Shown here one piece after another: positions 1 to 64,000 of a stretch of 64,000 nucleotides of DNA (the stretch's first letter is position 1; each line of letters begins with the position of its first letter). The translations under genes were made by a program, and so were the position numbers. The stretch is taken from NCBI RefSeq assembly GCF_023023025.1, contig NZ_CP095481.1, positions 3,410,001 to 3,474,000 of the forward strand, read 5' to 3'. This DNA comes from Amycolatopsis sp. WQ 127309. Its GTDB lineage: Bacteria > Actinomycetota > Actinomycetes > Mycobacteriales > Pseudonocardiaceae. Below the pieces are notes generated by a model. That model did not search any database and had not been told where the DNA came from. It saw nothing but the letters and a program-made list of their open reading frames with translations.

Positions 1-400
1 GGGGAACTTATACCGGACCCGGGCGCCGACATCATCGAACGTCCGAAAATCACTGCCCGCCGCAGGTCGGTCCGAGTCGTTTGTCGGTGATGACGTCGTC
101 GCGGGAGAAGCGGGCGAAGCGGCCCTCCGCACGGTGATCATCCCAGATCATGATCACCACGCCTGTCGCCAAGGGTGAACCCGCCGTAACCAAGAGTGTG
201 ACAGCGGATTTCCCCGAGCGATCATGACTGTCGGTCGTGGGCCGTACACTCGCCGGACGAGGGCAGGGACGCCCGACGTGGGTCACAGAGGCGGTTGCGG
301 TATCCGCCGGAATTCCTCCGCGACGTTCGCTAGGTTGTTCCGCGCACCTTGTGCACTAAACGGTGGCCGCCATCGTCGAGTTTGAATGAGGGGTCCTTCG
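1..400. promoter_or_regulatory. Upstream region of the type VII secretion operon
   Basis: No convincing gene is visible here. A perfect 8-base inverted repeat, GGTGATCA at 133-140 and TGATCACC at 151-158 with a 10-base spacer, looks like a regulator site. A TAGGTT box at 331-336 lies in the context CGCTAGGTTGT, which recurs before glmM (12121-12131), so it is a plausible -10 element. GAGGGG at 389-394 is the ribosome-binding site of the next gene. Promoter and operator roles are inferred. Confidence 0.4.
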
Positions 401-3400
401 ATGAGCACGCTGCAGTTCAAGAAGTCGCCGCGGCTGGCGGCACCGCGCCCGCCGGGTGGTGAGGTGCACCTCGAGCCGCCGCCCGAGGTGCCCCGCGTCA
501 TCCCCGGCAACATCGTCATGAAGGCGCTGCCGATCGTGATGATCGTGGCGTCGCTCGGGATGATGGTCTTCATGTTCCAGGCCAGCAACCGGAACCCGAT
601 GATGATGGCCATGGGCGGCATGATGGTCGTCGGCACGCTCGGGATGATGGCCGGCGGTGGCGGCAAGGGCGGTGGCGCCAAGCGCGCCGAGATGGACGAG
701 GACCGCAAGGACTACCTCCGTTACCTGGGCCAGATGCGCGACCGCGCCCGCGAGGCGATGGTCGACCAGCGGGCCGCGCTCGAGTGGGTGCACCCGGACC
801 CCCAGTCCCTGTGGCCGCTGGCCGGCAGCCGCCGGATGTGGGAGCGCCGCCAGAACGACCAGGACTTCCTGCACCTGCGCGTCGGGCGCAGCTCGCACCG
901 CCTCGCGACGCGGCTGGTCCCGCCGCAGACCGGGCCGGTCGACGAGCTGGAGCCGATCGCCACCCTCGCGCTGCGCCGGTTCGTGCGCGCGCACTCGATC
1001 GTGCCGGACCTGCCCACCCAGATCACGCTGCGCGGGTTCGCCGCGGTGAGCATGCAGGGCGACCGGGCGCTGACCCGCGGCCTGACCCGCGCGATGCTCG
1101 CGCAGATGGTCACCTTCCACAGCCCCGACGACGTGCTGATCGCGGTCGCCACCGCGGGGCGCGCGAAGGAGGAGTGGGAGTGGGCGAAGTGGCTGCCGCA
1201 CGCCCAGCACCCCACGATGTCCGACGGCATCGGCCAGCTCCGCATGATGGCCGGCTCGCTGGCCCAGATCGAAAACTGGCTCGACGAAGAACTGCGTGAC
1301 CGCCAGCGGTTCTCCCGCAACGCCACCCCGGCGCCGGACCAGCCGCACGTCGTGATCATCGTCGACGACGCCGAGGTGACCCGCGAAGAGCAGATCATCC
1401 TCGAAGAGGGCCTGGTCGGCGTCACGCTGATCGACCTGTCCGACTCCATCGGCAACCTCGCCGCCCGCCGCGGGCTGCGGCTGGTCGTGGAGGCCGATCG
1501 CCTCGGCGCGCGCAGTGCCGGCGGCGTCGAGTGGTTCGGCCGCCCGGACACCCTGAGCGTCGTCGAGACGGAGTCGCTCGCGCGGCTCATCTCGCCGTAC
1601 CGCGTCGGCGGCGCGGCCGGGCAGGACGTCAGCGACGAGGAGCCACTGCTATCCAACCCGTCGCTGTTGGAGCTGCTCGGCATCCCGGGCGACCCGATGA
1701 CCTTCGACGTCCAGCAGGCGTGGCGGCCCCGGCCGATCCGCGACCGCTACCGCGTCCCGTTCGGTGTCGGCGAGTACGGCCAGCCGGTCGAGCTGGACAT
1801 CAAGGAAGCCGCCGCCGAGGGGATGGGCCCGCACGGCCTGTGCATCGGCGCGACCGGTTCCGGCAAGTCGGAGTTCCTCCGCACGCTGGTGCTGGGCATG
1901 CTGGCCACGCACTCGTCGAGCACGCTCAACTTCGTCCTCGTCGACTTCAAGGGTGGCGCGACCTTCCTGGGCCTGGACAAGGCGCCGCACGTCTCCGCGG
2001 TCATCACCAACCTCGCGGACGAGGTCACGCTGGTCGACCGCATGAAGGACGCGCTGGCCGGCGAGATGAACCGCCGGCAGGAAGCGCTGAAGAACGGCGG
2101 TAACTTCAAGAACGTCTGGGAGTACGAGAAAGCCCGTGAGAACGGCGCCGACCTCGACCCGCTGCCCGCGCTGTTCATCGTCTGCGACGAGTTCTCCGAA
2201 CTGCTCGCGGCGAAGCCGGACTTCATCGACCTGTTCGTCGCGATCGGCCGGCTGGGCCGGTCGCTGCAGATGCACATGCTGCTCGCGTCGCAGCGCCTGG
2301 AAGAGGGCAAGCTGCGCGGTCTCGACTCGCACCTGTCCTACCGGATCGGCCTGAAGACGTTCTCGGCGGCGGAGTCCCGCGCCGCGATCGGCGTCCCGGA
2401 CGCGTTCGAGCTGCCCTCGGTTCCCGGTGGTGGCTACCTGAAGTTCGACACCTCGACGCTGGTGCGGTTCAAGGCGTCCTACGTGTCGGGCCCGTACCGG
2501 CCGGCCGGCATCCAGGCCGCGGGCCCGGCGGCGACGGTGGTGCGCGCGGACAAGCGCCCGCAGCTGTTCGTCCCGGACTTCGTCGAGCTGCCGAAGGAAC
2601 CGGAACCGGAGCTGTTCGACGCGGCGCCGAAGGTCGAAGAGCGGCAGCAGCCCGAAGAGGCGGTCGAGCCCAGCGAGCTGGACGTCATCGTCTCGCGGCT
2701 GATCGGGCAGGGCCCGCCGGCGCACGAGGTGTGGCTGCCGCCGTTGAAGGACCCGAACTCGCTCGACACGCTGCTGCCGAACCTGAACCCGACCGACGAC
2801 CGCGGCCTGTCCCCGGTCGGCTTCTTCGGCAACGGCCGGCTGCAGGTGCCGCTGGGCATCGTCGACCGGCCGTACGAGCAGCGCCGTGACCCGCTGTGGG
2901 CGGACTTCGCCGGTGCGGCCGGGCACGGCGTGATCGTCGGCGGCCCGCAGTCGGGCAAGTCGACGATGCTGCGGACGCTGATCATGTCGATGGCGCTGAC
3001 GCACACGCCGGAAGAGGCGCAGTTCTACTGCCTCGACCTCGGTGGTGGCACCCTGGCCGGGCTGGCCGACCTGCCGCACGTCGGCGGGGTGGCCGTGGCC
3101 CGGCGCGAGCCGGACAAGGCGCGCCGGATCGTGGCCGAGCTGACCACCCTGCTCGTCGAGCGGGAAGGCCGGTTCGGGGCGATGGGCATCGACTCGATGA
3201 CCGAGTTCCGCAACCGGAAGCGCCGCGGCGAGATCCGGCCGGACCAGGACCCGTTCGGCGACGCGTTCCTGATCGTCGACGGCTGGCGGGCCCTGCGCGA
3301 CGACTTCGAAGAGCTCGAAACCACGATCACCCGGCTCGCCACCCAGGGCCTGTCCTACGGCGTGCACGTGATCATCTCCGCCAACCGGTGGGCGGACATC

Positions 3401-4417
3401 CGCCCGGCGATCAAGGACATGATCGGCACCCGGTTCGAGCTGCGCCTCGGTGACCCGACCGAGTCGGACATCGACCGCCGGATCGCGGTCAACATCCCGG
3501 CCGGGCGGCCGGGCCGCGGCCTGACGCGGGAGAAGCTGCACCTGCTCGGCGGCCTGCCGCGGATCGACGGCTCGAGTGACGCGGAGACGATCGCGTCCGG
3601 CGTGGCCGACGCGGTGGCGAAGATCAAGGCGGCGTGGCGGGGCCGGGTGGCGCCGCAGGTGCGCCTGCTGCCGGAGATGATCACCTACGACGAGGTGCTG
3701 AAGCTCGACACGGCCCGCGAGTCGAAGCTGATCCCGATCGGCGTCAACGAAGAGGACCTGCAGCCGATCTACCTGGACTTCAACGCCGAGCCGCACTTCT
3801 ACGCGTTCGCCGACGGCGAGTCCGGGAAGACGAACCTGCTGCGGCAGATCGCCCGGGGCATCTCCGAGCGGTTCACCTCGAAGGAAGCGCTGATCCTGCT
3901 GGTCGACTACCGGCGCTCGATGCTCGGGTTCGTCCAGGGCGATTCGCTGCTCGGCTACGCGGTGTCGGCGGCGCAGCTGGAGAGCATGGTCAACGACGTC
4001 TTCAACTCGATGACGCGGCGCCTGCCCGGCCCGGACGTCACGCAGGAGCAGCTGAAGACGCGGTCGTGGTGGAAGGGCCCGGAGCTGTTCATCCTGGTCG
4101 ACGACTACGACCTGGTGGCCACCTCGTCCAACAACCCGCTGCGGAAGATCTCGGACTTCCTGCCGCAGGCCAAGGACGTCGGCCTGCACCTGGTGGTCGT
4201 GCGGCGCACCGGTGGTGCGAGCAAGGCGATGTACGACCCGATCATCGGCAAGCTGAAGGAGATCGCGGCGCCGGGCATGGTGATGAACGGTTCGCGCGAC
4301 GAAGGTGCGCTGATCGGCAACATCAAGCCGAGCGCGATGCCGCCGGGCCGGGGCCTGATGCTGACCCGCAAGTACGGCAAGCAGCTGATCCAGGTGTCGT
4401 GGATCCAGCCGGACTGA
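401..4417 (+). CDS. eccC: EccC-type FtsK/SpoIIIE ATPase of type VII secretion
   Basis: This is the motor ATPase of an ESX-4-like secretion system; it recognises WXG100 substrates and drives export at the inner membrane. The 1338-residue protein has two N-terminal membrane helices (about 41-60 and 65-85) and three FtsK/SpoIIIE-type ATPase domains with Walker A motifs GATGSGKSE (near 483), GGPQSGKST (near 846) and a variant DGESGKTN (near 1137). It is therefore the fused form, not split EccCa/EccCb. The ATG at 401 is chosen because GAGGGG lies 6-8 bases upstream; an in-frame ATG at 386 lacks this. Downstream are an Rv3446c-like ATPase and two WXG100 genes, the ESX-4 order known from mycobacteria. 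EccB, EccD and MycP genes are not in the window and may lie to the left. Confidence 0.95.
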   Translation: MSTLQFKKSPRLAAPRPPGGEVHLEPPPEVPRVIPGNIVMKALPIVMIVASLGMMVFMFQASNRNPMMMAMGGMMVVGTLGMMAGGGGKGGGAKRAEMDEDRKDYLRYLGQMRDRAREAMVDQRAALEWVHPDPQSLWPLAGSRRMWERRQNDQDFLHLRVGRSSHRLATRLVPPQTGPVDELEPIATLALRRFVRAHSIVPDLPTQITLRGFAAVSMQGDRALTRGLTRAMLAQMVTFHSPDDVLIAVATAGRAKEEWEWAKWLPHAQHPTMSDGIGQLRMMAGSLAQIENWLDEELRDRQRFSRNATPAPDQPHVVIIVDDAEVTREEQIILEEGLVGVTLIDLSDSIGNLAARRGLRLVVEADRLGARSAGGVEWFGRPDTLSVVETESLARLISPYRVGGAAGQDVSDEEPLLSNPSLLELLGIPGDPMTFDVQQAWRPRPIRDRYRVPFGVGEYGQPVELDIKEAAAEGMGPHGLCIGATGSGKSEFLRTLVLGMLATHSSSTLNFVLVDFKGGATFLGLDKAPHVSAVITNLADEVTLVDRMKDALAGEMNRRQEALKNGGNFKNVWEYEKARENGADLDPLPALFIVCDEFSELLAAKPDFIDLFVAIGRLGRSLQMHMLLASQRLEEGKLRGLDSHLSYRIGLKTFSAAESRAAIGVPDAFELPSVPGGGYLKFDTSTLVRFKASYVSGPYRPAGIQAAGPAATVVRADKRPQLFVPDFVELPKEPEPELFDAAPKVEERQQPEEAVEPSELDVIVSRLIGQGPPAHEVWLPPLKDPNSLDTLLPNLNPTDDRGLSPVGFFGNGRLQVPLGIVDRPYEQRRDPLWADFAGAAGHGVIVGGPQSGKSTMLRTLIMSMALTHTPEEAQFYCLDLGGGTLAGLADLPHVGGVAVARREPDKARRIVAELTTLLVEREGRFGAMGIDSMTEFRNRKRRGEIRPDQDPFGDAFLIVDGWRALRDDFEELETTITRLATQGLSYGVHVIISANRWADIRPAIKDMIGTRFELRLGDPTESDIDRRIAVNIPAGRPGRGLTREKLHLLGGLPRIDGSSDAETIASGVADAVAKIKAAWRGRVAPQVRLLPEMITYDEVLKLDTARESKLIPIGVNEEDLQPIYLDFNAEPHFYAFADGESGKTNLLRQIARGISERFTSKEALILLVDYRRSMLGFVQGDSLLGYAVSAAQLESMVNDVFNSMTRRLPGPDVTQEQLKTRSWWKGPELFILVDDYDLVATSSNNPLRKISDFLPQAKDVGLHLVVVRRTGGASKAMYDPIIGKLKEIAAPGMVMNGSRDEGALIGNIKPSAMPPGRGLMLTRKYGKQLIQVSWIQPD

Positions 4418-4634
4418 ACTGTGCCGTTCGTCCCCGATCCGGCCACAGCCACGGCCGAAGGGTTTCGTGGAACGGTCGCGTCCTCCGGGGGCGGCGGCCT
4501 GCTTTTGGCCGGATCGGGAACAGTGCCGCGGGGCGCACCTTCGACGACGGGGTAGGTTTCCTCCCCGAGGGTGCGCCCCGCCGGCGTGATCGCGGTGGCG
4601 CGGGGGATCGCGGCGAGTATTGCGGGAGCATCGG

Positions 4635-6665
4635 GTGACAGTGCGGGTAGCGGTGGACTTCGGGACATCGAGCACCTGTGTCGTCGCCTCGGTCAACGGG
4701 CGCGATCCGCAGGTCGTGGTGATCGACGGCCAGCCGCTGATGTCCTCGGCCGTGTACGCGGCGGCCGACGGCACGCTGTTCGTCGGCCAGGAGGCCGAGC
4801 GGCAGGCGGCGGTCGACCCGTCGCGTTACGAACCCAACCCCAAGCGGCGGATCGACGAGGGCGAGCTGCTGCTCGGCGACAGCGTCCTGCGGGTCACCGA
4901 CGTCGTACACGCCGTGCTCGGCCGCGCGGTCGCCGAGGCGCGCCGGCTGGCCGGCGAGGCCGAGGTCGACCTGCTCGTGCTGACCCACCCCGCGGACTGG
5001 GGTGCCATCCGCACCCGGTTGCTGCGGCAGGCGGCCGGCGGCTTGGCGCGCGAGGTCGCGCTGGTGCCGGAGCCGGTCGCGGCGGCGGTCTACCACGCCG
5101 CGACGTTCGCACCGCAGGACGTCACCAACGACCGCACCGTCGAGTTCAGCGGCCGCCCGGGCGACGCGCTCGCGGTGCTGGACCTCGGCGGCGGCACGGT
5201 CGACGTCAGCGTCGTGCGCCGGCTCCCGCCGGACACCGCGCGGGACCGGGCCGGCCGACCGCAGCGCGGCGGCTTCCAGGTCCTCGCCACCCGGGGTGAT
5301 CCCGCCTTCGGCGGCGCGGACATCGACCAGGCGCTGCTGGAGCACGTCGGCGAGCTCGTGGCGGGTGGGGAGCAGGACGCCTGGCGCCAGCTCGTCGAAG
5401 GCCGGGAGCTCGTCGACCGCCGACGCCGCCGCGTCCTGCGCCAGGACGTGCGCGGGGCGAAGGAAACCCTGTCGCGGCACGCCTACACCGACGTCCCGAT
5501 GCCGCCGCCGTTCGCCGACGCGCACGTCACCCGCGAGGACCTCGAACGGCTGATCGCGGCGCCGCTGGGGCGCGCGGTGGAGCTGACCGTCGCCTCGATC
5601 GGCGACGCCGGCCTGCGGCCGAAGCAGCTCACCGCGATCTTCCTGGTCGGCGGGTCGAGCCGGATCCCGATGATCTCCCGGCTGGTGCACGAACGCACCG
5701 GCGTCGTCCCGACGAGCCTCGACCAGCCGGAGACGGTGGTCGCGCGCGGCGCGCTGCGCGCGGTGCTGGTCGACCCGGACCGCACCGGCGCGCTGCCCGG
5801 CGAGGCGATGGCCCGGATGGGCGCGGTGCCGGGGGGTGCGCTGAACCCGGCGGCGCAGCGCACGGAGGTCGTCCGCCCCGGCGACGTCGCCCCGCGCCCG
5901 GCGCCACCCCGGTCCGTACCGGCTCAGTTCACCCCGCCGAACGCGAACCGTCCCGGGCCGCCACCGTCGCCGCCTCACGGCCAGCCGGCGGCCCGCCCGT
6001 GGACGCCGGCGGCCGGCCAGCCCGCCCAGAGCGGCCCCGGCGGCCCTGGCGGCCCTGGGCCCCGGCCCGGCGGCGCGTCCGCGGCTCCGCCCGCGCCCGA
6101 GCCGCCCGCGAAGGACCGCAAGAAGCTGTGGGGGGTCGTGGCCGTCGCGGTGGTCGTCGTGGCCGCGCTCGTCGTCGGCGGGGTGCTCTTCTTCACGCGC
6201 GACAGCACCCAGGCCGAGACCGGCCGGACGCTCTCGCAGTACGACTTCAAGTTCGTCGCGCCCACCGACTGGGTCCAGACCGACGACCGGGTCGCCGACC
6301 GCCAGGTCGTCATCCACCCGCAGGAGTCGGCGGACGGCAACGACCTGCTCGTCGCGCAGGAGTACGTCATGGACTACGACGCGACGGCGGACCCGCAGAA
6401 GCTCTCGGACGAGCTCAAGAAGAGCGCCGACAACGACCCGGAGCAGTACAGTGCGTACAACCCGAGCGCTTCGTACGCGGGTCGCACGGTGATCTTCTAC
6501 CACCAGGTCAAGCCGGACCGCCCCGACATCCAGGTCGACTGGTACGTCGTGGCGAAGGGCCGGATCCGGGTCCACGTCGGCTGCCAGTACGTGAAGCCCG
6601 AGCTGCGCGACCGGGTCGCCGCCGCCTGCACGCAGGCCGTGCGGACGGTGGAAATCCTCAACTGA
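4635..6665 (+). CDS. Hsp70-like ATPase with type VII secretion-associated C-terminal domain (Rv3446c type)
   Basis: An actin/Hsp70-fold ATPase joined to a membrane-anchored extracellular domain, found beside eccC in ESX-4 loci; its mechanism in secretion is not established. The 676-residue protein carries Hsp70 phosphate-1 (AVDFGTSSTCVV, residues 4-16), phosphate-2 (LDLGGGTVDVSVV, near 182) and adenosine (FLVGGSSRIPMI, near 335) motifs. There is no peptide-binding domain; instead come a Pro/Gly-rich linker (about 410-490), one membrane helix (about 497-519) and a domain of about 155 residues predicted outside the membrane. The GTG at 4635 starts directly before the ATPase motif; a TTG at 4620 would add five residues. 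It lies 217 bases after eccC and 14 before the next gene, consistent with co-transcription. Confidence 0.88.
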   Translation: MTVRVAVDFGTSSTCVVASVNGRDPQVVVIDGQPLMSSAVYAAADGTLFVGQEAERQAAVDPSRYEPNPKRRIDEGELLLGDSVLRVTDVVHAVLGRAVAEARRLAGEAEVDLLVLTHPADWGAIRTRLLRQAAGGLAREVALVPEPVAAAVYHAATFAPQDVTNDRTVEFSGRPGDALAVLDLGGGTVDVSVVRRLPPDTARDRAGRPQRGGFQVLATRGDPAFGGADIDQALLEHVGELVAGGEQDAWRQLVEGRELVDRRRRRVLRQDVRGAKETLSRHAYTDVPMPPPFADAHVTREDLERLIAAPLGRAVELTVASIGDAGLRPKQLTAIFLVGGSSRIPMISRLVHERTGVVPTSLDQPETVVARGALRAVLVDPDRTGALPGEAMARMGAVPGGALNPAAQRTEVVRPGDVAPRPAPPRSVPAQFTPPNANRPGPPPSPPHGQPAARPWTPAAGQPAQSGPGGPGGPGPRPGGASAAPPAPEPPAKDRKKLWGVVAVAVVVVAALVVGGVLFFTRDSTQAETGRTLSQYDFKFVAPTDWVQTDDRVADRQVVIHPQESADGNDLLVAQEYVMDYDATADPQKLSDELKKSADNDPEQYSAYNPSASYAGRTVIFYHQVKPDRPDIQVDWYVVAKGRIRVHVGCQYVKPELRDRVAAACTQAVRTVEILN

Positions 6666-6679
6666 GAGGAGGGCACGCG

Positions 6680-7045
6680 GTGCCGTCCGAAGAATTCGAG
6701 AGCGCCGCGGCGTCCTTCAAGCGGATCGGCCAGGACGCCGTGACGCACGCCCGGCGCGTCTCCGGGAACGCGAAGGCGCGCAATCAGCGCCACCACAGCG
6801 AAAACGTCGAATTGCTGAAGCGAACGGGTCGCGGCGCGAAGTCCGGCGATCCGACGCCCGGCACCCTGCGGGCGGCCGCCGAACGGTTCCGCCGGGCCCG
6901 CGGGCTGGCGGTTCCGGAGACCCCCGAGACCCCTGTGGTTCCCGATTCGGTTCCTTCGCGTTCGCAATCTCCCGCTCGGGCTCCTCGAACGAGTGACGAT
7001 GACGAAGACTTTTCCCAAATGCGAATCATGAATCGTGGCCAGTGA
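6680..7045 (+). CDS. Small hydrophilic protein of the ESX-4 locus, acidic D-F-S tail
   Basis: A 121-residue protein of unknown function. The GTG start follows GAGAGGAGG (6665-6673) and the frame closes at TGA 7043-7045. The first 75 residues are rich in Arg, Lys and Ala and predicted helical; the second half is Pro/Ser-rich and ends in DDDEDFSQMRIMNRGQ. The protein at 19389-19862 also ends in an acidic run followed by D-F-S (DEDDFSSTSWLV), although the rest differs. No signal peptide or membrane helix is visible. Its place between the Hsp70-like ATPase and the WXG100 pair suggests a cytosolic secretion accessory, but this is guilt by association. Confidence 0.75.
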   Translation: MPSEEFESAAASFKRIGQDAVTHARRVSGNAKARNQRHHSENVELLKRTGRGAKSGDPTPGTLRAAAERFRRARGLAVPETPETPVVPDSVPSRSQSPARAPRTSDDDEDFSQMRIMNRGQ

Positions 7046-7298
7046 GTTCACCGCGTGTTCGCTGTGCGTGTGCTAACCCCGCTGGTGGAGAACGTATTTT
7101 CGGGTGACAGGTCGCCGGATCGGGGTGATCTGCCGCAACGGGCGGCGATCGGTTCCCAGGGGGAGCGTTCACGCAAGCAACTACTTGCCGGCGAAGCACG
7201 ACAAGAGGGAACCGGGCATGGCAGGGTCTGCGTCGTAGGGCCGTACAAACGAACGAGACGCGCTACGGCCAACCACTCTTATGAAGGGGGTTTCCAGC
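7046..7298 (+). promoter_or_regulatory. Leader region of the WXG100 gene pair
   Basis: About 250 bases without a gene separate the ATPase genes from the WXG100 genes. The region contains GCAAG/CTTGC arms around 7172-7188 and a GAAGGGGG ribosome-binding site at 7283-7290 placed for the ATG at 7299. The length suggests the substrates have their own promoter, so that small secreted proteins can be made in excess of the machinery. No clear -10/-35 pair could be assigned. Confidence 0.3.
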
Positions 7299-7616
7299 AT
7301 GGCTGGATTCACAGGGACAGTTCAGCAGTTCACCGACGCCGAGGGCAAGGTCACCGAGGTCCGCGCGGGCATGGACAGCAACCTGTCCACGCTGCGCGAC
7401 CGCATCGAGGCCACCCGCGCCGGCTGGCAGGGCGACGCGCAGAAGGCGTTCGACCACGTCATGCAGCGCTTCGACGAGGACGCCCGCAAGATGAACCAGG
7501 CGCTGCAGAAGATCGCGGAGCTCCTCCGCGAGGCCGGTTCGAAGTACGAGAAGTCCGAGCAGCAGCAGCAGGAGATCCTGGGCGCCGTCAACCGCGGCTT
7601 CGACGCGCTCGGCTGA
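7299..7616 (+). CDS. WXG100 secreted protein (EsxU/EsxB-like)
   Basis: One half of the WXG100 pair exported by the ESX-4-like system. The 105-residue protein is predicted to be a two-helix hairpin with the W-x-G turn as WQG at residues 43-45 and the export motif Y-x-x-x-D/E as YEKSE at 83-87. This YxxxE motif marks it as the partner that carries the C-terminal signal read by EccC. The ATG at 7299 is preferred over 7281 because GAAGGGGG sits at the right distance and the shorter form has the usual family length. It matches esxU in position in the M. tuberculosis ESX-4 locus (recall). Confidence 0.93.
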   Translation: MAGFTGTVQQFTDAEGKVTEVRAGMDSNLSTLRDRIEATRAGWQGDAQKAFDHVMQRFDEDARKMNQALQKIAELLREAGSKYEKSEQQQQEILGAVNRGFDALG

Positions 7617-7676
7617 GCTTCACCCTCGTCTTTCTTTTCATTCACCCGAAATTCTTGAGTTCCGAAGGAGTACGTC

Positions 7677-7967
7677 ATGTCCGATGCCGGCATTGTCGTC
7701 AATTACGCCACCATCCGCGCTGCCGCGGACGACTGCACGCAGACCGGGGGCGAGCTGCAGCAGGCGTTCGACCGCCTCAAGGACGACCTGAAGCCGCTGA
7801 TCACCACCTGGACCGGTTCCGCCAAGGAGCAGTACGACCAGGCCCAGCGCGCGTGGGACCAGAGCTTCGAGGACCTGAAGCAGGTTCTGGCGCAGATCGC
7901 CGCCGCCCTGCCGCAGATCGCCGACGGCTACCAGTCGACGGACAGCGCCGTCGAAGGCCTGTTCTGA
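7677..7967 (+). CDS. WXG100 secreted protein (EsxT/EsxA-like)
   Basis: The second WXG100 partner, 96 residues, with W-T-G at 45-47 in the turn between two predicted amphipathic helices. It lacks a C-terminal YxxxD/E motif, so export probably depends on dimerising with the product of 7299-7616. It lies 60 bases downstream of its partner with a GAAGGAG ribosome-binding site, in one transcript closed by the strong hairpin at 7988-8024. Position corresponds to esxT in the mycobacterial ESX-4 cluster. Confidence 0.93.
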   Translation: MSDAGIVVNYATIRAAADDCTQTGGELQQAFDRLKDDLKPLITTWTGSAKEQYDQAQRAWDQSFEDLKQVLAQIAAALPQIADGYQSTDSAVEGLF

Positions 7968-7987
7968 GCCGCTAGCCCCGGGAACCA

Positions 7988-8024
7988 CGGCGGGCCCGCA
8001 CTTCGGTGCGGGGCCCGCCGTTTT
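7988..8024 (+). terminator. Intrinsic-type terminator after the ESX-4 genes
   Basis: A 13/14-base GC-rich stem (CGGCGGGCCCGCA paired with TGCGGGGCCCGCCG, one bulge) with a short CTTCGG loop is followed directly by TTTT. It closes the secretion operon before the divergent MarR/VOC pair. Confidence 0.85.
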
Positions 8025-8074
8025 CCGTTTCCGGACAAGGAAAACCGGCTCATCGCGGAAGATGGAGGAGCGAG

Positions 8075-8524
8075 CTAGCCGCCGTCGCGCAGGGACCGGA
8101 TCATGCTCCGCAGGATCCGGAACGCGTCCGCCTGCTCGGTTCCGGTCATCCCGGCCAGCATCCTGACCTCGACGGACCGCACCGCCACGGTCGCCTTCTC
8201 GAGGCTCCGCCGGCCTCGGGGCGTGAGCCGCGTGGGCAGCACCTTCCCGACGGGCGCCGCCTCGGGCCTGGTCACGTGGCCCTCTCGTTCCAGGGTCTGG
8301 AGCAGCACGTTCATCGACTGCCGGGTCACGAACGCGCCCCGCGCGAGCTCGGAGTTCGACAAGCCCGGTCGCTGGGCCAGCAGTTCGAGGCAGGAGTAGT
8401 GCGTCACGCTCATCCCGAGCGGCCGCAGCACCTCGTCCATGGCCGCGCGCAGGGCGCTCGACGCCTCTTTCAGCAGGTAGCCCAGTGACGTCTCCAGGTC
8501 GACGCCGACTCCGTCTTGACTCAT
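8075..8524 (-). CDS. MarR-family transcriptional regulator
   Basis: A 149-residue winged-helix regulator with the MarR pattern: N-terminal dimer helix, helix-turn-helix around LSNSELARGAFVTRQSMN, and a wing ending at KVLPTRLTPRGRR. It lies back to back with the VOC-family gene at 8587. Two palindromes lie in the gap (8523-8540 and 8551-8568), the first overlapping its own start codon, so autorepression and control of the neighbour are the natural reading. The ligand is unknown; the VOC partner hints at a small toxic or antibiotic-like molecule. Confidence 0.9.
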   Translation of the reverse strand: MSQDGVGVDLETSLGYLLKEASSALRAAMDEVLRPLGMSVTHYSCLELLAQRPGLSNSELARGAFVTRQSMNVLLQTLEREGHVTRPEAAPVGKVLPTRLTPRGRRSLEKATVAVRSVEVRMLAGMTGTEQADAFRILRSMIRSLRDGG

Positions 8525-8568
8525 GTCAGTATTCTGACATAGATTGAGCCGTGTCAGAAGACTGACAC
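8523..8568. promoter_or_regulatory. Twin palindromic operators, probably for the MarR regulator
   Basis: Two sites of the form TGTCAG-N4-CTGACA lie at 8523-8540 (spacer TATT) and 8551-8568 (spacer AAGA), each with perfect 7-base arms and centres 28 bases apart. The first covers the marR start codon, the second lies 18 bases before the VOC gene start. Two identical palindromes in a MarR/effector gap are the usual layout for a locally acting MarR protein; binding is inferred. Confidence 0.85.
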
Positions 8569-8586
8569 GGAAAGAAGGAGCACCAC

Positions 8587-8955
8587 ATGCCCGTCACCGG
8601 CCCCGACTTCATCTCGCTCCAAGCGCGCGACCTCGGCGCCTCACAGGCGTTCTACGAGCAGTACCTCGGCCTCGTCCGCTCGCCGGCCGGACCGCCGCAC
8701 GCCGTCGTCTTCGAGACGAAGCCGATCGCGTTCGCCCTCCGCGACGTCGTGCCCGGCACCGACCTCGCATCCGTGGCCCAGCCCGGCATCGGTGCCGCGA
8801 TCTGGCTGCACGCCACCGACGTCCAGGCCATCCACGACGCTCTCGCCGCCGACGGCCACACCATCGTCGCCGCGCCGATCGACGGCCCCTTCGGCCGGAC
8901 GTTCACCTTCGCCGACCCCGACGGCTACCAGGTCACCCTCCACGACCGCGCCTGA
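8587..8955 (+). CDS. VOC-superfamily protein (glyoxalase/bleomycin-resistance fold)
   Basis: A 122-residue protein of the vicinal oxygen chelate fold, with the opening FISLQARDLGASQAFYEQYLG and the closing FTFADPDGYQVTLHD typical of the two beta-alpha-beta-beta-beta modules. Members are dioxygenases, glyoxalases or antibiotic-binding proteins; the usual metal ligands (His/Glu at the start of strand 1) are not evident at the N terminus (FISLQ), so a metal-free binding role is possible. AAGGAG at 8574-8579 sets the start. It is transcribed away from marR under the twin operators and may remove the MarR ligand. Confidence 0.85.
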   Translation: MPVTGPDFISLQARDLGASQAFYEQYLGLVRSPAGPPHAVVFETKPIAFALRDVVPGTDLASVAQPGIGAAIWLHATDVQAIHDALAADGHTIVAAPIDGPFGRTFTFADPDGYQVTLHDRA

Positions 8956-8982
8956 CCGGCCGGACGGTGGCGGGCCGGGGAC

Positions 8983-9696
8983 TCAGTGCGGCGCGCCGAC
9001 CTCGTACTCGGGGCGGTCGTTGAGCACCCGCACGGTGACCTTCTTGGCCTGACCGCCGATCTGCACCGTGCAGTCGAAGGTCGTGCCGTTCCGGGCCGCC
9101 TCGTTCGACGGGCACTGCGCGTTCTTCACGTCCGGCTCGCCGTAGTTCTCGTTCAGGACCTTGACCACACCGTCCTGAAGGGACTCCTGGTCCAGGACGT
9201 CCCCGCGGAACGCGCCGAGCAGCCACGCGCCACCGCCGCCGAGCACGAGCACCAGGACCACGATCCCGGCGATCAGCAAGGGTTTCTTCGACTTCGGCTT
9301 CTTCTCGGGCGCCGCGGCGAACGCGCCGAGGCCGCCGTACTGCGACGGCTGGAACCCGCCGCCGTACTGCGGGCCCGGCTGCTGCGGCGGCCGGCCGCCG
9401 CCCGGGGCGCCCTGCTGGGGTGCCGGCGGCTGCGGCTGCCACGGGGCGTTCTGCTGTCCCTGCCACGGCCCGGAGAACGACCCGCTCGGGCCGGGCTGCT
9501 GCGGGGCCCACTGGCCCGTGTAGGACCCGGTGGCCGCGCCCGGGGTGTCGTTCTGCTGCCACTGCCCGGAATGCGGGCCGGTCGCCTGCTGCTCCGGCTG
9601 CCAGGCCGGGGCCTGCGGCGCCTGCGGGTTGGCCGGTGCCGGCGGGTTGGCCGGCGGCTGCCACCACTGCGGCTGCTGGTCGGGCGGCTGGGTCAT
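8983..9696 (-). CDS. Membrane protein with Pro/Gln-rich cytosolic tail and DUF4333 domain
   Basis: A 237-residue single-pass protein. Residues 1-130 are low-complexity (Pro, Gln, Trp, Gly) and cytosolic; a Lys-rich stretch precedes one membrane helix (about 137-160, LLIAGIVVLVLVLGGGG); the last 75 residues form a DUF4333-type extracytoplasmic domain with two cysteines (NAQCPS and FDCTV) likely to form a disulfide. AGGTGATC just upstream supports the start. It is followed in the same direction after the lipoprotein gene by 41 bases, so both are probably co-transcribed envelope proteins. Function is unknown. Confidence 0.85.
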   Translation of the reverse strand: MTQPPDQQPQWWQPPANPPAPANPQAPQAPAWQPEQQATGPHSGQWQQNDTPGAATGSYTGQWAPQQPGPSGSFSGPWQGQQNAPWQPQPPAPQQGAPGGGRPPQQPGPQYGGGFQPSQYGGLGAFAAAPEKKPKSKKPLLIAGIVVLVLVLGGGGAWLLGAFRGDVLDQESLQDGVVKVLNENYGEPDVKNAQCPSNEAARNGTTFDCTVQIGGQAKKVTVRVLNDRPEYEVGAPH

Positions 9697-9737
9697 CGGG
9701 GATCACCTCGGGTCGGGCGGGGGGAGACGGCCACGGC

Positions 9738-10631
9738 TCAGTTGCCCTGCGCGTCGCCGAGCCGGCGGTAGAAGTCGTCCATCGCCGCGCGGTCGGGCAG
9801 CACGGTGATCTGCGACGCGTCGGGCAGCTTCGGCATGTCCTGCAGGCTCGCCGGGCCGGTGAACTTGAACTCGTACTTGAGCTCGACCTGGTGGCTGTCG
9901 CCGCCGAACTTGGCGTCCATCGCGAACGAGACCAGGCTGCCGTCCGGGTTCAGCGTGATCGTGGTCGGCACCATGGCCTTGTTCAGCTCCGGCCCGATCA
10001 GGCTGGTGACGCTGGCCGGCAGGATCTCGACCCGGTTCTTGACGAAGACCTCGAAGGGCACGTTGACCGTCAGCGCGGTCTTGCCGTCGCCGAGGCTCTT
10101 CGCCCCGCGGACCGCCCGCTTGTCGGCCCGGTAGGCGTCCACCGTCGAGTCGGCCATCCGGCACGGGGTCAGCACCCCGCCCCAGACGCAGGGCTGGATC
10201 AGGCCGGCCTCGGGCTTCGGCATCGACACCCACGCCGTCGGCGAGACGCCCTTCTGCACGTACATCGGGCCGAGGTAGGTGTACTCGACCGGGCCGTCGG
10301 CCGGGGTGTACGTGTCGATGATCTCGTCGGGGTTCTTCAGCGAGCGGTGCCGCACGACCCGGTTCTCCGGGCTGCCGGTGCGGGCCGAGGTGACGGTGCT
10401 GTGGACCCACTTGTCGTCGAACTTGAAGTAGGCGTCGAGCGAGTTGGTGACGTCGCGGGTGTCGGTGATGCTGTCCTCGAGCTTGCCGATCACCTGCTCG
10501 AACTTGCCGCCGACGTAGTCCGCCGCGTCGTCGCCCTTCGGCAGCGGCGTGCCCGCCTTGGCCTGGCCGCAGGCGCTGACGAGCGCCAGGAACGCCCCCA
10601 GGACGAAGATCGCCGTCGGTCGTTTCCTCAT
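9738..10631 (-). CDS. Secreted lipoprotein of unknown function
   Basis: A 297-residue protein with a short basic N terminus, hydrophobic core and lipobox LVSAC, cleaved before Cys21, so it is anchored to the outer face of the membrane. The rest is a beta-rich soluble domain resembling mycobacterial LprG/LppX-like or DUF-type lipoproteins in general character, but I cannot name a family. AGGGG lies six bases before the ATG. It is upstream of the DUF4333 gene on the same strand and divergent from rplM. Confidence 0.8.
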   Translation of the reverse strand: MRKRPTAIFVLGAFLALVSACGQAKAGTPLPKGDDAADYVGGKFEQVIGKLEDSITDTRDVTNSLDAYFKFDDKWVHSTVTSARTGSPENRVVRHRSLKNPDEIIDTYTPADGPVEYTYLGPMYVQKGVSPTAWVSMPKPEAGLIQPCVWGGVLTPCRMADSTVDAYRADKRAVRGAKSLGDGKTALTVNVPFEVFVKNRVEILPASVTSLIGPELNKAMVPTTITLNPDGSLVSFAMDAKFGGDSHQVELKYEFKFTGPASLQDMPKLPDASQITVLPDRAAMDDFYRRLGDAQGN

Positions 10632-10894
10632 CGCCGTCCCCTGCTCGACTGTGCCGGTGCTCCCAGCGCTCGGATCGTCTCATCCTCGCGTGTCGGGGCC
10701 GCGCGTGCGGGCACTTCGGCCGGAAAACCGGGTAGAGTCCGCAGGGGCCGGGCCTGTCCCGGCGCTTCCACCCACCCCCGATGCGTGGCTGCGGCGAGCG
10801 TGGGGGTATCTTCATATGTCGTTGTGCGTTGCGGCGCATCAGCGCGCTAGGCCCGCACAGAACCCACACGCAATGTTGACGACGAGGTAGACCC
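10632..10894. promoter_or_regulatory. Divergent region between lipoprotein gene and rplM
   Basis: A TAGAGT box at 10733-10738 is a good -10 candidate for the rplM-rpsI transcript, giving a leader of about 150 bases. The leader contains short GC-rich complementary pieces (for example around 10795-10850), but I see no named ribosomal-protein leader motif. GAGG at 10883-10886 is the rplM ribosome-binding site. Confidence 0.4.
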
Positions 10895-11347
10895 TTGCCC
10901 ACGTACAGCCCCAAGCCCGGCGACGTCACTCGTGCCTGGCACGTGATCGACGCCGAGGATGTCGTGCTCGGCCGGCTCGCGACCGAGGTCGCCACGCTGC
11001 TGCGCGGCAAGCACAAGCCGACCTACGCCCCGCACGTGGACACCGGTGACTTCGTCATCATCGTCAACGCCGAGAAGGTCGCGCTCACCGGAAACAAGCG
11101 CACGCAGAAGTTCGCCTACCGGCACAGCGGTTACCCCGGCGGTCTGCGCAAGCGGTCCTTCGGCGAGCTGCTCGACACCAAGCCCGAACACCTTCTCGAG
11201 AAGGTCGTCAAGGGCATGCTGCCGAAGAACAAGCTCGGCCGCGCCCAGGCCAAGAAGCTGAAGGTCTACGCCGGCCCGCAGCACCCGCACACCGCGCAGC
11301 AGCCACAGGTGCGCGAGATCACCAAGATCGCGCAGGTCGCGCAGTGA
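10895..11347 (+). CDS. rplM: 50S ribosomal protein L13
   Basis: Early-assembling protein of the large ribosomal subunit. The 150-residue product shows the family landmarks [16 protein letters not shown], the [11 protein letters not shown] segment and PHRML-like region as [13 protein letters not shown]. The start is TTG at 10895 with GAGG eight bases upstream. The last four bases overlap the rpsI start (GTGA), giving translational coupling, the near-universal L13-S9 operon. Confidence 0.97.
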
Positions 11348-11976
11348 GTGAGGAACAGTCTGTGACCAGCACCGAGCCCGAGACCGCCGAGGTCACCACC
11401 GAGGCGACCGAGACCGGCGCCGTCGAGACCCCGGAAGCCACCGAGGCTCCCGAAAGCACGGAAGCTCCCGAGGCTGCCGTCGCCACCAGCGAGACGCCGG
11501 TCGCGACGAGCGAGACTCCGGTCGCCACCAGCGAGACCCCGGCGGCGACCAGCGAGTCCGCCACCGCCCCGCGCCCGTCGCGGGCCGCGGGCGGCAACGC
11601 CCAGACCGTCGGCCGCCGCAAGGAAGCCGTCGTTCGCGTGCGTGTCGTCCCGGGCACCGGTGAGTTCAAGCTCAACGGCCGCACCCTCGAGGAGTACTTC
11701 CCGAACAAGGTGCACCAGCAGCTCATCAAGGACCCGCTGGTCCTGGTCGAGAAGCCGGACGCGTTCGACATCTTCGCCAACCTGCACGGTGGCGGCGTCT
11801 CGGGTCAGGCCGGCGCGCTGCGCCTGGCCATCGCCCGTGCGCTCATCGAGGTCGACGCGGACGACCGCCCGGCCCTCAAGAAGGCCGGCTTCCTGACCCG
11901 TGACGCGCGCGCCACGGAGCGGAAGAAGTACGGCCTCAAGAAGGCCCGTAAGGCCCCGCAGTACAGCAAGCGCTGA
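11344..11976 (+). CDS. rpsI: 30S ribosomal protein S9 with long acidic N-terminal extension
   Basis: Small-subunit protein whose basic C-terminal tail (ending YSKR) reaches the P-site tRNA. The conserved S9 domain begins only at about residue 84 ([17 protein letters not shown]); before it lies an acidic, Glu/Thr/Ala-rich extension containing three to four copies of a seven-residue unit (ATSETPV). Typical bacterial S9 is about 130 residues, this one 210. The GTG at 11344 overlaps the rplM stop; another GTG at 11362 would still leave most of the extension. Extended S9 proteins occur in several actinomycetes; the extension probably does not contact rRNA. Confidence 0.95.
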
Positions 11977-11996
11977 TCGCGCCTCTGGCGCAACCC

Positions 11997-12041
11997 ACCG
12001 GAGCGCTCATCCGTCTATCGGATGGGCGCTTCGGTGTTTTT
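11997..12041 (+). terminator. Terminator of rplM-rpsI
   Basis: A 17-base stem (11997-12013 with 12019-12035, two G-T pairs) and a TCTAT loop is followed by GTTTTTA. It lies 20 bases after the rpsI stop codon. Confidence 0.88.
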
Positions 12042-12174
12042 ACCGACCCGCCCGGGCCGATGTCGCATTTCCGGTGCTCGGAGCGACATTCGGGGGTGGG
12101 GGAGTGCACCTGGGAACGCTCGCTAGGTTGTCGTGGTGGTTGCGCTGCCGCAGCCGCTCTGAGGAGGTCGATCG

Positions 12175-13509
12175 ATGGCACGCCTGTTCGGTACCGACGG
12201 GGTACGTGGTCTGGCCAACGCCGAGCTGACGCCCGAACTCGCGCTGGCGCTCGCCGCCAGCGCCGCCCGCGTCCTCGCCGCGCACGACCGCTCGCACCGG
12301 CCCATCGCGGTCGTCGGCCGGGACCCGCGCGCCAGTGGTGAGATGCTCGAAGCCGCGGTCGTGGCCGGGCTCACCTCCGCCGGCGCGGACGTGCGCCGGG
12401 TCGGCGTCCTGCCGACGCCGGCCGTCGCCTACCTGGTCGGCTCGCTCGAGGCCGACCTGGGCGTGATGATCTCCGCGTCGCACAACCCCATGCCGGACAA
12501 CGGCATCAAGCTCTTCGCCTCGGGCGGGCACAAGCTCCCCGACGGCATCGAGGACGAGATCGAAGCCGGCCTCGCCGACGGCAAGATCCGCCCGACCGGC
12601 GCCGGTGTGGGCCGTGTCACGGACGTCGAAGACGCGCTCGACCGCTACGCCGAGCACCTCCTCGCGGTGACGCCGCACTCGCTCGAGGGCCTCAAGGTCG
12701 TCGTCGACTGCGCGAACGGCGCTTCGTCCGCGGCCGCGCCCGAGATCTACCGCCGCGCCGGCGCCGAGGTCGTGGCGCTGTACGCCGAGCCCGACGGCGT
12801 CAACATCAACGACCACTGCGGCTCCAACCACCCGGAGCGGCTGCGCGAGGCCGTCGTCAAGCACGGCGCCGACCTCGGCATTGCCCACGACGGTGACGCC
12901 GACCGCTGCGTGGCCGTCGACTCCGCCGGCGAGCTGATCGACGGCGACCAGATCATGGCCGTGCTGGCGCTCGCGCTGGCCGAGTCCGGCGAGCTGGCCA
13001 AGGACACGCTGGTCGCGACGGTGATGAGCAACCTCGGCCTGCACCTGGCGATGCGCGCCCACGGCATCACCGTGGTCACCACCGCGGTCGGCGACCGCTA
13101 CGTCCTCGAGGAGCTGCGGTCCAGCGGCTTCGCGCTCGGCGGCGAGCAGTCCGGCCACGTCGTCCTCCCGGCGCACGCCACCACGGGCGACGGCCTGCTG
13201 ACGGCGTTGCGCCTGATGAGCCGCATGGCCGAGACGGGCAAGTCCCTCGCCGACCTGGCGGCCGTGATGAACCGCCTGCCGCAGGTGCTGATCAACGTCC
13301 GGGTCGCCGACAAGGCGGCGGTCGCGGGGTCGAGCGAGGTCCGCGACGCCGTCGGCGAGGTCGAGGCCGAGCTGGGTGAGGAAGGCCGGGTGCTGCTGCG
13401 CCCGTCCGGCACCGAGCAGCTGGTCCGCGTGATGGTCGAGGCCCCGGCCCAGGCCACCGCCCAGGCCGCCGCCGACCGCCTCGCCGGAGTGGTCTCGGCG
13501 GTTTCCTGA
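12175..13509 (+). CDS. glmM: Phosphoglucosamine mutase
   Basis: Converts glucosamine-6-phosphate to glucosamine-1-phosphate on the way to UDP-GlcNAc. The 444-residue protein has the phosphoserine loop [14 protein letters not shown] (active Ser near 101), the metal loop DGDADRC and the phosphate-binding [14 protein letters not shown] segment near the C terminus, all in the expected order. GAGG precedes the ATG. A TAGGTT box at 12124-12129 in the context CGCTAGGTTGT matches that upstream of eccC. glmS, the previous pathway enzyme, lies 7.5 kb downstream. Confidence 0.97.
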
Positions 13510-13521
13510 GTCTGCCGCGGC

Positions 13522-13549
13522 TCTCGTGAGCGGTTAGCCGCTCACGAGA
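13522..13549. terminator. Bidirectional hairpin between glmM and the P450 gene
   Basis: Perfect 12-base arms, TCTCGTGAGCGG (13522-13533) and its complement (13538-13549), enclose a four-base loop that contains the TAA stop codon of the leftward P450 gene. It serves both converging transcripts. Confidence 0.75.
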
Positions 13550-14415
13550 ACCCGCGCCGAGGCCAGGCCGTGGAACACCGGGTGGGTCTTCCACCGCACG
13601 TCCTCGACCCGGCACCCGCCGCTGAGGACGTCGGCCAGCGCGCGCAGCGCGATCTCGGCTTCGGCCAGCGCCACCCCGGATCCCGGGCACGCGTGGCGGC
13701 CCAGGCCGAACGGCAAGCCGTCGGTCAGGGAGATCGCCACCGGGCCGTCGGGGCCGAAGCGCAGGACGTACCGGGCCGGGCAGATCTCCGCCGCCAGGTC
13801 ACGCGCACTGCGAGGCTCGGCGGCGGAAGCCAGTGAGAGTCCGGCGCTCGCCAGGAAGTTCAGCGAGTTCTCGTACGCCGCGTGCGCCAGGACCACCGGG
13901 TTGATCGCCAGCTCGTCGTCGTCGAGCCGGCCCGCCGCGTGCGCCGCGCGCAGGGCCGCCAGACCGCTGCCCGGCTCGGCCGGGGCCCGGCTGAGCTGCA
14001 CGGACAGCCGGAACGCCGACGCCTGCCCCTGCCGGTCCGTGCCGCCGAAGACGTCGAGGTTCGCCGTCGTCGCTTCCAGGTGATCCAGGAAGACGTCGTC
14101 GAGCGGCACGCCCAGCACCGCTGACGTCACCAGGCCCGCGACCGGCCGCGCGAAGTCGCGTACGAGGTCGAACGACGTCCCCAGCGCGCCGACGACCGTT
14201 TCGACGCCGTCGCGGACCGCGTCCGGGAACGGCTCCAGCGTGGCGATGATCTCCCGCAGCACACCGCGCACCCGCGCGTGGCCGTCGCCGTCGCGCAGCA
14301 GCACGCTGGGTGACCCGAGCCCGGGATCCGACGTCAGCTCCGGCGACCGCAGGGCGCGCGCGGCCGCGTCGCGGCCCTCGACCACGGCGATCCCGTGCCG
14401 TTCGAACTCGTCCAT
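13534..14415 (-). CDS. Short, atypical cytochrome P450
   Basis: Haem-thiolate protein, 293 residues against about 400 for bacterial P450s. The haem-binding motif is intact (FGLGRHACPG, ligand Cys243), the C-helix haem contact is present (DGDGHARVR), and an I-helix-like segment AAYENSLN replaces the usual A-G-x-D/E-T-T. The stretch between I helix and Cys motif is only about 50 residues, and no E-x-x-R (K helix) is found in it. The ATG at 14415 has no clear ribosome-binding site; a GTG at 14424 is possible. It diverges by 30 bases from the acyl-AMP ligase gene, suggesting it acts on the acyl group loaded on the neighbouring carrier protein. No ferredoxin gene is nearby. Confidence 0.82.
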   Translation of the reverse strand: MDEFERHGIAVVEGRDAAARALRSPELTSDPGLGSPSVLLRDGDGHARVRGVLREIIATLEPFPDAVRDGVETVVGALGTSFDLVRDFARPVAGLVTSAVLGVPLDDVFLDHLEATTANLDVFGGTDRQGQASAFRLSVQLSRAPAEPGSGLAALRAAHAAGRLDDDELAINPVVLAHAAYENSLNFLASAGLSLASAAEPRSARDLAAEICPARYVLRFGPDGPVAISLTDGLPFGLGRHACPGSGVALAEAEIALRALADVLSGGCRVEDVRWKTHPVFHGLASARVLVSG

Positions 14416-14445
14416 CGGATCCACACCGTAGGGCAGGATGGGGCG

Positions 14446-16005
14446 GTGCCGCCCGCAGCCGTCCCGGACGAGGTCCTGACCACGCCCCTCACGGACCTCC
14501 TGCTCCGCAACGCGGCCGCCGACCGCCCCGCGTTCACCTGCCGGGTCTTCCCGGGACCCGACGGCCACACCGATCACACCCTGACGTGGCCGCAGGTGCT
14601 CGCGCGCGTCCGCGGGGTCGCCCGCGAGCTGCGCCGCGTCACCCGGCCGGGTGATCGGGTGGCGATCGTCGCCCGTCAGGACCTCGGGTACGTCGTCTGC
14701 TTCCTCGGGACGCTGTACGCCGGGCGCGTCGCGGTGCCGCTGTCCGTCCCGGCCGGGCGCACCCACCGCGCCCGGCTCGAGTCGGCCTTCGCCGACGCCA
14801 CGCCGTCGGTGATCCTGACGTCGAAGGACTTCCTGGGGAGCCTGGCGTCCCGGCCGGAGGTGCTGCTGGCGATCGAGGACGTCGAGCCGGACGACGCCGA
14901 GCCGCCCGCCGCGGTCGCCATGACCGACCCCGCCTACCTGCAGTACACCTCGGGCTCGACGAGCCGCCCGGCCGGCGCCGTGATCTCCCACCGCGCGCTG
15001 GTGGCCAGCTGCTGGCAGACCACCGAGTGCTACCACGCCGACGCGTCGACCCACCTGGCCGGCTGGGTGCCGTTCTTCCACGACATGGGCCTGGTCCTGC
15101 TCATCGGCACGCCCGTGTTCCTGGGCGCGCATTCGGTGTTCTTCACGCCGATGGAGTTCGTGCGCGACCCGCTCCGCTGGATCCGGCTGCTGGCCGGGCA
15201 CCCGGGCGCGATCACGGCGGCCCCGAACTTCGCCTTCGACCTGGCCGCGGAAGCCGCCGGGGAGCTCGAAGACGTCGACCTGTCGCACGTGAACTCGGTG
15301 CTCAACGGCAGCGAACCGGTCCGCGCGGCCACCGTCGAGGCGTTCGATCGCACCTTTGCGCCGTTCGGGCTGCCCCGGGCCGCGCAGAAGCCGTGTTACG
15401 GCCTGGCGGAGGCGACGGTGTTCGTCGCCAGCGCGGGGGACGAAGGCCCGACGATCACGGACTTCGCCGGCGAACGGCTGGTCTCGGCGGGCCGGCCCTA
15501 CGGCCAGCGCGTCCAGGTTGTCGACAAAGAGATCTGGGTGGCCGGGCCCAACGTCGCCGACGGTTACTGGGGCCGGCCGGACCGCGGTGACGCCTTCGCC
15601 GAGCCGGGCTGGCTCCGCACCGGCGACCTCGGGTTCGTCCACGACGGCCTGCTGTACGTCACCGGGCGGCTGAAGGACCTGATCATCGTCGACGGCCGCA
15701 ACCACCACCCGCAGGACATCGAGGCCACGATCGAGGCCGCGCACCCCGCCGTCCGGGCCGGCCGGGTCGCGGCGTTCGCGGTGCGGGACGGCCGCGGCGA
15801 GGGCGTGGCGGCCGTGGTCGGCGCCGCGGACCACGACGACGCCGTGGCCACCGCCGTCCGCCGGGCCGTGTCGGCGGGCCATGACCTGCCCCTGCGCGGC
15901 CTGTGGCTGGTCCGGCCCGGCGCGGTGCCGCGCACCTCCAGCGGCAAGGTCTCCCGCGCCGCGGCCCGGGACCGCTGGTGGGGTGAGAATGGGCGCCATG
16001 ACTGA
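14446..16005 (+). CDS. Fatty-acyl-AMP ligase (FAAL/FadD-like)
   Basis: Activates a carboxylic acid as acyl-AMP for transfer to a carrier protein. The 519-residue ANL-superfamily protein has YTSGSTSRPAGAV (P-loop), the FAAL-type WVPFFHDMGLV segment, GLAEATVFVAS, and the hinge LKDLIIVDGRNHHPQDIE, in which the NHHP pattern is typical of FAAL rather than acyl-CoA ligases. The GTG at 14446 is chosen because homology begins there; an ATG at 14395 would overlap the divergent P450 gene. The 3' end overlaps the ACP start by eight bases, so ligase and carrier are translationally coupled. Confidence 0.9.
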   Translation: MPPAAVPDEVLTTPLTDLLLRNAAADRPAFTCRVFPGPDGHTDHTLTWPQVLARVRGVARELRRVTRPGDRVAIVARQDLGYVVCFLGTLYAGRVAVPLSVPAGRTHRARLESAFADATPSVILTSKDFLGSLASRPEVLLAIEDVEPDDAEPPAAVAMTDPAYLQYTSGSTSRPAGAVISHRALVASCWQTTECYHADASTHLAGWVPFFHDMGLVLLIGTPVFLGAHSVFFTPMEFVRDPLRWIRLLAGHPGAITAAPNFAFDLAAEAAGELEDVDLSHVNSVLNGSEPVRAATVEAFDRTFAPFGLPRAAQKPCYGLAEATVFVASAGDEGPTITDFAGERLVSAGRPYGQRVQVVDKEIWVAGPNVADGYWGRPDRGDAFAEPGWLRTGDLGFVHDGLLYVTGRLKDLIIVDGRNHHPQDIEATIEAAHPAVRAGRVAAFAVRDGRGEGVAAVVGAADHDDAVATAVRRAVSAGHDLPLRGLWLVRPGAVPRTSSGKVSRAAARDRWWGENGRHD

Positions 16006-16258
16006 CGCGGCCGCCTACGCCGACGAGATCCGGAAGATCGTCGCGCTCGCGCTGGAGCTCCCGCCGGACCGGCTCGCCGACTCGACGCCGTTCGACGACA
16101 TCGGTCTGACGTCCCGGCAGCGGATCCAGCTGCTCGCGCGGGTCGAGGTCCGCTTCGGCGTCTCCGTCGACCTGGACGAGCTCGACCGGCTGGTCGACGT
16201 CCGGGGTGTCGCCGAGGTCATTTCCGAAGCCGTCGAAGCACAGCGCGCCACCGGGTGA
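15998..16258 (+). CDS. Stand-alone acyl carrier protein
   Basis: An 86-residue carrier protein that would accept the acyl chain from the adjacent acyl-AMP ligase on a phosphopantetheine arm. The attachment site is FDDIGLTSRQRIQL with Ser39 in the position of the usual D-S-L serine; the preceding Asp is replaced by Thr and the following residue by Arg, so the helix-2 surface is unusual. The ATG at 15998 lies within the end of the ligase gene. No ketosynthase or condensation domain follows. Confidence 0.88.
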   Translation: MTDAAAYADEIRKIVALALELPPDRLADSTPFDDIGLTSRQRIQLLARVEVRFGVSVDLDELDRLVDVRGVAEVISEAVEAQRATG

Positions 16259-16407
16259 CTCCCGGGTGCACTTTTCCGAAGTCGCGGCTGGCCAGACGGC
16301 CGAACGCTAGACTCTGTGTGCATCTGCGACGGCACCGATCGGCGTCCGGGCGCGTCACAGTCTTCGAACAGGTGCCAGGGACTGTGGGATCGAAGGGGGC
16401 AGCCACC
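16259..16407 (+). promoter_or_regulatory. Promoter region of the EspC-like operon
   Basis: A TAGACT -10 box at 16308-16313 about 95 bases before the next start gives this operon its own promoter, separate from the ACP gene. GAAGGGGG at 16392-16399 is the ribosome-binding site. Confidence 0.5.
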
Positions 16408-16719
16408 ATGCCAGACGGTTATACGGCGAGTTCGGAAGCGATGACGCGGGCGCAGATCCGTCTCAACGACGTCGCGGACGACCCGGCGGGCGAAGCGAAG
16501 AAAGTCGCGCCGACGGCGATCGTGGCTGCGGACTTCGGCCGCGTCCACCAGGAAGGTTTCGGCAAGTACAAGGCCGGGATCGACGAGATCGGCGCGGGCA
16601 TGACCGGGCTGTCGAACGCGCTGATGAACCTCGGCAGTGGCATCGGTACCGCGGGCGGGAAGTACACCACGCAGGAATCGGACGCGGGTGCGCAGGCCAA
16701 CGCGGCGGGGAGCAAGTAA
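16408..16719 (+). CDS. EspC-like type VII secretion substrate
   Basis: A 103-residue protein with the size, helix-turn-helix profile and C-terminal export motif of the EspC/WXG100-like family: Y-x-x-x-E as YTTQE at residues 86-90, followed by a short flexible tail. No tryptophan is present, so it is not a true WXG100 protein; the turn is likely around GFGKYKAG. Stop and next start share a base (TAATG), so it is coupled to the 870-residue protein, suggesting the two are exported as a pair. The probable exporter is the ESX-4-like machine encoded at 401-7967. Confidence 0.8.
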   Translation: MPDGYTASSEAMTRAQIRLNDVADDPAGEAKKVAPTAIVAADFGRVHQEGFGKYKAGIDEIGAGMTGLSNALMNLGSGIGTAGGKYTTQESDAGAQANAAGSK

Positions 16720-19331
16720 TGGCCGAATGGGCTGACATCAAGAAGGTCCTCGACGACCCGAACGTCTCCATGGAAAAGAAATCCGCCCTCATGGAGGCGT
16801 ACGACAAGGACACCTGGAACTTCAACGACGAAGAAGAAAAGTACGCCAAGGAATACATCGACGGGTATTCCGACCGGAACTGGGCCACCACGCCGCTCTA
16901 TCCCACGGGTTCCGACGGCGAGGTCGACGACCGGCTGAAGGAAGCCCAGCAGGAGTCGCAGGCCAAGGGCAAGGAACAGCAGGCCCAGACCGACCGCAAG
17001 AACCAGGCGAAGAAGAACCTCGACGGAATCGCGAAGCCGACGCTCAACGCGGGCGCGAAGAGCTCCGACGAGCAGCTCGACCAGGGCAACGTCACGGTCG
17101 ACTTCCTGGTGCTGTGGACCACCGACATCTGGAACAAGATCAAGGGCGGCAGCGGCCAGCTCGACCCGCAGAAGGACCTCAAGGACAAGTTCCACGAGAA
17201 CCGCGGCATCCAGTACCAGAAGTTCCTCACCGACGCCGACGACCTGGGCAAGGCGCACAAGGTCGTCGAGGACACGCTCTCCAAGAGCGACACCGAGCTC
17301 CAGACCCTCTTCGGGGAGTGGAAGGGCAAGGGCGCCAACGCGGCGGAGATCAAGTACGACGAGGCGATCAAGCCGCACGCCAAGGAGCTCTCCCAGCAGA
17401 TCGACGGCGCCGCGAAGCTGCTCCCGGAGACCGTCGGGCACGTCTTCGACGCCGTCAAGAAGAAGGTCGACGAGGTCCTCGCGCTGCACCGCACGACGAT
17501 CGCCCAGGCCGACATCACCATGGCCCGCGACGTCCTCAAGATCGCGAACGGCGAGACCGGCGAGTTCGACGACTTCATGAAGGTCGCCGGCTGGGTCGAC
17601 AGCGTCAACGCGCAGAACGGCAACCAGACGAACCTCGCCGAGCGGCTGCAGAACGACGACTGCGGCTTCAACGACGAGAACAAGGAGTACGGCCGCCAGG
17701 TCTGCCGCTACTGGCGCGACGGCGCGTTCACCACCGAGTACCAGGGCCTGATCAACGCGTTCAACGGCTCCTGCAAGTCCGCCAAGGACACCATCGACCA
17801 GCAGTGGGGCGCGCTCGACCAGTACCTGTCCGGCTACACCAACCAGCTGACCGAGGCCAAGGGTGCCGGCCCGGACACGGGCAAGGGTGACGGCGGCAAG
17901 GACACCAGCACCGGCGGCGGGGGCAAGGACTCCAACACCGGTGGCGGCGGCCCCGGTACCGGCGGGGGCGGGCCCGGCACGGGTGGCGGCGGCACCGGCA
18001 GCGGTGGCGGCGGTACCACGACGCCGTCCGCGAGCGAGCCGCCGAAGCCCGAGGACGCCGCGCCGAAGCCGGACGACGCCGGCACCAACCCGGTCACCGG
18101 CAAGCCCCTCGAGGTCGACCCGTCGACCGGCGAGCCGTACCCGATCGACCCGAAGACCGGCGAGGCCATCAAGGACGCCGACGACACGGAGACCGTGTCG
18201 GTCAAGAAGGGCGACAACACGATCGAGATGTCCGAGCCCGACAAGCAGGGCAAGATGGACATCACGGTCGACGACGGCCAGGGCCACAAGAAGGACTACC
18301 CCCTCGACTGGGGCGACGACGACAAGGCCGAGGCCAAGGGCGCCGACGGCAAGACCACCGACGGCAAGGACGCCGCGTTCGGGCCGCAGGGCAGCCACGC
18401 CGTCAAGGACGGGCAGCCCTCGGCCGACGGCAGCTACAAGCCGGGCGCCGACGGCAAGATCCACATCCAGGACGGCAACCTGAAGATCACCGCCGAGCGG
18501 CCGGAAGGCCCCGGCGGGCCGACGGTCGTCACCGTCGACGACGGCAAGGGCGAGCCGACCACCTACACCCTGGACTCGAAGGACGGCCCGAAGGCCGACG
18601 ACCTCAAGGCCGACGGCACCGGCGCGGCGTCCGGCACGAGCACGTCCGGCGCGACCCCCGGCGGCACCGGGGGGTCCGACGGCGCGGCCGGTGGGCCGGA
18701 CAGCGGCAGTGGCGTCGCCGCCGAGATCCAGCACGACGCGGACGCCGAGCCGCCGCTGACGAAGGACCCGGCGCCGGACAACCCGGACCCGGGTATGACG
18801 CAGGGCTCGTCGGCCGGTGGCGGCGGCGGGTTCAGCGCGCCGGGGGGCATGGACTTCTCCGGTGACCTCGGCACCGGCGCGACGGCCGAACCGGCGCTGG
18901 CCACGGCCGACGCCGGGGCCGGCGGCGGCGACTCGACGACGACGGCCGGGGCGAGCGACTTCGGCTCCGCCGTCACCGGTGGCCACACCACGGCCGACTT
19001 CGCCGGCGCGGTGTCGCTGGAGCCGGGCGCCCAGACGGGCAGCGACGCGTCGCTCCCGGCGGCCGACGGCGGCGGGCTCGGCGCGACCCCGGTCGACCCC
19101 GGCATGCACCAGGCGGCCGCGAGCGGCTCGGCCAGTGGCATGAGCGGGATGGGCGGGATGATGGGCGGCATGGGTGGCTCGCCCGGTGGTGGTGGCGGCG
19201 GTGGCGACCAGCAGCGCGGCCCCAGCCAGTACCGCATCGAAGGCGGCGTCTTCGAGACGAGCGGGGCGAAGGGCCGGATCAGCGGCTCGCTGGACGACGA
19301 GGGTGAGCGCTCGATCCGGTACGACCGGTGA
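16719..19331 (+). CDS. Large WXG-type protein with Gly/Pro-rich region and duplicated acidic beta module
   Basis: An 870-residue acidic protein without signal peptide. Residues 1-370 are helical and include a W-x-G turn (GEWKGKGANAAE near 198) followed by long amphipathic helices, like a WXG100 module in a longer protein. Residues 390-440 are a Gly/Thr/Ser-rich linker. Between about 495 and 620 two modules of similar pattern occur, each containing TVDDG-x-G-x4-Y-x-LD (near 519 and 605), so one is a duplication of the other. The last 250 residues are Gly/Ala/Met-rich low complexity ending in a basic-acidic tail. Its partner upstream carries the export motif. No enzyme motif or toxin domain is recognised; a structural surface role is as likely as an effector role. 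Confidence 0.75.
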   Translation: MAEWADIKKVLDDPNVSMEKKSALMEAYDKDTWNFNDEEEKYAKEYIDGYSDRNWATTPLYPTGSDGEVDDRLKEAQQESQAKGKEQQAQTDRKNQAKKNLDGIAKPTLNAGAKSSDEQLDQGNVTVDFLVLWTTDIWNKIKGGSGQLDPQKDLKDKFHENRGIQYQKFLTDADDLGKAHKVVEDTLSKSDTELQTLFGEWKGKGANAAEIKYDEAIKPHAKELSQQIDGAAKLLPETVGHVFDAVKKKVDEVLALHRTTIAQADITMARDVLKIANGETGEFDDFMKVAGWVDSVNAQNGNQTNLAERLQNDDCGFNDENKEYGRQVCRYWRDGAFTTEYQGLINAFNGSCKSAKDTIDQQWGALDQYLSGYTNQLTEAKGAGPDTGKGDGGKDTSTGGGGKDSNTGGGGPGTGGGGPGTGGGGTGSGGGGTTTPSASEPPKPEDAAPKPDDAGTNPVTGKPLEVDPSTGEPYPIDPKTGEAIKDADDTETVSVKKGDNTIEMSEPDKQGKMDITVDDGQGHKKDYPLDWGDDDKAEAKGADGKTTDGKDAAFGPQGSHAVKDGQPSADGSYKPGADGKIHIQDGNLKITAERPEGPGGPTVVTVDDGKGEPTTYTLDSKDGPKADDLKADGTGAASGTSTSGATPGGTGGSDGAAGGPDSGSGVAAEIQHDADAEPPLTKDPAPDNPDPGMTQGSSAGGGGGFSAPGGMDFSGDLGTGATAEPALATADAGAGGGDSTTTAGASDFGSAVTGGHTTADFAGAVSLEPGAQTGSDASLPAADGGGLGATPVDPGMHQAAASGSASGMSGMGGMMGGMGGSPGGGGGGGDQQRGPSQYRIEGGVFETSGAKGRISGSLDDEGERSIRYDR

Positions 19332-19388
19332 CGGGCGTTCAGCGCCGGATTTCTGGGAGGGCTTTCGAGTGAGAGCTGAGGAGGGGCG

Positions 19389-19862
19389 ATGAGCAGCGCC
19401 GAAGAGCGGTACCGCGCGGCGATCTCCACGATGGACGCCGCGGCGCGCGAGCAGGACGAGCAGCGGGGGCTGCGCGAACGGCGCGTCGCGGAGGCCGAGA
19501 CGCAGGCGCGTGAAGGCCTGAAGAACGAGCTGGGTGCCGCGCAGAAGTACGCCGAGCACATGGACGAGCTCAACAAGCGCAAGCAGAGCGCGGGTGGCTG
19601 GGCGACGGAGAAGACCCTGGCCGACAAGGGCCGCGAGTCGCTGATGCAGTTCGGCGGCGAGGACGAGGACTCGACGCCGACCAACAGCTTCCCCGCGGCT
19701 CCGGCCCTGGCCGCGACCGCGCCGCGGCCCGAGCCGGTGACGGCGCCCGTGCCCGCACCGGAGCCACCGCCCCCGGCACCCGAGGCGCAGCGCCCGCGGG
19801 GACGGCACGCGCGTCCGGTCGAGGACGAGGACGACTTCTCCAGCACGAGCTGGCTGGTCTGA
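19389..19862 (+). CDS. Coiled-coil cytosolic protein with acidic D-F-S tail
   Basis: A 157-residue protein of unknown function. Residues 1-75 form a charged helix likely to be a coiled coil (Glu/Arg/Gln-rich); a Pro/Ala-rich linker follows and the end is EDEDDFSSTSWLV. A matching acidic D-F-S tail closes the small protein in the ESX-4 locus (6680-7045). GAGGGGCG precedes the ATG. It is third in the operon with the EspC-like and 870-residue genes, so a chaperone or adaptor for these substrates is a reasonable inference. Confidence 0.72.
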   Translation: MSSAEERYRAAISTMDAAAREQDEQRGLRERRVAEAETQAREGLKNELGAAQKYAEHMDELNKRKQSAGGWATEKTLADKGRESLMQFGGEDEDSTPTNSFPAAPALAATAPRPEPVTAPVPAPEPPPPAPEAQRPRGRHARPVEDEDDFSSTSWLV

Positions 19863-19876
19863 GGTTCTGACAGCGG

Positions 19877-19906
19877 AAAGGCCCGGCGGTTCGCCGGGCC
19901 TTTCTC
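19877..19906 (+). terminator. Terminator of the EspC-like operon
   Basis: Perfect 12-base arms AAAGGCCCGGCG (19877-19888) and CGCCGGGCCTTT (19892-19903) with a three-base loop; the T run is part of the stem so it can serve both strands. The convergent hydrolase gene ends seven bases further on. Confidence 0.88.
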
Positions 19907-19912
19907 GTGTGG

Positions 19913-20737
19913 TCAGTGAGCGGGTTCGTCCTCGCGCTCGATGGTCGCGCGCTTGACGTCCGCCTCCAGCAGGGGCCGGTACTTGTCGGTGCCGGTCAGG
20001 TGGGTCAGGAAGAACGCCGTGAACAGCGCGCGGGTGAGCTGCTGCGTGCCGCGGTGCGGCTTGCCGTGCATGATCAGCTGCGACCAGTGCCGGCCCTCGG
20101 TGACACCGAGGTGGGACGCCTTGCCGAGGGTGCGCAGCTGGACGTCGTCGCCGCCCCAGTTGTCCGAGATCGCCTCGGCGTGCCCGACGGCCGGCGCGAC
20201 CAGGTCTTCGTCGGCGGCCAGGTGCAGGCCCGGGACGGTGATGCCGCGCGCGGCCTCGCTCGCCGGCGGGAGCGTCTGGGCGGCCGCGATCGTCGCGACG
20301 GCGCGGATCCGCGGGTGTTCGGCCTGCGCGTCCTGCGCCGCGGCCAGCACGGCCGAGCCGCCGCCGGCCGAGTGCCCGGCGAGGCCGAGCTTCGCCGGGT
20401 CGACGCTGATGCCGTCCGGGCCGAGCCGGACCGTCGTGACGACGTCGAGGGTGGTCAGCAGGTCGGCGGCGAGCAACCGGTGCGACGGCAGCGGCCCCCG
20501 CTGGGTGGCCGGCGCCGCGGCGACGATGCCCCAGCTGGCGAGGTGGTGCAGGAGCTGCCGGTACCGGTCGGGCGGCTGCAGCCACCCGTGCCCGAAGGCG
20601 ACGGCGGGCAGGCCGAGACCGGCGCGGGGCGTATACACCACGCCCGGCAGGCCGACCAGGGCGAGGTTGCCCCGGAGGACCTCGTGCGGACCCGGGTGCT
20701 TGAGCTCCGCGAGCAGCTGCTTGGGCTTGCTGGCCAT
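19913..20737 (-). CDS. Alpha/beta hydrolase (dienelactone hydrolase/chlorophyllase-like)
   Basis: A 274-residue cytosolic serine hydrolase. The nucleophile elbow is GHSAGGGSA, the oxyanion region FGHGW lies near residue 50, and a late DEDLVAP (Asp) and SHLG (His) complete a plausible triad. No signal peptide is seen from the ATG at 20737; a longer frame to 20908 would read through the repeat at 20799-20881 and is rejected. Substrate unknown. Confidence 0.85.
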   Translation of the reverse strand: MASKPKQLLAELKHPGPHEVLRGNLALVGLPGVVYTPRAGLGLPAVAFGHGWLQPPDRYRQLLHHLASWGIVAAAPATQRGPLPSHRLLAADLLTTLDVVTTVRLGPDGISVDPAKLGLAGHSAGGGSAVLAAAQDAQAEHPRIRAVATIAAAQTLPPASEAARGITVPGLHLAADEDLVAPAVGHAEAISDNWGGDDVQLRTLGKASHLGVTEGRHWSQLIMHGKPHRGTQQLTRALFTAFFLTHLTGTDKYRPLLEADVKRATIEREDEPAH

Positions 20738-20798
20738 GGCCGGAACCCTACTGCCCGCACCCGGCCCCGGCTCGCTCGCCGCCCCGGCTCCCCGCAAA

Positions 20799-20881
20799 CG
20801 CCCCAATGTGGCGTTGGGTGCGTCCAACGCACCCAATGTGGCGTTCGGTGCGTCCAACGCACCCAACGCCACATTGGGGCG
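20799..20881. repeat. Intergenic compound repeat with 25-base inverted arms
   Basis: A 30-base unit beginning CCCAATGTGGCGTT occurs twice in tandem (20802-20831 and 20832-20861, one mismatch), and the array ends in an inverted partial copy. The outer 25 bases, 20799-20823 and 20857-20881, are perfectly complementary. It lies in the divergent gap between the hydrolase and glmS genes and could fold into a long hairpin in either transcript. Confidence 0.9.
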
Positions 20882-21013
20882 CTCGGGAGGGTGCCGGTGC
20901 GGGGTCACCCGGTTTTGTATTGGTCCGGACCACGGTAACTCGTGTTCGCGCAGGTCGCGGGCGGTTCACGTGCCCGGTCAGCCCGCTGAACGTCCCTCGT
21001 TAGGCTGGTGCGC
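20882..21013 (+). promoter_or_regulatory. glmS promoter, probably leaderless
   Basis: TAGGCT at 21001-21006 is seven bases before the glmS GTG at 21014, and no ribosome-binding site is present between. This places the expected transcription start at the start codon. No glmS ribozyme-like sequence is apparent, as expected for an actinomycete. Confidence 0.6.
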
Positions 21014-22876
21014 GTGTGTGGAATCGTGGGATATGTCGGGCACCGCCCGGCCCTGGACGTCGTTCTCGGCGGGCTCCGGCGCATGGAGTACCGCGGTTAC
21101 GACTCGGCCGGCGTGGCGGTCCTCGACGGCGCGGGCGCGCTGAACGTCGAGCGCAAGGCCGGCCGGCTCGCCAACCTGGAAGCCGAGCTGGACAAGGTCG
21201 GCCGCGGCAGCTTCGCCGGCACCGCCGGCATGGGCCACACCCGCTGGGCCACCCACGGTGCCCCGGTGGACCGCAACTCGCACCCGCACCGGGACGCCTC
21301 CGAGCGCGTCGCGGTCGTGCACAACGGCATCATCGAGAACTTCGCCGCCCTGCGCACCGAGCTGGAAGCCGACGGCGTCGAGATGGCCAGCGACACCGAC
21401 AGTGAGACCGCCGCGCACCTGATCGCGCGGGCGTACACCGGCGGCGAGACCGCCGGGGACTTCGCGGCCAGCGTCGCCGCTGTCTGCCGTCGTCTCGAAG
21501 GCGCGTTCACGCTGGTCGTGACGCACGCCGACCACTCGGGCACGATCGTCGCGGCGCGCCGGTCGTCGCCGCTGGTCGTCGGCGTCGGCGCGGGCGAGCA
21601 CTTCGTCGCCTCCGACGTCTCGGCGTTCATCGAGCACACCCGCGAGGCCGTCGAGCTGGGCCAGGACCAGCTCGTCGTGATCACCCGCGAGGGCTACGAG
21701 GTCACCGACTTCCACGGCGACGCCGCCCAGGCGAAGCCGTTCACCGTGGACTGGGACCTCTCGGCCGCCGAAAAGGGCGGCCACGAGTACTTCATGCTCA
21801 AGGAGATCGAGGAACAGCCCGAAGCACTGGCGAACACCCTTCGCGGGCACTTCGACAACGGCCGGATCATCCTCGACGAGCAGCGCATCTCCGACCAGGA
21901 CCTGCGCGACGTCGACAAGGTCTTCGTCGTCGCCTGCGGGTCGGCCTACCACTCCGGCCTGGTCGCCAAGTACGCCATCGAGCACTGGTGCCGCCTGCCG
22001 GTCGAGGTCGAGCTGGCCAGCGAGTTCCGCTACCGCGACCCGGTGCTCGACCGCGCGACGCTCGTCGTCGCCGTGTCGCAGTCCGGCGAGACGGCGGACA
22101 CCCTCGAGGCCGTCCGCCACGCGCGCGAGCAGAAGGCGCGCGTGCTGGCCGTCTGCAACACCAACGGCGCGCAGATCCCGCGCGAGTCCGACGCGGTGCT
22201 CTACACGCACGCCGGCCCCGAGATCGGCGTCGCCTCGACGAAGGCGTTCCTCGCCCAGATCGCGGCGAACTACCTGGTCGGCCTGGCGCTGGCGCAGGCC
22301 CGCGGCACGAAGTACCCGGACGAGGTCGCCCGCGAGTTCGCCGAGCTGGAGGCCATGCCCGCGGCCGTCCGGAAGGTGCTGTCCACTGTGGACCAGGTGC
22401 GGGACCTCGGCCGCCGGATCGCCGACTCGAAGGCCGTGCTGTTCCTCGGCCGCCACGTCGGGTTCCCGGTCGCCCTCGAAGGCGCGCTGAAGCTCAAGGA
22501 GCTCGCGTACATGCACGCCGAGGGCTTCGCCGCCGGCGAGCTCAAGCACGGCCCGATCGCGCTGATCGAGGACGGCCTGCCGGTCGTCGTCGTGATGCCC
22601 TCGCCCAAGGGCCGCGCGGTGCTGCATTCGAAGCTGGTGTCGAACATCAGCGAGATCCAGGCCCGCGGCGCGCGCACGATCGTGATCGCCGAAGAGGGTG
22701 ACGAGAAGGTCCGGCCGTTCGCGGACGAGCTGATCGAGATCCCCGCGGTGCCGACGCTGCTGCAGCCGCTGGTGTCCACGGTGCCGCTGCAGGTGCTGGC
22801 CGCGGAGATCGCCCGCACCCGCGGGTACGACGTCGACAAGCCGCGTAACCTGGCGAAGTCTGTCACCGTCGAATAG
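21014..22876 (+). CDS. glmS: Glutamine-fructose-6-phosphate aminotransferase (isomerizing)
   Basis: Makes glucosamine-6-phosphate from fructose-6-phosphate and glutamine, the entry to UDP-GlcNAc and peptidoglycan. The 620-residue enzyme has an N-terminal amidotransferase domain with the catalytic Cys directly after the initiator Met (CGIVGYVG), TRWATHG and two SIS sugar-isomerase domains (CGSAYHSG, SQSGETADT, ending in AKSVTVE). The GTG at 21014 is fixed by the need for Cys at position 2; the GTG at 21008 would add two residues and bury it. nnr follows after 15 bases. Confidence 0.97.
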   Translation: MCGIVGYVGHRPALDVVLGGLRRMEYRGYDSAGVAVLDGAGALNVERKAGRLANLEAELDKVGRGSFAGTAGMGHTRWATHGAPVDRNSHPHRDASERVAVVHNGIIENFAALRTELEADGVEMASDTDSETAAHLIARAYTGGETAGDFAASVAAVCRRLEGAFTLVVTHADHSGTIVAARRSSPLVVGVGAGEHFVASDVSAFIEHTREAVELGQDQLVVITREGYEVTDFHGDAAQAKPFTVDWDLSAAEKGGHEYFMLKEIEEQPEALANTLRGHFDNGRIILDEQRISDQDLRDVDKVFVVACGSAYHSGLVAKYAIEHWCRLPVEVELASEFRYRDPVLDRATLVVAVSQSGETADTLEAVRHAREQKARVLAVCNTNGAQIPRESDAVLYTHAGPEIGVASTKAFLAQIAANYLVGLALAQARGTKYPDEVAREFAELEAMPAAVRKVLSTVDQVRDLGRRIADSKAVLFLGRHVGFPVALEGALKLKELAYMHAEGFAAGELKHGPIALIEDGLPVVVVMPSPKGRAVLHSKLVSNISEIQARGARTIVIAEEGDEKVRPFADELIEIPAVPTLLQPLVSTVPLQVLAAEIARTRGYDVDKPRNLAKSVTVE

Positions 22877-22891
22877 CGGGAGGCCTTCGCC

Positions 22892-24328
22892 GTGCAGGGA
22901 ATCTGGACCACGGAACGGATTCGCGAGGCGGAGGGGCGGCTGTTCGCCGTCACGCCCGAGGGCGAGCTGATGCGGCGCGCGTCGTTCGGGCTCGCCGTGC
23001 GGCTGGCGGAGTTCCTCGCCGAGCACACCGGCACGGTGTCCGGCCGCCGGGTCGTGCTGCTGGTCGGCTCCGGTGACAACGGCGGTGACGCCCTGTGGGC
23101 CGGGGCTTTCCTGCGCCGTCGCGGAGTCGCCGTCACGGCTGTGCTGCTGGGTTCGCGGGCGCACGAGGCCGGGCTCGCGGCGTTGCGCCGCGCGGGCGGC
23201 CGGGTCGTGTCCGCCGAGGACGGTCCACAGTGGATCGTCCGGGCGGACGTCGTGGTCGACGGGATCGTCGGGATCTCCGCTTCGGGCTCACTGCGCCCCG
23301 AAGCCGCGCGGCTGGTCTCCCTCGTCGAAGCGCCGATCGTGGCGGTCGACTTGCCCAGCGGCGTCGACCCGGACACCGGCGCGGTCGACGGCCCGGCGGT
23401 GCGGGCCACGCTGACGGTCACCTTCGGCGCCCGCAAGCCGGTGCACGTGCTGGCGCCGACGTGGTGCGGCGAGGTCGTGCTGGTCGACATCGGGCTCGAG
23501 CTGGGGGAGCCGTCGATCCGGCAGCTGGACATCGCGGACATCGCGGCGGCGTGGCCGGTGCCCGGGCCGGAGGACGACAAGTACAGCCAGGGCGTCGTCG
23601 GCGTCGCGGCGGGCTCGGCGACCTACCCGGGCGCGGCGGTGCTGACGGCGGGCTCGGCGGTCCGCGCGACGGCGGGGATGGTCCGGTACGCGGGCCACGC
23701 GGCCGACGTCGTCCGGTCGCAGTGGCCGGAGGTCATCGCGACGGGCACGGTCGCCGACGCCGGCCGGGTGCAGGCGTGGGCGGTCGGCCCCGGAATCGGC
23801 ACGGGCTCGGAGGGCCGCGACGTCGTCCGGTACGTCCTCGGCCGGGGCCTGCCGGTGTGCGCGGACGCGGACGCCACGACGATCATCGCGAAGTCCCCCG
23901 AGGTCCTGGACGCGCGCGACCCGGACACACCGCTGGTCCTGACCCCGCACGCGGGCGAGTACGCACGGCTGATGGGCGCCGCGCCGGGCCCCGACCGGGT
24001 GAAGGCCGCGCGCGACGCGGCCCGGCGGTACAACGCGGTGGTGCTGTTGAAGGGGTACGTGACGGTGATCGCGGCCCCGGACGGCCGGGTGGCGGTCAAC
24101 AAGCCACACGGAGCATGGCTGGCCACACCGGGTTCGGGCGACGTGCTCTCAGGCCTGATCGGCGCCCTGCTTGCGGCGGGAGTGGACCCGTGGCTGGCGG
24201 CAGCCGCGGCGGCTCACGTGCACTCCCTGGCGGGCGCGATCGCGGCCCAGAACGCCCCGACGTCGTCGTCGGCGCTGGTCCACGCGATCCCCGAGGCGAT
24301 CCGCGCGGTCCGGTCTTTGACGTCCTGA
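22892..24328 (+). CDS. nnr: Bifunctional NAD(P)H-hydrate epimerase/ADP-dependent dehydratase
   Basis: Repairs damaged NADHX and NADPHX. The 478-residue fusion has a YjeF N-terminal epimerase domain (VGSGDNGGDALWAGAFLRRRG, DGIVG, DLPSGVDPDTG) and a ribokinase-like dehydratase domain (GPGIGTG, LTPHAGEYARL, LLKGYVTVIA, GSGDVLSGLIGALLAAG). It follows glmS by 15 bases and is closed by the palindrome at 24337-24364. The glmS-nnr linkage also occurs in mycobacteria. Confidence 0.95.
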   Translation: MQGIWTTERIREAEGRLFAVTPEGELMRRASFGLAVRLAEFLAEHTGTVSGRRVVLLVGSGDNGGDALWAGAFLRRRGVAVTAVLLGSRAHEAGLAALRRAGGRVVSAEDGPQWIVRADVVVDGIVGISASGSLRPEAARLVSLVEAPIVAVDLPSGVDPDTGAVDGPAVRATLTVTFGARKPVHVLAPTWCGEVVLVDIGLELGEPSIRQLDIADIAAAWPVPGPEDDKYSQGVVGVAAGSATYPGAAVLTAGSAVRATAGMVRYAGHAADVVRSQWPEVIATGTVADAGRVQAWAVGPGIGTGSEGRDVVRYVLGRGLPVCADADATTIIAKSPEVLDARDPDTPLVLTPHAGEYARLMGAAPGPDRVKAARDAARRYNAVVLLKGYVTVIAAPDGRVAVNKPHGAWLATPGSGDVLSGLIGALLAAGVDPWLAAAAAAHVHSLAGAIAAQNAPTSSSALVHAIPEAIRAVRSLTS

Positions 24329-24336
24329 CGTGGCCG

Positions 24337-24364
24337 AGCGGCACTTTCACGTGAAAGTGCCGCT
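24337..24364. terminator. Perfect 28-base palindrome after nnr
   Basis: AGCGGCACTTTCAC and its exact complement adjoin with no spacer, followed by TT. In RNA it would form a stem with a small strained loop. It lies eight bases after the nnr stop and just before the tandem repeat array, so it could act as a terminator or a protein-binding site. Confidence 0.65.
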
Positions 24365-24385
24365 TTGGGGGGGCGTGCGTGAGGT

Positions 24386-24701
24386 GCGAACGGTCCGTTG
24401 GTGCCGCTCGAAGCGGTGCGAGGGGGCGCGAGTGGCCCGTTCGCGCCTTGGCAGGAGGTCGCGAGTGGCCCGTTGGTGCCCAGGGGAGCGTCGCGAACGG
24501 GCCGTTCGTGCCGGATGAGCGTCGCGAGTGGCCCGTTCGTGCGCGAAGAAGGTCGCGAGTGGCCCGTTCGTGCCGGGCAAGCGTCGCGAGTGGCCCGTTG
24601 GTGCCCAGCGAGGGGGCGCGAGTGGCCCGTTCGTGCCCGGGCGAGCGTCGCGAACGGGCCGTTCGTGCCCGCCGAGCGTCGCGAACGGGCCGTTCGTGCC
24701 A
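24386..24701. repeat. Tandem array of ten 31-32-base units with palindromic cores
   Basis: Ten copies of a core of about 20 bases beginning GCGA (GCGAGTGGCCCGTTCGTGCC or GCGAACGGGCCGTTCGTGCC) start at 24386, 24428, 24461, 24493, 24524, 24555, 24586, 24618, 24650 and 24681. Apart from the first, the step is 31-33 bases, close to three helical turns. Three copies (24493, 24650, 24681) hold the palindrome CGAACGG-G-CCGTTCG; the others have a changed left arm. The 11-12 bases between cores vary but are not unrelated spacers. The array ends about 95 bases before the deoR-family start. Confidence 0.9.
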
Positions 24702-24795
24702 CCCCCACCAAGCCCACGAAACCAGCACCCGAGCGACCGGCGTGCGAAGAGTTATCGAGTTCTCTGTTAACTCCGGGCGTTAAATCTGGTAAGAA
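24702..24795 (+). promoter_or_regulatory. Promoter region of the deoR-xylB operon
   Basis: A local AT-rich patch contains GTTAAC and GTTAAA half-sites (around 24763-24785), which could be a DeoR-type operator or -35/-10 elements. No ribosome-binding site is evident before the GTG. Confidence 0.4.
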
Positions 24796-25635
24796 GTGCG
24801 TGTGAGCGGCGGCACAGCGTCTGGAGACCGGAAGACCCGGCCGTCCGATGCTGTCGTCGAACAGCGGCGGCAGGACATCCTCGATCACGTCATCGAGCAG
24901 GGTGAAGCCCGGATCGACGACTTGACGACAAAATTCAAGGTCAGCCTGATGACCATGCACCGCGACCTCGACGACCTCGACGAACGTCGTCTCCTGCGCA
25001 AGCTGCGCGGCAAGGTCGAGGCCTATCCGGCGCTCACCATCGAGACCGCCGCCCGCTTCCGCGACACCCTCCACCACGGCGAGAAGGACGCGCTCGGCGA
25101 GGCCGCCGCGAACCACGTCCAGCCCGGGCAGACCGTCTTCGTCGACGACTCCACCACGCTCCTTCCGCTGGTCAAGCGGCTCGCCGAGATCGACGCCCTC
25201 ACCGTCGTCACCAACTCGCTGCACGCCGCCCGACTGCTCGGGCCGAAGGTCGACGTCGTGCTCGCCGGCGGGCGGTACAGCCACGAGTACGACTCCTGCG
25301 CCGGGCCCGAGGTGCTGAACCTGCTCGACTCGATCCGCGCGGACGTCTCCTTCGTGTCGGTCACCGCGGTCGCCATCGGGCGGCTCTACCACCCCGATCG
25401 CGACTACGCCGAGCTGAAGAAGACCGCGCTGAAGATCGCGAACCACAGCGTCCTCGTCGTCGACCACTCGAAGTTCGGCCGGACCGCGACCTACGCGCAC
25501 GGCGACGTCGGGGACTACGACCTGCTGATCACCGGCGAGACCACGCCGACCGAGGAGATCGAGGCCGCGCTCAACGCGGGCACGGCGATCGAGATCGTCG
25601 AACACGTCGAGGAGGGGCAGCCGTATGACAGCTGA
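24796..25635 (+). CDS. DeoR-family sugar-responsive regulator
   Basis: A 279-residue repressor-type protein: winged helix ([26 protein letters not shown], then [18 protein letters not shown]) and a DeoR C-terminal sensor domain ([26 protein letters not shown]) that binds a sugar phosphate. Start is GTG at 24796 or 24802. It overlaps xylB by 11 bases, so it most likely controls this operon in response to a pentulose phosphate made by the kinase. Confidence 0.92.
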
Positions 25636-27055
25636 GCTGGTGGCCGGCATCGATTCGTCCACGCAGTCGACCAAGGTCGTCGTGTGCGACGCCGGAACCG
25701 GGGAGATCGTCCGCACCGGCCGCGCGCCGCACCCGGACGGCACCGAGGTCGACCCCGCCGCGTGGTGGGGCGCCTTCCAGGAAGCGACCTCCGGGCTGCT
25801 CGACGACGTCAAGGCCATCGGCATCGGCGGCCAGCAGCACGGCATGGTGACGCTCGACGAAGACGGCGACGTCGTCCGGCCCGCGCTGCTCTGGAACGAC
25901 AACCGCTCGGCGCAGGCCGCGCTCGACCTGATCGACGAGCTCGGCGGGCCGTCCGTCTGGGCGAAGTCCGTCGGGTCGGTGCCCGTCGCCAGCTTCACCG
26001 TCACGAAGCTGCGCTGGCTGGCCGACCACGAGCCGAAGCTGGCCGACCGCGTCGCCCGCGTGCTGCTGCCGCACGACTGGCTGACCTGGAAGCTCACCGG
26101 CGGCGACCCGGTCACCGACCGCGGTGACGCCTCCGGCACCGGCTACTTCTCGCCGTCCGACAACGCCTACCGCCTCGACGTCCTCGCGCACGCCTTCGGC
26201 GGCCGGACGCCGGAGCTGCCCACCGTGCTCGGCCCGGCCGACACCGCCGGCCACACGCCCGGCGGCGTGCTCGTCTCCGCCGGCACCGGCGACAACATGG
26301 CCGCCGCGCTGGCGCTCGAACTGCAGCCGGGTGACGTCGTCGTGTCGCTGGGCACCAGCGGCACCGTGTTCGGCGTCGCCGAGACCGGCGCGGCCGACGC
26401 CAGCGGCGAGGTCGCCGGGTTCGCCGACGCCACCGGCCGTTTCCTCCCGCTGGCCTGCACGCTCAACGCCGCCCGCGTCCTGACGTCGACCGCGACGATG
26501 CTCGGCGCGACGCTGAGCGAGTTCGACCGGCTCGCCCTGCGCGCCGAGCCCGGGGCCGGCGGCCTGACGTTCCTGCCCTACCTCGACGGCGAACGCACCC
26601 CGAACCTGCCCGACGCCACCGGCTCGCTGGCCGGCCTGACCCGGGCCAACATGACGCCGGAGAACCTCGCGCGCAGCGCCGTCGAAGGCATGCTGTGCGG
26701 CCTGGCCGCCGGTCTCGACGCGGTCCGCGCGCACGGCCTCGACGTCCACCGCGTGCTGCTGATCGGCGGTGGCGCGCAGTCGGCCGCCGTCCGCGCGGTC
26801 GCGCCGCTCGTGTTCGGCGTGCCCGTGCAGCTGCCCGAGGTCGCCGAGTACGTCGCCATCGGCGCGGCGCGGCAGGCGGCCTGGGCCCTGGCTTCCGGTG
26901 CGGAACCCCCGTCCTGGCAAGGAAACAACAAGACACGGCTCGAGCTGGACGAGCCGACCGAGGCGCAGCGCGCCGAGGGCCACCGGATCCAGCAGCGCCA
27001 CCTCGAAGCGCGCGAAGCCGCGCACGGGGTCCGGCGGACTTTCGGAGAGGACTGA
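25625..27055 (+). CDS. xylB: FGGY-family carbohydrate kinase, probably xylulokinase
   Basis: Phosphorylates a ketopentose, probably D-xylulose, to feed the pentose phosphate pathway. The 476-residue protein has the FGGY N-lobe ([14 protein letters not shown]), the xylulokinase-type [11 protein letters not shown] segment with [10 protein letters not shown], and the C-lobe ATP region ([32 protein letters not shown]). Xylose isomerase and sugar permeases are absent, so the substrate may come from a pentitol. It is between deoR and the ABC ATPase gene, five bases before the latter. Confidence 0.9.
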
Positions 27056-27060
27056 CCCCG

Positions 27061-28152
27061 ATGGCTTCCATCACCTACGACAAGGCGACCCGGCGTTACA
27101 CCGGCAGCGACCGCCCGGCCGTCGACGCACTGGACCTGGAGATCGCCGACGGCGAGTTCCTGGTGCTGGTCGGCCCGTCCGGCTGCGGCAAGTCGACCAG
27201 CCTGCGCATGCTCGCCGGCCTCGAGGACATCGACGACGGCGCCGTCTGGATCGGCGACCGCGACGTCACCCAGCTGCCGCCGCGCTCGCGTGACATCGCG
27301 ATGGTGTTCCAGAACTACGCCCTCTACCCGCACATGACCGTCGGGCAGAACATGGGCTTCGCGCTGAAGATCGCCGGGCGCCCCGCGTCCGAGATCAAGC
27401 AGAAGGTGCTCGACGCGGCCAAGCTGCTCGACATCGAGGACTACCTCGACCGCAAGCCGAAGGCGCTTTCCGGTGGTCAGCGCCAGCGCGTCGCCATGGG
27501 CCGCGCGATCGTGCGCGAGCCGCAAGTCTTCCTGATGGACGAGCCGCTGTCGAACCTCGACGCGAAGCTGCGCGTGTCGACCCGTACGCAGATCGCCGCG
27601 CTCCAGCGCCGCCTCGGCGTCACGACCGTGTACGTCACGCACGACCAGGTCGAGGCCATGACGATGGGTGACCGCGTCGCCGTGCTGTCGGACGGCCTGC
27701 TGCAGCAGTGCGACACCCCGCGCGCGCTCTACGACAAGCCCGCGAACGCGTTCGTCGCCGGCTTCATCGGCTCGCCCGCGATGAACCTCGTCACCGCGAA
27801 GCTCACCACCGACGGCGCCGAGGTGGGTGGCGCGCGCGTGCCGCTGACCCGCGAGATCATCGCCGCCGCCGAGGGCGACACCGTGACGCTGGGCTTCCGG
27901 CCGGAGTCGCTCGAGGTGTCGGCCACCGAAGACGGCACCGTGCCGATCAAGGTGGAACTGGTCGAGGAGCTCGGTTCGGACGCCTACGTCTACGGCAAGC
28001 TCGCCGAGACCGACGCCGAGGGCACCAAGTCCAACGTCGTGGCCCGGGTCGACCCGCGCAAGCCGCCGGCCATGGGCGACACCCTGCACCTGCGGATCCG
28101 TCCCGACGAGCTGCACGTGTTCTCCGCCACGTCCGGGGCGCGCCTGTCCTGA
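27061..28152 (+). CDS. Sugar ABC transporter ATPase (UgpC/MsiK type), without permeases
   Basis: A 363-residue nucleotide-binding subunit of CUT1 importers: Walker A GPSGCGKST, Q-loop QNYALYPHMT, signature LSGGQRQRVAMGRAIV, Walker B VFLMDEPLSNLDAKLR, H-loop THDQVEAMT, then a C-terminal OB-like regulatory domain. No binding protein or permease gene is in the window. In Streptomyces one such ATPase, MsiK, energises several sugar importers; this gene may do the same, and its link with deoR/xylB puts ATPase supply under pentose control. The next gene, alr, starts inside a hairpin 30 bases downstream. Confidence 0.92.
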   Translation: MASITYDKATRRYTGSDRPAVDALDLEIADGEFLVLVGPSGCGKSTSLRMLAGLEDIDDGAVWIGDRDVTQLPPRSRDIAMVFQNYALYPHMTVGQNMGFALKIAGRPASEIKQKVLDAAKLLDIEDYLDRKPKALSGGQRQRVAMGRAIVREPQVFLMDEPLSNLDAKLRVSTRTQIAALQRRLGVTTVYVTHDQVEAMTMGDRVAVLSDGLLQQCDTPRALYDKPANAFVAGFIGSPAMNLVTAKLTTDGAEVGGARVPLTREIIAAAEGDTVTLGFRPESLEVSATEDGTVPIKVELVEELGSDAYVYGKLAETDAEGTKSNVVARVDPRKPPAMGDTLHLRIRPDELHVFSATSGARLS

Positions 28153-28162
28153 CCTCGGCTCA

Positions 28163-28199
28163 TGGGAAACTGGGGGTCGTCATGACCCCCAGTTTCCCA
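28163..28199 (+). promoter_or_regulatory. Perfect hairpin enclosing the alr start codon
   Basis: Arms 28163-28178 (TGGGAAACTGGGGGTC) and 28184-28199 are exactly complementary over 16 bases with loop GTCAT. The alr ATG (28182-28184) lies at the loop/stem edge and the GGGGG that could bind ribosomes is in the left arm. The hairpin begins 10 bases after the ABC ATPase stop codon, so it can act as terminator, translational block, or both. Confidence 0.85.
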
Positions 28200-29297
28200 A
28201 GAGCGCAGGTCGACATCGACCTCGACGCGATCCGCCACAACCTCACGCTGCTGGGCGCCCGCGCGCCCGGCGCCGAAGTGATGGCCGTGGTGAAGGCCGA
28301 CGCCTACGGCCACGGCGCGCTGCCGGTGGCGCGCGCCGCGGTCGAGGCCGGCGCGAGCTGGCTCGGCACCTGCTCGCTCGGCGAGGCCCTCGACCTGCGC
28401 CGCGCCGGGATCACCGCCCGGCTGTTCAGCTGGCTGGACGTGCCCGAGGTCGACTTCGCCGCGGGCGTCGAGGCCGGCGTCGACCTCGCCGCCAGCTCGG
28501 TCGGTGAGCTACGTCGCATCGCCGCCGCTGTCCCCGCGAGTACCCGGGCTCGCGTGCACCTCAAAATCGACACCGGCCTCTCGCGCAACGGCTGCCCGCC
28601 CGCGGGCTGGGCCGAGCTGGTTTCCGCGGCGGCCGCCGAACCGCGCGTCGACGTCGTCGCGATCTGGTCGCACCTCGCGTGCGCGGACGAGCCGGGTCAT
28701 CCGTCGATCGACGCCCAGGCGAAGCGCTTCGACGACGCCTACGACGTCGCCCGCGCCGCCGGGCTCGACCCGCTGCGCCACCTCGCGAACTCCGCGGCCC
28801 TGCTGACCCGGCCGGACCTGCACTTCGACGTCGTGCGGCCGGGCATCGCGATGTACGGCCTCAACCCGGTGCCGCAGGCCGAGGACCTGCGCCCGGCCAT
28901 GACGTTCCGGTCCGCCGTCGCGCTGGTCAAGCGCATCGAGGCCGGGGAGTCGGTGTCCTACGGGCACACCTGGACCGCGGCGCACGACACGAACCTGGCC
29001 CTGGTGCCGGCCGGCTACGCCGACGGCGTGCCGCGGTCGCTGTCGGGCCGGATGGACGTACTACTGGGTGGGCAACGGCGGCCGGTCGTCGGGCGCGTCT
29101 GCATGGACCAGCTGATCGTCGACTGCGGCGACTTCGAGCCGGCCGTCGGCACCGAGGTCGTCCTGTTCGGACCGGGGACGCGCGGCGAGCCGACGGCGCG
29201 GGAATGGGCCGACAAGCTCGGCACCATCGACTACGAGATCGTGACGTCGATGTACCGCCCGCGGGTGCGCCGCCGGTATCCGGGGGCGGCCTCGTGA
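28182..29297 (+). CDS. alr: Alanine racemase
   Basis: PLP enzyme interconverting L- and D-alanine for peptidoglycan. The 371-residue protein has the PLP-lysine motif VVKADAYGHG near residue 38, the catalytic-Tyr region with SYGHTWTA, and CMDQLIVDCG. The ATG at 28182 is the only start compatible with full-length homology (RAQVDIDLDAIRHNL follows within ten residues). Ribosome access is probably limited by the surrounding hairpin. It overlaps the next gene by four bases. Confidence 0.96.
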   Translation: MTPSFPRAQVDIDLDAIRHNLTLLGARAPGAEVMAVVKADAYGHGALPVARAAVEAGASWLGTCSLGEALDLRRAGITARLFSWLDVPEVDFAAGVEAGVDLAASSVGELRRIAAAVPASTRARVHLKIDTGLSRNGCPPAGWAELVSAAAAEPRVDVVAIWSHLACADEPGHPSIDAQAKRFDDAYDVARAAGLDPLRHLANSAALLTRPDLHFDVVRPGIAMYGLNPVPQAEDLRPAMTFRSAVALVKRIEAGESVSYGHTWTAAHDTNLALVPAGYADGVPRSLSGRMDVLLGGQRRPVVGRVCMDQLIVDCGDFEPAVGTEVVLFGPGTRGEPTAREWADKLGTIDYEIVTSMYRPRVRRRYPGAAS

Positions 29298-30394
29298 CAC
29301 CTTCACGTCGACTGCTGGCCATCGCCGGCGGCGTCGGAGCCGTGGCCACCGGGACCGCCGCGGCCGCCATCGCGGTCGCCGCCCAGCAGCGGCGGCACAG
29401 TGAGGACCCGTACGTGGACGAGCCACTGGGGGAGCTGAAGCCGGACCGCACGTCCACGGTCGCGGCCGACGACGGCACCCCGCTTTCGGTCGAGGAGATC
29501 GACCCGGAAGACGGCGGCGAGCCCGAACTGACCGTCGTGGGCGTGCACGGCTTCGCGCTTTCGCGGCGGTGCTTCCACTTCCAGCGCCGCGACCTCGCGA
29601 AGCTGCGGCTGCCGCGCGTGCGTCAGGTCTACTACGACCACCGCGGCCACGGCCTGTCCGGCGCGGCGTCGGCGGAGAACTCGACGATCGAGCAGCTGGC
29701 CCGCGACCTCGACGTCGTGCTGCGGTCGCTGGTGCCGACGGGGCCCATCGTGCTGGTGGGGCACTCGATGGGCGGCATGGTGATCATGGAGCTGGCCGCG
29801 GAGTTCCCCCAGCTGTTCGCGGACCGCGTGGCCGGCGTCGCCTTCATCGCGACGGCGGCGGGCGAAGTCGGGGCGCGCGGGTTGCCGCGTTCGCTGCTCT
29901 CGAAGTACAACCCGCTGACGCGCGCCGCCGGCGGTCTCGCCGGCTGGCAGCCGGGCCTGGTCGAGTTCGTCCGCGCGGCCGGTGGCCAGCTGACGCGGCA
30001 GGCCGTGCGCCGGCTGGCGTTCGGCAGCCGCGACGTCGCGCCCCGGCTCGTCGACTTCATGCTCGAGATGCTGGAAGTGACGCCGGTGCGCGGGCTCGTG
30101 AACTTCGTCGACACGCTCGGCAGCCACAACCGCTACGCGGCGCTGGCCGGGCTGAAGACCGCGGAAGTGCTGGTGCTCGGCGGTGATTCGGACCGGTTCA
30201 CGCCGTTCGCGCACGCCGAGCGGATCGCGTCCGAGCTGCCCGACGCGGAGCTGGTGCGCGTCCGCGGCGCCGGGCACATGGTGCTGCTGGAGCAGCCCGA
30301 CCTGGTGACCAGCCACCTGATCGACTTGTTGCAACGCTGCTCCGGTGTGGACGGCGAGGACTCGGCCCGGCGGAACTGGTGGTGGCAGCGTTGA
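29294..30394 (+). CDS. Membrane-anchored alpha/beta hydrolase
   Basis: A 366-residue serine hydrolase with an N-terminal hydrophobic segment (residues 8-30) as signal anchor, the oxyanion VGVHGFALS, nucleophile elbow GHSMGGMV and a late GAGHMVLLEQP (His). Asp is likely in GGDSDRFTP. GTG at 29294 overlaps the alr stop; the 3' end overlaps tsaE by 16 bases. A hydrolase in this alr-tsaE position is common in actinomycetes (recall), but the substrate is unknown. Confidence 0.88.
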   Translation: MTPSRRLLAIAGGVGAVATGTAAAAIAVAAQQRRHSEDPYVDEPLGELKPDRTSTVAADDGTPLSVEEIDPEDGGEPELTVVGVHGFALSRRCFHFQRRDLAKLRLPRVRQVYYDHRGHGLSGAASAENSTIEQLARDLDVVLRSLVPTGPIVLVGHSMGGMVIMELAAEFPQLFADRVAGVAFIATAAGEVGARGLPRSLLSKYNPLTRAAGGLAGWQPGLVEFVRAAGGQLTRQAVRRLAFGSRDVAPRLVDFMLEMLEVTPVRGLVNFVDTLGSHNRYAALAGLKTAEVLVLGGDSDRFTPFAHAERIASELPDAELVRVRGAGHMVLLEQPDLVTSHLIDLLQRCSGVDGEDSARRNWWWQR

Positions 30395-30852
30395 CGTTGG
30401 TGTTTCCCACGCCCGAAGACACGATGGAGTTCGGGCGCTCGCTGGGCCGGTCCCTGCGCGCGGGTGACCTGGTGCTGCTCGCCGGGCCCCTCGGCGCGGG
30501 CAAGACCACGCTGACCCGCGGCATCGCGGACGGCCTTGGCGTCGGCGGCCGGGTGAGCAGCCCGACGTTCGTGCTGGCCCGCGTCCACCCGGCGGGTGCC
30601 GCCGGCGTGCCGCTGGTGCACGTCGACGCCTACCGCCTGGGCGGCGACCTGTCCCAGCTGGACGACCTGGACCTGGACACGGACCTGGAGCGTTCGGCCA
30701 TCGTCGTCGAGTGGGGCGAGGGCTCGGCGGAACGGCTGTCGTCGGACTACCTGGTGGTCCGGCTGGACCGCCGCGACGACGACGTCCGCGAGGTGACCCT
30801 GGAACCCCACGGCACCTGGGCCGACCGAGTGCCGGAGCTGGCCCGCTCGTGA
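30379..30852 (+). CDS. tsaE: tRNA threonylcarbamoyladenosine biosynthesis ATPase TsaE
   Basis: P-loop ATPase that, with TsaB and TsaD, completes the t6A modification of ANN-decoding tRNAs. The 157-residue protein has Walker A GPLGAGKTTLTRG, SSPTFVLAR (switch) and HVDAYRLGG, then VVEWGEG, all standard. GTG at 30379 overlaps the hydrolase gene. In most actinomycetes tsaB follows at once; here a 3-kb leftward insertion (31.0-33.8 kb) intervenes. Confidence 0.95.
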   Translation: MVAALTLVFPTPEDTMEFGRSLGRSLRAGDLVLLAGPLGAGKTTLTRGIADGLGVGGRVSSPTFVLARVHPAGAAGVPLVHVDAYRLGGDLSQLDDLDLDTDLERSAIVVEWGEGSAERLSSDYLVVRLDRRDDDVREVTLEPHGTWADRVPELARS

Positions 30853-31037
30853 CGCACGCGCCTTCCGGCTTGCCGAAGGCGACCTGGATCGACGCGGACT
30901 TCCCGGCGACGCTGGGCAGCTTCGCCGAGGATCCTTCGCCTAGCGCTCGCCCGTGCGAAAGCCGTGAAGGCCTCCTTCGCGGCTCTTAGCGCCGGTAAGG
31001 AGGCCTTCACGGCTTTCGGCAGGCAGCCGCAGCCGGG
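30853..31037. repeat. Long inverted-repeat hairpin between tsaE and the carboxyltransferase gene
   Basis: Perfect 21-base arms at 30957-30977 (starting GAAAGCCGTGAAGGCC) and 30997-31017 flank a 19-base spacer that holds CGGCTCTTA. The same element, with one mismatch and the same spacer length, lies at 40536-40594. It sits between convergent genes, so it may terminate both transcripts. A 46-codon frame from GTG 30849 to 30989 runs into the repeat and is not called. Confidence 0.9.
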
Positions 31038-32366
31038 CTAGTCGGCGGGGCTCACGACCGCTCGGGCCACGCCCAGCTGCACCAGGTCCTGCGGCCGCAG
31101 CCGTAGCTGGTTGGCCAGCTCCGGGACCTCCGACGCGGGACGCTTCAGGATCGCCGCCGCCGCTTCGGGTGAGGTCACCGAGAAGTAGGCGTCCGGGGTC
31201 ACCCACGTCGAGCCCGGGGCCGCGAACGCCAGTGCGCCGCCCGAGCCGCCCTCGCCGATCACCAGCGTCGTCACCGGGGCCGACGCCGTCGCGACCGCCT
31301 CGAACAGGTCCGCGATCGCGCCGCCCGCGCCCGCTTGTTCCGCCGCCGCGTCGTTGGCCGCGCCCGGGGTGTCGACCAGCGTCAGCACCGGGATCGCCAG
31401 CCGTGACGCCAACCGGACCAGACGCGCGGCCGTGCGGAAGCCCGACGGCAGCGTCGGCGTGCCGCACTGGGCCGCGTACGCGATCGTGCGGCCGTTGCGC
31501 CGGCCGAAGCCGCAGCGGACGCCGTCGTCGACGCCGCCGCAGCGGTCGCCGCTGATGTCCTCGCGCCAGTCGAAGTACGCGTCCAGGTACTTGACGGCTC
31601 GCGCCCGGCGTGGCGACCGCGCGGCCTGGACCGCGTCCCAGCCTGTGTCCGGCAGCGCCGCCTCGCGCAGCGCCCGGGGCGGTGGCGCCGCGGCGTTCGA
31701 CGGGGACGTCAGCAAGCGCAGCCAACGCTCCAACGCCGGCCCGAGGTCCTCGGCCGTGACGATGGCGTCGACCTGACCCCACTCGAGCTTCGCCTCCGCC
31801 GTGTACGCCTCGGGGGAGCCGGCCGGACGCACTCGTGAACCCGCGAAGCCGACCTGGGCCTCGGGCAGCGCGAGGATGACGTCGGCGCCCGCGCCGAGCG
31901 TCGCCCAGCCGCCGCCGGTCGTCGGGTCGCGCAGCACCGCGATCTGCGGGACGCCCGCCGCGCGCGTCCGCGCTGCCGCCCGGGCCACGCGCTGCAGCTG
32001 CATGAGCGCGCGCATCCCCTGCTGCATGCGGCTGCCGCCGGTCGCGATCAGCGAGACCACCGGCAGCCGGACGTCGCGGGCGTGCGCGAACGCCGCTTCG
32101 ATCCGGTCGCCGGTGCGCTGCCCCAGCGAGCCGCCGAGGAACCCGAACTCGAACGCGATCACGACGGCCTCGGCGTCCCCGATCTTCGCCGTCCCGCAGA
32201 CGACCGACTCCTTCTCGCCGGTGCGCTCTTCGGCGGCGGAGCGTGCTTCGCGGTAGCCCGGCCAGTCGATCGGCCCGTCGGCGGGCTCCTCGCGCAGCGG
32301 CGTCGTGAACTCCTCGAAACCGGTCGAAATCGTGTCGACGACCTCGCGCGCCGGCCGCCTAGTCAC
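31038..32366 (-). CDS. Fused acyl-CoA carboxylase carboxyltransferase (AccD-AccA type)
   Basis: Transfers a carboxyl group from biotin to an acyl-CoA, probably acetyl-CoA. The 442-residue chain joins a beta (AccD-like) half (TGGSRMQQGMRALMQ, DPTTGGGWATLGAG, VGFAGSRV) to an alpha (AccA-like) half (LVDTPGAANDAAAEQ, VIGEGGSGGALA). The AccD zinc ribbon is absent. No biotin carboxylase or carrier protein is in the window. GTG at 32366 overlaps the matB stop by eight bases, forming a two-gene operon for malonyl-CoA (or methylmalonyl-CoA) supply, lying inside the tsa locus. Confidence 0.88.
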   Translation of the reverse strand: MTRRPAREVVDTISTGFEEFTTPLREEPADGPIDWPGYREARSAAEERTGEKESVVCGTAKIGDAEAVVIAFEFGFLGGSLGQRTGDRIEAAFAHARDVRLPVVSLIATGGSRMQQGMRALMQLQRVARAAARTRAAGVPQIAVLRDPTTGGGWATLGAGADVILALPEAQVGFAGSRVRPAGSPEAYTAEAKLEWGQVDAIVTAEDLGPALERWLRLLTSPSNAAAPPPRALREAALPDTGWDAVQAARSPRRARAVKYLDAYFDWREDISGDRCGGVDDGVRCGFGRRNGRTIAYAAQCGTPTLPSGFRTAARLVRLASRLAIPVLTLVDTPGAANDAAAEQAGAGGAIADLFEAVATASAPVTTLVIGEGGSGGALAFAAPGSTWVTPDAYFSVTSPEAAAAILKRPASEVPELANQLRLRPQDLVQLGVARAVVSPAD

Positions 32367-33783
32367 CGAGCGCTCGCTTCAGGACCTTGCCCATGTCGTT
32401 GCGCGGCAAGGCATCCAGGTACCGGACGACCCGCGGGCGCTTGTGCGGCGCGAGCAGCCGGGCGACGTGGTCGGCCAGCTCGTCGGCCGACGGCCGCTCG
32501 CCCTCCGGGACGACCCAGGCGACGATCCGCTCGCCGAGGTCGTCGTCCGGCTCGCCGGTGACGGCCGCTTCGGCGACGCCGGGGTGCTCCAGCAGCGCGT
32601 TCTCGATCTCGCCCGCGCCGATCTTGTAGCCGCCGCTCTTGATCAGGTCGGTCGCCTTGCGCCCGACGATCTTGACGTACCCGTCGGCGTCGCGCGTGGC
32701 CATGTCGCCGGTGCGGAACCAGCCGTCGGCCAGCGCGGCCGCGGTGGCGTCCGGGCGGTTGAGGTACTCGGTGAAGAGGTTGGGGCCGCGCACCTGGATC
32801 TCGCCGACGGTCTCGGCGCCGTCGAGCACCTCGCCGGCGTCGCCGATCAGCCTGAGCTCCACGCCGCCGAGCGGGACGCCGACGGTGCCGGGCTTGCGTT
32901 CGCCGTCCGCGCGGACGCTCGTGTTCATCAGCGTCTCGGTCATGCCGTAGCGCTCGACGACCTGCTGGCCGGTCGCTTCGGTGATCCGCTGGTGGTCGTG
33001 CACCGGCAGCGCCGCCGACCCCGAGACGAGCAGCCGCGCGCCGCGCAGGGCGTCGGCCAGCGCGCTGTCGGTGCCGACCTCACCGGCGATGCGGTGGTAC
33101 ATCGTCGGGACGCCGAACACCATGGTCGCGCCGGCCTTCAGCTCGCGGGCGACGCCGTCGGTCGAGAACCGGCCGAGGTGGCGGACCGAGCCGCCGCGGC
33201 GCAGCGGGCCGAGGATGCCGAGGATCAGGCCGTGCACGTGGAACAGCGGGAGTCCGTGCACCAGGACGTCGTCGGCGGTCCACGCCCAGGCGTCTTCGAG
33301 GGCGTCCAGTGTGGTCGCGATCGAACGGCGGGGGAGGACGACGCCCTTCGGCGGCCCGGTGGTCCCCGACGTGTAGACGATCAGGGCGGGCGCCTCGGCG
33401 TCCGGTTCTTCCTGCAGCGGCGTGGCCGGCCCGGTCAGCGGGATGTCCCGCCGCGGCAGGCCGGCCAGCCCGGCGGGCAGCTCGACGCCGGGTTCGGCCA
33501 GCACCAGCCGCGGCTCGCTGTCGGCGAGGATGTGTGCCAGTTCGCGCTCGCCGATCTTCGGGTTCAGCGGCACCGCGGGCACCCCGGCGAGCAGGGCGGC
33601 GACGACGGCGACGCTGGTGTGCAGGGTCGGCGTCGCCCACACGGCGACGCGGCCGCGGGGGAGTTCTGCCGCGAGGCTGCCGGCGACGGCGGCCAGCTCG
33701 GCGTAGGTGAGGGCTTGTTCGCCGAAGCGGAGGGCTTCGTTGCCCGAGGCTGACGTGAGGGCGGGGAACAACGGGTCGGGCAC
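32359..33783 (-). CDS. matB: Malonyl-CoA/methylmalonyl-CoA synthetase
   Basis: Makes malonyl-CoA (or methylmalonyl-CoA) from the free acid, CoA and ATP. The 474-residue ANL enzyme has YTSGTTGPPKGV, the MatB-type VPTMYHRIAGE and RLLVSGSAALP segments, RYGMTETLMNTSVRA, RKATDLIKSGGYKIG, and catalytic Lys near the end (MGKVLKRAL). GTG at 33783 is preferred: GGAGG lies eight bases before it and homology begins here; a GTG at 33834 would add 17 residues. Together with the downstream carboxyltransferase it gives two routes to extender units for polyketide or fatty-acid synthesis. Confidence 0.93.
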   Translation of the reverse strand: MPDPLFPALTSASGNEALRFGEQALTYAELAAVAGSLAAELPRGRVAVWATPTLHTSVAVVAALLAGVPAVPLNPKIGERELAHILADSEPRLVLAEPGVELPAGLAGLPRRDIPLTGPATPLQEEPDAEAPALIVYTSGTTGPPKGVVLPRRSIATTLDALEDAWAWTADDVLVHGLPLFHVHGLILGILGPLRRGGSVRHLGRFSTDGVARELKAGATMVFGVPTMYHRIAGEVGTDSALADALRGARLLVSGSAALPVHDHQRITEATGQQVVERYGMTETLMNTSVRADGERKPGTVGVPLGGVELRLIGDAGEVLDGAETVGEIQVRGPNLFTEYLNRPDATAAALADGWFRTGDMATRDADGYVKIVGRKATDLIKSGGYKIGAGEIENALLEHPGVAEAAVTGEPDDDLGERIVAWVVPEGERPSADELADHVARLLAPHKRPRVVRYLDALPRNDMGKVLKRALGD

Positions 33784-33929
33784 CGCGGGGACCTCCAGCT
33801 CGGGGGACTCGCTCCTGCGAACCCCGATTCGCACGTTACCGTGCTGATCTGGCCCCCGCAGCGACCGGTTTCACCGGTGATCCGGGCCCGCGAATGCGAC
33901 ATCCCGGCCTGGTCGTAGGCTGGGACACC
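33784..33929. promoter_or_regulatory. Divergent promoters of matB and tsaB
   Basis: TAGGCT at 33916-33921 lies eight bases before the tsaB GTG with no ribosome-binding site, suggesting a leaderless tsaB-rimI-tsaD transcript. Only about 150 bases separate it from matB. Confidence 0.5.
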
Positions 33930-34595
33930 GTGTTGGTACTGGCGATCGATACCTCGACCCCGGCGGTCACCGCGGGCGTCGTCGCACTGGACGGCGACCG
34001 GGTCGAGACGCGCGGCGACCGCGTCACCGTCGACCCGCGCGCCCACGGCGAGCTGATCACGCCGCACGCGCTGGCCGCGGCCGAAGCCGCCGGCGTCACC
34101 CTCAAGGACCTCGACGCCATCGTCGTCGGCGTCGGCCCGGGGCCGTTCACCGGCCTGCGCGCCGGCATGGCCACCGCGGCCGCCTTCGGCCACGCGCTCG
34201 GCATCCCGGTGTACCCGGTCGGCAGCCTCGACGCGATCGCCGCCGACGTCGCCCCGGGCGAGAAGCCGTTCCTCGTGCTCACCGACGCCCGCCGCCGCGA
34301 GGTCTACTGGGCGGCCTACGACGCGTCCGGCGCGCGCACGCACGGCCCCGACGTCCAGCGCCCGGCCGACCTCGAAACCGACGTCAAGGCGGCGGCCGGC
34401 GACGGCGCGGTCCTCTACGGCGCGGTGCTCGACGTCCGGCCGATCGAGCCGCGCTTCCCGTCGCCCGCCGGGCTGGTCAAGGCCGCTCGGAGCGCCCTGC
34501 TCGCGCAGGAGACGCCCGCGCCGCTGACGCCGTTGTACCTGCGGCGCCCCGACGCCGCCGAGCCGTCGGCGCCGAAGCGGGTGACCGCGCCGTGA
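33930..34595 (+). CDS. tsaB: tRNA threonylcarbamoyladenosine biosynthesis protein TsaB
   Basis: Scaffold subunit of the t6A complex; binds TsaD and TsaE. The 221-residue ASKHA-fold protein shows LAIDTSTPAVTAGVV at the N terminus and GVGPGPFTGLRAGM, the TsaB signature. GTG 33930 follows the -10-like box by eight bases. Its last four bases overlap the rimI start. An ATG at 33894 lacks support. Confidence 0.94.
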   Translation: MLVLAIDTSTPAVTAGVVALDGDRVETRGDRVTVDPRAHGELITPHALAAAEAAGVTLKDLDAIVVGVGPGPFTGLRAGMATAAAFGHALGIPVYPVGSLDAIAADVAPGEKPFLVLTDARRREVYWAAYDASGARTHGPDVQRPADLETDVKAAAGDGAVLYGAVLDVRPIEPRFPSPAGLVKAARSALLAQETPAPLTPLYLRRPDAAEPSAPKRVTAP

Positions 34596-35071
34596 GACTC
34601 GATCCCCTGCGCCGCAAGGACATCGCCCGCTGCGTCGAGATCGAGAAGATCCTCTTCCCCGGGGACGACCCGTGGAACGCCCACGCGTTCCACTCCGAGC
34701 TGGACATCGGCCACTTCTACCTGGCCGCCCGCCCGGACGAGGGTGACGAGGTGCTCGGGTACGGCGGGCTGGCCGTCCTCGGGCGGCGCCGCGGCGAGTA
34801 CGAGGCGACCGTGCACACCCTCGGCGTCGCGCCGGAGTACCAGGGCCAAGGCATCGGCAAGGCGCTGCTGCTGGCCCTGCTCGAACGCGCCGACGAGTTC
34901 GGGGCACCGGTGTTCCTCGAGGTCCGCACGGACAACACGACCGCGCTCGGGCTGTACGAGCGCCACGGCTTCGAACGGCTCGGCATCCGGAAGCGCTACT
35001 ACCAGCCTTCCGGCGCCGACGCGTACACGATGGTCCGCCCCGCGCGGACGCGAGACGAGGTGGCGGGCTGA
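34592..35071 (+). CDS. rimI: Ribosomal-protein-alanine N-acetyltransferase
   Basis: GNAT-family enzyme that acetylates the N-terminal alanine of S18 or other proteins. The 159-residue protein has the acetyl-CoA loop [15 protein letters not shown], and the late [29 protein letters not shown] segment typical of RimI. It overlaps tsaB by four bases and tsaD by one, so the three are one translationally coupled unit. Fusion or linkage of rimI with tsaB/D is usual in actinomycetes. Confidence 0.94.
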
Positions 35072-36117
35072 TGTCGCGCATCATCATGGGCATCGAGAGC
35101 TCGTGCGACGAGACCGGCGTCGGCCTGGTCCGCCTGCACGACGACGGCACGCTCGAGCTGCTGGCCGACGAGGTCGCCTCGAGCGTCGAGCAGCACGCGC
35201 GCTTCGGCGGCGTCGTGCCCGAGGTCGCCAGCCGGGCGCACCTCGAAGCGATGGTCCCGACGACTGAACGGGCTTTCGCCACGGCCGGGCTGTCACTGTC
35301 CGATGTGGACGCCATCGCCGTGACGGCGGGGCCGGGCCTCGCGGGCGCGCTGCTCGTCGGCGTCTCCGCGGCGAAGGCGTACGCGACGGCGCTGGACGTG
35401 CCGCTCTACGGCGTCAACCACCTGGCCGGGCACATCGCGGTGGACACGTTGCAGCACGGGCCGTTGCCGGCGCCGTGCCTGGCGCTGCTGGTCTCCGGCG
35501 GGCACACGCAGCTGCTGCGCGTCGACGACATCGCGTCGTCGATCACCGAGCTGGGGTCCACTGTGGACGACGCGGCGGGGGAGGCGTACGACAAGGTCGC
35601 GCGCGTGCTCGGCCTGCCGTACCCGGGCGGCCCGCCGATCGACAAGGCGGCGAAGAACGGCAACCCGGCCGCGATCGCGTTCCCGCGCGGCATGACCGGC
35701 CCGCGCGACGCGAAGTTCGACTTCTCCTTCTCCGGCTTGAAGACGTCGGTCGCGCGCTGGGTCGAAGGCGCTCAGCGTCGCGGCGAGGAGATCCCGGTGG
35801 ACGACGTCGCGGCGTCGTTCCAGGAAGCCGTCGCGGACGTCCTGACGGCGAAGGCGATCCGCGCGGCGAAGGAGCAGGGGATCGGCACGATCGTCATCTC
35901 CGGCGGCGTGGCGGCGAACTCGCGGCTGTCGTCGCTGGCGGCGGAACGCTGCGCGGCGGCGGGCATCGAGCTGCGCGTCCCGCGGCCGCGGCTGTGCACG
36001 GACAACGGCGCGATGATCGCCGCGCTGGGCGCCCACGTGGTGGCGGCCAAGCGCCCCACGGCGGCCCTGGACTTCAGCGCGAACCCGGCCCTCCCGGTCA
36101 CCGTCATCTCGCTCTAG
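35071..36117 (+). CDS. tsaD: tRNA N6-adenosine threonylcarbamoyltransferase TsaD
   Basis: Transfers threonylcarbamoyl to A37 of tRNA. The 348-residue protein has the N-terminal [14 protein letters not shown], the metal-binding H-L-x-G-H motif in [20 protein letters not shown], and the late GGVAANSRL segment with [12 protein letters not shown] at 35071 shares a base with the rimI stop (TGATG). Convergent wecB ends 18 bases downstream. Confidence 0.97.
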
Positions 36118-36135
36118 GCCTCGTGAGTCTTGGTC

Positions 36136-37287
36136 CTAGGAAGCCGCGGCGTGCCTGTGCGCGGGCGTCCCGACGCCCAGCAGCTCCTCGATCGCCGCCA
36201 CCGCCAAGACGGCCGCATTGCCGTTGCCGTAAGGGTTTCCGACCTGGGCCGTGCACAGCTCGCCGCGCAGCAGGCGGGCCGCGGTGTCGGCGATGCGGGC
36301 CGTGTCCGTACCCACCAGCCACGCGCACCCCGCGTCGACGACCTCCGCGCGCTCGGTGACGTCGCGCAGGACCAGCACCGGCGTGCCGAACGTCGGCGCC
36401 TCCTCCTGGATACCGCCCGAGTCCGTCAGCACCAGCGACGCCAGCCGCAGCGCGCGGACCAGGTCCGGGTACTCCAGCGGGTCCGTCACCGTCACCCGCG
36501 GCAGGCCGCCCAGCGCGGCGTCCACCTGGGTCCTGACCTGCGGGTTCGGGTGGGCCGGGAACAGTACCTGGACGTCCGGGTGCTCGGCGACGATCAGCTG
36601 CACCGCGGCGAGCGTCCGCTCCAGCGGCTCGCCCCAGGACTCGCGGCGGTGCGACGTCACCAGCACCAGCCGCTCGCCGGCCTCCGCGATCTCCATCTCC
36701 AGCAAGGCCAGCGCTGTGTCGCGCGCCGGGAGATCGCGCGCCGCGATCTCCAGCACCGCGTCGACGATCGTGTTGCCCGTGACCGCGATGCGTTGCCGCG
36801 CAACGCCTTCCGCGCGCAGCTCGGCCGCCGCGCCGAGCGTCGGGGCGAGGTGCAGCGCGGCCAGGCGGGACACCATCTGCCGCGCGCCCTCCTCGGGGAA
36901 CGGCGCCGTGAGGTCGTGCGTGCGCAGCCCGGCCTCCAGGTGCACCACCGGGATGCCCAGCCAGAACGCGGCCAGCGCGCCCGCCAGCGTCGTCGTCGTG
37001 TCGCCCTGGACGACCAGCGCGGCCGGGGCGAGCCGGCGCAGCGCGTCGTCGAGGGCAGGCAGCAGGCCCGCCACGAGCTCCGCCTGTCCGCCGGTGACGC
37101 GCGACGGGACGTCCAGCCACGCGTCGGCGACCAGGCCGAACGGCAGCAGCGCCTGCTCGACCATGCCCGCGTGCTGGCCGCTGTGGACCAGGATCGGCCG
37201 GAGTGTCGGGTGCGCGTCCATGGCCAGCGCCAGCGGCGCGAGTTTGAGCGCTTCCGGGCGGGTCCCGGCCAGCAACATCACATCCAC
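36136..37287 (-). CDS. wecB: UDP-GlcNAc 2-epimerase (non-hydrolysing)
   Basis: Interconverts UDP-GlcNAc and UDP-ManNAc for envelope glycan synthesis. The 383-residue GT-B fold enzyme has LLAGTRPEALKLAPL, QGDTTTTLAGALAAFW, HLEAGLRTHD, TSHRRESWG and the UDP-binding TDSGGIQEEAPTFGTPVLVLRDVTER. GTG 37287 is chosen because AAGAGG lies nine bases upstream and family members begin just before the GTRPE motif; a GTG at 37308 is the alternative. It lies downstream of the anchor-protein genes on the same strand, next to a membrane glycosyltransferase, suggesting a ManNAc-containing surface glycan. Confidence 0.93.
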   Translation of the reverse strand: MDVMLLAGTRPEALKLAPLALAMDAHPTLRPILVHSGQHAGMVEQALLPFGLVADAWLDVPSRVTGGQAELVAGLLPALDDALRRLAPAALVVQGDTTTTLAGALAAFWLGIPVVHLEAGLRTHDLTAPFPEEGARQMVSRLAALHLAPTLGAAAELRAEGVARQRIAVTGNTIVDAVLEIAARDLPARDTALALLEMEIAEAGERLVLVTSHRRESWGEPLERTLAAVQLIVAEHPDVQVLFPAHPNPQVRTQVDAALGGLPRVTVTDPLEYPDLVRALRLASLVLTDSGGIQEEAPTFGTPVLVLRDVTERAEVVDAGCAWLVGTDTARIADTAARLLRGELCTAQVGNPYGNGNAAVLAVAAIEELLGVGTPAHRHAAAS

Positions 37288-37381
37288 CCCGCGGTGCCTC
37301 TTTTCCACATCGTCCAGTGTCCACGAGAATTTCCGTCCGGAGTCGCCGGCGTGCGAGGGCGCACGCCGGCGACCCCGGGTT

Positions 37382-37564
37382 TCAGTGCTCCCGCGCCCGG
37401 GAGAGCCGGCGGCTGCGGCGGTGGACGGCGATCAGCGCGACGGTCCCGAGCAGGACCAGCAGCACACCGACGGCCAGCCACCACCCGACGTCGGCCCCGG
37501 TGACGGCGAGGGTGCCCACCCCGCCACCGGCCACGCCGACGCCGGCACCTGGCATCCTGTACAC
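37382..37564 (-). CDS. Mini-protein with a sortase-type LAVTG sorting signal
   Basis: A 60-residue protein made almost only of a cell-wall sorting signal: Gly/Val-rich start, LAVTG (a form of the LAxTG motif of actinomycete class E sortases), a membrane helix of about 20 residues (WWLAVGVLLVLLGTVALIA) and a basic tail (HRRSRRLSRAREH). There is no N-terminal signal peptide. GTG 37564 has GAGG five bases upstream; ATG 37555 would be three residues shorter. It begins 11 bases after the anchor-protein gene, so it is probably translated from the same mRNA. It may be a membrane peptide partner or a remnant of a larger anchored protein. Confidence 0.6.
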   Translation of the reverse strand: MYRMPGAGVGVAGGGVGTLAVTGADVGWWLAVGVLLVLLGTVALIAVHRRSRRLSRAREH

Positions 37565-37575
37565 CCGGACCTCGC

Positions 37576-38340
37576 TCAGACCGTGCGGCGGTTGCGGAGG
37601 AAACGCGTGCCGACCGGCAGCGCGATGGCGCCGAGCAGGCCGAGCCCGACCCACAGGCCGGCGCCAGAGGCCAGCGGCATCGGCGGCGCGGCCGGGCCAC
37701 AGGTCGCCGACGACACGATCACGTCACCCGAGCCGAGCGCGCCGACGACACCGCCGAGCAGCTGCACGTGGAGCGCGTTGACCGTGAGGCTGCCGTCCTT
37801 GTTCTTGGCCTGCTCATTCAGGATGATCGTCGCGACGTTGACCAGGCCGACGGCCACCTTGACCTGGGTGTTCGGCGCCGGGTTGGCGTCGACCGCGCCG
37901 ACGCTGCCGAGCTTCGCGTCGGCCAGCGTGCTGCTGCCCTTGACGCCTTCCTGGGTGGCGGTGCAGACGGCTTCGACGGTCTTGACGCCGACGGTGCCGA
38001 GCGCGGCCTTGAGCAGCGGCAGGCCGACGTCGGCGGTGGTCGCCTTCGCCGTCACCGCGCCGGAGTCGTCGTCACGCTTGGCCTCGGCGGTGATCACCCC
38101 GGCCGTCAGGATGCCGGCCGCGTTCGCGCCGGCCACGGTGCTCGTGGTCGGGCCGGCGGTGTTGGCGACCGCGAGCGGCCCCACCTTCACCGCGGGCCGG
38201 CCGAGCAGCGTCACGTTCACGCTGACGCCGTACGCGGAACCGTCGCCGGGGGCCGCCGAAGCGGGGGCCGCGCCGGCGAGCACGACGCTCGCCACGACCG
38301 CGGCGAGCAGTCCGCCACGGCGCACGAGGGAGCTCTTCAT
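37576..38340 (-). CDS. Secreted protein with C-terminal membrane anchor, likely exosortase substrate
   Basis: A 254-residue exported protein. Residues 1-31 are a signal peptide (basic start, hydrophobic core, cut near ASA-APG). The middle is a Val/Thr/Ala-rich beta domain with two cysteines (VCTAT, SATCGP). The end is a three-part sorting signal: PMPLASGAG, hydrophobic helix LWVGLGLLGAIALPVG, then Arg-rich RFLRNRR. From memory it resembles proteins catalogued as choice-of-anchor P family. ATG 38340 has GGAGG eight bases upstream; TTG 38343 is less likely. It diverges from an exosortase gene, its probable processing enzyme. Confidence 0.8.
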   Translation of the reverse strand: MKSSLVRRGGLLAAVVASVVLAGAAPASAAPGDGSAYGVSVNVTLLGRPAVKVGPLAVANTAGPTTSTVAGANAAGILTAGVITAEAKRDDDSGAVTAKATTADVGLPLLKAALGTVGVKTVEAVCTATQEGVKGSSTLADAKLGSVGAVDANPAPNTQVKVAVGLVNVATIILNEQAKNKDGSLTVNALHVQLLGGVVGALGSGDVIVSSATCGPAAPPMPLASGAGLWVGLGLLGAIALPVGTRFLRNRRTV

Positions 38341-38623
38341 CAACTGGTCCTCCGAATTTCGCTGAGTTTCTCGGGGGTTCGCGTGGTGTGTACGACTCCG
38401 GCGCGGATCGGTCCGGCCAGCCTCGAGTCGGCACGCGAATCGACTATCGCCAACAGGGCCTCGAATAGCACATGAAATTCACCGAATCACCGGATCGGGT
38501 AATGCTTTCGGACGTCTTCGCAGGTCGAATACGGCATCACTCGGACGGTCTAGCAAGTTCGCCGCCGCACCTGCCGAATGGCCGCTTGAACCTCCATGAG
38601 AAATCGACACCGAGAGGAACGTC
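38341..38623. promoter_or_regulatory. Divergent control region between anchor protein and exosortase genes
   Basis: About 280 bases, clearly less GC-rich than the surroundings, with repeated TCGAATA pieces (near 38460 and 38524). It must hold promoters for both operons. GAGAGGA at 38612-38618 is the exosortase ribosome-binding site. No clear -10/-35 pair stands out. Confidence 0.4.
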
Positions 38624-39163
38624 GTGGCCGTAGCGAGCGCTCCGAACTCAGGGATGGCGAAGTTCCCGCTGGTCGTGGGGCTGGGCGCGCTGGCCGCCGC
38701 GGGCGCCGTCGTGGTGCTGGCCGAGCGGCTGTACCGCGAGCTGGAAGTGCAGCTGGCGGGCGCGATCCTCAACATCATCACTACATCGGGTGTTTATGTC
38801 GCCGGTGATCGGGAGTCCGTTTACTTTGGGTTGAGCGGTGCTGCTCCATTCGGGTTGAGAATGACGCCGGAATGTTCGTCGGCGTTTCTTCTGTTGCCAC
38901 TGCTCGTTGTGACGATGGCCATGCTGTGGTTCCGGCCCGCCAATGCGAAACGACTGTTCTTTTCCCTCGGCGTTTCCGTGGTCGTCGTGGTGCTGGTGAA
39001 CCAGCTGCGCATTCTCACGATCGTCGGCCTGGTCCATTGGCTCGGCCCGGACGAGGGCTACTACTGGGGGCACACGCTGCTGGGCTCGATGGTGAGCGTG
39101 TTCGGCGGCGCCGTCTCGCTCGTCCTGTTCGTCTGGCTGGCCACGCGGAAGAAGAACGCATGA
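38624..39163 (+). CDS. Exosortase/archaeosortase-family transpeptidase
   Basis: Integral membrane cysteine protease/transpeptidase that recognises C-terminal sorting signals on exported proteins. The 179-residue protein has about five membrane helices and the complete family triad: Cys84 in TPECSSAF, Arg129 in VNQLRIL (N-x-x-R) and His150 in WGHTLLGS. It is a core-only form without an extra C-terminal domain. The stretch 38770-39020 is lower in GC with codons unlike its neighbours, which hints at acquisition by transfer. It diverges from a substrate-like gene and overlaps the GT2 gene by four bases. It probably corresponds to the actinomycete type I recall as exosortase P (XrtP). Confidence 0.88.
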   Translation: MAVASAPNSGMAKFPLVVGLGALAAAGAVVVLAERLYRELEVQLAGAILNIITTSGVYVAGDRESVYFGLSGAAPFGLRMTPECSSAFLLLPLLVVTMAMLWFRPANAKRLFFSLGVSVVVVVLVNQLRILTIVGLVHWLGPDEGYYWGHTLLGSMVSVFGGAVSLVLFVWLATRKKNA

Positions 39164-40536
39164 GCGGCAAGGTCCTGCTGGCGATCACCCAGGCGTTCGC
39201 GCTGACGATGAGCGTGGCGTTCCTGGTCTACGTCGTGCTGATCGTCGTGCCGTACCTGCGCCGCAAGCCGGGCCCGGTGGGCGACCCGGCGGACTTCACG
39301 TGGCACTTCTTCGTCCCGTGCCGCGACGAGCAGACCGTCATCCGCGAGACGATCCGCTACCTGCGCACGACGTTCCGGCACGCGCACGTCTGGGTCGTCG
39401 ACGACGACTCGGAGGACCGCACCGCCCGCGTCGTCCGGATGCTGTGGCGGCGCAACGGCGGTTATGACCCGTACCTGCACCTCGTGCCGCGCGTCCGGCC
39501 CGAAGCCCGCACCGGCAAGGGTGACGCGCTCAACGCGGCCTACCGGGCTCTGAACGACTGGATGGGGCCGGACGCGGCCCGCGACGACGTCGTGGTCGTG
39601 GTGGTCGACGCCGACGGCCGCCCGGCGCCGAACTGCCTCGAGGTCTGCGCGGCGGACCACCTCTTCGGCGACCCGGGGATCGGCGCGGTGCAGCTCGACG
39701 TCCGGATGAGCAACGTCGAGACCCCGCCGCCGACGCGCAACCCGGCCGGCCGCTGGTTCGGGCTGAAGCTCGCGCAGCTGCAGGACCTGGAGTTCCGGAC
39801 GGCGATCGCGGCGATCCAGACGTCGCGCGGCTTCACCGGCACGATCTCCATGGGCGGCAACGGCCAGTTCACCCGGCTCACCGCGCTCGACTCGATCGCC
39901 GGCCCCGGCGAGCAGCCGTGGCGCGGCTCGCTGCTGGAGGACTTCGAGCTCGGCGTCCACCTGCTGACCGCGGGCTGGCGCACCGGGTTCACCCCGGATT
40001 CCCATGTGGCGCAGGAAGGTCTGTACAGCCTGCGGCGGTTCCTGGTGCAGCGCACGCGCTGGGGCCAGGGCACCATGCAGTGCGCGCGGTACCTGCGGCG
40101 GATCTGGGACTCACCGCACGTCAGCACGCTCGGCGCGGCGGAGATGATGTACTACCTCGCGCAGCCGTGGCTGCAGCTGCTCGGCTCGCTGCTGTACCCG
40201 ATCCCGTTCCTGCTGCTGATCTTCAGCACCGCCGGCGACCCGGCGCAGATGTGGACGTGGTTCACCGGCGGCGCCTGGATCCTGTTCGCGATCTACGGTT
40301 CGTTCGGCCTGCTGCCGTTCATCGTCTGGGGCCCGATCTACCAGCTGAAGTGCTTGCGCAGCCGCAATGTGCTGCGTGGCATCGGCCTGGGCTTCGCCTA
40401 CGCGGCGTACATCTACACGTTCTACGTGACGTCGTGGCGCGCCGTGTTCCGGCTGATCCGCGGCCGCAACGGCTGGGCGAAGACGCGCCGCAACACCGAG
40501 CGGACCGGGGGAGCGAAGGTCGCGCTCGACGCCTGA
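39160..40536 (+). CDS. Membrane-bound family 2 glycosyltransferase
   Basis: Processive-type inverting glycosyltransferase that would build a surface polysaccharide or glycolipid. The 458-residue protein has one N-terminal helix (about 7-31), a cytosolic GT-A domain with WVVDDDSEDRT, VVVDADGRP, catalytic LLEDFELG, and QRTRWGQG (the Q-x-x-R-W motif), then three to four C-terminal membrane helices. ATGA overlap with the exosortase gene shows coupled translation, so glycan synthesis and protein anchoring are probably linked. The stop codon begins the hairpin repeat at 40536. Confidence 0.9.
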   Translation: MSGKVLLAITQAFALTMSVAFLVYVVLIVVPYLRRKPGPVGDPADFTWHFFVPCRDEQTVIRETIRYLRTTFRHAHVWVVDDDSEDRTARVVRMLWRRNGGYDPYLHLVPRVRPEARTGKGDALNAAYRALNDWMGPDAARDDVVVVVVDADGRPAPNCLEVCAADHLFGDPGIGAVQLDVRMSNVETPPPTRNPAGRWFGLKLAQLQDLEFRTAIAAIQTSRGFTGTISMGGNGQFTRLTALDSIAGPGEQPWRGSLLEDFELGVHLLTAGWRTGFTPDSHVAQEGLYSLRRFLVQRTRWGQGTMQCARYLRRIWDSPHVSTLGAAEMMYYLAQPWLQLLGSLLYPIPFLLLIFSTAGDPAQMWTWFTGGAWILFAIYGSFGLLPFIVWGPIYQLKCLRSRNVLRGIGLGFAYAAYIYTFYVTSWRAVFRLIRGRNGWAKTRRNTERTGGAKVALDA

Positions 40537-40594
40537 AAGCCGTGAAGGCCCCCTTCCCGGCTCTTACGGCCGGTAAGGAGGCCTTCACGGCTTT
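40536..40594. repeat. Second copy of the AAAGCCGTGAAGGCC inverted repeat
   Basis: Arms 40536-40555 and 40575-40594 pair over 20 bases with one mismatch; the 19-base spacer contains CGGCTCTTA as in the copy at 30957-31017. It overlaps the stop codon of the glycosyltransferase gene and ends three bases before the convergent amidase stop. Confidence 0.9.
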
Positions 40595-40597
40595 GGG

Positions 40598-42484
40598 CTA
40601 GAACGCCGGCAGGAACCGGACGTCGTCCGCCTTGACGAACGCGATCCGGTGCCCGAACTGGATCTGGACGTACTTGAGCTTGCCCTTCACGACCACGTGA
40701 TCGGCCACGTCGAACGTGGTCGCCGAGTAGTACTCCGACCCGACCACCCCGGCCGACGAGTACTTCTGCCCGGCGGCCAGCGTGTACGGCAGCGGCGTGA
40801 TCGCCTGCGGCGTGAGGTTCGCCGGGTAGGCCTCGGGTTCGGGGTAGGCGCGCCCGTACACCGGGATCGTGGCCAGCCCCGGCTTCGGCGTCACGACCAG
40901 GCCGATCGCGGGCTTGGCGACGCGCGCGTTGTGCGGGTTGTGGAACCAGCCCTTCTGGCCGAGGTACCAGATCGCCGTCCAGTCGCCGCTGGTGCCGGCG
41001 ACGGCGAACTGCTGCCCGGTGGCGGCGCGGCTGCCGACGTCGGAGACGTCCGTTGTGGACGGTCCGCCCGCGGGGTGCAGGCCGATGTCGACCAGCAGCG
41101 GCGAGGCGTCACTGGGCTGCGAGTGCAGCACGACAGCCTCGGAACCCCTCGGCGCGCAAGGGGTTCCGGCGGTGTCGCAGCCGGTGAAGAGCGGCTGGTT
41201 CTTCGCGAAGTCCGGGTCGATGGTGACCAGCGACGAGCCGGGCAGGCCGAACCCGCCGAGCGGCGCGCCCAGCAGGTCGAAGTAGTGCGACCAGTCCCAG
41301 TAGGGGCCCGGGTCCCAGTGCATGCCCGCGATCGTCGACGGGACCGTGCCCGGCACGTTGTCGTGGCCGATGATGTGCGCGCGGTCGAGCGGGATGTCGT
41401 ACTTGCGCGCCAGGTAGCCGACGAGCTTCGCGCTCGAGCGGTACATCGCCTCGGTGTACCAGGTGCCCTTCGCGGCGAAGCCCTCGTGCTCGACGCCGAT
41501 CGACTTCGCGTTGATGTACCAGTTGCCCGCGTGCCAGGCGACGTCCTTGGTCGGCACGTGCTGCGCGATCAGGCCGTCGGCCGAGCGGATGGTGTAGTTC
41601 CAGCTGACGTACGTCGGGTCCTGGGCGAGCTTGAGGACGCTGTCCCAGTAGCCCTCGGTGTCGTGGATGACGATGTGGTCGATCTTCTGGCTCACCGGCC
41701 GATTGGCCAGGTCGTGGTTGCCGTAGTCGTTGCCCGGCAGTTCCTGGTAGGGCGCCGGGACGGACTCGCAGGTGACGGTCCGCGGGCACTCGACGTTCGC
41801 CGGGTTCGCCGCGGCCTCGGCGTGCTTCGGCAGCGCGAGGCCCGGCGTGGCGGCGAGGGTGACCTGCTGGCCGTCGTCGGTGGTGCGGCTCATCCCGCTC
41901 TTGATCGTCTCGAAGACTTCGTCGGCGAACGTCTGCGCGGCGTCGCCGGTCGAGCCGCTGTAGCGCGCGACGGCGTCGTACCAGCCGGTCTGGCCGACGT
42001 GGTACTTCGCGAGCAGCGCGGCGCCGCCCCGGATGTTCTGCCGGGTGTCGGTGCGCAGGGTCCGCGCGTCGGTCTTCGTCAGCGCCGCGGCCTCGTCGAC
42101 GGTCTGCAGCCCGGTCTGCGGCGGCACGTCGGGCCCGGCGGCCGGGTGCAGCGCGGGCCGCGCGTCGTCGCCGCGCGGGTCCTCGCTGCCGACGTCGTGG
42201 TGACTGCCGGCGACCCCGGCTTCCCGCAGGTCGGTGAGGTGCATCGGGCCGTAGCCGGCGGATGCGCTGGGCGTCCCGGCGTTGAAGTCCCACCGGGATT
42301 CGAGGTAGGAGACGCCGAGCAGGACGTCCACCGGAACGCCGAACTCGGCCGCGGCGGCGGCGAAGTCCCGCTGCCGCTGATCGGTGGTGGTGCTCGCGGC
42401 GTGGGCTTGGCCGGTGAGGGCCCCGCCGAGCAGGGCGACGGCGGCGGCCAGCGCCGCCGTTCTGGAGAGCGAACGAGACGACAT
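40598..42484 (-). CDS. Secreted two-domain peptidoglycan hydrolase (transglycosylase-like plus amidase_2)
   Basis: A 628-residue exported wall hydrolase. Residues 1-30 are a signal peptide (ending AHA-AST). Residues 35-190 resemble a lysozyme-like transglycosylase domain with catalytic Glu62 in SYLESRW and the GPMHLTD segment. Residues about 255-410 are an N-acetylmuramoyl-L-alanine amidase domain with zinc ligands in VIHDTEGYW and AHIIGHDNV. The last 200 residues contain SH3-like beta segments for wall binding. ATG 42484 is favoured by GGGGG nine bases upstream; ATG 42490 is in frame. Its place beside the exosortase block may be coincidental. Confidence 0.88.
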   Translation of the reverse strand: MSSRSLSRTAALAAAVALLGGALTGQAHAASTTTDQRQRDFAAAAAEFGVPVDVLLGVSYLESRWDFNAGTPSASAGYGPMHLTDLREAGVAGSHHDVGSEDPRGDDARPALHPAAGPDVPPQTGLQTVDEAAALTKTDARTLRTDTRQNIRGGAALLAKYHVGQTGWYDAVARYSGSTGDAAQTFADEVFETIKSGMSRTTDDGQQVTLAATPGLALPKHAEAAANPANVECPRTVTCESVPAPYQELPGNDYGNHDLANRPVSQKIDHIVIHDTEGYWDSVLKLAQDPTYVSWNYTIRSADGLIAQHVPTKDVAWHAGNWYINAKSIGVEHEGFAAKGTWYTEAMYRSSAKLVGYLARKYDIPLDRAHIIGHDNVPGTVPSTIAGMHWDPGPYWDWSHYFDLLGAPLGGFGLPGSSLVTIDPDFAKNQPLFTGCDTAGTPCAPRGSEAVVLHSQPSDASPLLVDIGLHPAGGPSTTDVSDVGSRAATGQQFAVAGTSGDWTAIWYLGQKGWFHNPHNARVAKPAIGLVVTPKPGLATIPVYGRAYPEPEAYPANLTPQAITPLPYTLAAGQKYSSAGVVGSEYYSATTFDVADHVVVKGKLKYVQIQFGHRIAFVKADDVRFLPAF

Positions 42485-42562
42485 GGGCATAAACCCCCAG
42501 GGTTCAGGTGCCAGACGGTGAGAACCTAACCAGAAACTCACGCCGGGGGTAAGAGCCCGCGC

Positions 42563-42895
42563 TCAGGCGGGAACGAGCACGGCGGCCAGCCGGGCCAGCA
42601 CCTCGGGGTGGACGCGGTAGTAGACCCACGTCCCGCGCCGTTCGCCGGTGATCAGGCCGGCCTCCCGCAGCACCTTCAGGTGGTGCGAAATGGTCGGGCC
42701 GGTCAGGTCGAAGGCCTCGGTCAGGTCGCACACGCACGCTTCGCCGCCACCGTGGGAGGCGATCAGGGACAGCAGGCGCAGCCGCACCGGGTCGGCCATC
42801 GCCTTGAACAACGCGGACAGCTCCACGGCCTGCGGTCCGGTCAGCGGCTCGCGGACGAGCGGCGCGCAGCAGGCGATCGGAAGCTGATTCGACAC
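42563..42895 (-). CDS. arsR: ArsR-family arsenic-responsive repressor
   Basis: A 110-residue winged-helix repressor with the recognition helix in TGPTISHHLKVLREAGLI. Candidate arsenite ligands are the adjacent Cys9-Cys10 (IACCAPL) and Cys54/Cys56 (CVCDL), the set described for Corynebacterium ArsR (Cys15, Cys16, Cys55, recall). GTG 42895 fits the family start. It diverges from an ArsI-like gene with repeated elements in the gap. A Cys-x-Cys site in the DNA-binding helix is the classical inducer site. Confidence 0.9.
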   Translation of the reverse strand: MSNQLPIACCAPLVREPLTGPQAVELSALFKAMADPVRLRLLSLIASHGGGEACVCDLTEAFDLTGPTISHHLKVLREAGLITGERRGTWVYYRVHPEVLARLAAVLVPA

Positions 42896-42968
42896 CTCTC
42901 TATCTTGACGGATGTCTATCCAAGGCGCAATCCTCTGCTTAGACAATCATCTATCCAAGGAGGCAGTG
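42896..42968. promoter_or_regulatory. arsR-arsI divergent promoter with direct repeats
   Basis: TCTATCCAAGG occurs at 42915-42925 and 42950-42960, 35 bases apart; further AGACA/TCTAT pieces flank them. The second copy includes the AAGGAGG ribosome-binding site of the next gene, so a bound repressor would hide the translation start region and the promoter. Confidence 0.55.
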
Positions 42969-43370
42969 GTGTCCCGAGTACAGCTCGCTCTGCGGGTCGG
43001 CGACCTCGAAGGCTCGATCGGCTTCTACTCGAAGCTGTTCGGTACCGGCCCCGCCAAGCGCCGGCCCGGCTACGCGAACTTCGCCGTCGCCGAACCCGCG
43101 CTCAAGCTCGTCCTCCTGGAGGGCGAGCCCGGGCAGGCCACGGTCCTGGACCACCTCGGCGTCGAGGTCGAGTCCGCCGAGCAGGTCGAGTCGGCCGCCG
43201 GGCGGCTCGCCGGCGAAGGCCTCGAAACCCGGGCCGAGACCGGTACCACCTGCTGCTACGCCGTCCAGGACAAGGTTTGGGTGCACGGGCCGGGGCGGGA
43301 GCCGTGGGAGGTCTACGTCGTCAAGGTCGACGCGGGGAGCGCGGCGCCGTCCGGGGGCTGCTGCTCCTGA
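42969..43370 (+). CDS. arsI: ArsI/CadI-family VOC protein, probable C-As lyase
   Basis: A 133-residue vicinal oxygen chelate protein. It opens with RVQLALRVGDLEGSIGFYSKLFG and carries the vicinal cysteine pair Cys95-Cys96 in TTCCYAVQDKVWV, the signature that separates ArsI (demethylates trivalent methylarsenicals) and CadI from other VOC proteins. The tail GGCCS adds two more cysteines. GTG 42969 with AAGGAGG five bases upstream sets the start; GTG 42966 is in frame. Paired with arsR, it suggests local defence against organoarsenicals; no efflux pump or arsenate reductase is in the window. Confidence 0.88.
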   Translation: MSRVQLALRVGDLEGSIGFYSKLFGTGPAKRRPGYANFAVAEPALKLVLLEGEPGQATVLDHLGVEVESAEQVESAAGRLAGEGLETRAETGTTCCYAVQDKVWVHGPGREPWEVYVVKVDAGSAAPSGGCCS

Positions 43371-43582
43371 GCGGCGCCGGTGGGCGGCGGTGGGGGCGGC
43401 GGAACAAAGCCGCCGGTCAGGCGCGTTATCACCGGCAAGACGCACCCTCCTTGCGAGACTGGCACTCCCGTGGCTAGAGTGCTAATCGCACGGCCCGACA
43501 GCCCCGGCACCCGCGACGGCGGGGGTGGTAGAGCCGTAACCACAACCTGCCAACGCTTTCGACGACCGTGGAGGTCAACCCG
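43371..43582 (+). promoter_or_regulatory. groES promoter region
   Basis: About 210 bases between arsI and groES with the CIRCE element at 43459-43485. No other gene is present. GGAGG at 43570-43574 is the groES ribosome-binding site. Confidence 0.6.
43459..43485 (+). promoter_or_regulatory. CIRCE element (HrcA operator)
   Basis: CTGGCACTC-N9-GAGTGCTAA matches the CIRCE consensus TTAGCACTC-N9-GAGTGCTAA with two changes in the left arm. HrcA repressor binding here would make groES-groEL heat inducible, as established in other actinomycetes. Confidence 0.92.
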
Positions 43583-43876
43583 GTGAGCGTGAACATCAAG
43601 CCGCTCGAGGACAAGATCGTTGTCCAGACGAGTGAGGCCGAGGAGACGACCGCTTCCGGTCTCGTCATCCCCGACACCGCCAAGGAGAAGCCCCAGGAGG
43701 GCAAGGTTCTGGCCGTGGGCCCGGGCCGGATCGACGACAAGGGCAACCGCGTCCCGCTCGACGTTTCCGTCGGCGACGTCGTCATCTACTCGAAGTACGG
43801 CGGCACCGAGGTCAAGTACAACGGTGAGGACTACCTGATCCTGTCCGCCCGCGACGTGCTGGCCGTCATCAACTGA
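43583..43876 (+). CDS. groES: Co-chaperonin GroES
   Basis: Cap of the GroEL folding chamber. The 97-residue protein has the start [11 protein letters not shown], the mobile-loop segment [19 protein letters not shown] and the end [15 protein letters not shown] 43583 is set by GGAGG eight bases upstream. It precedes groEL with a 97-base gap that contains a hairpin. Confidence 0.97.
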
Positions 43877-43896
43877 CGTCCGCTCGCAGCGCATGA

Positions 43897-43931
43897 CGCC
43901 CCGGGCCCCGCACAAGCCGGGGAGCGGGGCG
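43897..43931 (+). other. Hairpin in the groES-groEL gap
   Basis: Two stacked stems (CGCCCCG 43897-43903 with CGGGGCG 43925-43931, and CCCCG 43906-43910 with CGGGG 43918-43922) form an interrupted hairpin. There is no T run. It may set the ratio of groES to groEL mRNA by processing or partial termination. Confidence 0.55.
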
Positions 43932-43961
43932 TTCGTGCGTTTCAGACCCACCGAAAGGTAA

Positions 43962-45587
<1,626 letters not shown>

Positions 45588-45605
45588 CGCAGTCCTGAGC
45601 ACGAG

Positions 45606-45773
45606 AGGGGCGGCATCCCGCAAGGGGTGCCGCCCCTTTCTCGTCTCGGACGGGGCCTGCTCCGCGCGCGAAAACGGGGCGGCATCCGCGAGGGATGCCG
45701 CCCCGGTCCCGTCCCGGGCAGAACTCACCCGGAAAGCACGGAGGGCGGCCACCCCACCCGGCGCCGCCCTCCG
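45606..45773. terminator. Three consecutive hairpins between groEL and whiB
   Basis: Hairpin 1 (45606-45619 with 45624-45637) ends in CCCCTTTCTC and is a good terminator. Hairpin 2 (45676-45687 with 45693-45704) repeats the same stem sequence GGGGCGGCATCC. Hairpin 3 (45739-45749 with 45763-45773) differs and can serve the leftward whiB transcript. The duplication of stem 1 in stem 2 suggests amplification of a terminator unit. Confidence 0.85.
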
Positions 45774-45787
45774 GTGTTCGTGGGCCT

Positions 45788-46090
45788 TCAGCCGCCCGAC
45801 ATGCTGAGCGTGCGCTTGTCGGCCTTGATCAAGTGTTCGCGTTCGGACTCCGAGAGCCCGCCCCAGATGCCGTAGGGCTCGTGCACCGCCAGCGCGTGGC
45901 TGCGGCACATCTCCAAAACGGGACAGCTCAGGCACACGGCTTTCGCCCTGGCCTCCCGCCGTGCCCGCGCCGGGCCGCGCTCGCCGTCCGGGTGAAAGAA
46001 GGACGCGCTGTCCATCCCCCGGCACGACCCCTCCAGCTGCCAGTCCCACATGTCGGCGTTGGGTCCTGGGAGCCTGCGCGTGTCTGCCAT
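45788..46090 (-). CDS. whiB3: WhiB3/WhiD-type iron-sulfur regulator
   Basis: A 100-residue redox-sensing transcription factor. The four [4Fe-4S] ligands are Cys23, Cys53, Cys56 and Cys62; the GIWGG turn near 75 and the following basic tail complete the family pattern. LPGPNADMWDWQLEG and CRGMDSASFFHPDGERG closely match WhiB3 of mycobacteria and WhiD of Streptomyces, which bind the primary sigma factor. ATG 46090 has GGAGG eight bases upstream; longer in-frame starts are not supported. Position next to groEL1 and sigD is the same as in M. tuberculosis. Confidence 0.94.
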   Translation of the reverse strand: MADTRRLPGPNADMWDWQLEGSCRGMDSASFFHPDGERGPARARREARAKAVCLSCPVLEMCRSHALAVHEPYGIWGGLSESEREHLIKADKRTLSMSGG

Positions 46091-46300
46091 CCTGACCGCC
46101 TCCGTCATTCGGTCGATGCCGCTAGCTGCTCTGCTGTGGTGCCGATACTCCATTCGGTGCAACGGCCGTAACGTTAGAAGCGCGCCAATAGTTGTTCAAG
46201 CGATTCGGTTCGATATCAGCCGTTAGGCATCCCCCGGATGTGTGAGCGGGGGGTTCGCCTCCGGTTGCCGACCTCGGTGGGTGCCTGGATATTGAGGCTC
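46091..46300. promoter_or_regulatory. Divergent region between whiB3 and the MerR-like gene
   Basis: About 210 bases, relatively AT-rich near 46165-46235 (AATAGTTGTTCAAGCG, TTCGATATCAGC). It must carry the whiB3 promoter. An ATG at 46238 opens the MerR frame earlier but family homology only starts after 46310. Confidence 0.35.
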
Positions 46301-47245
46301 GTGGGAGCTGGGTCGGGTACCGAAGAACCCACCCTGCCGGTGGCCTCGGTCGCCCGCCGGCTCGGGGTCGCGCCGTCCACCCTCCGAACCTGGGACCGGC
46401 GCTACGGGCTGGGCCCCAGCCGCCACACCGACGGCCGTCACCGCCGCTACGGCACCTCCGACATCGGCCGGCTCGAACTGATGCAGCGGGCCCTCCTCAG
46501 CGGCGCGTCGACGGCGGAGGCCGCGCGCTACGCCCTCGAGCAGATCCCGCGCTCCGGCTCACCGCAGCCGGAGGAGCCCGAGGAGCCTCCCGAACCCGGC
46601 ACCGCCGACGACGGTCACGAGGTCCGCTCCCGCCTGGCGCGCCGGCTGAGCACCGCCGCGCTGGCCATGGACGTCCACGCCGTGCAGCGCATGCTCGCCG
46701 ACACCGTCGCGGAGCTGGGGGTGCTGCCCGCCTGGACGGGCGTCCTCGAACCGGTCCTGTCGGCGCTGCGGGCCCGCTGGCGCGGGGCCAGCGCGGGCGC
46801 CGAGGTCGAGTACCTGCTCGCCGAGTGCGTGTACGCCGCCCTGATCCGCGCCACCCCGGTGCTCGACGAGCCGCGCAACACCCGCCCGGTGCTGCTCGGC
46901 TGCGTCCCGGAGGAGCGCGACACGATGCCGATGTACGCGCTTGCGGCGTCACTGGCCGGCCGGCGGATCGGCGCCCAGCTGTTCGGGGTCCCGCTGCCCG
47001 CGGACGTCCTGGCGGTGGCGGTCCGCCGCAGCGCGCCGGCGGCGGTGGTGCTGTGGGCCCACCGCCACGGGATGGCGGACACCCGCCTGTTCGCCCGGGT
47101 GTCGCGCGGGCGCCAGCGGAGCCGGCTGTTCGCCTGCGGCCCGGGCTGGGACCCGTCCGGGTTGCCGGACAAGGTGGAGCACCTCCCGGACCTGCAGGGC
47201 GCGGCGGACCGCATCGAGCACGTCCTGGTCGGGGTCCACCACTAA
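46301..47245 (+). CDS. MerR-type regulator with a B12-binding-like domain lacking cobalamin ligands
   Basis: About 314 residues. An N-terminal MerR winged helix (VASVARRLGVAPSTLRTWDRRYG, then RRYGTSDIGRLELM) is followed by a Pro/Glu linker and two segments with the layout of CarH/LitR light sensors: a helical bundle (VLSALRARWRGASAGAEVEYLLAECVYAAL split here) and a Rossmann-like part (PVLLGCVPEERDTMPMYALA). The histidine of the E-H pair and the D-x-H-x-x-G motif of B12 proteins are absent (AEVEYLL and ERDTMP instead). It therefore probably senses something else or works without ligand. GTG 46301 is chosen; ATG 46238 is in frame. Confidence 0.78.
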   Translation: MGAGSGTEEPTLPVASVARRLGVAPSTLRTWDRRYGLGPSRHTDGRHRRYGTSDIGRLELMQRALLSGASTAEAARYALEQIPRSGSPQPEEPEEPPEPGTADDGHEVRSRLARRLSTAALAMDVHAVQRMLADTVAELGVLPAWTGVLEPVLSALRARWRGASAGAEVEYLLAECVYAALIRATPVLDEPRNTRPVLLGCVPEERDTMPMYALAASLAGRRIGAQLFGVPLPADVLAVAVRRSAPAAVVLWAHRHGMADTRLFARVSRGRQRSRLFACGPGWDPSGLPDKVEHLPDLQGAADRIEHVLVGVHH

Positions 47246-47487
47246 CCGACCCGCGCGGAACGCCGTGAAGGGCACCTTCAGGGCGCTCAGGTCCCTGAGG
47301 GTGCCCCTCACGGCCGTGCCGAGCCCAACGCGCAGCGCGTCGTGCGCTGGTTGTGGCTCGATCCGTCCTGCGGCCATTCGGCCGATCCGTCCGCACCCCG
47401 GATCGAGCCGCGGCCCCGGGCCGGCTCGATCCGGGCCCAGCGCACTTCGATCATGTTTCTGTCGGTGGCAGGCGCTAGAAAGGACGG
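47246..47487. repeat. Hairpin repeat and GGCTCGATCCG inverted repeats
   Basis: A 22-base stem (47262-47283 with 47293-47314, two G-T pairs) begins GCCGTGAAGG and so resembles the repeats at 30957 and 40536. Next, GGCTCGATCCG occurs at 47355-47365, inverted at 47399-47409, and directly again at 47423-47433. The first is a likely terminator; the second set may be a regulator site for the next gene. AAAGGACGG precedes the GTG at 47488. Confidence 0.75.
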
Positions 47488-48342
47488 GTGCACGAACCCG
47501 CCCTCCGCGCCGCGGCCTTCGGCAGTGACCCGCGGCCCGACCCCGCCGTCCTGCGCGGTACCGGGCCGCCACGCGCCCGCCTGCTCGCCGCCGTCGTCCT
47601 GGGCGCCCAGGGGCGGTACGCGGCCGCCGCGGCGCTCCTGGACCCCCTGCGTGCCGCGGGCGACCCCTTGCTCGGCTCCCTGGCCGCCAGCACCCTCGCG
47701 GCGCACCGGCGGCAGCTGGGCGGCCACGCCCGGGCCCGCGCACTCGACGGCGAGGCCTTCGCGCGGGCGGCGGCCCTGCGCGGCGACCCCGACCCGGATG
47801 GCCTCGACCCCGCCGGGGCCCGGGCGGACGCGCTGCTCGGGCTGGCCGCCGACAACCTCGCCCTGGGCCGGCTGAGCGCCGCGCGGCGGCTGGCCGCGCG
47901 GGCCGCGGCGCAGGACGCCGGGTGGCGGGCCGAGGTCCGCGGTGGCTGGGTCGGCGCCGAGATCGAGCTCGCCGCAGGTCAGGGTGCCGCCGCCGTGGCG
48001 CCCGCCGAGCGCGCGTTCGAAACCGCCGTCGCCCGTGGTGCCCGCCGCCACGCGACCAAATCCGGCATCGTGCTGGCCGTGGCCCTGCGGGCGGCCGGAG
48101 CTCCCGATCACCGGAACATTTCGGACGCTCTCGTCGGAAAGGCAATGGCGGCCGCCGAAGAATGCGAATTGCTTTCACTTTTGTGGCCCGCCGCCCTCGT
48201 CGCGGCCGACCTGCGCCCAGGACACGCCGAGGAGTATCGATTCAGAGTCGCCGAGGTGTTGCACGCAGTGTTACGAAGCGCAGATCCTTGCGGGAGGAGG
48301 ATCGCGGGGGAATCGCCATGGGTCCCCGCCCCGGGTGGTTGA
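47488..48342 (+). CDS. Alanine-rich helical-repeat protein (Rv3415c-like)
   Basis: A 284-residue, Ala/Arg-rich cytosolic protein with repeated helix pairs of TPR character (ARLLAAVVLGAQGRYAAAAA, ADALLGLAADNLALGRLSAA, each starting a pair). No catalytic motif is seen. It occupies the place of M. tuberculosis Rv3415c, between whiB3 and sigD, so a role in the same developmental or stress circuit is possible. The 3' part (from about 48100) is less GC-rich than the start. Function unknown. Confidence 0.75.
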   Translation: MHEPALRAAAFGSDPRPDPAVLRGTGPPRARLLAAVVLGAQGRYAAAAALLDPLRAAGDPLLGSLAASTLAAHRRQLGGHARARALDGEAFARAAALRGDPDPDGLDPAGARADALLGLAADNLALGRLSAARRLAARAAAQDAGWRAEVRGGWVGAEIELAAGQGAAAVAPAERAFETAVARGARRHATKSGIVLAVALRAAGAPDHRNISDALVGKAMAAAEECELLSLLWPAALVAADLRPGHAEEYRFRVAEVLHAVLRSADPCGRRIAGESPWVPAPGG

Positions 48343-48473
48343 GCCGTCGGAATGGGGTGTTCCGGCATCCGGGCTAAGAAGTTTCAAAAAAAGCCACCGG
48401 ATCGTGTCAAGGTTCGGGCTAAAGCGTCCGATAGGGGAAGTGGAATGTCACCCGGCTGCAGGAAGGAAACCCC
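48343..48473 (+). promoter_or_regulatory. bldM upstream region with a WhiG/sigma-28-like promoter
   Basis: TCAA at 48407-48410 and TCCGATAG at 48427-48434, spaced by 16 bases, resemble the sigma-28/WhiG pattern (TAAA-N15-GCCGATAA), with two mismatches in the -10 part and one in the -35 part. Streptomyces bldM belongs to the developmental cascade, so this is plausible but weak. AGGAAGGAAA at 48461-48470 is the ribosome-binding site. Confidence 0.4.
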
Positions 48474-49070
48474 GTGACGACGGTCTTGATCTGCGACGAC
48501 CGACGCAGTGTCCGTGAAGGGCTCACCCGAGTGATGTCCGCGGTCCCTGGGGTCAGTCGCATCGACTGCGTAGCGCACGGTGACGAGCTGCTGGCCCGGT
48601 ACTCCCGTCAGCCCGTCGACGTCGTGCTGGTCGGGACGCAACGCGCGGTCCCGACAGGTGTCGAAGCCACCCGGCGGCTCGTCTCCGCGAACCCCCAGGC
48701 GAACGTCATCGTGTTCGGCGCCCCCGACGACGCCGGCAGCATCGCTGCCGCCATCGCCGGTGGTGCCCGCGGCTACCTCCGCTGGGACGCGTCCCGGCCG
48801 GAGCTGGTCGCCGCACTGGCCCACACCCTCGCGAGCACCTCGGTGCCCGCGCCCCGTCAGCCGTCCGACCCGGGCGTCCAGCTGACCGAGCGCGAGCTTC
48901 AGGTGCTCCGCGGGATGAGCCAGGGCAAGAGCAACGGCCAGATCGGCCGCGAGCTGTACCTGTCCGAGGACACGGTCAAGACCCACGCCCGGCGGCTGTT
49001 CCGCAAGCTCGGCGTGCGCGACCGCGCGCAGGCCGTGGCTCACGGCTTCCGCCGCGGCCTGGTCAGCTGA
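48474..49070 (+). CDS. bldM: BldM-type atypical response regulator
   Basis: A 198-residue receiver plus LuxR/NarL helix-turn-helix protein (LTERELQVLRGMSQGKSNGQIGRELYLSED split: HTH about 135-195). The HTH is very close to Streptomyces BldM, a master developmental activator. In the receiver, the acidic pair is present (CDD, residues 7-9), but the phosphoacceptor position is Gly54 (VVLVGTQ) instead of Asp, so phosphorylation cannot control it. Streptomyces BldM retains Asp54 but does not need it (recall). Location between whiB3/whiD and the sigma gene matches the Streptomyces arrangement. Confidence 0.9.
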   Translation: MTTVLICDDRRSVREGLTRVMSAVPGVSRIDCVAHGDELLARYSRQPVDVVLVGTQRAVPTGVEATRRLVSANPQANVIVFGAPDDAGSIAAAIAGGARGYLRWDASRPELVAALAHTLASTSVPAPRQPSDPGVQLTERELQVLRGMSQGKSNGQIGRELYLSEDTVKTHARRLFRKLGVRDRAQAVAHGFRRGLVS

Positions 49071-49467
49071 CCGTTCCGCGGCACTCTCCTCGATCCTGAC
49101 ACGGCCGGAATACAGGTGACAGCGGGCCAGGGCGACGTATCGTCCTGGCCCGTACCTGTGTGGTCCCCATCACACTCCGGCGCCCTTCGGGGCAGCCCTC
49201 GGGGCGGTCTCCCGCCCCGGCTCCCGCCCTCCGGACGGGAACTCGTACCTGTGGCCCCGGTCGCTCGTTGATTCGACGACATCGACCGTGGGCCGCAGAG
49301 GCTAATCCGTATTTTCGCGGCGCCGGCAGGCGCGGCGCGCCGGGGAGCACCGCGCGCGCCGGTCCGAGCCGGCCGCAGGTACGGTAACGGTCACCGGTCC
49401 GCGGCGCGGGCAGCCACGAGCCGGACTCTTTGCACGCCTACACGTAACACTGGGACTGTTGTCTGCG
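49071..49467 (+). promoter_or_regulatory. Gap between bldM and sigD with terminator-like hairpin
   Basis: CGGGCCAGG (49123-49131) pairs with CCTGGCCCG (49144-49152), with outer ACAGGT/ACCTGT pieces, and likely ends the bldM transcript. The rest, about 300 bases, is without a gene. GTAAC elements at 49383 and 49444 are candidate sigma-D-type -35 pieces, which would give autoregulation; this is speculative. Confidence 0.45.
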
Positions 49468-50040
49468 ATGGCCAATGTGGGGGATGGACTGGATGAACCG
49501 GTCGCCGCTGCTGTCGAGGGAGATCCCCAGGCAGTGGAGCGGCTGCTGGCTGCTATCCGTCCACTGGTAGTGCGGTATTGCCGCGCTCGGGTTGGCAGGC
49601 AGGAGCGATCGTTCGCTTCGGCGGACGACGTTGCGCAGGAGGTGTGTCTCGCGGTGCTAACGGCATTGCCTTCGTACCGTGACCAAGGGCGCCCTTTCCT
49701 GGCCTTCGTCTACGGGATCGCCCAGCACAAGGTGGCCGACGCGCACCGCGCGGCGGCTCGCAACCGCGCCGAACCGGTCGCCGAGATCCCCGACGAGGTC
49801 GAGGGTGGCGTCGGTCCCGAGCAGCGGGCGTTGCAGGGTGAGCTGAACGAGCGGATGTCCCAGTTGTTGCAGGTGCTGCCGGACAAGCAGCGGGAGATCG
49901 TGGTGCTGCGCGTGGTCGTCGGCCTGTCGGCGGAGGAGACCGCGGACGCCGTGGGGTCCACCCCCGGAGCCGTCCGCGTCGCTCAGCACCGCGCGCTCGC
50001 GCGGCTGAGAAAGGTCCTGGCCGCGGAGGAGGTGCTCTGA
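49468..50040 (+). CDS. sigD: ECF RNA polymerase sigma factor SigD
   Basis: A 190-residue group IV sigma factor with region 2 (LLAAIRPLVVRYCRARVG to DDVAQEVCLAVLTALPSYRDQG) and region 4 (LPDKQREIVVLRVVVGLSAEETADAVG). It matches M. tuberculosis SigD in sequence style and neighbours. ATG 49468 is taken; TTG 49459 is possible. The stop codon is followed directly by the anti-sigma gene start, so the pair is co-translated. Confidence 0.93.
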   Translation: MANVGDGLDEPVAAAVEGDPQAVERLLAAIRPLVVRYCRARVGRQERSFASADDVAQEVCLAVLTALPSYRDQGRPFLAFVYGIAQHKVADAHRAAARNRAEPVAEIPDEVEGGVGPEQRALQGELNERMSQLLQVLPDKQREIVVLRVVVGLSAEETADAVGSTPGAVRVAQHRALARLRKVLAAEEVL

Positions 50041-53089
<3,049 letters not shown>

Positions 53090-53278
53090 GGGAGGCGCGA
53101 GCGGTGCCCACGGCACCGCTCGCGACCTGCTCTGATTACAAGATCGCGGGTCTTCCGGCGGCAAATGCCCCCGTTCGGCCTGGGCCATAGGCCTCTTCGG
53201 CTGAACCTTCGTTACCCAGAGTGCTTACGGTAACTGGCCTATCGCCTTCCGTGGCCACCTTGGTGTGCACTGGACGCC
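53090..53278 (+). terminator. guaB2 terminator and following gap
   Basis: Perfect 13-base arms CGCGAGCGGTGCC (53096-53108) and its complement (53112-53124) with CAC loop lie seven bases after the stop. No T run follows. The rest of the gap holds TTACGGTAACTGG (53224-53236), a candidate promoter piece for the next gene. Confidence 0.7.
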
Positions 53279-53809
53279 ATGACGGCCGGCCGCTTCACGC
53301 GCTTGCTCCGCAGGGTGTTCTTCACGGCAGTCGCGCTCGTCTCGCTGTTCCTCGGCGGCGTCGTCTGTCTCATGTGCCAGGTGCTCGCGGGCCGGGACGC
53401 GCCCACCTACCGCGTCGACGGGCACGTGGCGTCCCACGAGCGGGGCGAGCTCCCGGTCGGCGGCGACGACGGCGCCGTCCGGCACACCATCGGCATCGAC
53501 GCGGCCGACGGGCGGCACTACAGCATCACCACCGTCGGGTCCGGCCTCGACCTGCCGCCGGGGCAGCCGGTCGCGCTCGACGTCTCGACCGCGGACGGCA
53601 CCATCGCCTACCTGCGGGCCGGCGGCGGCGTGCTCGACCTGCGGGCGGGCGTGATCCGGCCGGTGCTCCTGATCGTCGCGTCCCTGCTCGCACTGGGCGC
53701 GGTCTACTTCGGCGCGGTCCGGCTCAACGTCTATCCACCCATGGCGACCTGGCTGGCCCTGGCGCTGGGCGCGACCCTGTCGCCGGTCGCCGTGTTCGTC
53801 CGCGTGTAG
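53279..53809 (+). CDS. Membrane protein, first of a tandem pair
   Basis: A 176-residue protein with a membrane helix near the N terminus (about 14-36), an extracytoplasmic beta domain of about 80 residues, and two more helices (about 123-145, 153-172). The domain ends in DLPPGQPVALDVS, closely matching DMPPGEPVRLEIS in the next protein; the two genes are tandem paralogues. They separate guaB2 from guaB3, which are adjacent in mycobacteria. Function unknown. Confidence 0.75.
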   Translation: MTAGRFTRLLRRVFFTAVALVSLFLGGVVCLMCQVLAGRDAPTYRVDGHVASHERGELPVGGDDGAVRHTIGIDAADGRHYSITTVGSGLDLPPGQPVALDVSTADGTIAYLRAGGGVLDLRAGVIRPVLLIVASLLALGAVYFGAVRLNVYPPMATWLALALGATLSPVAVFVRV

Positions 53810-53811
53810 CC

Positions 53812-54285
53812 GTGGGCCGCGTGGCGACGCTCGCGACGGCGGCGCTGGTGACGATCCCCGCCGGGGCCGCCCTCTGCTTCGCGGCGTTCTGGACCGTTCA
53901 GTCGATCGGGCCGGTCGAGCGGACCGAAGCCGTCACCGTGACGCGGAGCAGCACGGGGGACAGCCACCACCTCGTCTTCCGCACGGCCGAAGGCGAGCGG
54001 TTCGAAGCCTGGAGCGCCGACGAGGGCTTCGACATGCCGCCGGGTGAGCCGGTCCGCCTGGAGATCTCCGAGGTCGGCCACCAGGTGCGGGCGGTCGAGC
54101 GCCTCGGTGAACGGGTCGCGGTCGGCTCGGGCCTGGCCCTGGTCTTCTGGGCGGTGTTGTTCGGGGGCTGGATCCAGGCCGCCGTCCTCGTCGGGACCGC
54201 CGAGCAGCGCCGGCTGGGCCTGGGGCTGGCCGGTTCCGCGGCGGGGCTCGCGGCGGGCGCGGTGCCCGTGTTCCTGCTGTTCTAA
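53812..54285 (+). CDS. Membrane protein, second of a tandem pair
   Basis: A 157-residue paralogue of the preceding protein with the same layout: N-terminal helix (about 8-28), beta domain ending DMPPGEPVRLEIS, then two helices. GTG 53812 is two bases after the previous stop, so both are co-translated; the products may form a heteromer. guaB3 starts 76 bases later with its own strong ribosome-binding site. No family name recognised. Confidence 0.72.
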   Translation: MGRVATLATAALVTIPAGAALCFAAFWTVQSIGPVERTEAVTVTRSSTGDSHHLVFRTAEGERFEAWSADEGFDMPPGEPVRLEISEVGHQVRAVERLGERVAVGSGLALVFWAVLFGGWIQAAVLVGTAEQRRLGLGLAGSAAGLAAGAVPVFLLF

Positions 54286-54361
54286 CCCCCGTGCGCGGGT
54301 CACCCACACGGACTGGCGACAATGGGGCACGGCAGATTGTCGTCGTCGGAGGAGGCTTCAC

Positions 54362-55495
54362 GTGCGGGACCTGGTCGAGATCGGGATGGGCCGCACCGCG
54401 CGGCGGGCGTATGACCTCGACGACGTCGAGATCGTGCCCTCACGGCGGACCCGGTCGTCGTCGGTGGTGTCCACCTCGTGGCAGATCGACGCCTACCGCT
54501 TCGACCTGCCGCTGGTCACCCACCCGACGGACGCGATCGTCTCGCCCGGCACCGCGGTCGCCGTCGGCGAGCTCGGCGGCCTGGGCGTGCTCAACGCCGA
54601 AGGGCTCTGGGCCCGGCACCCGAACGTCGAGGACGCGATCTTCCAGCTGGTCCGCGCGGCCGAGGACGTCGAGGACCCGACCGCCGTCGGCCGGGTGCTG
54701 CAGGAGCTGCACGCCGCGCCGATCCGGCTCGACCTGCTGACCGAGGCGATCAAGACGGTCCGCGAGTCCGGCGTCACGGTGGCCGCGCGCGTCAGCCCGC
54801 AGCACGCCGCCGAGCTGACCCCGGACCTGATCGCGGCCGGCGTCGAGATCCTCGTCGTGCAGGGCACGATCATCTCCGCCGAGCACGTGGTGCGCGACGC
54901 CGAGCCGCTGAACCTCAAGGACTTCATCGGCCGCCTCGACGTGCCGGTGATCGCCGGCGGCGTCAGCGACTACCGCACGGCGATGCACCTGATGCGCACC
55001 GGCGCGGCCGGCGTGATCGTCGGCCACGGTTACACGCCGGGCGTGACGAGCACCGACCGCGTGCTCGGCATCGGCGTGCCGATGGCCACGGCCGTCATCG
55101 ACGCCGCGGCCGCCCGCCGCGACTACCTCGACGAGACCGGCGGCCGCTACGTGCACGTGCTGGCGGACGGCGGCATGACGACGTCGGGGGACATCGCGAA
55201 GGCCATCGCGTGCGGCGCGGACGCCGTCATGCTCGGTTCACCACTGGCCGCCGCGTCGGACGCGCCCGGGCAGGGCCTGTACTGGACGGCGGCGGCCGCG
55301 CACCCGTCGCTGCCGCGCTCGCGCGTGGCGGCCGGGCCGGACTACGCCGTCGACCTCAAGACCCTGCTGTTCGGGCCGTCGTCCGACGCGGAGGGCGTGG
55401 TGAACCTCTTCGGGGCCCTGCGTCGCGCGATGGCGAAAACGGGTTATTCGGATTTGAAGGAGTTCCAGCGGGTGGGGCTCACCGTTCGCCGGTGA
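54362..55495 (+). CDS. guaB3: GuaB3-type IMP dehydrogenase-related protein
   Basis: A 377-residue CBS-less member of the IMPDH/GMP reductase family. The barrel is clear (IAGGVSDYRTAMHLMRTGAAGVIVG divided here, [27 protein letters not shown]), but in the loop corresponding to GPGSICTTR the sequence is TPGVTSTDR, with Ser230 where the catalytic Cys would be. Classical IMPDH chemistry therefore looks impaired; a regulatory or alternative role is likely. GGAGGAGG precedes GTG 54362. Confidence 0.9.
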   Translation: MRDLVEIGMGRTARRAYDLDDVEIVPSRRTRSSSVVSTSWQIDAYRFDLPLVTHPTDAIVSPGTAVAVGELGGLGVLNAEGLWARHPNVEDAIFQLVRAAEDVEDPTAVGRVLQELHAAPIRLDLLTEAIKTVRESGVTVAARVSPQHAAELTPDLIAAGVEILVVQGTIISAEHVVRDAEPLNLKDFIGRLDVPVIAGGVSDYRTAMHLMRTGAAGVIVGHGYTPGVTSTDRVLGIGVPMATAVIDAAAARRDYLDETGGRYVHVLADGGMTTSGDIAKAIACGADAVMLGSPLAAASDAPGQGLYWTAAAAHPSLPRSRVAAGPDYAVDLKTLLFGPSSDAEGVVNLFGALRRAMAKTGYSDLKEFQRVGLTVRR

Positions 55496-55682
55496 GGTGC
55501 CGCACTAAGGCCGCGAAGGCCTCCGCGGGGTAGACGAGCACCGGGCGGGCGGCACCGAGTGCCGCTTGCTTGGTGTCCCGCACCCCGACGACGCCGGGCG
55601 CGGAACCGATCTCCACGCAGGCGTTCTCTTCGAAGTGACTGTGGCTCGACTTGCGCCAACCGGTGAGCTGCTGGGGGCCCAT
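55479..55682 (-). CDS. DUF397 protein without its usual regulator
   Basis: A 67-residue protein with the DUF397 hallmark LTGWRKSSHSHFEENACVEI and the end AFAALVRHL. These small proteins are normally encoded next to an XRE/DUF5753 helix-turn-helix gene, as in Streptomyces developmental pairs. No such partner is present here. GGGAGGG seven bases before ATG 55682 sets the start. Its 3' end overlaps guaB3 by 17 bases on the opposite strand. Confidence 0.9.
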   Translation of the reverse strand: MGPQQLTGWRKSSHSHFEENACVEIGSAPGVVGVRDTKQAALGAARPVLVYPAEAFAALVRHLTGER

Positions 55683-55846
55683 GTCGGTCCCTCCCGGAAA
55701 TCGTGTCCCGCCGAACGGGTCTCGCCGACGTGAACATCGAGCTACTGTTTGTATACCCACAATCACCGTCCGAGAAGCGTGCAGACGGGTGACTGGCCAG
55801 TAACTTACCTCTGGTCAGGAAGCGGACCCGGGGTTACGCTCAAGGT

Positions 55847-57559
55847 GTGACTGCCAGTAACACCACCACCAGTGCAGATGGTTTCGACTACGACGTCGTC
55901 GTGGTCGGGTCGGGGTTCGGCGGCAGCGTCGCGGCGCTGCGGCTCACCGAGAAGGGCTACCGGGTCGCCGTCGTCGAGGCGGGGCGCCGGTTCGCCGACG
56001 ACGAGTTCGCGAAGACGTCCTGGGACCTCAAGCGCTACCTGTGGGCGCCGCAGGTCGGCTGCTACGGGATCCAGCGCATCCACATGCTCAACGACGTCAT
56101 GGTGCTCGCGGGCGCCGGCGTCGGCGGCGGGTCGCTCGTCTACGCGAACACGCTGTACCGGCCGCTGAAGCCGTTCTACGCCGACCAGCAGTGGTCGCAC
56201 ATCACCGACTGGGAGTCCGAGCTCGCGCCGCACTACGACCAGGCGAGCCGGATGCTCGGGGTCGTCACGAACCCGACCATCACGCCGTCGGACGTCGTGA
56301 TGCGCGACGTCGCGAAGGACATGGGCGTCGGCGGCTCGTTCCACCCGACCCCCGTCGGCGTCTACTTCGGCAAGCCGGGGGAGAAGGCCGCGGACCCGTT
56401 CTTCGGGGGCGCCGGGCCCGCGCGCACCGGCTGCACCGAGTGCGGCGCCTGCATGACCGGCTGCCGCGTTGGCGCGAAGAACACGCTGGTCAAGAACTAC
56501 CTGTACCTCGCCGAGCAGGACGGCGCGCAGGTCATCCCGCTCACGACGGTGACGTCGGTCCGGCTCCGTTCGGGCGGCGGCTACGACGTCGACCTGAAGA
56601 AGACCGGGACGACGTCCCGCCGGTTCCGGACGACGATCACGGCCGAGAAGGTCGTCTTCGCCGCGGGCACGTGGGGCACGCAGAACCTGCTGCACAAGAT
56701 GAAGGACACCGGCACGCTGCCCGCGCTGTCGCGGCGCCTGGGCGAGCTGACCCGGACGAACTCCGAGGCGATCATCGGCGCCGCGCGCACCGACGTCGAC
56801 GAGAGCCGCAACTTCAGCCGCGGGGTCGCGATCACGTCGTCGATTCACCCGGACGAGAACACCCACATCGAGCCGGTCCGCTACGGCAAGGGCAGCAACG
56901 CGATGAGCCTGCTGCAGACCATCGCCACCGACGGCGCCTCGCCGGTGCCGCGCTGGCGGCAGGCCGTGTCGTTCATGGTCAAGCACCCGCTCCAGACGGC
57001 GAAGCTGCTCAACGGCTACCGCTGGAGCGAGCGCACGGTGATCCTGCTGGTGATGCAGAGCCTCGACAACTCGATCACGACGTACACGAAGCGCGGCCTG
57101 TTCGGCCGGCGCAAGTACACCTCGAAGCAGGGCCACGGCGAGCCGAACCCGAGCTTCATCCCGGCGGGCCACGAGGCCAACGAGCGCACGGCCGACCGCA
57201 TCGGCGGCCTCGCGGGCGGCACCTGGGGCGAGATCTTCGACATCCCGCTGACGGCCCACTTCATCGGCGGCGTCCCGATCGGCGCCACGACGGACGAGGG
57301 CGTGATCGACCCGTACCACCGGGTGTTCGGCTATCCGGGCCTGTCGGTGGTCGACGGCGCGGCGATCACGGCCAACCTCGGCGTGAACCCGTCCCTGACG
57401 ATCACGGCCCAGGCGGAGCGGGCGTTCTCGTTCTGGCCGAACAAGGGCGAACCGGACGAGCGCCCCACACAGGACGTGCCGTACGTGCGGCTGGAGCCGA
57501 TCGCGCCGAAGAACCCGGCCGTCCCGGCGGACGCCCCGGCAGCCCTGCGGCGGTCCTAG
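55847..57559 (+). CDS. choD: GMC-family oxidoreductase, cholesterol-oxidase-like ChoD
   Basis: A 570-residue flavoprotein with the FAD motif VVVGSGFGGSVAALRL, GAGVGGGSLVYANTLY, and the late DGAAITANLGVNPSLTITA segment. Between residues about 196-206 lies CTECGACMTGC, a cysteine cluster like a ferredoxin site, present in mycobacterial ChoD-type proteins but not in true secreted cholesterol oxidases. Despite the name, activity on cholesterol is doubtful. TACGCT six bases before GTG 55847 suggests a leaderless mRNA. It follows guaB3 as in M. tuberculosis (Rv3409c). Confidence 0.88.
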   Translation: MTASNTTTSADGFDYDVVVVGSGFGGSVAALRLTEKGYRVAVVEAGRRFADDEFAKTSWDLKRYLWAPQVGCYGIQRIHMLNDVMVLAGAGVGGGSLVYANTLYRPLKPFYADQQWSHITDWESELAPHYDQASRMLGVVTNPTITPSDVVMRDVAKDMGVGGSFHPTPVGVYFGKPGEKAADPFFGGAGPARTGCTECGACMTGCRVGAKNTLVKNYLYLAEQDGAQVIPLTTVTSVRLRSGGGYDVDLKKTGTTSRRFRTTITAEKVVFAAGTWGTQNLLHKMKDTGTLPALSRRLGELTRTNSEAIIGAARTDVDESRNFSRGVAITSSIHPDENTHIEPVRYGKGSNAMSLLQTIATDGASPVPRWRQAVSFMVKHPLQTAKLLNGYRWSERTVILLVMQSLDNSITTYTKRGLFGRRKYTSKQGHGEPNPSFIPAGHEANERTADRIGGLAGGTWGEIFDIPLTAHFIGGVPIGATTDEGVIDPYHRVFGYPGLSVVDGAAITANLGVNPSLTITAQAERAFSFWPNKGEPDERPTQDVPYVRLEPIAPKNPAVPADAPAALRRS

Positions 57560-57569
57560 ACTCGGGCCC

Positions 57570-58292
57570 GTGACGACGGCATCGGAACAGGCATCCGGGA
57601 AGGCACGCGCATTGCTCGACGGCGTGCGGCGGCTCGACGACGAATGGGCCCGCGTGGCCGGCGGGCTCGGTGAGCCCGAACTGCGCGCGCCGAGTGCGTT
57701 GCCCGGCTGGACGCGGGCGCACGTCGTGGCGCACGTCGCGCGCAACGCCGATGGCCTGCGCAACCTGCTGACCTGGGCGAACACCGGTGTCGAGACGCCG
57801 ATGTACGCCAGCCCCGAGGCTCGCGACACGGACATCGAGGCCGGTGCGCGGCAGGCGGTGCCGGACATCCTCGCGGACTTCGTCGCGTCGGCCGGGCGGT
57901 TCGAGCAGTACGCCGTGGCCATGCCGGACGACGCCTGGGCGCGCGAGGCCCGCAACCGCCAGGGCGGGCCCGTGACCGGCGCCGTCGTCGCGCGGATGCG
58001 GCTGTCCGAGCTGACCATCCACCTCGCCGACCTGGGGATCGGGCCCGACCTCGACCAGGTGCTGGCCCTGCTCGGCCCGCTCACCGAGGACGTCGTCCAG
58101 CACGCGATCACCTCCCGCGGTGCCCACCTGCCGGCGTTGCGCCTGGTCACCGACGGCTTCGAGTGGACGATGGGCGACGCGCCGGAGGAGACCGTCACGG
58201 GCACGCCCGGCGCGCTGCTGGCCTGGCTGAGCGGCCGGTCCGACGGGTCCGCCTTGGACGGTGCCGTGCCACGCGTTCCTGCCTGGTCCTGA
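57570..58292 (+). CDS. Mycothiol-dependent maleylpyruvate isomerase-family protein
   Basis: A 240-residue DinB-fold protein. The N-terminal domain has the metal-binding H-x-x-H helix in WTRAHVVAHVARNADGL and later ELTIHLADL, giving three histidines, as in mycothiol-dependent isomerases and S-transferases; the C-terminal part is the small SCP-like domain. TAGACT at 57557-57562, overlapping the choD stop codon, is seven bases before the GTG: a leaderless start. Substrate unknown. Confidence 0.85.
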   Translation: MTTASEQASGKARALLDGVRRLDDEWARVAGGLGEPELRAPSALPGWTRAHVVAHVARNADGLRNLLTWANTGVETPMYASPEARDTDIEAGARQAVPDILADFVASAGRFEQYAVAMPDDAWAREARNRQGGPVTGAVVARMRLSELTIHLADLGIGPDLDQVLALLGPLTEDVVQHAITSRGAHLPALRLVTDGFEWTMGDAPEETVTGTPGALLAWLSGRSDGSALDGAVPRVPAWS

Positions 58293-58410
58293 ACGCGCCG
58301 CGGCGCGGGCGCGTGTACCCATCGAGCCGGAGCGGCTCAGCGTGTTGATGTTCTCCGGCGGACCTAGACTGGCCGCGCCGGGTGCTTCCCCCGGGGCTGA
58401 GGAGTCCGAT

Positions 58411-59946
58411 GTGGACAGCGAGCAGGACGCGGGACAACCCGCCGGACAGCCGGACGTCTACCCCCGTATGGACCTGGACCGAAGGGCGTTCCTCCGGATC
58501 GCGGGCGTTTCGGCGGCAGGCGCGGTCGCCGCGGCCTGCTCGACCGGCGGCAGCCCGGTGCCCGTGGGCTCGACCGCGCCCACGACCGCGCCCCCGGCCT
58601 CGCCGACGACCAGCAGGCCGCCGACCGGGCCGCCGAACTGGGACGACCTGCGCACCCGGCTGACCGGTGGCCTCCTCCGCCCGGGTGACGACGACTACGA
58701 GACCGCCAAGCACGCCTTCAACCCGCTCTTCGACGGCCGCAACCCCGTCGCCGTGGCCCAGGCCTCGACGGCCCAGGACGTGCAGGCGTGCGTCCAGGCC
58801 ATCGCCGGCCGCGTGAGCATCGCCGCGCGCAGCGGCGGGCACAGCTACGCCGGGTACTCCGTGCCCGAGGGCGGGATGGTCATCGACCTGTCCGCGATGA
58901 ACAAGGTGGAAGTCCAGGGCACCAAGGCCGTGATCGGTGCCGGCGCGAAGCTCAAGGACGTCTACGCGGCGCTCGGTGCGGCCGGGCGCGCGCTGCCCGC
59001 CGGGTCGTGCCCGACGGTCGGGATCGCCGGGCTGACCCTCGGCGGCGGCATCGGCGTGCTCGCCCGCAAGTACGGCCTGACCTGCGATCACCTCAGCTCC
59101 GCCAAGGTCGTCACGGCCGACGGCAAGCTCGTGACGGCGTCCGCGACGTCCGAGCCGGACCTGTTCTGGGCGCTGCGCGGCGGCGGTGGCGGCAACTTCG
59201 GCGTCGTCACCGAGTTCACCTTCGACACCGACCCGGCGCCGAACCTGACGGTGTTCTCGCTGCACTTCCCGGTCGGCTCGGCGGCCGACGTGCTCAACGC
59301 GTGGCAGCAGTGGATCCCCGCGATGCCGCCGGAGCTGTGGGCGAACCTGGTCGTTTCGGGCGGTTCGCCGGTCCAGTGCCGGGTCGGCGGCTGCTACGTC
59401 GGCGGCGCGTCCGGGCTGAACACGCTGCTGAACAACCTGACCACCAACGCCGGCGCGAAGCCGACGCAGCGCACCGTCCGCAGCCTCGACTACCTCGGCG
59501 CCATGAAGTACTTCGAGGGCAGCTCGGACCGCCAGTCGTTCCTCGGGTCGTCGCGGATCATCACGGCCCCGGTCGACGCGGCGAAGGTCGTCGCGCTCGC
59601 CACCGGCCGCGCCGGCACCGACCTGCTCATCGACGGCCTCGGCGGCAAGGTCGGTGAACCGGCCAAGAACGCCACCGCGTTCTGGCACCGCGACGCGCTG
59701 GCCAGCGTGCAGGTCTACGCGCAGGCGACGGCGAAGAACCAGGCCAAGGTGAGCCAGTCCGTCGCCGACGTCGTCGCGGGCCTCGCCGCGGCCGGCGCGG
59801 GCGGCGGCTACGTCAACTACATCGACCCGGCCCTGCCCGACTGGAAGACCGCCTACTACGGCGACAACGTCAACCGGCTGCAGGACGTCGCGAAGAAGTA
59901 CGACCCCTTCAACGTCTTCCGGTTCGGGCAGGGCATCCAGGTCTGA
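58411..59946 (+). CDS. Tat-exported FAD-linked oxidase (berberine-bridge type)
   Basis: A 511-residue secreted lipoprotein oxidase. The N terminus shows a twin-arginine signal (DRRAFLRIAG) and lipobox AAACS; then a Pro/Thr linker, a PP-loop FAD domain with ARSGGHSYAGYS (His for covalent FAD) and SCPTVGIAG (Cys for a second bond), and the C-terminal BBE segment YVNYIDPALPDWKTAYYG followed by KKYDPFNVFRF. Bicovalent flavin is inferred. GAGGAG six bases before GTG 58411 sets the start, with ATG 58468 an alternative. TAGACT at 58367-58372 is a candidate -10 box. Confidence 0.88.
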   Translation: MDSEQDAGQPAGQPDVYPRMDLDRRAFLRIAGVSAAGAVAAACSTGGSPVPVGSTAPTTAPPASPTTSRPPTGPPNWDDLRTRLTGGLLRPGDDDYETAKHAFNPLFDGRNPVAVAQASTAQDVQACVQAIAGRVSIAARSGGHSYAGYSVPEGGMVIDLSAMNKVEVQGTKAVIGAGAKLKDVYAALGAAGRALPAGSCPTVGIAGLTLGGGIGVLARKYGLTCDHLSSAKVVTADGKLVTASATSEPDLFWALRGGGGGNFGVVTEFTFDTDPAPNLTVFSLHFPVGSAADVLNAWQQWIPAMPPELWANLVVSGGSPVQCRVGGCYVGGASGLNTLLNNLTTNAGAKPTQRTVRSLDYLGAMKYFEGSSDRQSFLGSSRIITAPVDAAKVVALATGRAGTDLLIDGLGGKVGEPAKNATAFWHRDALASVQVYAQATAKNQAKVSQSVADVVAGLAAAGAGGGYVNYIDPALPDWKTAYYGDNVNRLQDVAKKYDPFNVFRFGQGIQV

Positions 59947-59947
59947 G

Positions 59948-61393
59948 TCAGAGGTCGATGCCGGTGAACACCGTGACGCGCTCCTCGGTGAGGTCGTGCA
60001 TCGCGGCGAGCACGCCCTCGCGGCCGGCGCCGGAGCCCTTGACCCCGCCGTAGGGCATCTGGTCGGCGCGGTAGGACGGCACGTCGCCGATGATCACGCC
60101 GCCGACCTCCAGCTCCGCCGACGCGTGGAAGGCCAGCTGGACGTCGGTGGTGAAGACGCCGGCCTGCAGCCCGTACGCGGAGTCGTTGACCGACCGGAAG
60201 GCCTCGTCCACACCGTCCACAACGGACACCGCGAGCACCGGGCCGAAGATCTCCTCCGACCACGCCTTCGTGTCCGGCGGGACGTCGGTGAGCAGCGTGG
60301 GGGCGACGGTCGCGCCGTCCCGCGTGCCGCCGGTGAGCAGCTTCGCACCCGCCGCGACGGCCTCGTCGACCCACGCGACGATCCGCTCGGCGGCGGCCTC
60401 GTCGACGACCGGCCCGACGTCGGTGTTGCGGTCGTACGGGTCGCCGGTCCGCTGCGACTGCACGGCTTCCAGCAGTTCGGGGACGAACTCGCCGGCGATC
60501 GCGGCGTCCACGATCACCCGCTGCACGGCGATGCAGGACTGCCCGGCCTGGTAGTTGCCGAAGGTGGCGATGCGGTGCGCGGCGCCCTCGGGGTCGGGCC
60601 AGTCGCGCAGCACGACGGCCGCCGCGTTGCCGCCGAGCTCCAGCACGACGTGCTTGCGCGGCGCGGCGTCGCGGATCGACCAGCCGACCGGGCCGGAACC
60701 GGTGAACGACACGACCGGCAGCCGCGGGTCGGCGACGAGCGCCTGCGTTTCCTCGTTTCCCAGTGGCAGCACGGAAAACGCGCCTTCCGGCAGGTCCGTC
60801 TCGGCCAGGATCTCACCCAGGATCAACGACGAGAGCGGCGTCCGCGGCGCGGGCTTGACGATGATCGGCGCGCCGATCGCGAGGGCCGGCGCGACCTTGT
60901 GCGCCACCAGGTTGAGCGGGAAGTTGAACGGCGCGATGCCGAGCACCGGCCCGCGCGGGACGCGGCGGGTCAGCGCCATCCGCGCCTCGCCCGCGGGGTC
61001 GGTGTCGAGCCGCTGGACCTCGCCGGTGAACCGGCGGGCCTCCTCGGCGGCGATGCGGAACACCGACACCGCGCGGTTCACCTCGGCCTCGGCCCACTTC
61101 AGCGGCTTGCCGTTCTCCGCCGTGATCACCTCGGCGATCTCGTCGGCGCGGGCGGCGAGGACCCGGGAGACGTGCTCGAGCGCGCCGGCCCGGACGTGCG
61201 CGGGCAGCCGTCGCAGCTCCTTCGCGCTCGCCACCGCGGCGACGACCGCGCGCTCGACCTGCTCCGGCCCGGGAACCGCGACCGTGGCGACCTCGCTGCC
61301 GTCGTACGGGTGGTGCACGACGAGGGTGGTCGCGCCCGGTTCGGGGCGGCCGGCGATCCAGGCGGGGCGCGGCTCGGGGGTGATCATGTCCAT
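59948..61393 (-). CDS. NAD(P)-dependent aldehyde dehydrogenase
   Basis: A 481-residue oxidoreductase of the ALDH superfamily: IAPFNFPLNL, KPAPRTPLSS, FTGSGPVGW, catalytic Glu in LELGGN and Cys in GQSCIAVQR, and SEEIFGPVLAV. The QSCIAVQR pattern fits glyceraldehyde-3-phosphate- or succinate-semialdehyde-like members. ATG 61393 is chosen as TACGTT lies seven bases before it. Its stop is one base after that of the convergent oxidase gene. Confidence 0.9.
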   Translation of the reverse strand: MDMITPEPRPAWIAGRPEPGATTLVVHHPYDGSEVATVAVPGPEQVERAVVAAVASAKELRRLPAHVRAGALEHVSRVLAARADEIAEVITAENGKPLKWAEAEVNRAVSVFRIAAEEARRFTGEVQRLDTDPAGEARMALTRRVPRGPVLGIAPFNFPLNLVAHKVAPALAIGAPIIVKPAPRTPLSSLILGEILAETDLPEGAFSVLPLGNEETQALVADPRLPVVSFTGSGPVGWSIRDAAPRKHVVLELGGNAAAVVLRDWPDPEGAAHRIATFGNYQAGQSCIAVQRVIVDAAIAGEFVPELLEAVQSQRTGDPYDRNTDVGPVVDEAAAERIVAWVDEAVAAGAKLLTGGTRDGATVAPTLLTDVPPDTKAWSEEIFGPVLAVSVVDGVDEAFRSVNDSAYGLQAGVFTTDVQLAFHASAELEVGGVIIGDVPSYRADQMPYGGVKGSGAGREGVLAAMHDLTEERVTVFTGIDL

Positions 61394-61448
61394 GCGTACC
61401 AACGTAATCCGGGTGAGGAGTCCGGCGTGGGACCCCCACCCGGACGGG

Positions 61449-62483
61449 TCACGGCTTGATGAGCACCTTCAGCGCTTCGCGGCCGGCCATGGCCCGGTAG
61501 CCGTCCGGGACGCCTTCGACGTCGATGGTCCGGTCGAAGACCCTGCCGGGCTGGTACTTGCCGTCGAGGACGTCCGGCAGCAGCTCGGGGATGTAGTGCC
61601 GGGCCGGCGCGACCCCGCCGGTGACGGTGACGTTGCGGCGGAACACGCCCACGCCGATCGGGCCCTCGTCGTACTGCGGCAGGCCGACGCGGCTGACCGC
61701 GCCACCCGCCCGCACGGCCCCGATGCCCATCTCGAACGCGCCCTTCGTGCCGACGCACTCGAGCACGGCGTGCGTCCCGTGGCCGCCGGTCAGCTCGCGG
61801 ACCTTCTCGACGCCTTCGTCACCTCGCTCGGCGACGACGTCGGTCGCGCCGAACTCGCGGCCGAGGTCGGTGCGCGCCTGGTGGCGTCCCATGAGGACGA
61901 TCCGGTCGGCGCCGAGCCGCTTCGCCGCGAGGACGGCGGAGAGGCCGACGGCGCCGTCGCCGATGACGGTGACGTTCTGGCCCGCGCTCACGCGCGCCTT
62001 CACCGCGGCGTGGTGACCGGTCGAGAAGACGTCCGACAGCGTGAGGAACGACGAGAGCAGCGCGTCGTCCTCGGTGTGCGGGAGCTTGACCAGGGTGCCG
62101 TCGGCCTGCGGTACGCGCACGGCCTCGCCCTGCCCGCCGTCGACGCCCTTCGCGCCCCAGCCGCCGCCGTGCAGGCAGGACGTCTGGAGGCCTTCGCGGC
62201 AGAACTCGCAGGTGTTGTCGGAGTAGAGGAACGGCGCGACGGCGAGGTCGCCCTTCGCGACGGTCGTCACGTCGGCGCCGGTCTCCTCGACGATGCCGAG
62301 GAACTCGTGCCCGATGCGGCGGCCGTGCTCGCTCGGCTTCATGTCGGCGTAGGGCCAGAGGTCGCTCCCGCAGATGCAGGACCGCACGACGCGCAGGACG
62401 ACGTCGGTGGGCTCGACCAGCTTCGGGTCGGGCACGGTCTCCACCCGCACGTCGCCGGCACCGTAGATGACTGTCGCTCGCAT
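61449..62483 (-). CDS. Zinc-dependent alcohol dehydrogenase
   Basis: A 344-residue medium-chain dehydrogenase. Catalytic zinc ligands are in SCICGSDLWPY and IGHEFLG; the structural-zinc lobe has only three of four cysteines in CEFCREGLQTSC; the NAD(P) motif is GDGAVGLSAVLAA, followed by GRHQAR, which suggests NADP. Transcribed toward the aldehyde dehydrogenase with a 55-base gap, so the two could oxidise an alcohol stepwise. Confidence 0.9.
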   Translation of the reverse strand: MRATVIYGAGDVRVETVPDPKLVEPTDVVLRVVRSCICGSDLWPYADMKPSEHGRRIGHEFLGIVEETGADVTTVAKGDLAVAPFLYSDNTCEFCREGLQTSCLHGGGWGAKGVDGGQGEAVRVPQADGTLVKLPHTEDDALLSSFLTLSDVFSTGHHAAVKARVSAGQNVTVIGDGAVGLSAVLAAKRLGADRIVLMGRHQARTDLGREFGATDVVAERGDEGVEKVRELTGGHGTHAVLECVGTKGAFEMGIGAVRAGGAVSRVGLPQYDEGPIGVGVFRRNVTVTGGVAPARHYIPELLPDVLDGKYQPGRVFDRTIDVEGVPDGYRAMAGREALKVLIKP

Positions 62484-62557
62484 GCAGGTGCCTTTCTCGG
62501 GTGGAACGTGACAAACGTCGGGGGTGCGACCACGTCGTCGCCCCTAGATTTTCCGTC

Positions 62558-63163
62558 ATGACCACTCGCGCCGCAGCTCGCAACCCGTTCGGGGCCCTCG
62601 CCACCGGTCCCCGCCTGCCGGTGCTGACGGGCGTGGTCTTCCTGGTGACGCTGGCGTGCGGGATCGCGCAGCTGGTGCACCCGCCGCTGTACGACCACGT
62701 CGTGCGGGACGCGGCCCGCATCGACGACGGCGAGTGGTACCGCCTGCTCACCGGCATGTTCTTTCAGGACGGCTGGGCGTTCGGGCTGGTCTCGAACCTG
62801 CTCTGGCTGGCGGTGTTCGGCACGCTCGCCGAGCGCACCTTCGGCCGGTGGCGGTGGCTGGTGCTGTACTTCGGCTGCGGGTTGTTCGGGCAGTTCATGA
62901 GCTACGTCTGGCTCAACCCGGTCGGTGCGGGCAACTCGATGTGCGTCGCCGGCCTGCTCGGCGCGCTGGCCGTGCTGGTCATCGTGGCGTCGCGCCGCTA
63001 CGGCGTGGTGCTGCCCATGCAGTTCCGGGTCTTGGCGTGGGCGTTGCCGGTGCTGGCGGTGGCCGACACGGTCGTCCACGACAACCACGGCGTGCCCTGC
63101 CTGCTGGGCATGGCGCTCGGCTTCGCGCTCCTGCCGCGGCCCGTCACGACTCAGTCCGGGTAG
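62558..63163 (+). CDS. Rhomboid-like membrane protein
   Basis: A 201-residue protein with about six membrane helices and the rhomboid sequence plan: GEWYRLLTGMFFQDG (loop 1 region), a catalytic-Ser-type motif GAGNSMCVAGLLG where G-x-S-x is GNSM, and the last helix with DNHGVPCLLGMALG carrying His. Both residues of the Ser-His dyad seem present, so an intramembrane protease is possible, though the motifs are divergent. ATG 62558 is taken. The 3' end overlaps the convergent next gene by 13 bases. Confidence 0.72.
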   Translation: MTTRAAARNPFGALATGPRLPVLTGVVFLVTLACGIAQLVHPPLYDHVVRDAARIDDGEWYRLLTGMFFQDGWAFGLVSNLLWLAVFGTLAERTFGRWRWLVLYFGCGLFGQFMSYVWLNPVGAGNSMCVAGLLGALAVLVIVASRRYGVVLPMQFRVLAWALPVLAVADTVVHDNHGVPCLLGMALGFALLPRPVTTQSG

Positions 63164-63621
63164 TGACCGCCGAGCTGGCGCCAGTGCGCGACCAGGTGCG
63201 GCTGCACGGGCACGGCGAGGATCTCGGCGAGATCCGCCTCGGCCTTGCGCGCGGCTTCCTCGGTGCGGTCCCAGTCCTGGGTTTCCCAGCGGGTGTCCGA
63301 GCCGAGCACCCCCACCGGCTGGCCGCCCGCGCCGCTGCGCAGCTCCGCCCGGGCGTGGGCGGCGGCGATCCGGTCGCAGCGCAGCTCGTCGGCCCGGCCC
63401 AGGTCCTCGGTGTGCCGCGCGTCGAGGACGAGCCCGCTGCCCGAGCGCACGCCGTGCCGGACGGCGATCCGCAGGAGGTCGTTGCTGAACGCCCGCGTCT
63501 CGGCGGGCACCCACGACAGCCGTTCCCAGTCGGGCGACGGCTGGTCGTCGGCGCGGCAGACCGCGTACCCGGGCACGTCACACCAGGTCAGCCGGCCGGA
63601 CGGGCGGAGTCGGTAGAGCAT
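63151..63621 (-). CDS. Conserved hypothetical protein
   Basis: A 156-residue cytosolic protein, Arg/Asp-rich, without recognised domain. It reads GRLTWCDVPGYAVCRADD and ends HWRQLGGHYPD; two cysteines and several Trp are spaced as if in a small alpha/beta fold. GAGGGGG eight bases before ATG 63621 supports the start. It could be a nuclease- or immunity-like small protein, but I see no motif to support that. Confidence 0.65.
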   Translation of the reverse strand: MLYRLRPSGRLTWCDVPGYAVCRADDQPSPDWERLSWVPAETRAFSNDLLRIAVRHGVRSGSGLVLDARHTEDLGRADELRCDRIAAAHARAELRSGAGGQPVGVLGSDTRWETQDWDRTEEAARKAEADLAEILAVPVQPHLVAHWRQLGGHYPD

Positions 63622-63713
63622 GCGCGGGTCCCCCTCGGCGGCGGTCCCGGTCGGAGCCACCTTCCACCCGTTGAGTCGCACCGGCGGTGACTCGGCGTTA
63701 CAAGGATCTTCGG

Positions 63714-64000
63714 TCAGCGGCGGCGATAGAGGTCGCGCAGCAGCAGGACCTCGGCGCCGTGGTGGAGGGTCTCGCGGTTGATGTGCAGGACCAGCGTGGC
63801 CAGTGGTTCCGCGGCGTACGGGCCCTCCGCCGGGCCGCACGGCCGGGCGAGGCCGGCGGCGTCCAGCGCGCGCACGCCCGCGATCCAGCGGCCGTACAGC
63901 TCGTCCAGCTGGCCCAGCGCGCCGGCGGCCGTTCCCGGGTAGTCGTAGGAGTCGTAGTCCATCGCGGGCCCGCCGAAGTGGGACGCCGTCCGCATGCCGA
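63714..64000 (-). CDS. DinB-family protein, C-terminal part (runs off the window)
   Basis: The last 95 residues or so of a DinB-superfamily protein, with the third metal-site helix HINRETLHHGAEVLLLRDLY. The frame is open to the window edge and the N-terminal helices with the other histidines would lie beyond 64000, so the ATG at 63995 is probably internal. DinB-fold proteins are thiol-dependent transferases or hydrolases. Confidence 0.8.
   Translation of the reverse strand, partial: GMRTASHFGGPAMDYDSYDYPGTAAGALGQLDELYGRWIAGVRALDAAGLARPCGPAEGPYAAEPLATLVLHINRETLHHGAEVLLLRDLYRRR

Follow-up and report, generated by a model that had tools for sequence, protein, structure and literature searches.

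A compact XrtP/CoaP cassette in Amycolatopsis with a predicted role in anchoring one surface protein to the envelope

The acceptor of exosortase-processed proteins is, to our knowledge, unsettled. The window analyzed here (the whole 64,000-nucleotide stretch of DNA from Amycolatopsis sp. WQ 127309) comes from a soil actinomycete and contains a compact cassette of five genes, whose predicted role is to attach a single surface protein to the envelope. Found in Pseudonocardiaceae, Amycolatopsis among them, the cassette is minimal, with a single gene each for the exosortase, its substrate, a glycosyltransferase, an epimerase, and a micro-protein, and its relatives, including loci without exosortase and substrate and three with a Cys-less exosortase-like frame, serve as natural comparisons, which together make the acceptor question directly testable.

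Content and conservation of the five genes

The five genes and their salient sites are located as follows:

36136..37308, minus strand: WecB, a non-hydrolysing UDP-GlcNAc 2-epimerase, which makes UDP-ManNAc (TIGR00236, 359.8 bits; cut-off, 210.15)
37382..37564, minus strand: LAXTG micro-protein, 60 aa, with a Gly-rich N-part, LAVTG, a single transmembrane (TM) helix with WW, and a basic tail, without signal peptide (NF058583, 87.3 bits; cut-off, 65)
37496..37510, minus strand: codons of LAVTG, the putative cleavage motif for a class E sortase (LAxTG in 80 of 80 named loci)
37576..38340, minus strand: CoaP, predicted exosortase substrate, with a signal-peptide-like start, an all-beta choice-of-anchor P domain, and a CTERM (NF040603, 96.2 bits; NF053845, 62.2 bits)
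37579..37686, minus strand: CoaP-CTERM, comprising PPMPLASGAG, a TM helix, and an RNRR tail (NF053845)
38341..38623, no strand: intergenic region separating the divergent CoaP and XrtP genes (from the sequence)
38624..39163, plus strand: XrtP exosortase, 179 aa (NF012139, 265.7 bits; cut-off, 200)
38873..38875, 39008..39010, and 39071..39073, plus strand: XrtP catalytic codons for Cys84, Arg129, and His150 (read from the sequence)
39160..40536, plus strand: membrane GT2 with the processive-type motifs VDAD, LLEDFELG, and QxxRW (NF053846, 716.3 bits; cut-off, 520)

Direct reading and NCBIfam scores confirm the elements named in the original prediction: the three catalytic residues of the exosortase (Cys84 in TPECSSA, Arg129 in NQLRILT, and His150 in YWGHTLL), the 4-base overlap of its gene with that of the GT2, whose start codon lies inside ATGA, the PLASGAG, helix, and RNRR tail of the substrate, the LAVTG mini-protein, and wecB. 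Compared with the HMMs, including those for XrtP and choice-of-anchor P, the exosortase and anchor protein score above the curated cut-offs of their own families (for CoaP, 62.2 bits against 35 for CoaP_CTERM and 96.2 against 27 for choice_anch_P); the XrtG model gives XrtP 22.5 bits against a cut-off of 102.75. The cognate substrate of exosortase P is encoded by the adjoining gene (CoaP_CTERM, 62.2 bits), and in profile searches the organism's own genome has a single match to XrtP and a single match to CoaP-CTERM, in agreement with the proposal of an exosortase with one dedicated substrate.

NCBIfam model names cover all five genes (exosortase P, "XrtP-associated glycosyltransferase," choice-of-anchor P with CoaP-CTERM, LAXTG small protein, and WecB). 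The cassette is a member of an already curated kind: NCBIfam models its special parts, and the family itself is not new. A literature search found no paper on the XrtP/CoaP/LAXTG small-protein cassette. With 80 of 87 relatives kept in a selection by XrtP, all 80 named loci share the order WecB-micro-protein-CoaP/XrtP-GT. Co-occurrence of exosortase, substrate, and GT2, whose absence would have counted against the original prediction, is present in every one of these loci, as are GT2 and WecB as constant partners in a self-contained unit, and WecB adjoins the micro-protein throughout. Scores above the curated cut-offs, together with an identical set and arrangement of genes in all 80 loci, show that the resemblance is not due to chance. 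The genomic flanks vary, with TsaD/amidase/GroE in view in 34 of the loci and not in the other 46. None of 395 other genomes sampled from the phylum matched the LAXTG small protein (E <= 1e-9). Two of the 98 complete loci with wide context (L314 and L318) depart from this order, with WecB at the GT end of the cassette.

XrtP keeps C-R-H in all 80 named loci, and ASGxG occurs in the CoaP-CTERM of 79, the 80th being masked. The AF2 model of the mature part of CoaP has a pLDDT of 91.6. Comparison favors the ATG at 38340 over the preceding TTG as the probable start of CoaP. In the same genome, a paralogue with the CoaP domain adjoins a class F sortase gene, so the domain also occurs with a sortase.

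The GT2 carries the DxD, ED, and QxxRW motifs of processive GT2 enzymes, and its VDAD-type, LLEDFELG, and QxxRW motifs are all present in 80 of 80 named loci. Characterised GT2 models are all far off, that of PgaC_IcaA giving 36.4 bits against a cut-off of 422.3, and no relative with a solved structure was found by sequence. At L247 and L256, loci in which no exosortase was found, the NF053846 model still gives 697 and 667 bits, respectively (cut-off, 520).

The micro-protein reads [GTG]YRMPGAGVGVAGGGVGTLAVTGADVGWW...; its start (GTG at 37564) is assigned from the [M/V]-Y-[K/R] with which the protein opens in relatives, which also keep the start codon plus Y and an SD-like site. It is because of this start that the protein is taken to be without a signal peptide. 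An in-frame stop lies no more than 8 codons upstream of the start in 37 of the 80 named loci; in the window, the frame is still open further upstream of the GTG. Like a sortase substrate, the micro-protein has LAxTG followed by a TM helix and a basic tail (median charge, +4), with motifs kept in 79 to 80 of the 80 loci; an N-terminal signal peptide is absent, as judged from the comparison of starts in the 80 loci. A class E sortase is encoded in its own genome (L128, 238.5 bits; cut-off, 160).

Partial loci and the two-module reading

Among the matches listed, 120 small-protein loci can be viewed with wide context. The cassette is complete in 98 of them; in 12 the GT and micro-protein remain while exosortase and substrate are both missing, and in 3 the substrate is missing and an exosortase-like frame has lost the catalytic Cys. 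(Within the 120, L260 was judged a false hit and L262 a separate XrtS-like subtype. Loci without the micro-protein, L107, L108, L110, L113, and others, lie outside this table, as do 30 loci with only 3 kb of context, L214 to L243, all of which show CoaP, the micro-protein, WecB, and the start of XrtP.) The catalytic positions read HRA, NRA, and VHH in the three frames without CoaP, as opposed to C-R-H in 98 of 98 loci with XrtP and CoaP, which share one family and, being kin, are not 98 independent observations. Among the XrtP-type loci with the micro-protein in this table, the catalytic residues of the exosortase are kept only where CoaP is present. Two of the dead frames, from different genera, still differ at a dN of 0.33 and a dS of 1.07 (dN/dS medians use only pairs with a pS between 0.15 and 0.6). 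Against this link, L107, a decayed locus without the micro-protein, keeps C, R, and H although it has no CoaP-CTERM, and C-R-H is likewise intact in L262, which has no CoaP and encodes a different CTERM-like protein alongside.

On a GT tree built with 57 of the 98 complete loci after near-copies were thinned, the exosortase-free loci with GT and micro-protein form two clades (support, 100/100), the dead exosortase cases have two origins, and the complete cassettes are paraphyletic. The pair L109 and L248 branches near an unresolved base, so that the direction of its loss rests on the exosortase-like gene of the outgroup, L108. In 11 of the 12 exosortase-free loci, among the matches listed, the same genome has XrtP, CoaP, and the micro-protein elsewhere (the GT being out of view for four), which makes help in trans possible and weighs against the reading given below, as does the absence of WecB from the vicinity of 5 of the 6 divergent exosortase-free loci.

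One claim of the original prediction, that a single protein is the target of a core pair of exosortase and GT2, is not supported by these comparisons in that form. The GT2 tracks with the LAXTG micro-protein instead, persisting beside it in the 12 loci without XrtP and CoaP and in the 3 with a Cys-less frame and no CoaP. We favor, with a probability of about 0.58, a reading of the locus as two cooperating surface modules, the first comprising WecB, GT2, and the LAXTG micro-protein and the second XrtP and CoaP. As far as sequence can tell, the first module can exist without the second, and family identities, conserved order, the two dependencies, and class E sortases near substrate-less loci support this division, as do the loss of micro-protein motifs and the gene content of weaker GT relatives described below and the CoaP-domain paralogue beside a class F sortase. 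UDP-ManNAc as the donor, processive synthesis, membrane topology, cleavage of the micro-protein by a sortase, the exosortase cleavage site, the acceptor, and the glycan chemistry are its predicted parts.

In the first module, WecB would make UDP-ManNAc, which the membrane GT2, together with the micro-protein, would use, alone or with another sugar nucleotide, to build a glycan at the membrane. A class E sortase would cleave the single-pass micro-protein, oriented N-out/C-in, at LAxTG, leaving its short Gly-rich peptide fixed to peptidoglycan, the glycan probably along with it. In the second, a signal peptide would direct the export of CoaP, which its C-terminal helix would keep in place until Cys84 of XrtP attacks near ASGAG. 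The helix would then be released and CoaP passed by XrtP to an acceptor, for which the product of the first module is the likeliest candidate. We infer, as had been proposed, a glycan-linked surface protein containing ManNAc.

A bolder version, possible but on balance doubtful, would pair the WecB-fed GT2 glycan with the signal-less LAXTG micro-protein of 50 to 60 residues, which may even carry or prime that glycan and would be fixed to peptidoglycan by sortase E; the exosortase would later add protein to this glycopeptide, and pseudo-exosortases would persist as structural parts of the glycan synthase after loss of the protein substrate. If true, this would be a new route of glycan and protein attachment in a monoderm, with two unrelated sortase chemistries in series in one envelope.

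Other accounts of the micro-protein and exosortase

IcaD and PgaD are accessory membrane subunits of IcaA and PgaC, and the micro-protein could likewise be a subunit of the GT2, its LAxTG being no working sortase site. Among 14 fetched loci with weaker GT relatives, the WecB gene faces the GT in 12, and a short one-TM open reading frame without LAxTG precedes the GT in all 12 that have WecB (L352 and L353 show no WecB and were left out of this check). Moreover, the micro-protein motif is lost in 4 of 5 loci in which the exosortase and an intact GT are gone, although L339 has an intact micro-protein and no GT; among the matches listed, 4 of the 5 GT-less loci belong to one genus (g21), so these losses may not be independent. 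Against a role as subunit only are the conservation of LAxTG in 80 of 80 named loci and the class E (LAXTG-type) sortase near the micro-protein in 8 of 15 loci without CoaP, where all 8 sortases found within 6.1 kb are class E. We consider this account unlikely.

Were the cassette a single unit, the glycan of GT2 and WecB would go on, or anchor, CoaP only, with the micro-protein incidental. The five genes do stand together in all 80 named loci, and the XrtG system, in the account of PMC12854382, likewise joins a CTERM protein, an exosortase, and glycosyltransferases. The GT and micro-protein nevertheless persist without CoaP, with or without WecB, in 15 of the 120 loci among the matches listed, so that a glycan on CoaP is probably not all that the GT2 makes; with the micro-protein motifs kept in 79 to 80 of 80 loci, a single unit is distinctly improbable.

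Less credible still is a relay in which XrtP joins the new C terminus of CoaP to the free N terminus of the micro-protein and sortase E then fixes the product to the wall. CoaP adjoins the micro-protein in 80 of 80 complete cassettes, and the conserved M/V-Y-[K/R] start and Gly-rich N-part would lie on the predicted outer face, yet the micro-protein and its motifs are kept in 15 loci with neither CoaP nor an intact-triad exosortase at the locus and must therefore have another job there. Least probable of all, XrtP would be a protease only, freeing CoaP from the membrane beside a GT and micro-protein that are neighbors by history: transfer is a published model for archaeosortase (as presented in PMC7157517) and is predicted for XrtP, but a protease-only role leaves unexplained the joint persistence of both modules across differing genomic flanks.

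Comparison with relatives suggests that the block is made of two separable modules, which is the new finding here. For annotation, the glycosyltransferase named for the exosortase belongs with the sortase-tagged micro-protein, and the two-module split makes the working order of the cassette testable.

Relation to known systems

The proteins of the window exceed the curated thresholds of the exosortase P/CoaP/XrtP-associated glycosyltransferase families (NF012139, NF053845, NF040603, and NF053846) and represent the same system, yet the GT model named for the exosortase (NF053846) is also exceeded at loci where no exosortase was found. A Gram-positive exosortase system with glycosyltransferases was already known: the exosortase G locus of Firmicutes (XrtG, TIGR03110) is described in PMC12854382 as containing a CTERM protein, an exosortase, and two glycosyltransferases. 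The XrtP cassette shares these three kinds of component and has, in addition, WecB and a LAXTG micro-protein, which that account, in the part consulted, does not name.

The micro-protein shares LAxTG, a TM helix, and a basic tail with substrates of class E sortases (Streptomyces SrtE and chaplins), and SrtE is reported to recognise LAXTG (in the account of PMC5148588). Unlike usual sortase substrates, the candidate is a micro-protein of 49 to 64 aa with no signal peptide and almost no cargo. The GT2 has DxD, ED, and QxxRW in common with processive enzymes of the PgaC/IcaA type, but NCBIfam similarity is weak (36.4 of 422.3 bits).

PEP-CTERM/EpsH exosortases, as presented in PMC1569441, have Cys, Arg, and His residues, substrates with a tripartite C-terminal tail, and genes mostly amid polysaccharide genes, with many substrates served; for archaeosortase A, the model in PMC7157517 involves a thioester and an amine acceptor. 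As far as these accounts go, the XrtP cassette resembles both in its Cys/Arg/His residues, tripartite substrate tail, and polysaccharide neighborhood. It differs in having one substrate per enzyme and an accompanying sortase-type micro-protein, and its host is without the outer membrane that PEP-CTERM bacteria have.

The cassette in the window and its relatives

The window belongs to an 11.1-Mb genome assembled as one contig, and the closest named matches to its exosortase are from Amycolatopsis, family Pseudonocardiaceae. Its five-gene cassette is arranged as follows:

Minus strand: WecB; mini (a LAXTG micro-protein); CoaP (the predicted exosortase substrate)
Plus strand: XrtP (exosortase P); GT (a membrane GT2 glycosyltransferase)

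The catalytic residues, gene overlap, tail motif, and gene order of the original prediction were all confirmed by reading the window sequence. Every cassette part exceeds its curated NCBIfam cutoff (exosortase P, XrtP-associated glycosyltransferase, choice-of-anchor P with CoaP_CTERM, LAXTG_small_WW, and WecB), whereas XrtP matches Pfam much more weakly (26.9 bits versus a cutoff of 25.7), and a Pfam search of the window proteins returned no match to CoaP. The cassette is flanked by tsaD on one side and an Amidase_2 gene on the other, with groES and groEL farther out. The adjoining Amidase_2 protein (40598-42541, minus strand) is a candidate peptidoglycan hydrolase that also adjoins the cassette in the Amycolatopsis loci sharing that flank; it may be a mere neighbor.

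Named genomes were scanned by XrtP alignment, and the best 80 of 87 relatives were kept, representing Amycolatopsis, Lentzea, Actinokineospora, Saccharothrix, Actinosynnema, Umezawaea, Kutzneria, Labedaea, Solihabitans, Actinophytocola, and one "Nocardia." Family was checked in the taxonomy for Amycolatopsis and Lentzea and is presumed for the remaining genera. The order WecB, mini, CoaP (minus), XrtP, GT (plus) is identical in all 80 loci; the presence of XrtP was set by the choice of query, and that of the other four genes is independent of it. The XrtP catalytic triad (Cys, Arg, His), the mini LAxTG motif, and the GT motifs VDAD, LLEDFELG, and QxxRW are kept in 80 of 80, the mini WW and its [MVL]Y[KR] start each in 79, and the CoaP ASGxG motif in 79, the 80th locus being masked. 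A TsaD, amidase, or GroE gene is in view in 34 loci and absent from view in 46, so the flanks vary and the block seems to stay joined for its own sake.

Among 120 genomes of the family, 20 have XrtP, 24 GT, 23 CoaP_CTERM, and 20 mini over cutoff, and mini exceeded its cutoff in 126 of 390 family genomes searched. In a draw of 396 genomes from the phylum, XrtP or mini was over cutoff in the window's own genome only, with weak XrtP matches (69 and 23 bits) in two others. The cassette and neighbors of L191, in a record titled Nocardia sp. NRRL S-836, resemble those of Lentzea, and its genus label may be wrong. Many non-Amycolatopsis loci (L166-L213, e.g., L167:2679-3347) carry a second CoaP-domain protein adjoining WecB or behind GT, without a C-terminal anchor where protein ends were read; L172 has two.

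Partnerships among the cassette genes

Family loci matching mini, with wide context (120 rows)
Complete (GT, XrtP with Cys-Arg-His, CoaP, mini, WecB): 98 rows, including L297 with altered WW
GT and fully motif-bearing mini, neither XrtP nor CoaP: 12 rows
 divergent: L244, L246, L247, L250, L251, L253
 colinear: L245, L249, L252, L254, L255, L256
Exosortase-like frame, no CoaP: 3 rows; catalytic positions HRA (L109), NRA (L248), VHH (L324)
Neither XrtP nor intact GT: 5 rows (L115, L116, L258, L259, L339)
Exosortase with Cys-Arg-His, closest to XrtS, with its own CTERM-like protein: L262
Judged a false match: L260

Across these loci, exosortase catalysis tracks CoaP and mini tracks GT. The best explanation, to which we assign a probability of roughly 0.6, is two cooperating surface modules, one of WecB, GT2, and mini and the other of XrtP and CoaP. 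The mini motifs are lost in four of the five loci with neither XrtP nor intact GT and retained in L339; four of the five belong to one genus.

The exosortase-like frames without the catalytic Cys are single open reading frames of 189 and 200 aa in L109 and L324, and that of L248 is open across its whole match. Between L109 and L248, from different genera, dN is 0.33 and dS is 1.07, suggesting purifying selection, with dS near saturation. Two decayed copies, L107 (G109) and L113 (G057), have a truncated GT, a damaged XrtP frame, WecB, and an anchorless CoaP-domain protein; mini was not found in either locus. In two colinear exosortase-free loci, a protein of ~750 aa directly precedes GT (L256:6187-8481 and L249:11565-13802), for which the L256 copy had no Pfam or NCBIfam match.

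In a tree of 89 GTs, whose bootstrap fell short of full convergence, the divergent and colinear exosortase-free loci form separate clades (each 100/100), and loci with catalytically dead frames fall at two positions. Complete cassettes form a paraphyletic group, with 6 changes on the tree, of which well-supported branches force at least 4; the colinear clade and L324 nest firmly within this group, the divergent clade and the L109-L248 pair less firmly. The nearest outgroup GTs (L108 and L110) adjoin exosortase-like genes (82 to 88 bits), and Cys, Arg, and His stand at the corresponding motifs of the L108 protein, making exosortase loss a simpler reading than gain. These are distinct exosortase-like and GT2 loci, with larger candidate substrates ending in a Gly-rich transmembrane segment and RRR tail, and each has a sortase-type gene within ~5 kb.

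Loci were fetched for 14 weaker relatives of GT: WecB faces GT in 12 (L340-L351), and no WecB gene does so in L352 and L353. All 12 have a short open reading frame before GT with one strong hydrophobic segment and without LAxTG, of 52 to 160 aa from the first start, or by our reading ~50 to 60 aa from an internal start; the L340 product had no NCBIfam match. WecB and a micro-protein may therefore be older partners of GT than the exosortase-CoaP pair, an age order read wholly from gene neighborhoods. Because 12 of 14, and not 12 of 12, of these loci share the arrangement, and the decay cases come mostly from one genus, our confidence in the two-module reading is slightly lower.

The micro-protein and its probable sortase

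In the best 80 of 87 relatives, mini starts with ATG or GTG immediately before Tyr, and a Shine-Dalgarno-like site is present in 74 of 80 loci, as opposed to 23% at random places, so mini looks like a genuine gene. Median pairwise dN/dS across 32 Amycolatopsis loci is 0.40 for mini, 0.32 for CoaP, 0.23 for XrtP, 0.17 for WecB, and 0.16 for GT. In the 80 loci mini has 49 to 64 residues; the 20 to 25 residues preceding LAxTG have a median net charge of +1 and the tail one of +4, which by the positive-inside rule suggests an N-out, C-in topology. An in-frame stop lies at most 8 codons upstream in 37 of 80 loci, and mini is accordingly predicted to have no signal peptide.

A class E sortase lies 1.2 kb from mini in the six colinear exosortase-free loci, but at 6.1 kb in L255, and at 2.3 kb in L109 and L248. 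The sortases near all eight (L109, L245, L248, L249, L252, L254, L255, and L256) exceed the class E cutoff, and class E sortases are described as recognizing LAXTG (PMC5148588). The window's own genome has ten sortase-domain matches, of which three were classified, L128 as class E and L126 and L127 as class F. A CoaP-domain paralogue there (70 bits; L118:8796-9587, at ~7.586 Mb), whose tail reads GAPQTGDGSLATEG, adjoins the class F gene L127. The CoaP domain thus occurs with a sortase at L127 and with an exosortase in the window cassette.

Proposed mechanism and known systems

It is strongly inferred, and very probable, that XrtP processes CoaP close to ASGAG, and as a genetic link the partnership in which GT2 and mini would work together is strong. 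Because WecB is usually present, it would supply UDP-ManNAc as the putative donor; counting against this, a nearby WecB is absent in five of the six divergent exosortase-free loci. Sortase E would likely link mini to the wall, although mini appears to lack a signal peptide, which normally helps define sortase substrates. From the constant union of the two modules, our best guess is that the GT-mini product would be the acceptor for CoaP.

The individual cassette parts are already curated in NCBIfam, whose names and short descriptions do not mention the two-module structure, the pseudo-exosortases, or the exosortase-free GT-mini-sortase loci. In open-licence PubMed Central, XrtP, exosortase P, CoaP-CTERM, and XrtP-associated returned only unrelated literature, and Amycolatopsis with exosortase returned nothing. 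Judged there from titles and abstract openings, papers naming at least three of the terms LAXTG, glycosyltransferase, 2-epimerase, and exosortase included none on this system, nor did the matches listed from the wider exosortase literature include any on XrtP.

Among published models for relatives, in the one for archaeosortase A cleavage involves a thioester at Cys and the cleaved protein is passed on to a lipid amine (PMC7157517), and transpeptidation has been proposed for EpsH (PMC1569441).
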